From: Apteryx mantelli
Taxonomy: Eukaryota > Chordata > Aves > Apterygiformes > Apterygidae
Assembly: GCF_036417845.1 (NCBI RefSeq)
Contig: NC_089981.1
Span: 65,189,268 to 65,253,267, forward strand
Reading direction: 5' to 3'
DNA length: 64,000 nt
Numbering within the stretch: the stretch's first letter is position 1; each line of letters opens with the position of its first letter. Below are positions 1 through 64,000 of the stretch, one piece after another. The notes under the pieces were generated by a model. It did no database searches, had not been told where the DNA came from, and saw nothing but the letters and a program-made list of their open reading frames with translations. Made by a program: the position numbers and the translations under genes.

Positions 1-2170
1 TATACCTGTACTTCACCATTTCTACTTTTAGAAAATTCCTTCCAATATCAAATCCAAATTTCTCTTGCTGCATTTTAAAGCTCTTGTTTCTCACCCTATC
101 CATGCTGAATGTGGAGAAAAATGATTCCCTTCCTTTCCAGGGTAGCCTTTTATGTATTTGAAGACATGTTTCCCCTCAGACTTTTTTCCTATAGACTAAA
201 CAACACCAATTCCTCAAACATTCCTCATAAGTCATGTTTTTGGTCCTGATCACTCATTGCTCTCCTTTGGACTCACTCCAGTTAACTCACATGTTTTGTG
301 AAATGTAATGCTAAACGCTAACTACAATAATCTAGGTGAGACCTTACCAATGTTGAGTACTGCAGAGCTATAATTTCCTATGTCTTACAGGTTACATTTC
401 TGGTTTTGCACCCAGGTGAGACCCACTTTACTCCCAAAACCTTTTCTGAAGGACTAGCCAGTTCTTTCATATTCCGTACTGTTAACATTGCTTAGTCCCA
501 CCTAAATATGAAACTTTTAATTTCTCCATATTGAACTGCATCCAATTTTCCAATCTGGCCAATTTGACTTCAAATTGTGTCCTCCAACTTGCTGCAACCA
601 GCCTAGTGTCATCTGTAAATGGAATAAACATACCCTGTATTTTATCCCCAAGTCACTACTGAAAATACTGAACAGTACTAGACACAGAAGAGATATTTGT
701 ACAACCCAGTTGATACAATCTTCCAGTTTAGCAGTGAATCTCTGGTAACTACTGTCTGAGTATGCTTTCCAAATAACTCTGCACTCATCTTACAATCATT
801 GTTCTTATCAAATTTCCCTGCTTTGCTTATAAGAATTTGTTATATATGTATGACACAAAAAGAGTGTCAAAAACCTTACTGAAGTCAAGATACACAATAT
901 CTGTTACTCTTTTGTTCACAGCCCTATTAGCTCGTCACAGAAAGAAAATTGGTTTGACATGAGCTGCTTTTGACACACCCATACTGGCTGTTACCCATCT
1001 CTTTGCTGTCCTCCAGGTGTTTACAAGTAACTTGTTAGATTATTTGTTTGTTATTCTACTATTTTTGTAGAATTGAAGTTAAATTGACTGATGTAAAATT
1101 CCCTGGGTCTTCCTTTTACTCTTTTAAGAAGAAATATTACATTTGTCCTTTTTCAATCCCTTGGAACCTTGGCAGGCATCTCCAGGTTCTCAGAGACCCC
1201 TGCTAACAGCTTTAAATAGCTTTGGCTAGTTCTGTAAGTAAGCTATAGCCCATTTTATCAGACTCTAGAACCTCTTCTTTCCTTAGCTGACCCAAAGCCC
1301 TTTGCTTTTGATAATAATTGTATTAGCCACCAGATTACAGTAGACCTTTTTAGTGAATACTGAAACAAAAAAGGCTTAAATGTTTTTGCCTAAAATATCA
1401 TAACTATTTTTTTCTCTCAGCTAAGCACCGAGTAGTTTCTCAATCTTTCTCTTATTCCTTACAGAACTCAAGCAGAAACCCAACAACCATAAAATTTAAT
1501 GTTCTTTAAAAATATATTTTTAAAGCCAGTCACTTATAAAAGATTTCTTGTTCTTCTTAATTAAAACTTCTTCTGTGCTTTGTTCTTTCTGATTTTTGTC
1601 CCCACATACTTACGCATTCTTTTATACTAATCCTAGTAATCTCATATAATTTTCATTTCCTGTATGCCTCTTTCACGTGCTTGAGGTCAATGTATATGAT
1701 TTAGCCAGATGATCTCTTGCTATATTTGCTATTCTTTCCCTGCTTTGGGATCATTAAACTCTGAATAGCTTGATTTTCACCAGGAAGTGCTTAATTCCAT
1801 TATTCCTTTAGATTTTTCTTCTATGAGATCTGATCTTCCAGTATCCTGACTTTGTTGATGTCTGCTGTCTTGAAATTCTCTTTTTCTATTTCACTACTCT
1901 CCCTCCTTTCCTTTAAAAGGATCATGAACACATTCATTTCGTGCCCACACAATTTTTTTTTCCCTTTTGTACTCTCATCCACATCCTATTTAGCACAAGT
2001 ATTCTGTAGACTGTATTCAAACTTCTCTAGTTACTTCCTCTACTTTCCGTACCAAAGCTGTCACCAGAACATCCCAAGACATTCTAGACACTCTGTGACT
2101 TGCTATATTCCTTTCCCACAGAAGTCTAGGTTAATTTTTTTTCTAGTTATTACCAAGTTCTAGGCCTTAC
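1..2170 (-). repeat. Diverged CR1/L3-type LINE remnant, antisense, cut by the window edge
   Basis: The whole stretch reads like an antisense CR1-family element in the order 3' end to upstream part. It holds the diverged equivalents of phrases seen in the young CR1 at 49,518-51,250: the paragraph with TCCTCATAAGTCATG near 217, the RT-domain stretch GTCAAAAACCTTACTGAAGT near 867, and the AATTCCCTGGGTCTTCCTT stretch near 1,098. Beyond the RT part it continues through a segment with GAAACAAAAAAGGC near 1,362 and one with AAGGATCATGAACA near 1,917, matching my memory of longer archosaur/turtle CR1 copies. Many indels and stops show that it is old and dead. The short ORF at 1,852-2,163 lies inside it and is not a gene. 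The right end is uncertain by about 100 bases, and the subfamily cannot be named without a library search. Confidence 0.72.
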
Positions 2171-3060
2171 AGGATTTGGTTAGTTTCTCAAAGAAGACAA
2201 CCCCCACAAATGTTCAAAACCAGTTACCCCCACAAAAAAGGCAAAACTAAAACCTAACTGCATTCAGCAGGTATTTCTGGTTTGGGATTTCAACGGCTAT
2301 ACATCCACCTCCCTCTCCCCGATCTCAGAACAGGTGCATATGTCCTTAATATAAAACAGTGTCTCCTGCCATCTTTCTCTTTCTGAACAAGCCACCATGT
2401 ATGCCCTTATACTCATATTTTAGTCACATGAACCATTCTAACAAGCTACTATTATGCCAGTTGAGTTGGAGTTTTCTATTAAGAATTCCACCTGTTCTGT
2501 CCCTCTTCATATACCTGACTCCTACCTTTGAAGAGACATTTCTAGATGTGAAAAGACAGCGGACCATTCAGGCTTCAAACTCCCTCCTTAGCTTTGACAT
2601 CAAGGGAGAAAATTAGCACCTACACTCATGGAACTGTTTTTATTCATATTTTTCTTCTGTGTGGAATAGAAATAGAGCTTTTATCTAATTTTACCCAGTT
2701 CTGTTAGATAAAACATCCAAATCATATGAAAAACAAGCCTTTTCCTGCTGTGCATTCACTATCAGGGTTTCCTCTACTGACTGTCGGTCTGAGATACATT
2801 TTTTGCTGCTATATACTACAAGGAGAAGTGGCCTCAGTACTCCAGATTTAGTAGCGTTTGCTATATACAGAAGATTAAAGGGAGGAATGTCAGTGCTTAA
2901 AGTTGGGAAATAAATGAGAAATTTCAGGTTATTTTCTCTGCTCTGCCATTTATACAGGTATTGTCTTAATATGACTATAATCCTAGTGAAGACAAGAGAG
3001 TTATAGCATGAAGCCATGTTAAGTGGTTGAAGTAAACTCTAAGATTAAAACTAAACCTTA
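2171..3060. other. Gene-free stretch
   Basis: AT-rich sequence with only short open frames on either strand. I see no splice-bounded conserved coding segment, RNA gene or recognisable repeat here. Confidence 0.5.
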
Positions 3061-3064
3061 TTTT

Positions 3065-3250
3065 CTGGTGATGACACTACCTTGGTGTGTGAACTTTTCT
3101 CTGTCCTTCAGTTTTTAGATCCCCAGCTGTAAAATGATTATAATAAGTTGTCTGCTTCATAAGTGAGGTGTTTGTATTAAGGAATATTTATAAATCCATT
3201 AAGATCCTCAGATGATAAGTACTACAGAAAGCAAAGACTTATTATTAATA
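3065..3250 (+). repeat. MIR/CORE-SINE-like fragment
   Basis: The order of motifs fits a MIR-type SINE on the + strand. A degraded ACCTTGG...CTCTGTCCTTCAGTTTT stretch (about 3,080-3,117) is followed by CAGCTGTAAAATGATTATAATAA (equivalent of the MIR CATCTGTAAAATG block, about 3,124-3,146), and then by AGATCCTCAGATGATAAGTA (about 3,202-3,221), which resembles the 3' AGATCCTCRGATG end of CORE-SINEs. Three blocks in the right order make chance unlikely. Exact family and limits need a repeat library. Confidence 0.62.
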
Positions 3251-3781
3251 ATGTCCACTCAGTATGGTGCTAGTATCTTGGCGATAACTTTATCCCTAAA
3301 ATCACTAGAAGAAGATTTAAAAGCCTAGAGAAAATGCTGAAATGAGGTAAATTTTCTCTCATCTCTGTAAAGCATCTTGCTGCACTGAGAGCTCCAAACA
3401 CACATCTGTCATCTGGAGGCCAAGCAGGCCTTCCACAATTCCAGGAAATCAATTCCAAAGATTGTAGATTGTCAGTTGCTCGTACACTGGAGGCCGTCCA
3501 GGCATCAGATTAAATTGTATGAGAAAATTGTAGCAGGCTCTAGACTGCACGTAATGGAGACCCCCAATGACCTTTCCGAGGATTTGGGAAACATGCATTG
3601 AAATTACCAACAGGCCCTTTTGTAGCACCAAAACTGTATACTGAACTTCTCTTACTCATCACACAGGGTCATTCACAACTGAGCTAGTTCTGAAGAAGAA
3701 AAACAAACCAGAAAATGTAATCACCATCCTTTCTTCTTGTATAAAATGTACAAGGATATCAGAACTGCATTCTTCATAGAA

Positions 3782-3849
3782 CAAAAAAAAAGAAAAGAAA
3801 AGAAAAGAAAAGAAAAGAAAAGAAAAGAAAAGAAAAAAGAAAGAAAAGC
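3782..3849. repeat. (AAAAG)n microsatellite
   Basis: A run of As passes into about ten tandem AAAAG units and ends in slightly broken AAAAAAG/AAAG units. All purine on the + strand. Probably length-variable between individuals. Confidence 0.95.
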
Positions 3850-6800
3850 TGGCATTTATGAAAGCCTCAGTCTTTAGTAGTGTTTAATGAGGCTACTGTT
3901 GCTGAATCTTTCATCCCTGAGAGATTTCAGCAGAACACCCAAAATACTGGCCAAAACTATTGCTGATGAAGAAGGCAGATTTAGAAATGTAATAGTTTCA
4001 GATTTATTGTTCTATTCAGAGTCTGTTGACTACCCTCTGCTTTTTTGGTTTCATTGTTTCTAGAGTACCCTTGACATGGCCAGAGTTCAAACTGCTAATG
4101 TGACACTTTCAGTGCGGCTCACTTGGAGGTTCAGGCCTTGGTATATAACTCTCATTGTCCTGAATAGGAATGCTACATATACACCAAAACGTAATCCCTT
4201 TTGAAAGTAAAGTTCGTTAAACCAAGGAAGGATAACCTACATATAATTCTGCTTATTACTTCTGATCAACCTACGGTTTCAAAAACTGGAGAGTTATGTA
4301 CCTGAATTTTGCTTTTCCATTTATCAGTGGCTTGCTAGGGAAGCCACTTAATCTCACCCCTTACTAATACTCCTTCTCTATAGGAAAGCTGTATGGCTTA
4401 ATGAATATTCATAAAGTTTTTTTTTAAATATATTAGAAAAGATTTACAGAGCATTTTAAGCAGATGGAGTGTTAGTGCACTGATTGATTTCTTTTTTTTT
4501 GTATTTTGAATAGCTCCTTTGCATTCACCATGACATAAAAATGAATGTTTCTTTTAATAAAAGATCATATAGAATCATAACCAAAACTGCCTATAACTTA
4601 AAAGTTTTGTACATTCCTCCAAAGCAGCTGTTAGAAAGGGCACCAGATTAAGCCAGTTCTTAGTCTGACAGCAAGGATCTACGATTTAGAGATTGTAGAC
4701 ACACACACAAAGAAGAAAATTGTGGACAGAAACTGCTCTTACCATTTTTGAATCCACCACAGACTTCCTATATGGCCTTGACCAAATTTTTTAATTTGTT
4801 TCCTAATTCCCCATGTGTTGTTTTGGAGTAATAATTACCCATGTCAGAAGTGTCCCAGTATAAATTCATTGCTAAATGTCTTTTATGCTGAGACTTCTAA
4901 TTAATAAAATATCTTTTTGCTAAAGCATCAGTTTAGCATTGACTAACTATAGACTAATCGTATTTATATTTTTAACTTTCTGCTTTATCAGAGATCTTGG
5001 TCTGATACTTATGTATGTAATTTTCTACCACTTATATTTTATGTTTTTACACATGTTTTGATCAGCTATAAATGACTACTTTTGGTGTGTTTCATTGTAG
5101 AATTAGACCTCCTAGGTTCTAGAGAGGAAAGTCAGGGAGAAAGGTATGCAGTGGCAATCTGTGCCCACACACAAAAAGAAAATCTATGGCCTGAATGAAT
5201 GAAGAAAGGAATGAAAGGCATATGATCATGAAGAGGAGACTTTCAAAGACTGTTTTAGCCACAGGCCTTTTCATGTCAAATATCTGGCACAGCCAAACTG
5301 TAAAAAGCAAAGCAGGAATTTCTAGGATCAGTTACACCCCTTTGACTCATCCCGTTCCCTTGCCCATTTGCTCTCGTAAGGCAGTTCCAGAGTGTGCAAC
5401 AGGAAACCAAGCAAAAACAATACAAGAAAAACGCATTTTAATTTTAGCCACACAGCTGCCTCTGAGTTCTTTAAATACACTCCCCTCTAAGTGCTTCCAT
5501 ACACCAAGCTATCCAAGTGCTCTAGACAGGCTGAGTCTCAACTGCAAACTCATTCCACAACTAATCTCTGTCTGGCATTGTTACAGCAATCAAACCAAGC
5601 TGGTCAAATGTCCAGTTGGGGCAAACCGGGTCCTTATCCAAGTGCCCTTTGGCGGCCTCCATTATGTGGCTTTAAGTGATGAGTTACAGTCTCCAAGTTC
5701 TTTGGGTAAGGACAAGTTTTCGGATAAAGATTAAAAACAACCTCCTTTCTCCTTATCCTCTCCCTCTGCACATTCATACACAGCATAAGAAACCAAAAAT
5801 ATCTTTTGAAGTTGTGCCTATGAATGACACTGTGCCATAGTGTAATGTGACGGGTGACCTATTCTCCTTGTGCTAGGCTGCATGCAGCCTTGTTGTCTGG
5901 AAAACTGTCTGGGGAATTTAAGGGCTACCAAGAGAAAAATGGGAAATCTAAAAGCTCAGTCACAACATTTCAGTTCTTCATCTTGGGTTGTTTTTTCCCT
6001 TTGGCTTTTGAAGGTGAAACATAAACCATCTTTGAATTCCAGAGGTTTTTTACTGCCATCATGTGGAGACTCTCCTAAAACTGTAAAATCATCTTCCCAG
6101 ACTCTTGCTCGGGGATATCATTTTTCCTGCTCTTGGCAAACCGAAAACATCTAATTCAGTCTTACATCTATGCAGGGCTAGTCCTGGAGCCACAAATGCC
6201 ATAAACATCTGTTAAATATTCTACCATCTTCAGTATACTTTGCTTTTCCCCTACTGAAGCAGTGTATTTGTTGGCAAAGCAGAGCTAGCTAAGAGTGTGA
6301 CAGCTTGGTTATGCTTGCCATTTCTGATGTTCCAATACAGGTTTCCTTCTATGATCTGCAGGAACATATAAACGTTTAATATCAATGCTGTTTCATTCCA
6401 TGCAGCAATGATACAAAGGAAAACAGTGTAACAGAAGGGTATCACAAATCCAATTATGCAAGCTATCTCAGGATCAGAAATTTACATTCTTCAGGCATTA
6501 CTGTTCCCACTATGCAATCCTCCATTTTATCTGACCACCATAACATTAGCATTTGAGAAATTTGATAAAAGTTTTAAAACTGTTCCAGAACATTGGAAAT
6601 CTAGGGCACTACAATAATTTTAGTAAAATAAGGAGCAAGAGTATTTCCGCATTTCAGGAAATTCCAAGTTTTAAAAATTTCAACTAAAACCAATTTTAAA
6701 AAGCAAAATGGAAGATCACCAAGTTTGTTTTCCACTTTATTTGTTTCTTGTTTTATATTGATTAACATTGTATTTACTACCGTAAAAGTCAAAACAAGAC

Positions 6801-9800
6801 ATTCAGTTATTTTTTCAGCAAACCTTTCAGCAAAACTTACACATTAGTCTAAAAGGTTTTACTTTTGTTAAATCAAAACAGTCTGAAAGACAAACATCAT
6901 CAGAAAATTTTCAAGCATCTTTGTTTATTTCCCCAAATACATGCAAGGACTTTTAAATAAGTGGCCTCATTTTCAAAAGTGCTGAACTTACCAATAGCTC
7001 TTCCTGAGTTACAACAACAGAAATCAGCCTTGCATGTGGTTTAGGGATCTAAGTGGTATCTTCTATCCATTCCATTATCTCACTGGAAAAAGGATCCTAA
7101 CTATTTTACAGTTTCTCCCTCAACAGAAGCTGGCAAACACACCCATTAGGCTCAGTAAGGTACATAACTGACTGCGGATCAACTGATCTGCTTTCCAGTA
7201 GATACCAACATTTTCCTGTACAACAAGACCTTTTCTGTAGAGCTCAAAACCTTTTCTGAAGGTTATACTCAGTAAGTTTTGAAAGCTGGCCTGAAGATAG
7301 TACTGTAATCAAGGCATTGCCTTTTGCTGGTCTCATAAAAATCCATTCAGATTTGGTTACATTATAAACCACTGGAAAAATCAGCACTAAGCAGCTTTTG
7401 TCTTGATCTGCTGCTGTAAGCTCTCGTAGTTCCTTTAGCTTTGGACACAAATTGTTCAGTGTTTTACTGCAATAGTCTGTGCAGAGTAGATTTCTAAATT
7501 AAAGGTAAAACGTATCCTTCTGTCGTCTTTTGGCATAAGGGAACATACTTTGCCCTGGGAACCAAGAGCCAGTTCTACATTTGTCTTTTAAATGGTCTAG
7601 TAATTCTGTACTTTTCACAATCATATTATTAAGCAAAGCCTCAACCACTACTAAGAGAACCCAGACGAATTCTGCCATCTAACATCACAAGCCTACAGGG
7701 AAAGTAACTGACTCACAGTGGCATCTGAGCTTCTCGGAAAGCCTATGTCCAGTCCATAACCTTGGCTCCTCTATCTGTACTGTAAGATGAGGCATAGTAC
7801 ATGGATATATCATTGTTACTGCATCATATGACTTCTCTACTGACTAGCATGTAGAAAATTTCACCCTTCTATGTGAAAATAATGAAGCTATTCCTCTAAT
7901 CTTCACTAGTAGAGGTCTGCACTGAAGGCTCCAGGTTCAAATTCTCTTCCACAAGAGATACATTTGTCACCCTTGCACATAAAAAAAATGAATTCTTGCC
8001 TTTTCATTTGCTTTTAAAAGCGACAGGAAATAACAGATCAAGATCGTATCAAAAAACATTCTCAAATGTAGTTTTGTGTTCTCAACAATTAGGAAATTAC
8101 AGATTTGAGATGGCCAGTGCAGCCTTAATTCTGCTACCTCATGCATTTATGTCATGAACCTATCTTTAATTACCTAGTGACATCTTGCTTTTTTCCACTA
8201 AACAATGTGTCATGCAATAGACTGTGTAAATGGTATTAGTAATAAATCAAAACCATGTACAGCATTAGGCTATTGTTTGTAGTACCCTTACCTCGTATTT
8301 GCTGCCCTTGCTATATAAATAACATTGTTATAAAGTAAGATTTGGGGCTGTTTATTGTCATTTTACGTAAATTAGATAAAGCCATTTAATCCTGAAAAAA
8401 TGTCCATAGACAGTCCTTGATTGGACCAAGTTTGACCTTCCCTATAATACTTAATACAAAGAGACACACGACACCTAGTGGCTATTCCAGATAATAATAC
8501 AGAATGCATAAACCCGTATATAATGCAAGGATATAGATCACCACTCTCAGGTTCACAAAATTAAGATGCAACTGCAAAACTGAAGACAAGTTACAATCCA
8601 TATTGAAGACTCAGTTAAGATGGCCTTAACAGACTCAATATTTGTGACACAAAAAAACCCCAGGCACCAACATTTAAAATACAAACCCAGATAATTTTTG
8701 GTCTCCAGGAAAATAGGACATCTACTCCACTTTGGGGTAAACAGTAGCTCTTTCATGACAACAGTATAAATCCTGTAGATTTCCCCATTAGAAAATAACA
8801 ATATCATGAGGAGATCTCCCTGACTGCATAGCACTGACTAAGTAAAACTATACTTCTACACCTCATAGCCTTCCACTTATCAGAGGCTATACTGGAGATA
8901 CAGATAGATAAGGGGAGGACTGTGCAGGAGAAGCGACGGCATACAAAAGGACATGCTGCCCTCCAAAATACTCTGGACTACTGGAATAGTCTGTTGCTGC
9001 ACAGATTAAAAGCGGTATCTGAGGCTGCTCTTTTACACAGTTTACCCAAATCTTCAATTGGCCCTAGAGTCTAGGAGTTGCAAAGATGGTATTGCAGCCA
9101 CCTTTGTTCTCCTTCAACATAATACAGTACAGAAAAGAGTAAAGAGCATCAGAGAGACTGGTTTCTTGTTTTATTCTCAGTATGCCATCTCTGCTAATCA
9201 TTTTTTGTTGTTAAATGACCTTTATTCTGCCCTCCCTTAATTTGGAGACATTTATGGTAAAGATCACAGATGTACTTGCAGATAGATAAATGAATCTGAA
9301 AGATGTGTATACTGAAAAGAAAATGTCACTAGATAAAGGTGAAATGCAGAAGAAGAACAAGCCAGTGTTAAAAAATCTTCTCTAGAAAAAAAATCTTGAA
9401 CTTTTGGGTGAAATTCTATGACCTGTGATATAGTTCAGGTCCAGCAGATGATCACACAGTATCCCTTTCAGGCTTTGATATTTATTAAATAAGATATTAA
9501 TTACTAACAAAACCCACATATGAAATGTCTTTTTAAATAGATTTGGAGTTTTAATGTTGTTTTAATCTACAACCACAAAGCTAACACAAACATAAAAACA
9601 AATATGTTTGAGATTTGGTGCACCTCTGCTGAAATGTGAAGCAAATACTTCATCCACATCTATTCATTCTTTGGTTAAGACCAACAAAAACTCAGAGGCA
9701 TCATTTGAGCAATATTCTTCTATTAATGTATTAAAATTATAGAAATTAATACTAAAAGGATCAAAATATCATAAAAGTTAGATTTTTGCTTCAATAAAAT

Positions 9801-11950
9801 GAGATGTATAAAACTATGTATTTGCAGACTAATTTAATGTAATACAGTACATATTGAAGTATATTTTGACAGTGACAGCAAAATAAATAGGTCAGGATAG
9901 AAATAAGACTGAGCGCTTAGTGTTTTCAGACAAACACCTAAACTCTCCAGTTCAGCCAATGTATTATGAAATCATGTTCTTACTCTGACCTGGCTATGCT
10001 TTACTTCTGTAGTTTGCCAAGTATTTCTTTCTGCTGTTGTGTGAGGACAAAAGATTCTTTGTCCTATAAGAGTTTATGGCATCCATGCATCATCACCTTT
10101 ATTAATTCTTCAGTAACCACACAAGACCTATTATTTAACAGCCTCATAGGATAACTACTTGCTTTTGTCCCTCTTAAGTCATTCTCAGAAAGCTGATTGC
10201 CGCATCTTTTCCCGGAAGAAGTGATTCAACACCTTTTTTTTTAAAATAAAAAATGCTGAAACACCTAAACTCAGTAAACGTACAGCCATACTTTAGGCAT
10301 ATTCTTTTAATTCTTCTCCTTTTGTATGACCAAAATAAACAGGGAAATGAATGAAAAACTAGTACTCATTTGCCAAAACACTCACCTTCAGGATAAACAA
10401 GCCACTGCTCAACATATGAAAAAAAGGAAAACATACTGTTGTCACTGACAGTAATCACAGAAAGCACACAGTAAATGAAACCTTTTATCAATGAAAAGAA
10501 CACTTGTAAGGAAAGGGGAGAGAGGGAAAATGACACCAATATTATTAAAACACAGAAAACCCATATTTTAAGAGCAGGGAAAATTCAGATGATGGGGTTA
10601 CATTTAAATTTAAGGTTTAATTCAGCTGAATTCAGGGAGAATTCAGGTGATAAGGTGTAATTTATTTAAAACAGAGGTTAACCTAGACTATCAAAGAAAA
10701 AGTGTCTATTTATAATACAGTATTTCAGTTTTCCTACCTGCTGTCTCTTGGATGAAGGCCTGGTATCATACAGTCCCAATTCTGCTCTGAATCACCCCAA
10801 TTGAATGGCAGATTGCCTTTCCCAAATCAGTCTCTGATGAACTGTTTTCAGTGAACACGCACATGCACTCCATATCCTTAGAAATTTGGTCTCTGTGGAG
10901 ATCTGTAAGGGTTGTTTCTGGGGATAAGGCAACCAGCACCATGCCTGAGCACATATCATGATGCAACAGCATTCTTAGCATGCTTTTCCTCAGAACCCAA
11001 ACCTCATAAGTGGTAAGAGATACAAATCCACAGTCTAGATATCACACATCTCAAAGTACTGTTTAAATGTAACTCTGAGCCAACTTTAGTATTTAAATAC
11101 TCAAAAATTACATTCTAAGAATATTTGTAACTAGCGTTCTCTCACAGCACTTTAAATTAGGACTGGAACACATTCTGTGTCGCATTTTCAAAATGACAGC
11201 ATCATTTCAAATAATCCCATTTTTGTTTGTTTTGCATGTGATAGGTCTGTTCTAGACTGTGCTGACATTAAAAAGTCCTTTTCTTATCCAGTCAGGAATT
11301 TATTTGACCATGTTGACCTTTGTTAACAAGCATGCTTCAGGTTCTTTAACAAGACCATCATAACAATGAAAGTATTTATTTTCATCCATTTCTATTCAGG
11401 GAATTCATTGTGTCCTTTGCTCAACCCTTCAGTCCTGTTTCCTCTAATGAAATGGCTTTTCATGACCAAATGCAAAATATCCTGACAGACTTCTGGGTGC
11501 TGGTGGTGTTTATGGAGTTCTCAGAACAAGAATAGCTATTCCTGTCATACACATTAATCCAGAAGATCCAGTTCCACCTGCTTACTGGGCCTTGTTTTTC
11601 TGCAGTTCATGGAAAGCAAACCCATGCATTTTTTTCACTAGCTCATATTTACCAACCACATGGAAGAATAAGAGTATCTTTTACTCTTCATTTGCTTATG
11701 ATAGCTCCTCCTTTTGCTATTCTTTCTCTCTTTGAGAAAACAAGCCTAAAGCTTTTGGACCTCTTTAGTGCTACTTTCCTCATTTTGTAAGTGGCTGTCA
11801 GTCTAAACGCTTTTGCTGCCATCTCTCATTCTTGGCATCAAACAGGTTCTAGAAAAACCTAACCTCTTGTGAGGGAGTTGAACTGTATTCTTCTGCACAA
11901 TATCTGGAAAAGCCAGCAGCATCCAGGCTCCTGGCCTTAATCACCCTGCC
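3850..11950. other. Long intergenic stretch upstream of CIPC
   Basis: About 8 kb of AT-rich DNA. Open frames are short and show no recognisable protein family. The longest (5,195-5,734 on +) is low in conserved-looking features and overlaps smaller frames on the other strand. One weak SINE-like fragment is listed separately. Distal regulatory elements could lie here but cannot be identified by eye. Confidence 0.5.
4745..4905 (+). repeat. Possible MIR-like SINE fragment (weak)
   Basis: The stretch CACAGACTTCCTATATGGCC followed by TTGACCAAATTTTTTAATTTG, TTTCCTAATTCCCCATGTG and TAATAATTACCC has the same block order as the MIR core (TGTGTGACCTTGGGCAAGTC, then TTTCCTCATCTGTAAAATG, then ATAATA). 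Divergence is high, so this is tentative. Confidence 0.35.
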
Positions 11951-11959
11951 TCACCCCTT

Positions 11960-12850
11960 CAGCAGGCCAGGCTAGGCCATAACAGGTGGCGGAAGGCCAG
12001 CGGGAGCTGCCCAGGCCGCCTTTCAGTGAGGGGGCTCCTTTCCACCACGTCCCCCCAGGCACCTCCCGGCGGCCGCGCGCCGCTCGCGCACCTGCAGCGC
12101 CCCGCCCCCGCCTCACGCCAGCGCGGGAGGCCTGCGGCAACGGCTCCCGCCCCGCTCTCCCTCCCACGAGCCGCAGCGCGACGCCACAGCGACGCCTGCG
12201 CGCGCGCCGCGGGCACGAGCTGCGGCACCTCTCCCGTCTACCGGCGGCCGCGAGGCGGCGCATGCGCGCCGAGGCCACGCCGGCTCCAGTGGCGAGCGCG
12301 CCCGCGGAGCGCAGGCAGCTCGCTGTGCTCATGCGCACAGGCGGTGTCCTGTCGGGCAGCCTTCCTCTTCCGGGATGGGTTTATCTAGGCGATGAGGGTA
12401 GGTTTGTGTCCATGGTGGCGGCAGCGCGCATGTGCGGCCAGGCGGCACTCTGGTTGTGGCGGCTTGTTCGCAGGTGAGGGGTGGCCTGGGCCGGCCGGGG
12501 GCAGGGCGGCGGGGGCTGTGGGGCTTAGAGAGCCGCTCGGCCCGCCGTGCCGTGCCGTGCGGCGGTGGTGCGGGGCGGCGGCTGGGGCCCGACGGCCGGG
12601 GTCGCTCGTCGCGCCGCCCCGGCCGGGCGGCTGCGCGGGGCCCTGAGCTGACGCCGGCCGCCTCCGCCCCGCGGGCCCTGCCTGCCCGCCGGCGGCCCCG
12701 GGGGATCGGCCCTCGCCGGCTGCGGCAGCGGGCGAGCGCCGGGAGGCGGAGTCGGGGAGGCGGCCGGGCCGGGCCGGGCCGGGCGGGCCGGCCGAGCAGC
12801 TGCCCCGCGGCCGCGGCGGCCCCGCCGGGGCGGCCCTTCCGGGGTTCGTT
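11960..12850. promoter_or_regulatory. CIPC: CpG-island promoter of CIPC
   Basis: Base composition changes abruptly from AT-rich flanks to very GC-rich DNA dense in CpG, including GGGCCGGGCC-type tracts near 12,767-12,796. It ends near 12,850, and the first coding exon of CIPC begins about 2.7 kb downstream on the same strand. A non-coding first exon inside a CpG island is usual for this kind of broadly expressed gene. The island is wide enough to fire in both directions, but no gene on the - strand was recognised to its left. Open frames crossing the island on both strands follow from the lack of A/T-rich stop codons and are not reported as genes. No TATA box is evident. Confidence 0.82.
12260..12473 (+). 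other. CIPC: Probable non-coding first exon of CIPC (start uncertain)
   Basis: Within the CpG island, CGCAG|GTGAGGGG at 12,469-12,481 is a strong splice donor on the + strand, placing an exon end at 12,473. The transcription start is not visible; the left limit given is only a guess within the island. The next acceptor of the gene, TTTTTATAG, ends at 15,507. The donor is inferred from the motif only, and other donors in the island cannot be excluded. Confidence 0.45.
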
Positions 12851-13534
12851 CCGTTTTTTTCTTAAGGGGGAAAAGCTGTGCCAATCCTTCCTAAAATGCA
12901 AGGCTGACAAATGGTGCGTTCTTATTTTGCTTATTTCTAGCCCACGTTCTGTTTTAGTTCTGCTCTTTAGAGATTATTATCGGTACATACCCCTTTCTTT
13001 AAAAAACTATTTGTTTTGGAGAGGGATAAGTAACTAAGGGAGGGACTTAAACCTCACCTTCCACTTAAACCTGTCTGTACCATGAGTATTCAATTAGAAC
13101 TGCTCTGTTAGTGATAAGAGATGGTGAAGCAGGGTTTATATTTTTTAATCCAGTTAAAATGCTTGCTGCTTAAAACATATAAGTGTCAGTAACTTAATCT
13201 ATGATACAAATATATACTTTTCTTACTGGATTTCCTCATCAGAAATCAAAATTCTTTGATAAGACTTTATCAAATGCTTCTGTTAATGGGACACAGAGCA
13301 GGATAGCTCTGGCCCAGTCCAGACATTGGTCTAGTATAGTTGGCTCTGTCTCTGTTACCACATCAGCAGATGTGACTGGAGATAAAAAGCAGAAATGAGG
13401 TGAAATACTGAAGAAGTTCTTTTTTGTTGAGCATTATTCTGTCTGTCTTGTAGTTTTACAGACAGTAATACTAGCATCTTAGTACTGTTACCTAATGTGC
13501 AGGCTTCATTCCTGGAGGTGTCAAGTCTCAAGAA

Positions 13535-13690
13535 CTTGAGCAGAATTCTAACAATTCTAATTTTAAGAAGAAGCTCATCTTTTGGGGTAGATTGTTCCAG
13601 AATGTCTGCTGCAATATCCTTTGAAGTATCTAGCACTGGATACCACCATTAGTGGACTGCTGGTCTGACTATTATGTGGACTCCAGAGTT
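13535..13690 (+). repeat. Old CR1/L3-type 3'-end fragment, sense strand, in CIPC intron 1
   Basis: GATTGTTCCAGAATGTCTGC, then TTTGAAGTATCTAGCACTGG, then GGACTGCTGGTCTGACTATT follow the order of the sense-strand 3' ends of old CR1/L3 LINEs (my recollection: a tgaagcatctggyactgg block, then ggactagatggaccaytggtctgac). The element is short and diverged. The ORF on the opposite strand (13,355-13,636) overlaps it and is not supported as a gene. Confidence 0.55.
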
Positions 13691-15507
13691 CCTGTAGTTA
13701 AATTTATAGTTCTAACGTGAACCACAATTTTAAAGGATTGTTTTAGAGGAAAGTAATTTCTACAAATAGTATTAGACCTAATTTCTGTGAAAGATGACAG
13801 GATGAACCAGGTAGCCAAAGTCTGAGCTACCTTCTTTAAGAAAAGCAGAAACTTTATTCTGCCTTGTTAGAGTCTGCCTAGACCTTAGGAAGCAGCTGAA
13901 GGTTGTGAAGAGTACGTGGTATGGAAGGCCATAATGTAACTATACGTTTTTCTGGTTTTCATAGCTTTTAGCTTTTTAGCCTTCCAGCATTCTCATTCTG
14001 AAAGAGTATGGAAAGAAGAGGCATTTCTAAGGCCATACCTCCAGCTAGGAGTGCTTTGCGGGTATAGTATGTGTTGCACATTTAGCAATAAGGATTTCCC
14101 TAGCCCCAGCACGTTCTCTGATCTCGAGATATACCTCACTCTGAGAGTGAAACAAACTAGCAAAAGCAGAGCTTTGCGGTTCAGCTGTATTTATGGTATG
14201 GGGTTTCCCCAGCACAGCTGACCTGTTTGGGGATGCAGTATCTATCCAGGATAGCTACGTTTATAAGACAGATATGGCCTGAGCAACCTTAATTCTTGAG
14301 CAAATTTTTTTTTATGAATAGCTTTTAGCTTTTAGTTTGTTTTGCCTTTTTGGATAGAGAAATGTCTCTAATGCATTAATTTTTTATCTACATCTTATTC
14401 TTTGAATCACTTGAGATGCTTCTACTTCTGAAAGGTCTTCAATTAATTCACTAGCAATGTAAAAAAAACCTTAAAATACACAACTGTCCCACTTCACTTA
14501 AAGGATTATTGATTTAATTACAGATAACAAATGTATGCTTGACAACTGCTATTTTATCTTGGTCACCCATGGTCCTGAACTTCAGAGCAATCAAGTAGAA
14601 CTAGGCATTACATTTTTGACAGTTCAATACAAGAAATTATATTCCTATTTCCCAACTTTTATGTGCACAATAAGGAATTTTTAGCTTGTCTGGTAGAATC
14701 CTTAATAGAGTTAGAAGTTACTTGTGCAGTGTGTGCTTTCTGGATGAATCTATCAGAAACTACTCAGTAATTTTAAGTATGGAACAATTCTACTTCAGGT
14801 AAATTCATAAAGATTGGCTGACCTGTGCTGTCTGCTCTGACTTGCTCAGCCACTGAAGAAAGAAGCCGAGCAGGTGAATTCTAGCTCTTCTACCACATCC
14901 GTATCTTTAGTACTTCTAAAATACCTTTGATTTATTGGTTTTCACAGCAGTAGTAAAAATGAATTATAGAAGATTTGTACCGTATTTCTGCTTCAATTAA
15001 TTTCTTCCTTCCTATGCCATAGTTTTTTCTTTGAAGCTGCCCTTAAAAACTCAACATCCGTGTCTAATATGATATTCTTTCCTTGTACTTGGTGCAGGGG
15101 ACTGAAAGATTGGATCATAGAAATTTTCTGGACACTTAAAAAAAAATCAACCTGAGCAGATGGAAAGCATCAGTGCAGAAAGTTTTATGTAGTAATGTAT
15201 CAGTTGATACAAAGGATTGTTGCCTATCTTATCCACTCTCTAATGGGTTATTAAACATGCATTGAGAGTTTTGCAGGGAATAGACAGTGGTTTTATTGGC
15301 AGCCCCTTGCTAACCTAACTGTATGATAAAGATAGCAAATGTGAAGCTGAGAGTTTAATAGAACCAGATTGCTTATCAAGTCTAACAAACCTTTGATAAC
15401 CAGATTACTCTGAGGGCAAACATAACCTTCTCTGTAATCTTATTCTGGTGAAACTTTCTTCTTTGGATTCAGGGGAAGTCACTTCCTGTTTCTAACTATT
15501 TTTATAG

Positions 15508-15682
15508 CTCCTCAATGAAAAAGGTGTTGAAAACTGCCTCCAGCATTGTGGAGGCATGGAGAGAAAATAGTCACCTCTTGAGAGCCTCAAGGAACTATTG
15601 GGCAAAGTGATGCAAATGAAGAGATTGAACCATCGCTTCAGCATGGCAGCAGCTGAGTCTGACAAGGACTCCGGATACTCAG
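15508..15682 (+). other. CIPC: CIPC exon with upstream ORFs and start codons
   Basis: The acceptor is TTTTTATAG ending at 15,507, preceded by a pyrimidine-rich run. The donor is TACTCAG|GTTTAG, with the exon ending at 15,682. The exon carries part of the 5' leader, two short upstream ORFs, and the first 40 coding bases counted from the ATG at 15,643. The exon ends after the first base of an Asp codon (phase 1), and the next exon completes it with AT. Confidence 0.85.
15515..15610 (+). promoter_or_regulatory. CIPC: Upstream ORFs in the CIPC leader
   Basis: One upstream ORF starts at the ATG at 15,515, runs 31 codons and stops with TGA at 15,608-15,610. The last A of that stop is the first base of the in-frame CIPC ATG at 15,610 (TGATG). 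A second, in the CIPC frame, starts at the ATG at 15,556 in strong context (G at -3, G at +4) and stops after four codons at the TAG at 15,568-15,570. Such leaders commonly lower translation and can allow reinitiation; that effect is inferred here. Confidence 0.6.
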
Positions 15683-18443
15683 GTTTAGAAAAAGACTGTT
15701 TCCTTTCTTTCTGTTATCTTGCTCAGAGATTGCTTTTGTTGGTAACATTTGACAAGTCTGTCTCTCTTTAGACCCTTGCTGCTTGTATCTGGTTTGTTGG
15801 AAGCCCGTTTGTGCACAGTACAGGTTGAAAAATCATCCTACCATCAAAATTTTTGGAGGGGAGCTTTATGTAGTTACAAAGATCATCCTGTGAATTTTGA
15901 ATGGCATGAGAGTTTAAAATATGCCTAATAAAGAAATTAATAGATGAATCTCATATTTCAGAGTGTAGAAGCAGGAGTGGAAAGATCACTTCTAGTTCAT
16001 TGCAGTGATGAATGAACTACTGCATTATGCTGTCTAATGTCTCTTAGGATACAATCAGATCATCAGTAGAGCCTGATAAACTAGAAAGTAATTTTTATAA
16101 CATCAATAAAATGTAGAAGCAGTGTTCCATCTTAATACTCAACAAAACTATGCAAAGATTGCCTTTAAAAGATAAAAATGCTTTTGTGAGAGATACCTGA
16201 CTTCCTGGGTTTGTAGACAAGAGATTTTAAGACACAATGACTGCAGCACAGACTATGACTATAGCAATGCAGAATCTTGTAATTCTTTCCTGCATCTGGC
16301 TGTAGAGTTGTTCTAATGCTAGTATGCAGGCCCTTGGAGATTAAATGCAAAGGAACAGAAAGTTTGCTTGGGAGCAAGCATCTGCATAAGAACTGGCCTG
16401 AAATACAAAGTCTTTTATTAAAGGGCATTTGACAGCTGTCATAGTGTGGCTAATTTTAATGATATTTTAGAATTAGACTTTATTATTCTTTGTGACTTGA
16501 CTGAACAGGAGCAGAACAATAGAACTGAAAGAAGTTAGCAGGCATACTGCGTGTAAAACAACTAACAGTCACATTCTACCCCTGGCAGATGGAAGCTCAG
16601 AGTGCCCAAGTGCTATGGAGCAGATGGACTCGGAGGACGTGCTAAACACACTGTGTTGGAACACAGAGGATGGGCCTTGGCCATGCCCAATGACTACAAA
16701 CAGTTCCTTTCCTGCACTTTCTCCTATGGTCGTAATGAAAAATGTGTTAGTTAAACAGGTAGGGAAGAAATAATATATTGGAAAACACTACATGTTCTTC
16801 AGAAAAGAAGTGGGGGTTTTTGTTTTTTTGTTTTCTTTTTTTTTTTTTTTACTATTTTCCTTTCAGAAAGAATGATGCAAGTTGTTACAGTTGCAGTACA
16901 GAAAGTAACTGGTGACTCAAAGTTCTGTTACTGAGAGCCTGCCCTTTTGAAGGGCGGCTAAAATCACTAAAATGGAACAATGGGAAATGTAGTTGTTCTA
17001 CTACATCTGCTAAACCTCTTTGTCTCAAAGGGACCCACCCAAAATAGATCTTATAGAATGCTGTGTAAATAGCACCAGAGATCAAGCCAAAAAACTTAAT
17101 ATGAATATATTTCTCCTTTTGAAAGCTGGTGTTTTCTTTTTGTGTACTTAGATGCTAGAGAGCTTAAACAATAAAGTCATGTGATTCATTTTGCTTGCTA
17201 GTTCTTAAGTCCTAGAAGTGTTTTATATGCAATGGGAAACCCTAATCCAAAATATTATAAATGAAAAAATTTAAATCTCTGTCTAAACTTGGCTATAGTA
17301 TTTTTACTTCAGTAGTTGTTTCTTTTAATTACATGTGATGGCTCATGTTGTAACAATTACGTATTCCCTAACTAGATCTTCTAACATCATGATGTTTGTT
17401 GCTCCTGTAGCATATCTATAAGACACTTAAAACATTTAAAATAGCTTCAACAGAAGATGAGAGAGGTACAAATCCAAAGTATTGTCTTATTTTAAGACCT
17501 CTTGCTCTGTACTTGCTCATATTTTGTGAGCAAAGTAATAGTTCTTCAGCCTTTTTTTCTGACCAGAGTACTTCAGCGAATGCAGTGGGGTGGGAAGGAT
17601 ATAGGCCCTAATTCTTTTTTTTTTTGAATCTATTACAACAACAGGCAAAACTGATTGAACTCAATATGGTTAGTGCATCAGTGCTAACAGAGAGATGGGT
17701 TTCTGTTAGTATGTGGCAGATTATGCATGTGTGGGGGAGACAGTTCTGATTTGTGTTGTGCTTTATCTTGACAAGAAACAAATTTTGTTTATAGCCAGGT
17801 CCCCAGATGTGTGGACAAACTCTATAAACAGCTGCTGAAGGTACATTTGGTAGAGAATGGGCAAGCTTCACCTACTGATAGTCTTCGAACTGGAGCTTAA
17901 AAGTGGAACACTGATTCCCATGGTAGTCTGATATTAAACTGTAGATCATGTTGCAGTCATGTTAAACTGAAGAATGTTTACTGCAGTAAACAAAAGCAGC
18001 AAGTCTAGATCAGAATGATAATGAAGTGTGCATCTGCCCTTTTCTATTAGGCGTAGTTACCCCAGGTAGTCACATTGGACATCTTTTTAAAATGGTCTTT
18101 TCAACACAGTGCTCAGTTGGGCTCACTGCACCAAAAAATAATGCAACATTCCCAGTTACTGCTGTTTATTCATTCCAGTTGCGATTTCAATCAGCATTAT
18201 CCTTCTGTTTTGGTTTTGCATGACAGTGGTTGCTGAACCGCGGTGATCCAGCACAATAATGCTTACTTGCTGCTCTGATTTCAGAGTGTAAACAGCTAAC
18301 AACAATGTTAATAAAAAGCAAGCTGGGATTAACTTTCTGAAACATAATAAACTTTGTTGCAAGGTTTCTATTAGTCTTGTAAAAGTCCTTAATATGTAGG
18401 AAGGTATTGTAGACGAGTGACACTGATAACCGCAGATTGTAAG

Positions 18444-18478
<35 letters not shown>

Positions 18479-21078
18479 AAAAGGCAGAATTAATAGGATA
18501 AATGTATCTTCAAATGAGATGCTGGGTAGGAGAAAGAGAGCAGAACACAACGTGAGTGGAAAGGAGAAGAAGATGGATAGCAGAGAAAGGAAAAACAAGA
18601 GCAAGACAAACAGCTTGGTTACACTGTTATCACAACACTTTTTCAACAAGTTTGGGGCTCTGCTGTGCCTAGGTACCATGCAAATGTACAGTAGACGAGA
18701 ACTTCTGATCCAAAGTTTTCTCCTTAAGACTGCATGTTCTGTTCTCTGTTTACGCAGCTGAAGTATTTATTTACTGTACCACTCCTAAAGTCTCCAGCTA
18801 CTGTTCTTCTAAATATGTTTGTCCTTCCTTCTGTGAAAGAAGGAAATAATACTAACATTTCACAGGTTGTTGTTCTGTACCCCTATTCCATAAGCATCTT
18901 GCCCACTGAACCAAAGGAATCAGATCTGTGTCAGAGTAGGTAACTGAATCTCATCTCCAAGTCTCAGTATGTTAATCAGTTGATCATATCTACTTTTGAT
19001 GAGTTTTAGCCCTTTGCTGGGGGGAATGGACTTCAGCAAAACATTTTATTATTTGCCAGCTTAAAATCTATAAGACTGGGGAAACGGAGATGGGTTTTAG
19101 ATGAGTCAGTATAGTGCCAGAAATAATAAAATGTCTCAGTGCTAGCTAAAAACTGTACCTTTATCAAGCCTATCAGCAGCATTCTAAGTAGTAAGCTTTA
19201 GGAATTAGAGAAACAGCTGACAGTATGTTATGATTCTATTAGTATAATTGTAGTGGTGATGCCTTAAATATACAAGAAGTAAGACTTTTTTTCAGGAAGA
19301 AAGTATCTCTTACTAGACCATTTGATATGGTTGGAAAAAAGCAGGCATACTTATCAGCCAGGAAATCTGATGACAATCCCTAGTAATATATTGAAGGAGG
19401 AGGTAACATCTTGTAAAATTGATCTGTCCACTTACATTGAAGAATGTGACTCGTAGGGAGGACTAGAAGCTCAGTCATTTTTCTTGAAATATAATGCTTT
19501 TAAGGCTTATCGATGCACCCTGTATTACCAAAGGTGTGAAATTAAATTTCTCTAAGCTTACAACAGGCTGCTCTGCTTGGGCTGGTTGATATTCAGCATT
19601 TTTCTTCAACTTCATGCTTTTAAATTTATTGAAACTGTGTATTGTATTTAAGACTGCAAGACTTTCTAAGCAGCTGTCATCTATTTTAAATAACAATTTC
19701 AAAAGCTTGCTATAAGAACAGAAATGACAGGTTTAGAGTTGCTGTCTTTCAAAAGAGAGGAAGTTTGAATCGTTCTTAAAATGTCTGTGCAGCATTTCTT
19801 TGAGTCAATTAAAATATTCCATAACTGAGTGTTGTGGTTATTTTTCAAGGTTTCTGTGCACTTGTTCTACCCCAAGTCTGGTAATAATTCTACACCAGCA
19901 TTGTAGAATGTAAGCATACACTTTAATCCTCACATGTACAAATTCAAATGTAATTGTTTTTAAATGTTTCTGCTTTACATAATAAATGGATTATGGATTA
20001 TGGCCTTGATTCTAGAGCTATATTCTGTTTTCAGAGGAAGGAAAGATGAGTTTGATGGAAACCTGTTCAAAATGCATTATAATGAAGTGTGTGTATCAAA
20101 TATTGTGAAGGACTGACACAGATCATCTGTTTTGTTTGAGGTTTTTTTCTCCTTTTCTACCATGTAGTTAAAATAATTCCATGTTTCCTCATTTGTGCTT
20201 TCCAGGGGAGTTCATCACAGCTCCAGTCTTGGACTGTCCAGCCATCCTTTGAAGTGATTCCAGCTCAGCCTCAGCTAGTGTTTCTTCACCCACCAATCCC
20301 ACCTCCCATTAACCCTCACCCTATTGGGAAAAAGAGAAGTGACTCTGCTAATTACCTGCCTATCCTGAAGTCTTATCCCAAAATAGCACCACAGCCCTGC
20401 AAAAGAGATCACTCCTTGGATCTAGAGGAAGGTGAGGAAACCAATTGCCATAAACGCCTCTGCACAGAAGCAGCCAAGATGGAGACTTCTCCCCTGTCAA
20501 GGAGCATGGGTTTTCCCACTGGTCCTTTTGCCCACCTACCAGTTAGCTTTAAGTCTGCTCAGGATTCTAACCAGCAAAGTTCTTCAACTCTGATGACAAA
20601 TGGAAAAGTGTCAGGTCTTCCCAGTTTTCATCGTATTTCCACTGACACACAGAAAGTCCCAGGTCTGGCTCCCCTTTTGCCTTTTGGAACCCTGCAGGCA
20701 ACAAAGTACACCCCTCCTGAGACTACAGCACAGCATATGATGCAGTCTGCAGTGTGGAGCCCACCATTGGTACCAGAGGAGATTTGCACTACCCCTGAGC
20801 TGCTCTTACAACAGCAAAGCAAGTGCAGACGCTTTCAGAATACACTGGTTGTGCTACGTAGGTCAGGATTGCTGGAGATTACCTTAAAAACCAAGGAGCT
20901 CATTCATCAGAACCAGGTCACTCAAGCTGAGCTGGATCGGCTAAAGCACCAAACGCAACTTTTCATAGAGGCAATAAAGAACAATGCTCCACAGTCTTGG
21001 GCAGAGCTAGAAGCATCTCTGACAGGATCAGATAAGTCTGATAGCAGCACTGAAGATTCCACTTATCCCAGTATGTAG
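15643..21078 (+). CDS. CIPC: CLOCK-interacting pacemaker (CIPC), spliced coding region
   Basis: CIPC binds CLOCK in the nucleus and represses CLOCK-BMAL1 transcription, and so acts in the circadian feedback loop. The coding segments are 15,643-15,682, 16,589-16,758 and 20,206-21,078; joined, they stay in frame and give 360 residues (human about 399). Recognisable parts are MAAAESDKDSGYSDGSSEC at the N terminus, SPMVVMKNVLVKQ at the end of the second segment, GSSSQLQSWTVQPSFEV opening the third, NYLPILKSYPKIAPQP, and the C-terminal block from FQNTLVVLRRSGLLEITLKT (about residues 280-340). That block is heptad-like and is the conserved CLOCK-binding, coiled-coil part of the family. The middle (about 140-265) is low in conservation and rich in P, S and T. 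I chose the ATG at 15,643 because its context (A at -3, G at +4) is strong; in-frame ATGs at 15,610 and 15,616 would add 11 or 9 residues. The apparent ancestral start at 15,556 is closed by a TAG (see findings). Confidence 0.9.
16589..16758 (+). other. CIPC: CIPC coding exon (middle)
   Basis: The acceptor is ACCCCTGGCAG ending at 16,588; the donor is AAACAG|GTAGGG with the exon ending at 16,758. The 170 bases plus the one base carried over make 57 codons. The peptide starts DGSSECPSAMEQMDSEDVL and ends with the family block SPMVVMKNVLVKQ. Ends in phase 0. Confidence 0.9.
16759..20205 (+). other. CIPC: Last coding intron of CIPC
   Basis: Intron bounded by GTAGGG and TGCTTTCCAG. It contains a T-rich run near 16,817-16,850 and the poly(A) run noted separately. 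No nested gene was recognised; open frames inside it are short and on both strands. Confidence 0.8.
18448..18476. repeat. Poly(A) run of 29 in the last CIPC intron
   Basis: Twenty-nine As, then G and five more As. No AATAAA lies 10-30 bases before it, and no mRNA-like or SINE-like body was recognised upstream, so it is treated as a homopolymer run and not as a retrocopy tail. Confidence 0.9.
20206..21078 (+). other. CIPC: CIPC last coding exon
   Basis: The acceptor TTGTGCTTTCCAG ends at 20,205. The frame opens in phase 0 with GSSSQLQSWTVQPSFEV and runs 290 residues to the TAG at 21,076-21,078. It encodes most of the protein, including the conserved C-terminal block. The C terminus is acidic and Ser/Thr-rich (GSDKSDSSTEDSTYPSM). 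A frame that seems to start at 20,254 begins with a GTG (Val), not a start codon, and is simply the inside of this exon. Confidence 0.93.
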
Positions 21079-23579
21079 TAAAATGGTACATAGCTGTTGT
21101 TCAAGTTATTCCTGTGCCTCAGATTTCTTGTCTCAAGCTTTTACTTGAGCATTTTCTGAGTCTGAGACTTAAAAACTAACTTGCAAAGTGACATGCCATT
21201 AACAGCTTGTCTTCAGAGTCAGTTATGGGACTGGAATAGCAGGTGGGATCTTGACAGAATGGGTACTACTGCTTCAGTGTAACCTTGAACTCCTTGTTAA
21301 CTCTGTGTACTTCCTTGGACTTGGGAAGCTTAGATGTGCTCTGCTAGCATGTTCCCATTCATGCTGTGAAAAGACAGTCATTTGCAATATTCTTCAAGCA
21401 AGCATCTTTCCATTCCTGTCTTCAGATGACCGATTTTGAGAATGAGACAGCAGGACAGGCCCCAATATTGGGCCATCATCAGTTGCAAGTAGATGAAGGG
21501 AGTTGGAGTGAGGAGGGGAAAAAGGTTGGTGGGGTGATACCTTTAGACTGATTCACTGTCCTTTGTTGTAGCAGAGAGTCTTTCTTTTGGGTTTATAACA
21601 CTTTTGAATTAGTGGAGATCTGCTTGTGCTGAAGCAGCATTCTGTATTCATTGCAGACTTTGACCAAAGCAATGAGTGTCTTAGGACCCATCTGAAACGT
21701 CTTGTGTCTATGAGTCTATTTTTGATTTAAATCTGTAAAACGGAGTGTATGAAAATCATGAGGCTGGCACTGGAAGTGTTTGTTTCAAAGCCATATTTTA
21801 TTTGCCCTACCCATTAATGACTAGCAAGTGCACTAAGCAAGTGGCTTTGGATTTTTTTTTTGGTAGCTAATAGATTAAACATTGACTGTTGTTATTTAAA
21901 GGACTGCAGTAAGTTTTTAATATGGTACAAGAAGGTGTTCATTCACCAGGATAAATTTGGCAAGCCTAGTTAAACATTATTTAATCTATGTCTCTTTAGC
22001 TTACAAGACTCCTTTTTTTGCTGTGAAATCAGCTTGCTAAGTGTAAAAAATGGAGAGAGGTGAAGAGAAAAGGAGTATACTGGCCTGTGGTGAAACAGGT
22101 CCTTCTCCCATCTCCCTTCCCTCTCTTTTTTATTTAGAGAAATCAGATGAGTGCATCTGTTTTTAAAAGAAAGAAGGAAAGAAATGTCAGTTTGGTTAAT
22201 CTTCTTAAAAATTTGATCTATCTGAATTTGAATTTTTCAAAAATATTCTCCTTCACTTAAATTTATATCATTCATAGTCTGCTTGCCTTGAAATATAGCC
22301 ACAGTGTGCATAAGAAGTTAGGCCTTACTAGTAGAGATCCACAGCGGTCATGTTGCAAAAGCTGTTCTACAGACATTTATTTCATTTCGGTTTATTTAGA
22401 CACTTAACTATATGTCAGTCCTTCCAATCTGAAGGTTTTTTTTCAGAGGCAGTGTGTGTAAGAAGACTTAGAATGTCTTTCTCTAAGAAGGATAAGGAAT
22501 CTGTTTTTTTATGGTGATACGATCAGTGTGTTCCTTTTTGCTTGAAATGTTTTCAAAAAATTGTGCAGCCTAGGTGACCAAATATTTTGATGCTCTGACA
22601 TCTCCATCATTTGTTTCAGTTTCTTAAGAAACCTGAAAGTAGAATGAATCTCTTCATGCTAATTTGTGATTAGACCCTTTCATTTTTCTGAGGCTGTCAG
22701 GAATTAATATTGCAAAAGACCTTTGAGAATGTTTTTGTAGTCTTCCTAAAATATGTGCATTAGAGAAACTGTAAAAGGGGATTTCCCTTTTGATCACCTT
22801 TTTAGACTCATGAACAGAAGTTCCATACATGCCTCAAGAAGAGGAGAAATGTGAGTCATATTTGCACTAGCTGTGGGCCTAAGAAATTTCATAGCAGGAT
22901 TTGCCCTAAACCCCTAGTTGAGCAGTAGCAAGCTAATAGCAATGCCTTTCATGCTATCCTGCCCACCTGCTGAAGATTAGAGCAGTACATGAATTCAGTT
23001 AAACTTTTCGTGGGCTGTGCCCTGTCATGAGTTTTTAAATACACCTGCTACTATTATGGATTATAGACATCTCATAATTCACAGCACAGCAATATCAAAA
23101 TCTGACCAGAGAAGCCAGAAGGCAGCTTACTACAGTGTAATGTTGCCCATATCTGATCTTGCTCTTTTGGATGTGATGTCTCTGCACTGAATGGCATTTG
23201 GCAGGACAGATGTGACAGTACCTTGGGCTATTAGTGAAAGGTGTCCGAAAGGCAGGAGTGTTTCTTCTGATCTCCTTACAGGAAGGAGAGGAAATGGTAG
23301 GAGACAGTTGCCTTGATCAGATACCTGCAATAGGCCTAGAGATGAGGTGTTGAAAAACATTTAGGGTATCTGTTTTTCTTTGCTCTGATAAAGCAAAGGG
23401 AAAGCAAAGCTGGCCTTGCAGGCTATACTGTTCTCCGACGTATGGGGACTCTAGCTGACAGGAATCACTCATAGCCCACATGTATTCTTTCCCCTGACAG
23501 CACTAAGGGTGGGCTGAAGTGGGTGAGCTTATAGCTGATGGGCCTTTCCAGCTGGTGTAATTTGTATAAATATATATTC

Positions 23580-23585
23580 AATAAA
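23580..23585 (+). terminator. CIPC: Possible proximal poly(A) signal of CIPC
   Basis: AATAAA within TATTCAATAAAACTGTG. The downstream sequence is only modestly GT-rich, so this would be an alternative, shorter 3' end (3' UTR about 2.5 kb). Confidence 0.4.
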
Positions 23586-24384
23586 ACTGTGAATGAAGTC
23601 CAGCAGCTGGGGTTAGAAATCTGTTACTGGGCATCAGTCCAGTATTTACCAAACTAGAAAAATCCAATGTAGAGCTATTATAAATCTGGGACCCCTTAGG
23701 GAACATATCCCTAAGTAATTACAAATCTTGATGCAACATTTATAATGAAGGATGTTGAAGGACCTTAATGATAGGTATGTCTTCAAATACCTTTTTGTTC
23801 AGTTTCTCTTAGCTGCCTTTATTCTTGGAAGCCCTGTTAAAGCTTTAAACAATAAGAGCTTTATTGGCAGCAAATAAATAAAATGGGTTAGCTTGGAGCT
23901 GTGTTGAGAGAATTAGTTGACTAGATTAGGACCAGAATAGATCCTGACCCTGAACAGGATCTGGAAGTGGCCTAACAGAGCTGAGGAGAAACATTAGCCT
24001 CTTTGATTGGAAACCTGTAAGCACTGAACTTACAGATTTTTGTTTGACCTTTGCGTTAACAAGCTAGCCTGGACACAACTGTACTGGTCTGAAAAGTCTT
24101 TCAGATTGCATGCTGTGGCTTCAGTTGCTGCTGACAACTAGAAGACAGGGTAGCTTGATGGGTCAGACAGAATCCTGTTCTTCTATTAAGTTTTAATAGA
24201 TGTTGGTATTTTTGATTACTCTTACAATGTATTTTTTTTAATTCTACTGCTCTAGTTGGAATGTAAACATTTTCTGTACATTTCAGTCCATTGCCAACTC
24301 TGAATACAGTAGTCTAAGAACTCCATTACAGAACATGACCTTTTTGCTAAAATTTTACAGGAATAGACTATGAAATATGAATGA

Positions 24385-24390
24385 AATAAA
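24385..24390 (+). terminator. CIPC: Probable distal poly(A) signal of CIPC
   Basis: AATAAA within ATGAAATAAAGTATATAC, followed at about 15-40 bases by TATGTGGCTTATTCTGATGTTG, a GT-rich downstream element. This is the best-formed signal after the CIPC stop codon. Confidence 0.6.
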
Positions 24391-24405
24391 GTATATACTT
24401 GAAAA

Positions 24406-25759
24406 GTATGTGGCTTATTCTGATGTTGTTACACTGCAGAGTCCTCAATCCCAAAGCATGCTTTACATACAACGCCACGAGAAAAGTGGGAGACTGCAAA
24501 TGAAAAAGCGATGGTATGATACAACTCTGTGAAGAGTGTCATGTGAGCTTTAACAGTCAAGTGAACTTCAACAGTGACCTGTGTATGAATTAAAGGTTTT
24601 CTAGGAGAAGCACAAAATAAAGGTGGGCTATACAGAAAACTAAAAATAAATTATAGTGGGTGACCATTGCCATAGATCTGTCATGACAACCTGGAAGAAT
24701 TTTTCCATCTCTTAACTGTTATCTTTGTGTGATGACTGTACATCACGCTCACAGTCTGTGCAAAGTAAACTCCTACACTGTATCTTAATCCTGTCAGCCA
24801 GATATGCAGTTTTACATTGTGAGGTGAGGATATAGGTATCTTGGCTACTGAAAGAATTATTTCTGAGTGAAAAATTCTACCCTTTCTCTTGAAGGAGGAC
24901 ATTCTCAACTAAATCTGTATAACAACTTCTCAGTAAAACACATTTTTCAAAATGTTTCGGTCTCTTCATGGTCTTTTCTTTGTTTAAAGATCAAATTTAC
25001 AGTGAGAACTAGTCAGTCGTTCCCAGAATGCCCAGAAGCCTTGTGGATGGAGATCCCATGCTAAGATGCAGGAGATTCTGGTTAAAGTTCTTTCTTTGAA
25101 TCAGACAGAGCAAGAACTTGAATCTAATTGTTTAACATTCAAAATGAGTGCCTTCAGTTGAAGTCTTTTTATTCTGGAATGGGAATCTCAGTGTTTGTAA
25201 ATCTTTTATTCCTAAAGGATATGGGTACAATTCCAGAAGGAAATTTTCCACCAAGATCATCTCACTGTCTTCTGGCTAGCTTTCATGAAGTCTGTCTGCA
25301 TGATGTCAGGCCTATTCACCCTTATTTTACTGAAGCCGAAAAGGCAGATTGCTGCTTTCAGGTGCACTGTCTGTCATGTTTTTCTTTCCTTGTGTGACTT
25401 GAACAGCCCAAAGGGAGCAGAACCCCACCCAGACTTGGGCTGACGCATCTCCTGGCAGGCAAAGTTTGTCATTCACTAAGGTAAGTGTAGCTGGCTGCTA
25501 TAGTTTGCTTTCTGATGATTCCTGTCACAGAAATGGGGTGGAGGGCGTTCCTACAGTGTTACACTCTGGCTGTGTCTAGATGATGCCACCTTTCAGGCAG
25601 GGGTATATGCTGAGCTATGTAATGCAGTTGTGTAGCCCACAACTGTATTGCATGATTCGAAGCATATGTAAATTCTAATCCCTTTTTAAGGGAAGATTCT
25701 AATCCCTGCTTTAAGGTATGTCCATGAGACAGACATAACTTTTCCAAAGTAAATTCTTG
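24406..25759. other. Intergenic stretch just after CIPC
   Basis: No gene, RNA or clear repeat recognised. There is a short direct duplication of ATTCTAATCCCT near 25,673 and 25,696. Confidence 0.45.
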
Positions 25760-26800
25760 TAATCTGATTCTGAAGGAAGAAAGAAACCACTGAGTGTTTA
25801 GTCTGCTCTCTCGTAGAGCACAGTTTCTGAGACATCCTCAAATTCTTGTTTGAAATAAAGCATGTATTTAGAAGAAACCCAGTCTTGATTTGAAAACTCC
25901 TAGTGATGAAGAATCCACCCAAATTGTTAAAAATGTGCCTCTTCTATTAAGCCTGAATTTGTCTGCTTTCAGTATCCAGCTGTTGGATCTTTTGCCTTTT
26001 GTCTGCTAAACTGAATTGCATGCTGTGACATCGCTGTTTTCACTGTAGGCATTTATAAACTGAGCAAGTCATTCCTCAGCTTTCTTTGTTAAAGTAACTG
26101 ATTAAGCTCTTAGTTCTTTTCCATCCTTTATTCATCTGCAGGACTCTTCTTTGGATCCTTTTAAATTATTTAAATGCATTTTTTAATTGGACCACAAATG
26201 CTCAAAGCAAAACAAGATTGCTAAAAGATCTCTAGAATATCTAACCCTTCCTACTGCTACTCTTGCCTCATTTTTATAGCAATCTTGGCCCTGGCATCAG
26301 ATTGGAAGTCTAAATCATCTTTGGATCTGCTGCTTCTGAGGTTAGTGGACCACTGTCCAGTAAGTATATTTCCACACTCTTTTGAACACAGTTTGCAACC
26401 AGAAAACAAGACAAATCGGTTTTGATAAGTGATCAGACTGATTCCTTTCGGCCTGCTTCCCCTCTCCAGATTTTGTCACCTGTAGTTTTTATCAGTAATT
26501 TTATGTTTTATTCCAATTATTAAGAATAATGTTAAATAACGTTAAGATCGAGAACCAATTTTATGCTCATCTTAGGATGACACTAGAAGATAATTTGATG
26601 GGTTTCTATACAATGAGAAACCATAGTTTTAATGCATTTCACACAATTTGTTCAGACTTGCTGACTTAAGAATGTTTAATAACTTGTTTAAAATGTCCCA
26701 AATTACTGTTTGAAGTAGAAATCAAGCTGTTATCATGATATGAGAGGAATACATCTGGCTTTTTTTCTAATCACTCAACAGAAATTTTTGTGAAATGCTT
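25760..26800 (-). repeat. Old CR1/L3-type LINE remnant, antisense
   Basis: Landmarks of the antisense CR1 3' half appear in order: TTCTTGTTTGAAATAAAGCA (about 25,843), GATGAAGAATCCACCCAAAT (25,905), TTAAAAATGTGCCTCTTCTA (25,927), CTGAATTTGTCTGCTTTCAG (25,954), a GTAGGCATTTATAAACTGAG block (26,046), and the RT-domain part TTTTATCAGTAATTTTATGT (26,488). The equivalent of the AGAACCAATTTT block follows at about 26,552. The match is to my memory of ancient archosaur/turtle CR1 families and is clearly different from the young copy at 49,518-51,250. Both ends are approximate. No open reading frame survives. Confidence 0.65.
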
Positions 26801-27588
26801 TTGCCATTCTGTAGTGCAGCTCTGTAATTTCCATCTTGTAATAGAGCAGTACCAGCATGAAGATTTCTTTTGCAACTAACTAATTCTAAGAAATGGAGGA
26901 AGTGGGGCTTTTCAGGGCCAAAAGAGGATTGTTCTCTTCTTGTTTTTATTGTGATTAAATTAACTGAGTTAGTTTAATGGAGCTGGAATGCCTCTCACCA
27001 TGCCCACTTAGGCAATTTTACCTTTTTCCATAACAATAGTAAGTTTTCTTATAGGACACTTAAATTTACCAGGACAGAGAAATCCAATAGCAGACAACTT
27101 CCAGGACAGAAAACCAGTGTTTATTGTTTTTTAATAGATAGGACTGTTTGGAAAATTTATATGTTTTCAATGGAAAACTCCCATGTTTTTATTGGAAATG
27201 AAAATGTATTTTGGCTGGAAGCTTAGTGTTTTACAGCATTAGTCGTAGCATTCATTTTTTGGTGAGCCTCAAACACTGTGGAAATATTCTGAGGACTGTG
27301 GGGATGGGGAAGATATTTTCCTTTACCCTCTTCCCCTTGTTCTGGATTGTTTTGGGTTGTCTGTACAGGAAGGAGGACCCCAGCTTTGATGAGTGGTCCC
27401 ATCACCTCATGCTGATGAAGCAGAATCTCCTATAGGCAGCCAGAACTGCTCCATCTTCTGTGATACAGGAAGAGACTAACAGAGAGCTCCTGAGTAAGTG
27501 AAGATGAAACAGCATCTCCTCAGAGAATACTTAGCTCAGCAAATGCAAATACCATTTTTTCATGTTGATGTCCCTAAAACTTCTAATT

Positions 27589-27615
27589 AAAAAAAAAAAA
27601 AAAAAAGGGGGGGGG
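27589..27615. repeat. A18-G9 homopolymer junction
   Basis: Eighteen As pass directly into nine Gs. This is a likely slippage site. The nine Gs could take part in a tetrad structure only with other G runs, which are not seen close by. Confidence 0.9.
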
Positions 27616-29017
27616 TTGTTTGGTAGAAAGTATTGCTGTACCAGATAGAATTTGTTCTGTATTTGCCAGAGGCAAAGAACTCAATGGAATGATTATTCTG
27701 TGAGATGAGCAGTGTTTAGTGTGGAGAGTGTGAAATGTGAGTAGACACTAGGAAAGCCATTTTACCCAGAGTGAATGTTAATGCCTATTCATTGTTTCAT
27801 GCTGATATCACTTTCCAGCCAGAAGCTAACAGCAGTGTCACTAGTAGTTTTTCAAATGTACTTAAATAAATAAAGTGAATCTTTACTTGCTACAAAATGA
27901 AATTCACTTGAGTCAGTTTTGGTATGATCATGGTGTTCCCAAGTCTCAGGATGAGTGGTCAGGACAGCAGAATCTTGGATGAAAGGGAGGAAGTCACAGC
28001 CATGACACACCAAAACAGACCGCAAGAATTAGAGCATTGCTTACCATGGAGAAGAGGGATTGTGACCTTCATGTGAAAGACATAATTTACAGATAACAAG
28101 GGACCAATCTGAGGATGAGTAGACTATCAGTATTAGCTGCTGGATGCATATATAACAATACATGAAATATTGCAGGGTCACAAAATCTGTGTCCTATCCA
28201 AGCTAATTGCTTGCATTCCAATCCTTAAAGTGCTTTCTTTTGTACCTTTTATTTTCTTCAAGTGTTGTCACCCATGTAAATGATGGTGTTATGCAACATG
28301 TCCAAATATGGTCAGAATTCAGGAAAGGATAATCTTTTCATCAAATTGAAATTCACTATCCCATCTCACTGTTCAATATCCCATCACTGACTGTGGAATT
28401 AGCTTGCAGCATACTTACAGGATAATGCTTTCTGAGAGCACTCTGAATGTGGGTTGCTGACATCAATTGCGTGCGAAATAGCCTAAAAGTTTGAAAACAT
28501 TTATTTCCACACTAATTGCACAAGTAAGGCAACTCTGAGCTTGAAGATTATCACCTGAACACTGAAAAACTACCAGAGATATAATACGAGCCGTGGCCAG
28601 TCCAAGGTGGAACAGAAGCAGAGAGGTGAACTGCCCAGAGGGTCTAACGTGCTAGTGCATGTGGTCTGTGGCAGCAACACATTAGTCACAGAGAGGTGAT
28701 GCCATTCAGAGTGAGATGTTGGTGCATGGATATACCAATGGCCTTTGCTGGTTTCTAATGGTTCCAGGTAAAGCTTAGCTTTCTGAACGTATGCCACGCA
28801 GCCGAAGCCAAATGATCTATTTCTTTGAAAGGCTGGGATACAGAGAGATGAGACTTCCCTGCACATCAAAAATGTTGCCGTGTTCATTTTTTTTTCCCCA
28901 GAGAGGCTTAAAACAGTGGTGTTAGAGGAAACAGAATGATGTACCGCCTCTGCCTGACACTGGAGCCGGTAACACTATAGGAAGCATTAAGCATTATTGG
29001 AGTTACTAAGGCCTTTC

Positions 29018-29037
29018 TTTTTTTTTTTTTTTTTTTT
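29018..29037. repeat. Poly(T) run of 20
   Basis: Twenty Ts followed by five Cs. No element body that would explain it as an antisense retrotransposon tail was recognised to the left. Confidence 0.9.
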
Positions 29038-30624
29038 CCCCCTCAAGTTCCCTTGCTTCTCCAGCACCTAAACGCCTATAAATCTGAGACACTAAGGCCA
29101 TCTGATGTAAAGATGGTTAGTTTATCAGTGGGCTTAATTGGGTGAGTGGAAGCACATGAACTCCAATAAAATAAAGATCGTGAGTTACTGGGGGTGAGAT
29201 TACTTCTCAGTATCACTTTTCCTGTTCCATTCTGTTAAAGTATCTGTTTTCCCATGGATGAACACCTTAGGGGAGTACCTGTATGATTACTACATCTAAC
29301 TGTACTGGCAGCTAGTGCAGTAACAACCAAGCATTCAGTAACCCTGTAAGGATTCACTACTACTTCTTAAAAATAATGATGATAATTGTAGACCACTGGC
29401 AGCATCTCACATTAATGTGAAGAAGGGAGGAAAATGATCCTTTGTTCTCCAAAACTTAGCTTAACTTTGGGAATGCTTGGATAATTCCCTTTTCACATCC
29501 TGTTTTAATGTAAGATCAGTTCCGCATCGTTTTTGAGTAAATGGGCTACTGCATTCATGTTAGGCCCCTTTGAAAATATAAATGTGATTAAAAATAAGCC
29601 TCTATTTGCCTGACATTATTTCTATTTGGAAGGAGACCAAATATAGCAACACTCAACTCTTCCTGAATTCTTCCCATGCATTTCCATGGTATCCAAGCTT
29701 CAGGTCAGAACTGCTTTAACCTGAGTGCTCGTAATTGCATGAAATTGATATTGGCAATTATGTTCACACTTAATGTCCAACAGGTTGTATCATTAGCAGT
29801 GACATGTCTAACATATGCTTTGGGTTTTTTTTATTTTTTTGAGGTTTGGTCTGGTCTCTTTAATCTCATAGAAGATCTTGATTTACATGTGATTTTTTTC
29901 TGATGTGTAATGTCTGCTCTCAATCTTGTTTTAGTAATTGCAATTGATGTACAGTATTTTCTTAACATGACAAAATGTATGTTTTAAATCATACACTGTT
30001 CTCAATGCACTGTAATTTTTCCTCCCTTTTTCCTAGCCTAAACAATCACATCAGGTAGAAGATAAAATAGGAGAACTTTGAGAGAGTAACTGGTGGCCAT
30101 ATGGCTGACACCTAAAATCTCAGCAATTTGAGGAGATGAAAGTGGAAAAAAGATGAAGAAAATTCCATGAAATTTATATGTGAGTAGGCGACAGCTGTTA
30201 GTAAAGGAGAAGAGGAACAAAGGTAGAAAGAAAAAGGATACTGAACAGAAATGTTATGAAGGATTTTCTCACAGATGCATGAAAATACATTTTAAGGTAG
30301 CTAACCACATACATAATGTCCTAAACCTGTTTTCCAGGCTTCTCATTAGAAATCTGAACACTGTATTTTTAACTATGATGATTACTTTTTCCCATTTGAT
30401 CTAGATGTACAAGCTGAAATGTATCTTCATGGTAGAGATAACTGACTTGCTGCCCTCATTGAGTGCTTGCTATTTCCCCGTTCCCCTCTGGCCAAAGCAT
30501 ATGCTCTAGGTCTATGTTCATGGCTTTAATCCTGCAAATTGCACCCAGCTCAAAAGCACTTGGCACCCACATTGCTGCTGCTGCATGTAATAATTTAAAC
30601 AATAACATATGGTTGGAATTGAGA

Positions 30625-30732
30625 TGGCCCCAGGCTCTGCTCCTTGTCTCACCTTGGGCAAGACACTTTGATCTTCTCAGCTGTAAAATGAGAAAAACAA
30701 CACTTGCTCCCTATTATGAAGTACTTTAAGCT
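30625..30732 (+). repeat. MIR/CORE-SINE-like fragment
   Basis: CACCTTGGGCAAGACACTTT followed by GATCTTCTCAGCTGTAAAAT and GAGAAAAACAACA matches the MIR core (ACCTTGGGCAAGTCACTTAA, then CATCTGTAAAATGAG) closely, on the + strand. This is the clearest ancient SINE in the window. The limits are approximate. Confidence 0.68.
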
Positions 30733-33165
30733 TCTCACATGAGAATTTCAATACTGGCATTTACTACAAGTCATGGCTGTGAGTTGTCATGGGTCTGGCG
30801 CTGGATTTTCTTAAGGTTGAATGTCTATGCCGTTATACTAACTTTCATTTTGTTTCATTTGAATAAATGAAGCTGTTCACTCACTGGGTTAATTGCCCCT
30901 AGTATAATTCCACAAGTTAGTATAGATGCAGGTTCCTTACAGTTTGTGAAACTGGCAGGAAAAGATATAGGGGACTTCAAACTCATCATCTCTCTCTATA
31001 CAGGGAAAATTTTGTAAATATCTCATGGCTGATAAGGCTAGAGGAATGGAGAGAGTGTTAGCTGGCTGTGTTGCAGACATAAAAACCTTTGCAGTATAAG
31101 CAGACATCTGTCTTGCCTACACGTGTATTATTTTATGTTCCCACATGTCCCTTTCCTCTTCAGCTTGTAAGCCTGTTCATGACACAGTGGTAATGCAACA
31201 TATGAAACTGGGGTCAAAAGCCGTGGGGCTTATCTTGTGTTATGCTTTCATATCTAAAAAGTTACTATATTTGAAATCAAAAAAATATGCTGATTGCAGT
31301 CCTGGAAGACATTGAGTAACGTAGCCTAATCAACACAGCTCAGAAACATGTGACTAAAATTAAGCATGTGAGTAGTTCAACTGTAGTTAACGGGACTATG
31401 TCTATGCTTGAAGCTAAACATATGTTTAAATCTTTTTTCCTAGATTGAGCTACAGTGCTCTGCAGCTAGCAGGACTGAACGTATTTTCGTTACTGTCTCT
31501 TCATCCATGTACTTTCTGTCCTGCTTGTTTATATGTATTTACACACTTTGCAAAATTTTGCTAGAGAAACGCATGGATTTGTCAAAGCCTGAGGTGAAAA
31601 GGGGCAGGGAACAGGATTTGTTTTTATAAGGACTTGATTTTTGAGACAGTTTACATATTTGTAATTCTCTCAGATAGCACTGTAATTTATAATGCATTAA
31701 TGAGTGGAATTTTTGTATGTCTGGAAGAAACTGCAGGAACACAGTCTTGCTACTTATGCACCTATGTTACCCAAGTGATTTAACATTCCACCCCAAATTC
31801 ACATTTGTTAGGAGGATCTGACATTTAGCTACTTAACTGCAAAGGGATTACTTTTTGTGATGTAGCACTAGAAACTTCTGATCACCAGAGTGATGCTTCT
31901 AATGCCTATGGGGATTGAAAATCCATAGAGCCTCTTAACACTTTGACTTCAGTGTAATCCTTGATTTTGGGCTTGGATGGAAACATAAATTATGTATTGG
32001 TTAGATTTCCACTGGGGTTTCAGTAAGTAAATTTTATCAAATAAGCATGAAAAGTCATTCTGGTTGATTCATGAATAATAATAACTGAGCTAATGAAATG
32101 GCTACTTTCTCCTCCTTAGTGTTTTCCAGATACTGAGATAGTGTCCCATTTCTTCCACCTATGTTTTTTCCAAATGACCTGTTATGTTTTATGAAAAGTA
32201 TTTCCCTCTCTTAGATTTGGAGGGAGAGGGAGCAAGAGTAGAGAAGGGAAGAAAGAACCCCCTAAAACAATTTCAGAATTATTAGAAAGTGGTCTTAAAT
32301 CTATTATTACATCTCAGTTTGCATGTATTTATGTAACTTGTCTTTAATGTCCCCAATATTTCCAGAGATTCTGAATTGGTGGTGTTTCTCACTGTCTCAA
32401 AATGGTATTATGAGGACTTAGCATACCTAACAGTTCATTCTGAGGGAAAGAAAATACGGATTAGATGGAAATATAGACACGTTTTCCTCAGTCTACCTAC
32501 ATACACAGTGGTCATTCTGGAAGTGCTTGAAAGGGTGAAAGAGGCTAACAACACAAGAAGTTTGGATATCTCTTAGTCATATTGAAATGCTGAGAAAGAT
32601 TATTATAACTTGTTACTGAATGGAAAAATACTTTAGGAATGTAAAATTGTTAAGTTTTCTGCCTTCTGTCAGTAGTAGTTGTAGCATTTACAAACAGAAG
32701 CTATATGGGAATCATGCTCTAATCCCACGCTTATAAAAAGAAGACCAAAACACTGTGTTTTATGCCTCTTTCAACACATACCACCTATATAAAATTATTT
32801 TATTTGACCAATTATTTGTATTTCAATTTACTTCCATTGAATAAAACCCTATGGTACTAATATTTTCAACCCACCTGAGATGGCATGAAGTGCAACTCAG
32901 AATAGAAAAGTGTCATAACCATATAAAGAAATTCCAGCTGAGTAAGATCAGTATCTGGCTCCCTCTTGACTTAAGTTATATACTTGGTATTACCTGTGGC
33001 TTTAGTTGTCTTGGTAAAAAGTGGCAGCTTCTCTAGTTTATTTTTTCCCGCTGTTCTAGCAATATCAGGTTGTTCCCTATCCACTGCATTTTACTCTCTT
33101 CAGTTTACAGCTTGCTAGTCATGAAGATTCCAGCTTTTCCAGTGTAAGCTTATCCTACAGTTTAA
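30733..33165. other. Intergenic stretch
   Basis: AT-rich; no gene, RNA or clear repeat recognised. Confidence 0.4.
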
Positions 33166-33760
33166 TAGTGAAAGAACTGCTATTTGGAAGTATCTCCTGA
33201 AATTTTAACTTGTGATTTCCTTTTCTTAAATTGAACTCTTTATTTCCAGTTACTGACTGTTTATCCAATCCAGAGAATTATTTCTCCCATCCTCCAATAT
33301 ATACATATTAGATTGTCATCACATTTTCCTCACATTCACTTTGGTTGTAATTACCTAAACTGGGCAAATATAACCATTTCTTCCTCTTACAAATCCATTT
33401 TTCAGCTTCTTAATAATTTATGGCTTTTCTGTGAACTCAGTCTGCTTGACTAATGAAGGCAGAGCTGAATATAATATTCTATGTCTTTATTGCATCAGAG
33501 CACCATAGAAAAGTTTTATAATTTTTTTATTCCAAGTTCATCTTCACATGCAGTCTGAAGTGATGCCTTTTTTTTCTGCAGGCTCGTATTTAGTTTGTCC
33601 AACATCATGCTTTAATTTGTAGACTGGATTGGCACACTCCTTCACATATTACTCACTTTTCTACTCTTCTCCCTTCAACATAATTTATACTCTAATAAAC
33701 CTTCCTCTTAAATTAGTCCTTTCCCACAAGATGCTAATAGCTGGTTGGATGATGTGGGCC
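33166..33760 (-). repeat. Probable old CR1-type remnant, antisense
   Basis: AGTATCTCCTGAAATTTTAA, GAATTATTTCTCCCATCCTC, ATTAGATTGTCATCACATTT and AACTGGGCAAATATAACCAT follow the order of the antisense CR1 3' region. In better copies these are the tttttcctaatatc, ctccctcctcc, gattgttatcatgtccc and taaactgggcaa blocks. The fragment is heavily eroded and the limits are rough. Confidence 0.42.
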
Positions 33761-36700
33761 ACGTCTGGCCAAATTGGTTCAAAATGAGTACTTAGTGCAT
33801 ACAGTCAAAGAGAGATTATCAAGGGAGAGATGTGGTGTTTGCCTCCAACCTAATTACAGGAGTTCTTCTACACCAAACCTGGCTCTGATAGAAAATTTCT
33901 GTTACGTATAAGATCCACGCTTGGGCTAGGGATTTTTAGTGTGCAGTTGACAGCCTGGACAGTAAAATTCCTTTCTGACCTGATGGCATCTCTGATGGCA
34001 TTTCTTGCTGCAGGGCATTGGCTCTGCCTAGGCTGACTGCTTGCCAGTTGCATTGTTTATATAGACAAATTTCTGAACAGTTTCACATTGCATAACTACC
34101 CTGAAGCGATGGGGTGATCTGAGGTGGCTGTGGGCTGAATTCATAACCCAGAATATGCTTCAGACCTGAGAGCTAAGATCAAATACTTGGAGTCAGCAAT
34201 TGGATCTTGCAGTTTGGTTTGAAAGTTCAGCTTTCTCTTGGGATGAGAAATATATTAGTTTTTTGTTTAATCTTCAGAAGTTAATGGAGGCTCAGGAGTT
34301 TCCAGAGGTTTTTAAAGAGATTTTAGGTCTTCATGAACCATATGGCTGATGGCTTTGTACTTTGCTACCACTTTTTGTTTTCTGCAGTTAGCCGCTTTGT
34401 TTCCTTGTTCCTTCTTTCACGGCTTCATATTCACAGATTGGTTTGTTTCTTGGATGATTAGTGACAATTTAAATATAAAGGAAGATGTCTAGAGCACTGG
34501 TAAAATTGCAGTCTCGTGCTTACTAGTTTAGAGAAATAAATAGATGGATCCAAAACATTTTTATACACTGTGGTGTGGATTTGCACGAAGAAAAGGGAAA
34601 AATTGATTGTCCTCACAATAACACTTGCAAAATTTCAATCAAGTTTTGTTTAGCATAATAAACAGCTTGTTTAATCAAAGCTGTCTCAGTCAAATCCTTC
34701 TCACTGAGTGTTACAGGTGTTCTCTGGAGAAGAAATTCATAGTATCAATACATGCTGCTGGAAGGACCCACAGTTGTATGAACCACTTTTATTTAACTGG
34801 GCACTGGAGATTTTGGGAGAAGATCTAGTGACAACCTTGAATAATCAAGCTCTCAGTGAAGACTAATAAAGAACTGGTATCTCCTTATGAAAGTTGTCAG
34901 TATATTAGAGGGACAGTTTCTCCAAGCCTTGAAGGAACTTCCATTGCTCAAAACATTGATCTTATCATTGACTGCTAGCTGGTTCTTGTCTAGTGAAATG
35001 CTTTCTCCTTTAGGAAAATTTGATGTTATTTAGAAATTTTTGTCAAAGCACCTTTCATAGCATCTGGAGTTTTTGGATCTGCTTGACTTTGGCAAATCAC
35101 ATTTGGACCTACAAAAACTGTTCATGTTGTACTGGTTAACAGTGTCCTCCACGCAGTCACAAACCATTAAGGGTCCTGGCTGATGATGCTGGATGCGTCC
35201 ACTGTTTTTTTCTATCACTGGCCATAAAGCTCATCTGTGATCTCCAGCGGTTCTGGCTGAAAATATCATTCCTTAATAACAGCCTTCAGGAAAAAGCTGC
35301 ACTTAGCAGTTGCTTGCTAATTCCTAGGGCATTCTCATGTGAGGTCCACTGTGTTAACCCCATTGCTCAGTGCAGGTATAAGACCCTTCAGGGTGTAGTG
35401 ATGGCCACCAAACTATAGTATTTTCAGAAAATGATGATACACAGGTTCATGTCTTCACCTCTGCTTATGCAGCATTAGCAGCTGAAAGGCTGGTCTGACA
35501 TCTAATGGAATTTTTCCAGTCAGGCATGATAATAATCTAGGACTGGTGATAAAGATACACTGGGCAAAACAACTGAAAAAGGTGCCAGAAGCTATGCACT
35601 CCCCTAAGCCTGTGGATGTACAGTAATCATAGGAAATTTAAGCTGGTAACTGTTAAAGGTCAAAACAGCAACATGTAAAAAATTGGTAGCAGATGGATGA
35701 AACTTTCCCATCTCCATTGATCTCAAAGTAATTCTTTTTCACATGCAGTGTTTGCTACTGTCATTCACTCCTTTGCCAGTTTGTAAGTGAACTGAAGTTG
35801 CGTGCTCTGCATGTCTTCAATTGATTTTTTTAATTCTGGAACTGCTGTTAAGGTGTCTGCCTACATGTCAAATGAGGCACTGTACAAAATGCAGATGACG
35901 CTAATACTTAAGAGCTTGTATTTTTTTATTTGTAAACATCTGGGGAGGTTGGAAGATGCTGGCTTTCAAAGCCTTATGGGACTGGCCTGTCTGAGCTCTG
36001 ACATCACTTGCCAGCTAGGGTCAGTAGGACAGCTGATGCTAAAACCTCTTCTGTGTAATGAAGAAGAGGCTGCTGGCTGGAAAGCTCTGTAAGAGACCTG
36101 AAGCACAAATTATTCTATATTTTCTGACTTTTGGGGCAAGCTCCAAGGGCTCATTATTCCTCTGGCTTTTTGGAAAAGATCTGGAAAAACAGAGGGAACC
36201 CACATGTGGACATGTAGTTATTAGAGAACACCCTACTCTTTGTTAATACAGGTTGTTTGACATTGTGTTTCCATCAATTCAAATATCTAGCAGGGCATGC
36301 AGACTCCATACATGCTTTAAGTTTTCTTCTCCATTATTTATTTGAACAAGTAGATCTCTGCATTATTCCAACCACAATAGTTCTGGCTAGTCTTTAAAAA
36401 TCTCAGAGAAAAGTGTTAGTATATAGATTCTGCTGTTGCTACTTATGACTTCTACCCATTCAGCTCTGAGCTCCTTCTTGTAATATCATTTGTTTTTCAA
36501 GTGAGAAAAGCCGCTTCAGCTCTGCTGGAGCTTTGTTTTGTTTTGGTTTGGTTTCTATTTTTGTCTTCCAGAAAGTGATTAGTAATGTGTTTTTCCAGTC
36601 TGGGCTTTCCCTGTGTCATTTTAGTCAAGAGTCAATGAAGATAACTTGAGTTGTGCTGTCACACTCCTACCACCTGCCAGATCTCAGTGCATCATCATTC

Positions 36701-36799
36701 TTACCACATCAAATCACTTCCACTCTCACTGGGGCTGCTTTCTCTGATTGCTCTCTTCTTACTGTTGTAAAGATAGGAGCCCTAATCTCTGACCTTGGC

Positions 36800-37060
36800 T
36801 TTTCTTTCCTTCACACCAGGACTGTCTGTTCTCCTCCAGCTCTTTCCTTATAGTTAATGAGCCTCCTCATTCATTTATTCTGTCTCCTTGCAAGTATTTT
36901 CAGACTGTGATGGTCTCCCTTGAGTTGGCTATTTCTTAAACAAGATAAATGCTATTTCACACAGTCTTTTCTCATATCTTCCCTCTGCCTTATTACTTGA
37001 GACTCTTTATTTTTTAACTCTATATTCTCTGAAGATATCCAATGAAGAGGTTTTGCATGC
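36800..37060 (-). repeat. Possible old CR1-like remnant, antisense
   Basis: GTATTTTCAGACTGTGATGG, TCTCCCTTGAGTTGGCTATT, TCTTAAACAAGATAAATGC and CAGTCTTTTCTCATATCTTC resemble the antisense CR1 block in which 'gactgtgatcatgtctcc', 'aaacaagctaaa' and 'tttcctcatat' occur in that order. Chance similarity is harder to exclude here than for the other copies. Confidence 0.4.
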
Positions 37061-38630
37061 AGGCTTTGAGGACTGCCTAACACTATAATATGAAGAGGAA
37101 CACGACCCACTTATTTTTGTAAGGGATTCTTAATATGTAAGAACAACCTTACACTAGTTTACTTAGAGTTGCATTCCATAGTTGGTTCTATACTTTCACT
37201 GCAAGGACTTCTCAGGCCTTAAAGATGGCATTATTTCTTCAAGTAGCCATGCTTAAAATAGACAAGCCACTAAGTAAGATTTTCTTGTCTCTGTGAAAGT
37301 TCTTAGGCAACAGGGAGCTTTTTCTTCATCCATTAACATTGTCAGGGAAGAGCTGATGCTCATCTGATTTTCCAAAGCCCAGAGAAGCCCTAAATATTTT
37401 GTTTTTGAGAATGTTAGACATAGTTAAACATTGTCACAGGAAATCATGTTTCAAAACATGTTCATATTGCAGCTGTTCTTTAATAACATGCAAATAATAA
37501 GTAATGGCTCTCTAAGCAAAGAAAATGGGAAGGTTTCATTGTTTACATTTAGAATACTTTAGAGCCATCAAAGAGTTTTAGCTGAGAATTTGTGACATTG
37601 CCACCGAGCTCAGCCTTCCTTTACTAATACAGGGCTAAGAGCAAAAGATTCTGTTTGGAGCTGTTAAGCCCCATTAGATTTTCTTCCCAAGGATTTCTAT
37701 AAGTGCATATACAGGTATGACAGGGAAGGGATGTCACGGCAGCTGGACAATTAAAGAGCTGCTCACAGCTGTTCCTGCAGAACCACAACTCTACCCCAGT
37801 TTACAGAGTTGGGAATGAGCAGAGAAATAAGCCAATATACAATGTCACTGTAATGTTACATTTTTACAGCTCTTTTTATCCCAAGTAATCAGTCATAATT
37901 GGAAAGGTTGGTATGTATACAACCACCTCTAAAATACAATAGTTTGCTGCAGAGGAACTGTTTAACTGCTTAAAATGGCAAAACAGTGACTTACAGTCAG
38001 GAACACAGGTATCCAACAGAAAGAATAATTGTAGGGAACTGTGCTGTGGTTACCCAAACTGGGAATCCCTCCATCCTCTACTTCAGCAAGGACTGAGTCT
38101 TTGCCATGAGGGCAGGTGACTGCATCCTTGGCAGAGGGACCAGACACTATCCAGCGCTGATGTGAAAAGGCAACAGGCTTCATGGACAGTTGTGCTGTGT
38201 GTGGGCTGTCCTTGCAGAGCACCCCACCAAAACTTGGAGCTGGCCATGCTTTTCTTAGCATGAGGCACCTGATGAGCTTATAGCCTGAGGCAATGTGTCA
38301 GCAGGCTAGAAGTACCACAAGCTGCCCAAAAGTGCAGTGTCAATCAAATGACAAAAGCAGAGGGCAAGGATGTCAAAACATAATTTCTGCTGACATGAGG
38401 AAGCTACTGGCTGAAATCTTGGGATCCTGTTGCCTTTAGAAATATGTAAAAAAGAAGTTTGACCAACCAATCGGTGGAATAAGAATAACTCTGGGAATCC
38501 TTCCAAGGTGAGGTATATGGCATGAAGTGCTGGCTCAAGTTCCAATGACAAGGTGACTGTCTGCTCACCATCTTACCAATAGGAATAATTTATATCAAGA
38601 TGCTGTTGCGGATGATGATAATAGCTTAAT
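37061..38630. other. Intergenic stretch
   Basis: Nothing recognised beyond short open frames on both strands. Confidence 0.4.
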
Positions 38631-38639
38631 TCTCCTGTA

Positions 38640-38800
38640 GCTTTCATTTGAGGCTCACACTGTAATTTATAAATAGAAATTAGAATGACTGCAAGCTGAT
38701 TATTAGATGTATTTTTAGCTTGGGAGTTAATATTAAAAGGGTGAAATGACTTGTCCAAAATCATGTAATGAATTATTGGCAAAGTAAACAAATCCTCACT
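38640..38800 (-). repeat. MIR-like SINE fragment, antisense
   Basis: GGGTGAAATGACTTGTCCAA, then AATCATGTAATGAATTATTG, then GCAAAGT is the reverse complement of the MIR core (typical antisense form: GAGGTTAAATGACTTGCCCAAGGTCA, then CAGTGAATCAGTGGCAGAG, each broken up here by substitutions). Orientation is - strand. The limits are approximate. Confidence 0.58.
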
Positions 38801-39531
38801 TTTTCCTTCAACATGATGTATGTATGCTGTAACAATTTTACTTATTCCATATACAAAGACAGCTAATAAACTGTTAAAAAGCACAATACAGCTAATGTAA
38901 AAAATCAAAATGCTTTTATTGTTCACTGTTAGTGAAAATACAGCATATTACACATGGAAACAGTGGTGCATTCATGTGAACACACACACAGTGTGGAAGA
39001 ACTTCTATACTATATGTTTTAAGTACCCAGCTGGGGTGGGGGGTCAGTATATTCTCATGGTTACTCCGCTTATCATAATAGACTTTGTTTGTTATTGATC
39101 CAAATGTATATACAAGTATGAAGCTGTGAAGGACATTTACAAAGCCTAGAGGAATGAGTGCCTCTGCTCTGCCACACGAGAAACACAAGAATGAAGAATG
39201 AAAGTGCATCCACTGTGTTCATCCACCTGGGATGCACTGAGAGCATTTTTTGAGGAAGAAAATTCACTTTTCACTGTTCATCAGCATAATTCCCAGCCTA
39301 TTAAAGAGAAGTAATGGCTTCCTATCCAGCCCATGGAAGCTGAGGCAGTTTGCCAAAACAGAGGCTTCTTGTTACGGCTGCTGGGGAGTCCAGCGCTATG
39401 ATCCTGGCAGAGATGTCATGGTATCCTTTCTTAAGGCACCTATTAGCATAGGATCTCAGCACTGATCTCACGGGCTGTTGCTGCAGCTGGAAACCAACTG
39501 ACACATTAGACTGATTAATCCCTGTAGTAAT

Positions 39532-39552
39532 TCCATTAACCTCCTTAATGGA
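39532..39552. other. Perfect 8-bp inverted repeat with homeodomain-like cores
   Basis: TCCATTAA (39,532-39,539), a 5-base spacer CCTCC, and TTAATGGA (39,545-39,552). Each arm holds a TAAT/ATTA core, the geometry of a paired homeodomain site. It sits in an ATTA-rich patch with ACTGATTAATCC just to the left, about 1.1 kb past the ZDHHC22 stop codon. A regulatory role is inferred. Confidence 0.35.
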
Positions 39553-40670
39553 GTTATAACACGGATGAATTTACCCCTCTGCAGCAATGCGAGAGGGAAT
39601 TGCCCTGGAGAGCCTATAAACTTGGTGTGGCAGGGATATCTGAGGTAAACATTTTTGGTTTTGTTTTTAGCATAAAGTGTCCTGATTGGCTGGAAAACCT
39701 CCCTGTCTTCTGGGAGTCTGAACTCTTCCCAGCACAAACAATGCAGGCGCCCTGTCTGGCAGGGTGATGCATCAGGGCTCACGCGCACCAGCAGGGCTCT
39801 TGGCACCCTCCTTACAGCTGTGTGTGTGTGCACACTTGCCTCTCACTCCCTCAGCCTGCCCTGACGCACAGCTTCGCAGACACAGCCTTTTCATTCACCT
39901 CTGCAGTTTCCTCTCCTTGTGTCTCTGCATTATGATGATTTGTCTTCTGGCTGCTCCCTGTCAGAAGGGCAGCTTTGCCTGGACTGTGTCGCTGGGCAAA
40001 GGACTGCTGAAAATAAGTAGCAGAGCTACAGTCCACTGCACAGGGAGGAGAACAAGTGCAGAAATGGAGAAAGTTGGATTTCTCTTGGTTTTCTCCCTGA
40101 TTTTCTAGCTTGTGGAGAGAAGGTTTATCCACCTTCCTAGCCATGTGCGTAGCCTGCTCCTAGGGTGGCTTGGTACATTGCAGTTCTATCATTAAAGGCT
40201 TCTCAGTATCATAAAGCTGCTTTAGGTATACAAGAGCCAAAGATACCCTACAAAACCCTCCCAAGGAACAGATACTGTTTTTACAGTCTACCACAACAGC
40301 CCAGGCTCTCTGAAAGCTCCTGCTACAATTCATTAGGGAAGGTATAGGCTGGCTGACAGGGACTTGGGGCTGGAGAAGTTAGGCAGGAAGCCATAGGAGG
40401 GTCTGACTAATTTTTCTGCTAGCTCAAAGACTGTTGCCATGTACACAGGTGCAGTGATGTGACTACTAAGCTGCAGTATCTCTTCATCTACATGGTGTGT
40501 GATCTCCTTGTTAATATGCTAAATTTATTCTGTTAGTTAGCCAGTCCTTTCCTCCCACAGAGGCTGCAATCCCGAGAGATGGACTAGTCCAACTCTTCAG
40601 TGATCCAGAGAGAGTGGGAGAGAACAGGGAAGGTGTTGTGTGTATGAGATGCACACACACGCTCTGGGAT

Positions 40671-40676
40671 TTTATT
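40671..40676 (-). terminator. ZDHHC22: AATAAA overlapping the ZDHHC22 stop codon
   Basis: On the - strand the final Lys codon and TAA stop form AAATAAAA, so an AATAAA hexamer occupies 40,676-40,671. Eleven bases on is GTGTGTGTG (40,660-40,652), the usual kind of downstream element. If used, the mRNA would have almost no 3' UTR. Another hexamer on the same strand lies far downstream near 38,913-38,918. Confidence 0.35.
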
Positions 40677-40937
40677 TCTCTTTCTGCCTATGGTAGTCAT
40701 TTCCAACATTCAGCACAGGGATGAGAAGTCCTAGTAGCCACCTCTTTCCAAAGACCTCTTGCAGGTTCTCCCTCCAGGGCCGGGCTCTTACCACCATCCC
40801 TTTCCGCACCTGGTACCGCGTCTGTCCACGTAAGATCAGCAGCATCTGGTGACAGCAGAAGCCAGCACAGGCCAGGCCAATCCCTAGCCAGAGGTAGAGC
40901 ATGAGGATGACAAACATCTCAGAGCTGAGGAGAGCCC
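40672..40937 (-). other. ZDHHC22: ZDHHC22 last coding exon
   Basis: On the - strand the acceptor reads TTGACTTACAG with the exon starting at 40,937. The first two bases complete a Gly codon begun in the previous exon, then ALLSSEMFVILMLYLWLGIG follows. The frame stops at the TAA at 40,674-40,672. It encodes the fourth membrane segment and the conserved cytosolic tail. Confidence 0.9.
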
Positions 40938-43900
40938 CTGTAAGTCAAGAGTCAGGGGAAGGGAAGACAATAAAAGAAGCATTTTAGACACATCTCACAC
41001 GTCAGTGTAACAGCTCTCCAGGAACATTCAGCCTGGACAAGGGAAGAGCTGGCTATATTCTATAGCAGCTGTCCAAGTGGGGTGTCAGAAAAAAGGCAGG
41101 ATAGTTATTCTAACTATATTAAAGTGTTTTCTTTGTAGTGTTCAATGCAATGAACCCTAATGGGGAAATACTAAAATGGTAGCAGTCTCAGTAGATTTCT
41201 TCCTTTGCTCTTAATGTGAGGATCTAGATTTCAGAGGCAAATTCAGCCAGAAGTGAAACATATTTGAAAGACTTCAGCACTATTTTGAAGACTAGTTAAA
41301 TGATTTAAGGACCTATCTGCTAATCACAGTGAAACTAAGATTCCTAGATTCCTTTTGAAAATGGCTGTGAGTCCTACAACATTTAGATTGTTCCAGAAAC
41401 CTTACTATGTACAGTGGTACTAGACACAAAGATTTGGGATTCACCACTGTATACATGTATATAATATCTTAAAATAAAATGATCAATAATGCCATTCCTA
41501 GCATTGAGCAAATGCAATTTTCATATGCGTGCATGAAAAAAAAGAGTATTTTCCAAAATATTTCCAAAATATAGTCCAAATTCCTTTTTTAAATCTGCTG
41601 CTAGAATGCTCCAAGTATTTTATAGGGATGAAACTCTGAACTCAACAATTTTTGTAATATATATTTATGTTGAATGCATTTAAATTAAAGAAACATTCTG
41701 TGGGCCCTTCTCTCTACAATGATTTTAGAATTCCTTCTGGAAAATATTAGTATAGTAGCAGTTATCACTGAGTGACCTTTCAGTGCCTAGGCAGATACAA
41801 AACCATTAAAATAGTAGTATGTGTGTGCATATGAATGTGTTCACACTTATTCTGTATATAGCAATATATTCTTAAACACCCATATTTACACACAGGCACG
41901 TACAGAGAATGAAATATGTGCTAATTCCTGCAAGGTTTAAAAATAAGAAAGCTCTCAAATGTTCCCTTCTGGAAGAACATGCAACAGGGCAGTTGCAGGC
42001 TCTGGGTCCTCTGCATCTGCAGGAGCCCGTATAAGGAGCAGTGCAGGAGTGCTGCCTCTGACCCCGCAGGAATCCCTGCCAGAGCAAGGATTGCATGCTT
42101 AATAGAGGGTGCTGCCTAAAACAAGTACATGGCTGCTTTAGGCTTTAAGTTTGATACGAGGGTGGCTGGATAAACGTCTCAAGCCAGAGTGAATGGTGCT
42201 GCTTGGCCTTCCAACCTACAAATCCCAGCTTTTCCACTTCACAGTGCTATAAGTGAGAGGTTGGGACTGACCATGAAGTTCACTCCAAGCTTTGAGCTTG
42301 GCTGAGTGGGTCCATTTGAGGATAATTTGTAAGGAGACTGACTAATGCCTAGAGCTTTCAGAGATTGTCCTCAAGACTAGAAAAAGGCACTGGCGTCAGT
42401 CAGTTTGCTTTCTAAAGGCAATGTCATCTTTCCCTTCTCATCAGGTTCCGTTCAGTTCAGTGGTCTTCATATGCAGTGTTGCAATGGGAGAGCAAACCCT
42501 TTAGGATAATGACAAATCCTCATCCCAGTTCTGCCAGAATAACTTAATGAATTAGATAGGAACTCCAGAGCCAAACACAGGCTTCTTTGCCCTTCTTTTA
42601 CTGGGCCAGAGTGTGACAGAGATTTGTTCCTTTCTACAGCTAATATTCAGATGGGAATGCGGAGAAAAATAGCTATTTTCTTTAGAACCTTATAAATAAA
42701 ACTTATAGCCAGCATGGCTGTAAGTTTTATTTCTGTGCGAGCTGCTGAAATTCAATATTGAGCAAGAAATTGCCCTTGTCTCCCCTTGCAAATGTTATGC
42801 ATCTCTGAGCCATGTTTTCCAGATATAAGGTTTTTTAACCTTATTTTCAGGTTAGCTACATAAAACATTTTCTATCATTTCTTTTGTGGACCCAGTCTGA
42901 CCTGTATTTACAAAAGTATTGTTCATTTGTCCCTCATCACCACAGCCCATTTTAGTCTCAGATTCACTTTTGCTCTGACTGACCTGATGTGATCTCAAGT
43001 TTATTGCCATACATTATCTATGCCAGAAAAGCTGAATCTCAGAGCTGAAATTACAGACTCTGTGTCAGATTCTTAAATCCATGCCTGAGCACAGTCTGGC
43101 GTAACTAGCCAACTGAAAATTTTCCCAGCATGGAGTCAGGAAACATTTAGTTGTTATAAGACCAGTAGATCCACCATTCATTACCTTTCAGTCCTGCCTC
43201 CAGTGTAGAGGACATGCTATAGAAAAAGAAGACAGGTGTGTTTTTCCTCTGCTATAGCAGTTCTCCATTTGGATCCCTCAACAATCCTTAAGTAATAGTT
43301 ACGTTAGCCGCTTAAGAAAAATGTTGGATGGATGATCCTTCTAGGTAACTACACCAGGCTGTGCTTTTCTTTCCTGAACTGGAGGTTAAATGTGCTAGTA
43401 GAAACTCAATAGGCCCTTCGTCCCAAGGAACAAACACACTAGTCGTTGTCTGTATATCGCTGTGTGAGCAGCAGCTTTCAGCTCTGGCCAAGCTGGGAAT
43501 TCAGTGGGAGCTGGGAGCTGTTGCCTCTCGAGTATGTTCTAGCTCCCAGCTCTCAGCCCTGCACCCAGCCCAGTTGTGTCCCACTCAAATCTTGCCAATG
43601 ATGTGCTGTCTTTGGCACTGCACACTGCTGACACCAGAATTTGGTCACTTCAGTGACTCCTCAGATATATATCGGGACCCATCCTGGTGCAGATCAGACC
43701 ACAGAATCAGAGAGACATAACTAATTCCTTGATAGTCTCCTCCCACATCCCTGCCCCAGTCTGCTTGTGTTGAGCAGAGCTTAGACACTGGGGAAAATCA
43801 TGCCCAGTGTTTTTAATGTTAGTGGAGCTCATGTAACATTATTTACAAAAATTGTTCTACTTGGAAAAATGACTCCATAAAAATGTCATGGCAGGATTTC

Positions 43901-45860
43901 ATGTTTATTGTCTCTCAGTGATTACCATGACAAATCTGCTAATTTGCCAAGTAGAGAGATATTTGTTTGTTTTCAGATGGCAACCCTGCAAATTCAGCCT
44001 GGAATCCAAAAAGCTAGCTGGGGCCTCTCTGGCTCTTGTACCAGCAATGAAGATTCCACAATCAAATCATAATCAACACTTCTGGTGACAGTGCATGAGC
44101 CAGAACAGATGCCAGACCTTTATTACGGAGCTCAGTTGAATCTGCAAAGCTAAAAAATACGGAATACCTATTTTAGTCTGTAAAGAAAGCTGATCTAAGT
44201 CTGCTAGGCATGAGCTGCATATGGGGAAAAATGACATTTTTCTGCAGTCACTTTCACGGCAGAATAACACACTAAGCTCTCTGCATAGTCACTTCTCAGA
44301 GATCAGGTTTTATCTATTGTCAGGTTTTATCTATCTCTTAGGTTTGGACAGAGGAAGGTTTGGGGCTAGAGAGTTTGGGGGGCAAGCTGAAAGGTGAAGT
44401 GACAACATTGGAAGAGCAGAGGAAGAGTTGTGGGAGCAGAATCAGGAGGAGGAAGGGGAGCATTTGAGAGATTTATGGAAGAGCAGGAAGAGAGGGGAAG
44501 GCAGAAAAAGCAGAAGAAGAGGTAAGGGATGGTGAAAGGAAGAAAGGCATTTGCTTTTGGTGCAGAGCTCTTGCAGAGAGCAGGCATATGGAGAATTTCC
44601 ACATCTCTGTGGAAACTTGTTTCAGACTGGGGTCAAGAAAGAGCTTGCTAATCATGTCACATTAACTTTCCTCTTGGTTTCTAGAAGCTAACTGTTGCCT
44701 GAACCTGAATTCTCCTGTGCTGGAAGAATGACAAGGTATTAGTAAGTTTGCACTGCCAGGATAGTAGGTGGGTAACAGTGAATGCAGTGGGTGCATGGAC
44801 CTAGATCAGGAGAGTGGGAATATTTCTGTTGGGATATGGGGAACCTGAAGATCTGTAGGATGTGAAAACCCACAGACCCACCACCACCACCCACCTCTGC
44901 TTGTAGGACAGCAAAAAGATGCCTCTTGCTTATAGGACAATTGCTGAAATCTTCTCTCTCCTCCTGTCTAATTGCAACACACTCCCTGTGTGACCAACAA
45001 CCCTATTCTATCACTGACAAGCTGGTTATGGTTTTTTAGTCTAATGCATTATGTATAGGGCTGTGGCTGTAACTTGGAGCGGGTTCCAGCCTTTATTTCA
45101 GCTGAAGCAAAATCATTTGCAAGCACCGCCTCTAGACTCTAAACAAGGCTTTACTGAACACAAATAATTCTTGCTCTTGCCCATTCCCCCCTCTACCAAC
45201 CTAATCCCCCATTACTGGGGAAAGAGCATGTCCTCCCTCACACCCCAGGGGCCCAGGAGGAGGAACATGCTCCTCATCTCTGAGGAAGGAGTCCTTACCT
45301 GAGAAGAACTGGCTGATGGAGTGAGGCAGAAGGGTGAAGAAGGCCAGTGGATTTGCAAAGGACATGGAGAGTACGACAGAAATGTAAGCCATGCCTGCCA
45401 CCAGGGAGTCGAGGCAAGCCAGGGAGGTGTAGAGGCAGAACATGATGAAGTTCCGCATGTTCCTGCTCCCGATGCAGTTCCCTGTGAAGAAACAGTGGTG
45501 GTCATGCCTCTGGGTGACTCTGGCACACAGTCTACAGAAGTGAGTGCTGGGCAAGACTGAGCCAGGGGACCTGCTTCCAGCCAGCCAGTCCGCCACCACT
45601 TCAGCTCCTTCGCCCAAGTTTAAGCCCTTGCCCAAGTCCTCAGGGGAGCTCTGGATCACAAGTACGTAGTTGCCCAGGGCATTAGCTGAGAGGAAGAGGA
45701 AGAGGGCCCCATGCAGCAGAGCAGGAGAGAGAAGTGAGGTGGTGGAAGGGTCTCTGAACATGCTGGGGATGAAGAGAAAGATCTGGAGGACGAAGGTCAC
45801 TAGGGAGATGCACAAGAAGTAGGCTGGAGCAACAACATTGAGCAACCTGAGAACTAGCAT
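40672..45860 (-). CDS. ZDHHC22: Palmitoyltransferase ZDHHC22, spliced coding region
   Basis: DHHC proteins attach palmitate to cysteines of membrane and neuronal proteins from within ER/Golgi membranes; ZDHHC22 is mainly neural in mammals. Coding segments, on the - strand, are 45,860-45,299 and 40,937-40,672. They join in frame (phase 1) and give 275 residues; human is about 263. Four hydrophobic stretches are visible: about 11-31, 46-68, 137-165 and 196-222. The cytosolic cysteine-rich loop holds HFCRLCARVTQRHDHHCFF, with the DHHC motif at residues 120-123 (catalytic Cys123) and then TGNCIG. The C-terminal half carries LRGQTRYQVRKG, RARPWRENLQEVFGKRWLL and a charged tail, as in the mammalian protein. 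The first Cys-x2-Cys pair of typical DHHC domains is absent, which I recall also for human ZDHHC22. The start ATG at 45,860 lies 14 bases after a likely splice acceptor. Confidence 0.92.
42694..42732 (+). other. Near-perfect 18-bp hairpin with 3-base loop
   Basis: Arms at 42,694-42,711 and 42,715-42,732 are exact reverse complements except at one position, which becomes a G-U pair in + strand RNA. The loop is GCA. The left arm reads AAATAAAACTTATAGCCA. It lies in the ZDHHC22 intron, on the strand opposite to that gene. It is too short for a standard microRNA precursor. Its origin (a mini inverted-repeat element, or a local duplication in inverted order) is unknown. Confidence 0.85.
44345..44560. 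repeat. Purine-rich tract
   Basis: About 200 bases dominated by A and G on the + strand with many GGAAG and GAGGA words (for example AGGAGGAGGAAGGGGAG near 44,444-44,460). No tandem unit is regular. The complementary ORFs are low-complexity pyrimidine reading and are not genes. Confidence 0.6.
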
Positions 45861-45874
45861 TGCGGATTACATTC
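45299..45874 (-). other. ZDHHC22: ZDHHC22 first coding exon
   Basis: On the - strand, TTTCCCCTGCAG|GAATG marks an acceptor with the exon starting at 45,874, 14 bases before the ATG at 45,860. The donor is TTCTCAG|GTAAGG at 45,299. It encodes residues 1-187 and the first base of codon 188: three membrane segments and the DHHC loop. Confidence 0.88.
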
Positions 45875-46254
45875 CTGCAGGGGAAAGCAAGGAGAGAACA
45901 AACATCACCGCTTCGGCTGCCCACTTCATCCTTCCATTTCCTGCCGGGTCCCCGGCCCCGCGGCGGCCCCGCTCGGCTCCGGAAAATGCCCTCCGGGGGC
46001 CGCTCTCCCTCGCCGCCGCCCCACGGCACCGGCAGGGCCGGGGCACAGGGACCGCTCGGGGGCAGCGACGGCTCCCCGGCGCCTGGAGGAGGCACCCCGG
46101 CCCCAGCGTCTGCCTCCGGGGAACTTGCAGCAGCGATGCCCCGGAGGGTCTGCGGAGGCTGGAGGGGAGAGCCGGGCTCCTGCAGTGTGCCGGCTGTGCG
46201 GGCACCGCTCTGCTCATCTAGCAGAGTCTCTCTGCCAGGCAGGGTCAGTTTTGG

Positions 46255-46345
46255 TATTGCATGAGAGGAAAAAAGGTGGTGCTGGAGGAAGGGGGAGTGA
46301 ATTGAAAGCGGGGGGAGGAGAAGAAGAGGGGGGGAGAGGTTGCTC
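46255..46345. repeat. G/A-rich tract in the ZDHHC22 promoter
   Basis: Almost all purine on the + strand, with runs such as GGGGGGAGGAGAAGAAGAGG. Mirror-like purine tracts of this type can form triplex or tetrad DNA; this is not shown here. Confidence 0.55.
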
Positions 46346-46415
46346 TAATCCACTGCAATACGGATCAAATCCAATGCTCTAATTTATCCTTTAAAGCCAC
46401 GGATCTACAGATTAC

Positions 46416-46700
46416 CTCAATGACCGCTGCCCTGCTCTGCACGAAATTAGAAAATGGACAAAACAGCTGGTCAACTGCTGTCCGGCTGCAACCTGCGGCG
46501 CTGGGCTCCCGAGGGGGGGCGGCCCCAGAGCCGCGTCCCCGGCCGGGCACAGCACATCGCCGCCAGCCAGCCGGTCCCCCCCCGGCCCCGGCCACGCCGG
46601 CCCCGAGCAGCGCCCAGCCCCGAGCTCCGCAGGGGAAGAAGAAAGCCCAAGGCGGCGGGGGGGGCAACCAAACGCAGCGACGAGCTAGCCCGGTCTCCGT
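46416..46700 (-). other. ZDHHC22: Possible non-coding first exon of ZDHHC22
   Basis: On the - strand, CATTGAG|GTAATC gives a donor with exon end at 46,416, which would pair with the acceptor at 45,875 to remove a 541-base leader intron. The transcription start is not visible, so the right limit is only indicative. Support is the splice motif alone. Confidence 0.35.
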
Positions 46701-46879
46701 GAGGGTGCCGGCACCCCGATCACCCCCTCGCCTGCAGCCCCAGGGGCTCCCCGGCGCGGCGGGGGTGCACCGGTTCCGGTGTGCCTGGCGCCGGCAGAGC
46801 CGCTGCTGCCGCCCGGCCCGGCGGCTGCCGCCCCCGACCGCGCCAAGCGCCCCCCTCCACCCCCGGCGCCTGCCCGGCC

Positions 46880-47210
46880 CTGTCCTGACTCCCTCTCCCT
46901 GCCCCTGGCCGTCCCTTCCAGTCCTTGTTCTGTCCTGCCCTGTCCCGCTCCCTGTCCTATCCCTGTCTGATTCCTGTACTCTCTCTCTCCTCCAACTGTC
47001 CTACCCTGTGTCTCTCCCTCTCCCTGTCCTTTCCAGTTCTCGTCCTGTCCCTGTCCTTCTCTCTCTTCCTCTGCCTCTCCCTGTCCTGTCCTTTTCCTTT
47101 CCGGTCCTTGTCCTCCGCCGTCCCTGTTCTTCTCCCCTTTTGTCCTTGTTCTGTCCTCTTCTTCTCACTATCCCTTCCCCTTCCCCCGCCCCTGCCCCAT
47201 CCCTGTCCCT
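46880..47210. repeat. Degenerate pyrimidine tract rich in CCTGTCC
   Basis: About 330 bases with few purines on the + strand, made of loosely repeated CCCTGTCC, TCCTGTCC and CTCTCCCTG words. It runs directly into the more regular minisatellite and shares its CTGTCCC core, so the two probably have one origin. Long open frames across it on the + strand are low-complexity and not genes. Confidence 0.8.
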
Positions 47211-47550
47211 TCAGCACTCATCCCTATCCCTCAGCACCCAGCTCTGTCCCTCAGCACCCAGCTCTGTCGCTTCAGCGCCCATCCCTGTCCCTCAGCACCC
47301 ATCCCTGTCCCTTCAGCACCCAGCTCTGTCCCTTCAGCACCCGGCTCTGTCCCTTCAGCACCCGGCTCTGTCCCTCACCACCCGGCTTTGTCCCTCACCA
47401 CCCGGCTTTGTCCCTTCAGCATCCAGCTCTGTCCCTCACCACCCAGCTCTGTCGCTTCAGCACCCATCCCTGTCCCTCAGCACCCAGGTCTGTCCATCAG
47501 CACCCGGCTCTATCCATCAGCGCCCGGCACTGTCCCTTCAGCGCCTTCTG
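47211..47550. repeat. Minisatellite, 20/21-bp unit, 16 copies plus a partial
   Basis: Units of the form TCAGCACCCAGCTCTGTCCC with an optional extra T are repeated head to tail from 47,211 to 47,537, followed by a part unit. I count 16 whole units, nine of 20 bases and seven of 21. Variants include ATCCC for GCTCT (units 1, 4, 5, 13), CCGG for CCAG (7-10, 15, 16), and TCACC for TCAGC (9, 10, 12). The mixture of unit lengths shifts the reading frame repeatedly, so it does not encode a repeat protein. There are no spacers, so it is not a CRISPR array. Confidence 0.95.
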
Positions 47551-49515
47551 TAGGGCCCACACACCCTCCCCCCGCCTCCCTCTAAGCACTGCCCAGGGGA
47601 CACCATGCCCTCAGGCGGACCCTGGGACTCTTGGGTCCTGCCATGTCCCATGGCGAGAGCAGGGAGGTGAGAAGGTCCTGCCTGCTTCAGACCACAGAGA
47701 GCATTTCCTTTCCTCACTGATGGGAATAAGGGGAAGCCAGAGGCTTGGACATGTCTCCTGCTGCCCTGCAGTCACCTGTGTGGGGACCAGCCTCTGAGGC
47801 AAGGGGAAATTTAGGGGAGAGTTTCTGCAGATTCAAAGCCTCCCTGGGCTTGTAGAGCACTCTTGCGCAATGGCAGGCAGCTAGGAAAAGCTTTGAGCTG
47901 GGCAGGTGGTGCCCAAGCAGCATGGGATGCTGGTAGGAGCTGTGCAGACATGTATTTGCCCTCTGACAGCCACATGCCCTCTCCCCTCTCTGCCCACCCA
48001 CACACTCCTTGTACTGCCTACACAGACACTGTGCACAGCCTCACACTCTCCTACACACCTACGTTCTGTACCCTCTCAGCTCTGCAGAAAAGCATCCCTG
48101 TCTTCCTCTGAAGAAGAGCCACCCATGACAGGAGAAGGCGACAGAAGAGGGCTGTTGGGATGCAGCTTTGCCCCCAGAGATAGTCAAAATCTGCATGGGT
48201 CACAAGTCAAAGAAAAGTGGATTTAATCTGATCTTAGGTCCTAGGCTTACTGGCCAAACCCTCAACACACCCATGAACAGACTCAGCTTCTCCAAAAGAG
48301 ACTCTTCTTTCGCCTGAAGGTGCAGAGCAAAATTAAAGTGTGTTTCAGGTCTCAGTTTCTAGAGAGAGAGACCTGGAGGAGAGAGCAGCTGTGTTTGTCT
48401 CTTGCACATACATTAGTGTGGAGATTGGTGATAGCAACTGAGTTCAAGGGTTCTTCATCAGAAATAACTTTTTTCTCCTAGATCACTTTCATGATTCAAC
48501 ATTTCTGAGAAAAACGGTGGCATAATAAAAGCAAGTGAAAACCTAGACTGTAGGCACTAGATCTGCAGTGAGAAACAAGTAAGAGGCACCTTCAGCAGAA
48601 CTGGAGGGAAAGCTGCTCAGAACAAATCTAGCTTTCACTCCCACCTCCCTCATTCTCCTGTCACGACTACTGAGAATAAAATTCCTTCAATATTTCCTCA
48701 ACTCATCAATTTAAAGTAGACTGAGCCTTGCAATAGAGATACGTGACCCAGCCTGGATTCTATCTTTAAATAATCAGACAGTGTTTTCTCCATATTTTAA
48801 CAGCTTACATCAAAATAAAAAAATTACAGAGAAACCTTTTCATGTAATGAAAGGTTCTTAGACTGAAGGGACTGCATCTCATGAAAGACATTAATCCTGC
48901 CTGTATAGGAGCATCATAAGCTGTAGCCAAATGTACAGAAAAAGAAAAAAAGAAAAGGAAAAAAGGTGAAAAGGAAAGAAGAAAAAACAACTTCTGTTTT
49001 CCACTGGAATGAAAAAATGGTGAAGCAATTTATCCCTGGTGTTCTCATTAAAATGCTGCTGAAAACTGATGCTTATGATTTGTCACTGTTAAAATACTGG
49101 CTTCATATTTTAGAATACAGTAAAAAAAATTCCTCTCTCAATGCTGTTGTGCCAATATGATGAGATGTTGGCAGAATAGGGGAGAAGTTGTCTGGGGATG
49201 AATATGCCTATGCATGTGCATATGGGTAGAGATATGGGAGATATGGGTAAATAAGGAGAATAGTGTAAGGAGTAAGTGAATAACAGGAATAGTAGTTAAT
49301 TTGGAACGCACATTAAAAATAGTAATATTTGCTTCAGGAGTTTGAATTTTCCATGTTGTAAAAGCAACATTGTGAGAGATGTTAAGCTCCATGGCATTCA
49401 GAAATATTATCTTCCTTTCCCTCTCTGGAGAGACAGTTTTCCTGGACAGAGAGTCAGTTTGTGACTCAGAAGATGAAGTGTTTCCCCTGTCCTGCTTTTC
49501 AACTGTAGACAAATG
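47551..49515. other. Intergenic stretch
   Basis: No gene or clear repeat recognised. A short A/G-rich patch lies at about 48,940-48,990. Confidence 0.4.
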
Positions 49516-49517
49516 AT

Positions 49518-51250
49518 TTCACAGAATCACAGAATCACAGAATGGTTGAGGTTGGAAGGGACCTCTGGAGATCATCTAGTCCAACCCCCCTGCTCAAGCA
49601 GGGTCACCTAGAGCACGTTGCACAGGATCGCATCCAGGCGCGTTTTGAATATCTCCAGAGAAGGAGACTCCACAACCTCTCTGGGCAACCTGTTCCAGTG
49701 CTCTGTCACCCTCACAGTGAAAAAGTTTTTCCTCATGTTCAGATGGAATTGTCTGTGTTTCAGTTTGTGCCCGTTGCCTCGCGTCCTGTCACTGGGCACC
49801 ACTGAAAAGAGTCTGGTCCCATCCTCTTGACACCCTCCCTTCAGATACTTGTACACGTTGATAAGATCTCCTCTCAGCCTTCTCTTCTCCAGGCTAAACA
49901 GGCCCAGCTCTCTCAGCCTTTCCTCATAAGAGAGATGCTCCAGTCCCCTAATCATCTTTGCAGCCCTTCGCTGGACTTGCTGCAGTAGTGCCACATCCCT
50001 CTTGTACTGGGGAGCCCAGAACTGGACGCAGTACTCCAGATGTGGCCTCCCCAGGGCTGAGTAGAGGGGGAGAATCACCTCCCTCGACCTGCTGGCAACA
50101 CTCTTCCTGATGCAGCCCAGGATACCATTGGCCTTCTTGGCCACAAGGGCACATTGCTGCCTCATGCTTAACTTGGTGTCCACCAGCACTCCCAGGTCCT
50201 TCTCCGCAGAGCTGCTTTCCAGCAGGTCAACTCCCAACCTGTACTGGTGCCAGGGGGTTATTCCTCCCCAGGTGCAGGACCCTGCACTTCCCTTTGTTGA
50301 ACTTCATGAGGTTCCTCTCCGCCCACCTCTCCAACCTGTCCAGGTCTCTCTGAATGGCAGCACAGCCCTCTGGTGTATCGGCCACTCCTCCCAGTTTGGT
50401 ATCATCAGCAAACTTGCTGAGGGTGCACTCTGTCCCTTCATCCAGGTCATTGATGAAGAAGTTGAACAAGACTGGAGCCAGTACTGACCCCTGGGGGACA
50501 CCGCTAGCTACAGGCCTCCAACTAGACTCTGCACCACTGATCACAACCCTCGGAGCTCTGCCATTCAGCCAGTTCTCAATCCACCTCACTGTCCACTCAT
50601 CTAACCCACACTTCCTGAGCTTGTCTATGAGGATGCTATGGGAGACAGTGTCAAAAGCCTTGCTGAAGTCTAGGTAGACAACATCCACTGCTCTCCCCTC
50701 ATCTACCCAGCCCGTCATTCCATCATAGAAGGCTATCAGATTGGTTAGGCATGATTTCCCCTTGGTGAAGCCATGCTGACTACTCCTGATCACTTTCTTG
50801 CCCTCCACATGCTTGGAGATGGCCTCCAGGATGAGCTGCTCCATCACCTTTCCAGGGATGGAGGTGAGGCTGACTGGCCTGTAGTTCCCTGGGTCCTCCT
50901 TCCTGCCCTTTTTGAAGACTGGGGTGACATTGGCCTTCTTCCAGTCTTCAGGCACCTCTCCTGTCCTCCATGACCTTTCAAAGATGATGGAGAGTGGCTT
51001 AGCAATAACATCCGCCAGCTCCCTCAGCACTCATGGGTGCATCCCATCGGGGCCCATGGATTTGTGGGTGTCAAGTTTGCCTAAAAGATCTCTAACCCGA
51101 TCCTCCTTGACCAAGGGAAAGTCTTCCTTTCTCCAGACTTTCTCTCCAGGGTCTGGGGTTCCTGAGGGCTGGCCTGAGCAGTAAAGACTGAAGCAAAGAA
51201 GGCATTCAGTAACTCTGCCTTCTCTGCATCCTTTGTCACCAGGGCACCCA
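49518..51250 (-). mobile_element. CR1 LINE, avian type, 5'-truncated, antisense
   Basis: The 3' end is at the left. TCACAGAATCACAGAATCAC is the reverse complement of the ATTCTGTGA octamer repeats that end bird CR1 elements instead of a poly(A) tail, and it is followed by the typical AGGTTGGAAGGGACCTCTGG stretch. The RT coding region runs leftwards from about 51,250 to 49,608. Right of about 51,250 the CR1 match stops, so the copy is 5'-truncated to about 1.73 kb, the usual fate of CR1. It is much less diverged than the other CR1 pieces here, and so younger. It lies about 3.6 kb upstream of the ZDHHC22 start and in the same orientation as that gene. Confidence 0.95.
49608..51250 (-). pseudogene. 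Broken CR1 reverse transcriptase (ORF2) fragment
   Basis: Two overlapping frames on the - strand, 51,030-50,227 and 50,237-49,608, are the C-terminal part of CR1 ORF2. The first holds RT signatures: [34 protein letters not shown] and the catalytic FADD in KFADDTKLG. The second holds the thumb/C-terminal part ([26 protein letters not shown]) and ends at NVL. They are separated by what looks like one extra base near 50,257-50,262. A TGA at 51,033-51,031 stands where the family has an Arg codon, in line with CpG decay of CGA. The endonuclease part is missing. Non-functional. Confidence 0.88.
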
Positions 51251-52425
51251 TATGTCAGGATTTTCTGTCACTTGAATAGGGATTATGCTGCATGCCTCTC
51301 TCTGGAGGACCTTGAAAAGCTAAGCATGAAGAACACCTGTAAGAGCAAGTTTTTGTTGTTATTACCTACTGTGCAGATGTTTTCTAGAAATCAGCACAGT
51401 AAACTTCAACCAGTCCCTCACTTTCATCCTAGCTTTAATGCAGCTGAATCTCGCTACTCCACCAACCATTAAACACTCTCTCTCCTGCTGGCCAGTTGTG
51501 TGGTGGGGGTTTTCCAGTATGAACCCTTTCCCAGTATGTTCCCTTTAGCAAGTAGGCTGGGAAGCCACTGGCATAATCTATACAGCTGCCATCCAGCTGG
51601 TTCTTTCACCTTGTAGTCCCATAACCTAGCTACACTTGGTTATGATGATCAGCAGATGGAAATCTTCACAGCTTTATTCCTGGATTGCCTAGTTCCTTGT
51701 GCTCAGCCATTTTAAACAAAATAAAATGCAGTTCCAGTGATTCCATGCTCTGATACACCCTGCTCAAAATCTTTCAAGGTCTCTCTTCAAATTACATCCC
51801 AAATTATGTATCATTTCTTCAAACTCAAAATATGCATTGCTTCAGATAACCCCATTAGTTTAGCATTCAAGATACAGCCTAATGGTGATTTTTCTCTGAA
51901 ATGAGTGAGTTAGTATCTGCTATTTGCTGTTACAGTTTGGAAGAAAGGAATGCTGTCTGTGGTAAATGTAGTACTGCTTCCCTTAAATCAAGTACGAACC
52001 TCATGAAATTCTTGTGGGCTTTTTCTCCCTCCTCCCCATCCTCCTCCAGTTAGTTAACTTTCAAAATTTGAACATCGTATCTGGAGAGGTTTCCTGTTTG
52101 GCGTGGTAAAGTTGGATAGCAATGAAATGTGACAGGCAAGGTCTGACATCTTCCATTGAGCAAGGAAACAAGTATAACATAGATGGCTACAGAGCTGCCT
52201 GCCTTTGTGCTGACCAGATTCAAATCTACCTAGGTGTAGACATGAACACTGGGAGGCAAAGAGATTTCAGTCCTTACCTCATCCAACTCTTTGTCATACT
52301 GTTGAGTTTTTCAGGAAGGACCTAACCTTCCTGAAATAGAAAAGTAATACTAACCTCCTATCCATAGTGAGAAATGATTTTCAGAGATCAGCTCAACCAT
52401 CTATCCCAGTTACTCCATCTCCCTG
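51251..52425. other. Intergenic stretch
   Basis: No gene or clear repeat recognised between the young CR1 and the older CR1 piece. Confidence 0.4.
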
Positions 52426-52429
52426 CCCC

Positions 52430-52750
52430 AAGTATACCTATTCCTCACAGACTAGAGTCTAATCAGGTCTTGCAGATCTCCAGTGATGGACACTTTCCAT
52501 CATCCCCAGGCAAACCATTCAGTTCGTTGTTACCCTTACAGAGTATTTGATTGTGTCTAACTTGAATCTCCCTTGCAGCAGTTTAAGGCTTTAGTCCTTA
52601 TGCCACACCCAGTGGATATACAGAACAGGCAGATCCTTTCCTCTCTGCAGCCTTTTATATATTTGAAAGTGGCTACCATGTCTTCTGTATATAAAGCCAC
52701 TGTGATTCCCTCAATCTTTTCCTCATAGGCTGTGCTTTGGAAACCTCTGA
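52430..52750 (-). repeat. Old CR1 3'-end remnant, antisense
   Basis: CCAGTGATGGACACTTTCCA, CCCAGGCAAACCATTCAGTT, TTGCAGCAGTTTAAGGCTTT, CAGCCTTTTATATATTTGAA, and then TTTTCCTCATAGGCTGTG follow the fixed order of antisense CR1 3' regions ('agtgatggagactccacc', 'cagcttaagacc', 'ccttttaaatatttgaag', 'ctttcctcataggct'). Divergence is much higher than in the neighbouring young CR1. No coding frame remains. Confidence 0.68.
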
Positions 52751-52799
52751 AAGAAAGATTGCAGGCCTGGAGTATTGTATCTGTTTTCAGGTACCTGAG

Positions 52800-55700
52800 A
52801 GAGGAGGGACATCCAGCACTGAGATCAGGGAGCTCAGCAGTATAGTTTCAGGTATCAGGGTTTTAATCATTTTGGCCTAGATTGTCTGTTGTGCTGTGTC
52901 AGTTGTGCTGCGGGTTTCTGTGAGGAGGACACTCATTAATAAGGGAAGAGACGGTAACTAAACAGTTGACAGGTGGTCCTGACTTTCACACACTGTCAAG
53001 CATGTGCTGGATCTGAATTTATGACTTAAGCACTGCTTCTGAACCTCCTTTTCAGCTCCCATCTGACCAGTCTTCACCCACCCTCCCTTTCTTCCTCCTT
53101 GAAGGCCAACGTTGAGAAAGAGAGGGGTCTTATGTAGCCACACTTCCCACCTCAGTGTGCCAAGCCATCAACAGGTTAATTCATCTGCTGTTTTCTCATT
53201 ATAAACCTCCCTGCTTATCATTCAGTGCAAAACTAAGCTATGAGCCAACGTTTGGTGTACGAGGTATTTCTGCAGGGACGTGTAATGATTCAGATAGTGG
53301 CACTGAAAACTAGTCCAGACAGTTTTAAAGTAAATGAGTAAAAAAATCTGCCACCTAAAGACATATCCATGGCTTGTTTTATCTTTGTATTTCATAGAGA
53401 CATTTTCAGGCCATTAATCCATAAAAATGAAGAGGAGGAAGGGAAATGAGGAATAAAAATGCACCTAGAACCTCACTTTTTCAAACAGGCTTATTCTCCA
53501 ACTTCCCCAGTCACAATGTCCTTTAGCACATGGGTTTCCAGCTCTTGAGGAGACAATGTGAAAGGTTTATCAACAAAGGGTCAATTACCTCCAAACGAAG
53601 AATGAGTTGTTGGATAGACTATAATGGATTTTTTGCATCTGTTGAATAAAATCCACCTTCTGAATGTCTAAATAACAACCCACAGCATAGCTCAGGCTGT
53701 TGTCGTTTGTGCCAGAAAGTCCAAGACTCAGATGACCCAAGAAGTTAGGAGTACAAAGGGTATATTTAAGCAAAGAAAAACTGGTTGCATTCTAAGGTGT
53801 GCCAGCTGGTGTGTTCTAACACACAGAATTTTAAACAGGACTCTGTAGCTAAGGTATAAAGCCAAACCATCCTTCAAAATCTTAGCTGATCTGCTTTCCT
53901 AAGCTCTGCATGAATTGGTGCTGGCTACCTGAGAGAGACTCTTTCTCCTGCAGCAACCAAAAAACTACCATGATGGGTATGTTCTTCCAGTGTTAGCGGT
54001 GACTAACAGGGAGAGTGTTGTGACCGTGGGATATAACCTTTTTACAGGCACTCAAAAAGGAACACAGAGCTCTTGTCACAAAAAAATTAGAGCAGCCACT
54101 AACATTGTCTCATCCTGTCTGAAAGTCCTTACATGTCTCCCCACCTTTCCTATCTAATCTGCCTCATTCTTGGAGTCATATAAACATCTAAATATCTTTT
54201 TGGAAGCAGAGAAGAGAGACTGAAAGGACAATGCTATTCAAACCAAGTTGAATATTATGTTGCGGAGGATGCTCTGGTCACTTGGCTATTTTAGCTGGGT
54301 TGTGCAATGAAAGATCAGGCCTGTTTGAAATAAGTGTACAAAATCACAATTTGTGGTGCAATTTGATGTGTTAGAAAAGCTGTTGCAAAAATTAACATTT
54401 GATTCATTTGCTGCTTGCTGGAGGTGTTGAGAAACAAACTTTCGTTAATCAAGTAAACCTCGGTATGTCAGATCATACCAGCAGGAAGAGAAAATGTTGA
54501 TGATAGGTGGGAAGAGAGAGTTGCATGAGGGCAGACACTCATAGGCCTGAGTTCAGGCCAAGGCTGCTGTCTCAGGGGAAGGGCTAAGCACCAACGTGCT
54601 GTAGTCCCCAGTCTTAGTGCACCCACTTCTTGCTAAGCCAGGAGGAGGGGAGCTCAGCATACGTCAAACCACTCTTCACTGGCAGCTGGCATCTGCAACA
54701 TGAAAGCTCTTTATCCTCAAGACTTCCCACCCTCCCTCCTGTGAGGGGCCTTTAACTGACCAACTTCTCCATCCCACTGACACTACAAGTGTCCCCAAAC
54801 CCTGTCCCCAAACCCTATCCCCGTAAGGGTGCAAGGAATCTGCACCTAAGGGACCCAAGACCCCTCCTTTCCCTGTGGCTATGACTCCCCCTTTCATAAA
54901 AGTCTGTTACTGGCTGAGTGCCAGATGAATGGCTGAATTCCTTGACAGAAACTCCTGCAGAAGAAAGCTCAAGCAGTGAAAAGAAAAGAAGGTAGAGTAG
55001 ACAGAAGAAAGGACAATAGGAGGGGAAGTACTATGGACATTTATTTCTGCAAAGCTCTGAGCATCCTCTGTAAGTGTCTAGGTGCTCCTGAGTTCCTGTC
55101 ATCCTCTGCATTCTTCAGTATCAGACATTACACTCTGGCAATAAAGTGTCACCTTGTGCTTCCATGGGAATTTTTCCCTTGCTTTCAAGATACTTTGGCT
55201 CTGTGATAGCAGAAAAAGTGCATGATAAAATGTCTTTTTTTTTTTGTTTAAACTGATGTATTTGAATCTTCTGAGCAATAAAGCTCAAGCCAAGTCAGCA
55301 GTCTCATCACCCAAGGTGGATACCATGGCGAGGACAGGTAGATGACTAATATTCCTTTTGTACTGGGTCATTTCCAGACAGGATACATCAGGAGCAGAGC
55401 TCCTTAGGAAGTACAGAATTAAAATAATAAATATAAACAAAGTTAATTAGAGTAGAGGCCCAACATAACCAGCAGGAACATATGAAGATGGTCATCTTAA
55501 GCAATCTGCTGTCAAAAGGAGCAGCTACTGCCTCAAGAGTGGTGCACTGCTCTTTTTATGAGAGTGATATCTTTCACTGCTCACCCAAAACTGGTTGCCT
55601 GGCCCTCATTAGTCATGATCTGTTGCTATTTAGTATTGTGTCAAATTTATATTGTACGTATCAGGGGCAAGAGCCCTTGTCTTCATATCTGCTTGTAAAG

Positions 55701-58700
55701 TGTCATGCACACCTAGGGAATCCTATAAGTAATAAATAACAATAACACATGCTCATATTCATAACCAAGTCACTGTTCACATAGTGAATATTCAGCACCC
55801 ACCAGATGGTTTTTCTTTCACTGCCTCCAAAATGGAAATGACCAGTTACTAAAGATAAAATATGCCTTCCCTTTTGCTGCTTCCTAGGTTTCTTACTTGT
55901 TCTCTTACAGAACTGCTCCTCCCTAGAGAACCGAGTCTTTCAGCCTCAGAAGCAGTGAAATCAGATCTGAAATTTGAAATGTTTCAGCAGGAGCTGCAGA
56001 TAAATGAACACAATGCTAAATCAGTTCCAGAAAACAGACTTGCGTTAATCCACCTGCTTGCTGCAGCAGTGTTCTGGGGGAAGTGATCTCCAACCTTGTT
56101 TTCACATGGCTGCTGCCCCCTGTCCTGAAGAAGCTCCTTCAGTGGTTCAGTAGAGCAGTTCCTAATTACTTTGGCTCTGCAGAGCTAGCTATCAACTAGT
56201 GCAATATATGCCTGCACTGTACATAATTGTAACCTTATTTATAACTGTTACCCCAGTTACAGTGCAGGTGGTAATGATTTTAACTGAACATTTGTTTGTT
56301 ACATGGAGGACCAGATTCTCCCTGTTTAATTTCCACCTGCTCCTATGTGTACATTTTCCATTTATGATTCATTACATAAAATGCACTAACAGCACTGGGA
56401 GCAGAGACCAGGCTCCCAGTCATCTAACTGGCATCTTGATTTTTCCCCTTCTCTGTCCCCATGTGCTATTTGGACAGTTGCTCAGCTCCCATGAAGGGAA
56501 AGTGGTGCAGCATGGTTGCATCCCAGGCCATCAGGTAGCTTTGTACAGCACACTCTGGACTCAAACTCAGGCAGATTTAGGACGTAGAGCCCAAGCATTT
56601 CACTTTCTGAGCACATGTTTAAGCACTGAATTTGTTGCAGAAGAAGGGCTGTTATCCCATCCAGTCTGGCAGCCACCTAGAGGGGTTTCCCATACTGAGC
56701 CCTGAGTGGGTGGAGGTGCTTTCTGTGCAGTCCCAAGCTAGATGCCTGCTCAGCCCCATCACTAGCCAGGGCTTCCTCTAGGCAGCTCTCTGCCTCAGCA
56801 GTGATGAACAGCATCTTTTCTTGGAGTTGACCTGGCTTGCTTTAGCAGAGCAAATTCAAAGGATTGTTCAGGATAAGGATGAGAGGCAGAACCAGAGCCT
56901 TATCTTAGGAAGCTGCAGACAGCCTCACCTATTTGCCTGTTTCCAGCATCCATGTGGCCTAAACTCCCAAGGGAGGCCTCTCTTTCTTTGTTCTGAGGAT
57001 CCTGAGGTGTCCATATAGGTGTTGTGAGCCATCACAAGGCCCGTAAGGTCAATATCCCTTCTGTGTTGGGCAGGACTGAAGGGCAAACCTCAGCCCAGTA
57101 ATGTCATCTATCTAAATGAGCCAAGGAAAAAATAACTGAGATGCTGTTTTCTTTCCTCAGCTGAAGGAAAATAAAGTAATCATTTGATTATGGGTAGCTG
57201 TTGGCTAGAACCCAGGAAGCACCTGATGTATTTGGTATCAAACAAATGAAGCCCTTAGCACTGCCCAAGTTTAGGTTGATGGCAGCATGTCAGGAGCAAT
57301 CATGCATCAGGCCACCTGAAGAAAGGGCATTCTCCTGTGAGATGATAATTTGCCTTCTCCTCAAGCTTCTGGGGTTGTCCAAAGGCTAATGGTAGCAGAG
57401 GGCCTATGAAGCTGATGTAGAGTCTGCTGTGTGGATTGTACCTATGGTCTTACCTCCCCTTCCTCCTTGCACTGGGATTGAGCTGAGGGAGGAAAATCCA
57501 GCAGAGAACTGCAGTGGAACAGCAAGGAAGGAGGTGAATTATTCACCTATGAAGACCCAGTGAGGAGTTATGTGATGAAACTAAGATGGAAAATGAAGAA
57601 TAAATACAAGGGAAAAGCCCCATAGCAGTTAGAGTTGGACTTTCCCCAGGCATGTCTTAATTTTCTTCTCTCAGATTCTTTTCTGGTGGATCTGGGATAA
57701 GTACAGCCAGTACCCAGGTTTCCAAAATGCCTGCCAGAAGCAGAAGCCAGGATCTGCTTCTCTGACACTCAGGGAAAATGGGCTGTCCCAGGGACCTAGC
57801 AGAGGACAGCAGCCAGGCCTGTGCCTGTGGAGCAGAGGGAGCAGTGGGGCCTGGGCAGCTGGAAGTGGGGGCCGATCTGTTGTGGGGACTCTGAGGGAGA
57901 TGGAGGTCACAGGACACAAGGGGTGGTCATGGCAAGCAGGAATCCTGGGGGATGGCTCGGGCAGGAAGGGCCTTGGCATGTTGTGGATGGCAGGACTGAA
58001 TGGAGTTGGGAAGGAGAAGTGGAAGAGATGGAGGTGCAGGGATAGATGGAATTCAGTGAGAGATGTGAGGGCTGGAAAAGAAAAAGGGAAGCTGGGGTTG
58101 GAAATGGCCGGTGGAGGGATTGGATGAGTGCCCAGATGAGAAGTGCTCTGTGCAGGAGACACTGGGTTCCCAGTACACCCCCAATCCCAGCTCTTCTAAT
58201 TGGGACCTCATCAGAAGTCCAACTACCCCAAACTCTTCCCCCCGTCCATTGCTTTCAGGGCTGCTGGCTGTCCCCACTCCAACATCTTTACTGCTGAGGA
58301 AGATATGGCAGATCCTAGTGCGATAAAAGAAACTGTCATTTCCTAAGGGACTGTCCCCAGAGGAAGTAGGGGGCTATTCTGGGACATGGTGAATGAAGAG
58401 CCTCCCTCCCCTCTGCATATTCTCACTCAGCTCTTTGGAGATCCCTGGAAAAGCCAATAGATGGTGCTGGGAGCCTGTCAGGAGAGAAGCTCATTCCTCC
58501 CATCAGGCATTTTCAGACTGAAAAGCTCCACTGAGCTGATTTCAAAAGCTAGTTCTTGCCCACTGGACAGATAGGGCTATATGGCAATATATCTGCACAG
58601 CATCCAAAACTCCCAGGCTGAAACACTCCTGCAGGTGGGGGGCAGAGGCCAGTTTTTTAGCTTTTACCAGATGACTGTCATTGGCAAACAAAGAAGGGCC

Positions 58701-61700
58701 TTCTTCACAACAGACTCAACATACACAGGCTCTTCTTAAGAGAAATGTAACACCTTCCTACACTCTTGTTAGAGAAGCATACAAAGGCAGTGGATCCATA
58801 AACAAGGTGAAAGGAAGTAGCAGTCCCTCCTCTCCCACTTGGGTTAGAATCAAGTCACCTCCCCAAAATCCCTTATCATTTCATAGATGGAGTAGTAGCA
58901 AATGAAAGAGAAGTACATACAAAAAAGCAGTGTGGAGCACTGAACTTTCCCCAGCACAACTGAGTTTTCCTGCAATACCTGCTTGTGGATTCACAGAAAG
59001 GAGACAGACACCCCAAGGGCTATTCTGGCTTCAGCTTGCCCTTAAGGATATGCTACTGGGGAGCTCCATCTCTCAACAAAGTGCCATCTTGTCAGATACT
59101 AATACAAGGCTGAGCAAAGTGCTAGGAACTGTGCAGTAGGGAATAAACTAGCTGAGAAATGGATTTAGGTCAGTGGATATAAGACCCGTGCTGCATGTGG
59201 CATGTGACACTGTATTCTTGTCCTACTACACTGCAGAGTTTAGGGAACATGCTGGGTGCACAACTCTTGTGCTCATCGCAGCAGATTTCTGAAATGCTGC
59301 CTGGTCTGGGATGGTCCAAAGGCACCAGCCAGTGATGACAACTGAGCATACATCCTGCATGGGGCAGCTGGATGGCTGGGACATCAGCTCTTCTTGGCCA
59401 CCAGTTGTGCTCTCAGCAGTCTGTCTGGTCCCCGAGGGCACAGCCACCAGCCAAGAAGAGCCCAACTCTCATTTCCTTGTGGCACAACAAAAGGGAGTTG
59501 GAAGGCAGAGGATGTGGGGCAGAGAGAGGTTTGGGTGAAGGCTGAAGAGATGGTAGGGGATAGGAGACTGCAGCAGGACAGGAAGGCAAACCTGGGGGCA
59601 GTGCAGTATGTAGGGCTACTGCAAGTAAAGGCTATGGGGCACAAGTGGCCAGGTTATCCATCCCTCCCCCAGTATGCTGTGGTGTGTTATAACTGCTGCA
59701 TGGGGCTGTTATCACTGTGATTTGGGGGGCCAAGCGGCTTCAGGAGGTTTCAGGAGAAAGGCAGGCACTGTCACAGCTCTGACGAGATCTCTCCCCTGCC
59801 CTCCGCCCACTGTGGTCCTGCTCTGGCTCTGCTGGGGAGCTCCCAGCCCCAGAACTGGGAGGGCAGCACCTGTTTCCCTGGAGGACTCACCTGCAGAGCA
59901 GCCTTCCCCACTCACACCTCTCCAAATGACTGCTGATGAGGACTCTGCAGTTGTCACTGCAGGAGGATTAAAGCTCCCTGAAAGGAGGTTGTTTAAGTCC
60001 AAATTCAGCTCTGCTGTATCAGATGTGAATTTTACCCTCTGCAGTGATTCATACTCTGTTGCAACATGTCTGAATGTGCTCCAGGAGCTCTCCAAGTTTA
60101 TACTTTGTTTCACTGCTTTATTTGGCCTTTTATACAGTCTGTGTGACAAGCCAGAGAGTTTGGGGAAGAGGTTCTCTAGAGAAGGCATGAGTGAAAACCT
60201 CAAGCCAATTAAATCAGCTCCTGATTTTTTTAAGCCTCTCTGAGTAAGTGTTTTTGGAAGCAGATCACCTCCGAGCCGCGTCTGGCCTGCCTGAAATGTG
60301 CAACAAACTGGGAGATGCTCCTTATCTCTCCCAGGGCCTCCTCTGTGCAGACCTTCTGCCTTTTCTAAAAGAGAACATGGGTGGACTGCAGCACTGTCCC
60401 TGCTGAAATGGCTGCTGGGTCTGAGGAGGCCCCTCTGACCCCTGGTTGGGAACATAGCATCAGAAGGCTACTTTAGTCAGGTCTAATCCATCTGGGAACA
60501 GTGTGGCACAGTCATCCTACATTGATGGGAGTAGGCCTGGTGAGGGTCACCAGGGTCAGGCACAGCCTTGTGATGGCAAGGCAGGGATGCAGGCTAGGAC
60601 TGGGGCTGGGCAAGGTGGTTGCCCTTGGGTCAGGGTTGGGATCAGGGGGCCCATGGCCAGGCAGGGGCAGGGCTGTCGTGGGTCTGGAGCCCAGCACCGC
60701 CACAGCATTGCAGGGCAGGGACTGATGGTCCCAGACTGGGCTGAAATGGGGATTGGGCCTAGGCAGAGTGGGGGAGACCCAGGGAGGGTAGGCAGGGACA
60801 TGGAGGGTTGTCAGTGCCCATGGGGCCCTGATGGAGGGAGATCAAGGAGAGAACTGGTTGTCTTCTCAAGTAGGAGGAGAACCTTTCAGCTGATTGCTCA
60901 GAGGAAGCTGGGCTGCTTTTTGCTTTTTCTGCTTCAGCCTTCACCAGAAGGCTGTGATCATCTGCGATCAAACAGTTAATTCCAGCAGCACCAGTGACAG
61001 AACAAGTGGTAGAATAAAGAAAGGAGAAACTAGCCAAGTTTGACACTTTCCAAAGGGCTTGAGCTGATGGAGCTCTCCTTGGGGCCCTTGGAGATCTGGT
61101 GAAGATCTGTTTGTTGAGCTATCTGGGAGGGTGGATGAAGGTCCAGAAGTGGGGCTGTGGTCATCTGTGATAATGTCTCGGGCGTCTGCTTTTATCATGG
61201 AGTATTACTGGATATTAATAACATGTCATCCACCCGCATTCCCCTTCTACTTTCAGTTCAATAGGGAGCTCTTCTTCCCTCCCTGATCCCAACTCTCTCC
61301 TTGTGCAACCGCAGCCTGATAAACACTGTATTTACTCTACTTGAATGGTGGCTTCGTTTCAGTACCTGTGGGAAGGAGAGGAGGGAGAAAGAAAGTGCAA
61401 AGATCATTATAAATTAAGTTGAAAATAAATTATACAAACAGTAAAACCAGAGGTAAAACCAGCAGTGTGAATAGGGAAATTAATAAATAATTATTAATTA
61501 ATAAAAAGGGCTCAAACATTCATGGCAGGTTCCAAGCTGAGAAGTAAGTGAAAGTAGCTGGTGGCTGGGTCAGAGCAACCAAAAGGAGATATTTTAAATA
61601 ACATTTAGCTTGCTTGGAGAACACCTTGCTGCAGAGTGTTGAGGATGCTCGCATTTCATATGGCTTCCAAACCTCTTTCAAGGACTATGTATTTCCTGGC

Positions 61701-64000
61701 CCAGGAAGCCTGTGAACCACAATGTGCTGGCAACTGGGAGAGGATACTGCAGGAGTATTGTATTTCTGCTCTGTTCCTATATTCGTCTCAAGGCATTTGC
61801 TGTCAGCCACTGCCAGAAAAAAGAATACTAGTCTACACAGATCCTTCTTCTGGTTAAGGATGTCCCCTTTTGTATCTATCCTTTTGTCCTTTGGTCCCTT
61901 TATCATTCTGATGCTATTCTGTTCATAGAGGAAAGATAAACAAGATAATTAGCAAAGATGTTTTTGCTGAATATTTTAAATATGAAACTGAATAATTTGT
62001 ATATGAGACATTCCATTTATAGTTAATGACTTTGATAAAGGACCATGCCACTGTGAATTAGCTAGCTATGCTGCTAGCAACTTGTTTTAGCTGGGGAGAA
62101 CATCAGTGCATTGAGTGTTTGCCACATGCTCCCAGGAAGGCCAGGCATGTGTGCTGAGACACATCCTGAATGCAGAGCTCTGCATTTGGCCTGAATGGTA
62201 ATATGGTTAGTTACATGATGTGCATCTTCCTCACTGGCTCTCCCTGCTCAGGCTGTCAGCTCACATCTTTCCCCCATAATCTATTGACATTCTCATTAAA
62301 ACTACCATCACTTTTCCCTGCTATCTTTGCAATCAATCTTTCACTGCTTGAAGCATCATCACAAATGCCATTTCCTGATTCAGAAGGTCAAGGGCTCAGC
62401 CTGGATCTTCTTCTTTCTGTCAGGAATTACCAGTTGCACCTTCTGACACAGAAAGGTCATTTCCTTTAGATTTGCAGGAAAGATTTAACTCTGATCTATG
62501 CCCTCCATTTCAGGAAATGCTACTGACCTCTCTGCAAGCTCTGTATAACCAAGCATATAATTTGTTTCTCTCTCTCACACACATGCATAAGTGAGGGAGA
62601 TGTATTTTCTACAGAGTGAATAGACCATCTGCACACATCTCTGGGCCTGCAAGCAAGGAGCATGCTTACCCTGCACTTTCAGAGTGACCCTGGGCCAGTT
62701 TAGAGAATATGTCACTGAAAGGGTGGGTGGGCAGTGGACCTGACCTCTGGGAAGGTGCTTACCAGCTACTTGCAGAGTTATGCAAGGATGTTTGGTGCAC
62801 AAAAGCTGACACAGAGATATAAGGTAGAAGCCTCCAGGTCTAGATGAAGATCTCCAATGGGTTCTTCTTGGAGGGGGTTAGCCAAGTGCTCAGTATACAA
62901 AAGGCAGGATCTGGGGAGGGAAAGGTAGAGGAACATTTGGTTAATGGCAGGGCACAGGCAGGACACTGGGATGAAGTGAGGAGAGCCCTGAGCAAAAAGC
63001 TACAGCAGTTCCTTGCTGTGAGACTGATGAAAGAGACTGAGGGAGCACCACAGAGGGATCACTGGAGGCACTAGGGCCTGAAAGCAGGGGGTCAGTTTGG
63101 CTGATATACTTTGAGATGAGCAGTTGTGGTTAAACTGTCTCAGTGGCCTATACAATTTGAGCTATTCGTGCTGAGCCACAAGCAGGGACCTGCCACTGTG
63201 CATTCTGGAGCAGGCTGATGGTAGCAGGACAGGACTTCAGGAATATCTTGCTTCCCCGGGCCAGCCAAAAAAATGAGATTTGCAGCTGCAGAGAAATCCC
63301 ATGCTTGTCAGCGCTGAGCTGCACTGTCCTGCCTGACTGGCAATTGTGAAGAGCCAATTAGCATATTTTAATGTAACTGATTAGTGCTTGGTCATGCAGT
63401 CTGGGTGGTGGGTGATATCTGAAGCAGATTTGAAATTACAAGCATGCACACGCCAAACCACGAGGGATCTGGCAGTCAGAGAGATGATTTCTGAGCTTAG
63501 CAACTGTGGCCCCTGTTTTTCTGCTATTACACAAGGAAAATTGCCCTTGAAGACCTTTGCAAAGGTCCAGGGTGAGCACTTGAAAATTAAGAAATTAGCT
63601 TTTTTAATTAGCAGAATTAAGGTGGCTGGTGTGATCCCAGCTCAGCCTCTGCTGCAGCTCTGGAGTTCTTCCTTTTGCAAAGTGGGAGTCTCGTGGCCTG
63701 TAATGTGAAGGGGGGTGCGTCTTGCCAGGGGCCCCAGTGTCCCCATGCCATGCCCAGCCAAGGCATAGGGCTGTTTTGGGTGCAGAGCCCCACTGAAGGA
63801 CTGATGCCCCCAGAGCAGCTCAGCTCTGTGGCCTCTGTCCTCCTGTGGGCAATTTGGGTCTATTATAGCTGGCTGGCAGGCCATGGTGCTCTTCCTCTAT
63901 GTGGGGCAGGAAGGAGATTTCAGGGGGTATACGTGGGAGATGCTGTGCTGCATTGAGGCTGTGGGTACAGGCCTGGCCGGGGAAGCAGGAGGGGCTGTGT
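52800..64000. other. Gene-free right part of the window
   Basis: Eleven kilobases without a recognised gene. GC content is higher than on the left side, with G-rich patches at about 57,780-58,130 and 60,540-60,820. Open frames up to 247 codons near 59,674-60,455 occur on both strands of the same DNA and match no family I know. In human the next gene is TMEM63C; I looked for its conserved segments and did not see them, so its first coding exon is probably beyond 64,000. Confidence 0.45.

Follow-up and report, generated by a model that had tools for sequence, protein, structure and literature searches.

An in-frame TAG at codon 5 ahead of CIPC in the kiwi Apteryx mantelli: a candidate four-codon upstream open reading frame and candidate downstream starts

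In the kiwi Apteryx mantelli, the frame of the circadian gene CIPC is closed by a TAG at the fifth codon of an ATG that probably corresponds to the mammalian start, and beyond this stop it runs on into an intact coding sequence. The explanation that best accounts for this arrangement, to which we give a probability of about 0.72, is that CIPC would start downstream, mainly at the ATG at 15643 (360 residues) and probably in part at that at 15610 (371 residues), and that the ATG at 15556 would act as a four-codon upstream open reading frame (uORF). All positions refer to the window, i.e. the whole stretch of 64,000 nucleotides analysed (contig NC_089981.1 of assembly GCF_036417845.1, positions 65,189,268 to 65,253,267 of the forward strand). 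The start-site difference at CIPC is real but of a fairly ordinary kind, as start-codon turnover and uORFs are both already known.

A closed upstream frame in an intact, single-copy gene

The coding exons and the frame that precedes them comprise the following features.

15556 to 15570, + strand: four-codon ORF, M-E-R-K-stop, in strong context (G at -3 and +4), at what we take to be the mammalian CIPC start position
15568 to 15570, + strand: in-frame TAG, barring entry into the CIPC frame from upstream; the next base is T
15571 to 15609, + strand: open, start-less stretch (SPLESLKELLGKV), alignable to the presumed human N-terminal extension
15610 to 15642, + strand: possible short N-terminal extension MQMKRLNHRFS, from ATG 15610 or 15616
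15643 to 15682, + strand: coding part of CIPC exon 2; ATG 15643 is the start of the MAAAESDKDSG block, and a GT donor follows 15682
16589 to 16758, + strand: CIPC exon 3, from AG/GT splice signals and translation
20206 to 21078, + strand: CIPC exon 4, coding part with the stop codon, including the region that aligns with PDB 5vji/5vjx (CLOCK-interacting pacemaker)

At 15556-15570 the sequence ATGGAGAGAAAATAG reads ATG GAG AGA AAA TAG (M-E-R-K-stop), with the TAG at codon 5 as the initial annotation had described. Its further claims, that the frame then stays open and that the protein could begin at 15610, 15616 or 15643, proved accurate: the same frame, read on from 15571, gives SPLESLKELLGKVMQMKRLNHRFSMAAAESDKDSGYS, is stop-free up to the GT donor after 15682 and continues into an intact CIPC, and these three are the in-frame ATGs that follow the TAG. 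With the stop at 15568-15570 shutting the frame, no upstream start, in exon 2 or earlier, makes CIPC from an mRNA containing this stretch, so the start must be 15610, 15616 or 15643 in any transcript that retains it. The elements that define a uORF, namely an AUG, a short frame and a stop before the main start, are all found at 15556-15570.

The gene is CIPC, and its coding exons carry no mark of a pseudogene. Once joined and translated, they give 371 residues from 15610 or 360 from 15643, without a stop, and AG/GT borders are present wherever introns adjoin the coding exons (exon 2 up to 15682, 16589-16758 and 20206-21078). The product matches the Pfam family PF15800 (CiPC) at 372.4 and 372.7 bits, for a cut-off of 27, over positions 1-337 of the 338 of the profile, and its C-terminal segment gives a 62-residue match to chain C of PDB 5vji (CLOCK-interacting pacemaker; E 5e-25), a segment presumably solved in complex with CLOCK, to judge from a title cited in a review on CIPC (PMC12285964). 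The PF15800 domain begins only at S6 of the form starting with MAAAES, five residues after its methionine, and adding the upstream stretch (with X at the stop) brought no gain in Pfam score (372.4 versus 372.7 bits). Because the TAG lies outside this domain, the conserved part of CIPC loses nothing, and because an extension of the MERKN type lies outside it too, membership of the CIPC family stands despite the stop. The sequence itself, the gene, its frames, its single copy and the unaffected state of its conserved domain are thus directly established.

The search for further copies covered the assembly of 1.504 Gb in 408 contigs. The exon 2 pattern and the 251-base exon DNA were each found at one place, and the CIPC protein at three, which are the three coding exons of one gene (8 of 8 candidates scored); no second CIPC copy or retrocopy, which might have kept an older codon or the exon 1 junction, was found in the assembly by the pattern, protein and DNA searches. 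Neither the degenerate exon 2 pattern (0 in viral contigs, 0 in genome contigs, a content of viruses and prokaryotes that says nothing on birds) nor the exon 4 protein (no relative confirmed among 12 pattern stretches in viral contigs, 92 in genome contigs, and plasmids, a viral, prokaryote and plasmid content equally uninformative on birds) had counterparts in other collections. Elsewhere in the assembly, a cytochrome b match at 76869236-76869688 of contig C5 (the only one of 11 candidates scored) is probably a nuclear copy of the mitochondrial gene, since it lies inside that contig and contains four TGA and one TAA by the standard code; no tRNA was found in the 3453-base locus, and no separate mitochondrial contig in that search.

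Several other features of the window can be mentioned in their own right. An open frame of 221 residues on the minus strand (45201-45866) resembles a DHHC palmitoyltransferase, probably ZDHHC22, presumably also a neighbour of CIPC in human. A tandem array at 47196-47542 (units of about 20 bases, 16.6 copies, 85% matches, with periods of 41 and 61 bases as well) lies within several long open frames, and two further long open frames on the minus strand at 49608-51030 (231 and 267 residues) resemble fragments of the reverse transcriptase of a CR1-type LINE, perhaps from a fairly young insertion.

Likeness to the human N terminus and the age of the start

Human CIPC presumably begins MERKN, and its coding exon is assumed here to span the whole of this stretch. 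Aligned with this presumed N terminus, the CIPC frame reaches a global score of 36 and the other two frames -12 each, so that the initial annotation was right in proposing an alignment, which exists in the CIPC frame only; its shared residues (E9-S10 and K17-V18) and its spacing of 33 versus 30 codons hold as well, against the same presumed human sequence. None of 5000 shuffles matched this alignment globally and 2 of 5000 did so locally; once the MERK tetrapeptide is left out, the corresponding figures are 0 and 170 of 5000, and for codons 5-18 (the stop position and the codons after it, ten of them through codon 18) 18 and 115 of 5000. The match to the human N terminus is thus not due to chance, if the presumed sequence is right, and ATG 15556 and the presumed mammalian start are probably the same site. 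A MERKN extension as such is absent here, the TAG at codon 5 shutting the frame; the presumed human letters are not part of what defines PF15800.

Searches in print were directed at the same region. The human stretch printed in the available text of PMC5703641 (UniProt Q9C0C6) starts exactly at MAAAES, and 29 of its 40 positions are identical to the kiwi block; strings of this block were present there and MERKN was not, nor were human N-terminal strings upstream of the block found in print. Titles and the beginnings of abstracts on CIPC with chicken, KIAA1737, start codon or ERK held nothing on the CIPC N terminus, and the words 'isoform' and 'N-terminal' do not occur in the accessible portion of a review on CIPC (PMC12285964).

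Which of the two starts came first? It is possible, if tentative, that the downstream one is older, i.e. that the amniote ancestor began at or just before the MAAAES methionine, that mammals gained the extension and that the TAG marks no loss, a view compatible with the downstream initiation preferred here. The Pfam CiPC domain speaks for it, as the extension lies outside the curated domain, and so does the decay of the alignment past MERK, where the presumed human extension agrees with the kiwi stretch at 7 of the next 25 positions, versus the 29 of 40 in the block after it; this part of the stretch may simply be an untranslated leader. Against it, the difference in length amounts to three whole codons, and MERK and the later shared residues stand in the CIPC frame only, which fits a stretch that once was coding, although DNA homology of a leader could yield much the same frame-restricted likeness. 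From one sequence, neither the state seen here nor that of mammals is identifiable as the older.

Downstream initiation and its alternatives

The bases at -3/+4 of the four ATGs are G/G at 15556, G/C at 15610, C/A at 15616 and A/G at 15643. Judged by the usual start-context rules, 15643 has the best predicted context among the candidate CIPC starts; conservation, too, begins there, with the MAAAESDKDSG block. Given its own strong context, ATG 15556 most likely acts as a four-codon uORF, an outcome judged the likeliest and missing from the list in the initial annotation, whose downstream starts are retained and whose readthrough and sequencing error are weaker options.

The following steps can be proposed. 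Many scanning ribosomes would translate M-E-R-K at 15556 and stop; after the TAG they would leave, or their 40S subunits would resume scanning and reinitiate 40 to 73 bases downstream (40 bases separating the stop from 15610, 73 from 15643), the longer distance to 15643 favouring reinitiation. Ribosomes that skip 15556 by leaky scanning would start directly at 15610 or 15643. The presence of the stretch in the mRNA, the choice of start and any influence on the level of CIPC are the parts that we infer. Against the proposal, reinitiation would have little room in 40 and 73 bases, which are short distances for it, and little leakage is expected past strong-context starts (PMC7397870), which 15556 is. 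Four factors govern reinitiation after short uORFs, among them elongation time and how far away the next start lies (PMC5972666).

Known systems come close to this layout in part. In-frame downstream starts that yield shorter proteoforms are documented, and are under selection behind weak starts (PMC7397870, which cites Bazykin and Kochetov 2011); as in CIPC, a downstream ATG in good context gives a slightly shorter protein, but in those cases the upstream frame is open and its context weak, whereas in kiwi CIPC the upstream ATG combines a strong context with a frame closed by a stop. N termini of yeast proteins turn over quickly (PMC11249729). The DENR-dependent uORFs of mouse Clock (PMC6547434) likewise are short, AUG-started frames in strong context before a clock-gene coding sequence. 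In reporters, uORFs of one or two codons are reported to be the most DENR-dependent, versus four codons in CIPC, and PMC6547434 itself describes no effect of uORF length and a greater tendency to DENR dependence for longer distances between uORF and coding sequence, compared with which the distance in CIPC is short. The word CIPC is absent from the available text of that paper. In birds, variant 1 of chicken PPAR-gamma (PMC7058706) has a repressive uORF in an avian leader that reduces how much main protein is translated, as would be the case here; that uORF was tested with reporters, and the abstract does not relate it to any start codon in use elsewhere, whereas for CIPC the letters of the genome are the source.

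The leader itself and the exon upstream of it contribute four more features.

12474 to 12479, + strand: probable exon 1 donor in a GC-rich region (CAG/GTGAGG)
15508, + strand: probable first base of exon 2, after the acceptor ...ctatttttatag; an alternative acceptor precedes 15473
15515 to 15610, + strand: 31-codon ORF in another frame, its TGA sharing bases with ATG 15610 (TGATG); weak context (T at -3, A at +4)
15535 to 15556, + strand: perfect 8-bp hairpin TGCCTCCA-gcattg-TGGAGGCA, predicted at -14.7 kcal/mol, the 3' arm of which ends on the A of ATG 15556

An overlap of the TGATG type is known from a cellular case of coupled termination-reinitiation (PMC5972666), and the TGATG at 15610 resembles that layout and may be used in the same way. 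If exon 1 ends at 12473, joining 12412-12473 to 15508-15610 lengthens this 31-codon ORF to a uORF of 54 codons that runs from exon 1 into exon 2, the end of which overlaps ATG 15610.

As the first exon and the exon 2 acceptor are predicted, the uORF would be missing from any transcript that begins, or is entered by splicing, downstream of 15570, and the stretch might be missing from the mature CIPC mRNA, wholly or in some of it, so that ribosomes never meet the ATG-TAG. This is unlikely. Between 15400 and 15650, four AG sites have at least 11 pyrimidines out of 17, and one of them is downstream of the TAG (exon start 15592, 11/17), but the two most pyrimidine-rich (exon starts 15473, 13/17, and 15508, 12/17) are upstream of the ATG, and the human coding exon presumably spans the stretch.

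It is very unlikely that the TAG stems from an error in the assembly or from a rare variant in the bird that was sequenced, even though a single assembly is involved: the stop lies in a contig of 90.8 Mb, the exon occurs only once in the assembly, and a base substitution would be needed rather than an error in the length of the AAAA run, because the downstream frame is already right and an indel would not join MERK to CIPC. Hardest of all to credit is readthrough of the TAG with production at some level of the full extension (including SPLESLKELLGK), since the open frame after the stop, the one point in its favour, is weak evidence when the MAAAES methionine follows the TAG after only 24 codons. 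In addition, folding of the RNA past the stop does not exceed that of shuffled sequences (z -0.53, with 57 of 200 shuffles as good), motifs of the UGA-CUA and UAG-CAR-YYA types are absent at the TAG, and UAG followed by U, the context found here, is not known to be a leaky one.

Frequency of the arrangement and its significance

Short frames of this kind are common. In the window, 496 of the 2356 ATGs (both strands, ATGs with a stop in the window) have a stop within four codons, 270 are in strong context (R at -3, G at +4), and the two features coincide in 36; among the overlapping 135-base stretches of the + strand, 433 of 12773 (3.4%) contain a strong-context four-codon frame, and 25% contain at least four ATGs, as does the 135-base stretch leading up to 15643. 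A four-codon frame by itself is therefore not rare. A uORF is said to be present in nearly half of mammalian transcripts (PMC10187673), and of the 192 translated upstream regions covered by one human survey the majority are said to be primate-derived; 42 are conserved at least in mammals, and 16 of these 42 extend beyond mammals (PMC11317171).

The hairpin calls for similar caution. The whole 175-base stretch does not fold unusually well (z -1.14, 26 of 200 shuffles as good), and the value for the hairpin alone (z -3.7, 2 of 200 shuffles) is overstated, as it was picked after folding that stretch. The window has four perfect 8-bp hairpins with at least five G-C pairs and loops of 3 to 8, and 24 of any composition, the one at 15535-15556 being GC-rich. 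No Rfam match was found in the window at gathering scores, and a scan for promoters and terminators of bacterial type, uninformative here, gave 0 and 0.

A bolder reading, which we regard as decidedly improbable, is that this lineage turned the start of a clock repressor into a strong-context uORF behind a hairpin, so that CIPC output would depend on reinitiation (for instance through DENR-MCT1), a control that mammals would lack. Reinitiation control of CIPC is suggestive in that DENR-dependent reinitiation acts on strong-context uORFs and on mouse Clock (PMC6547434); a whole-word search found no literature joining CIPC, uORF and circadian.

What the downstream start of CIPC would mean depends on how far the TAG extends. 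Should it be confined to a single species or individual, only the dispensability there of the first 29 codons follows. If a whole clade has it in fixed form, annotating CIPC in that clade by similarity to mammals would give wrong N termini. Reinitiation already ties translation to the clock through Clock (PMC6547434), and a fixed TAG would provide, in a circadian gene, a clean natural case in which the main start codon of one lineage is an upstream ORF in another.
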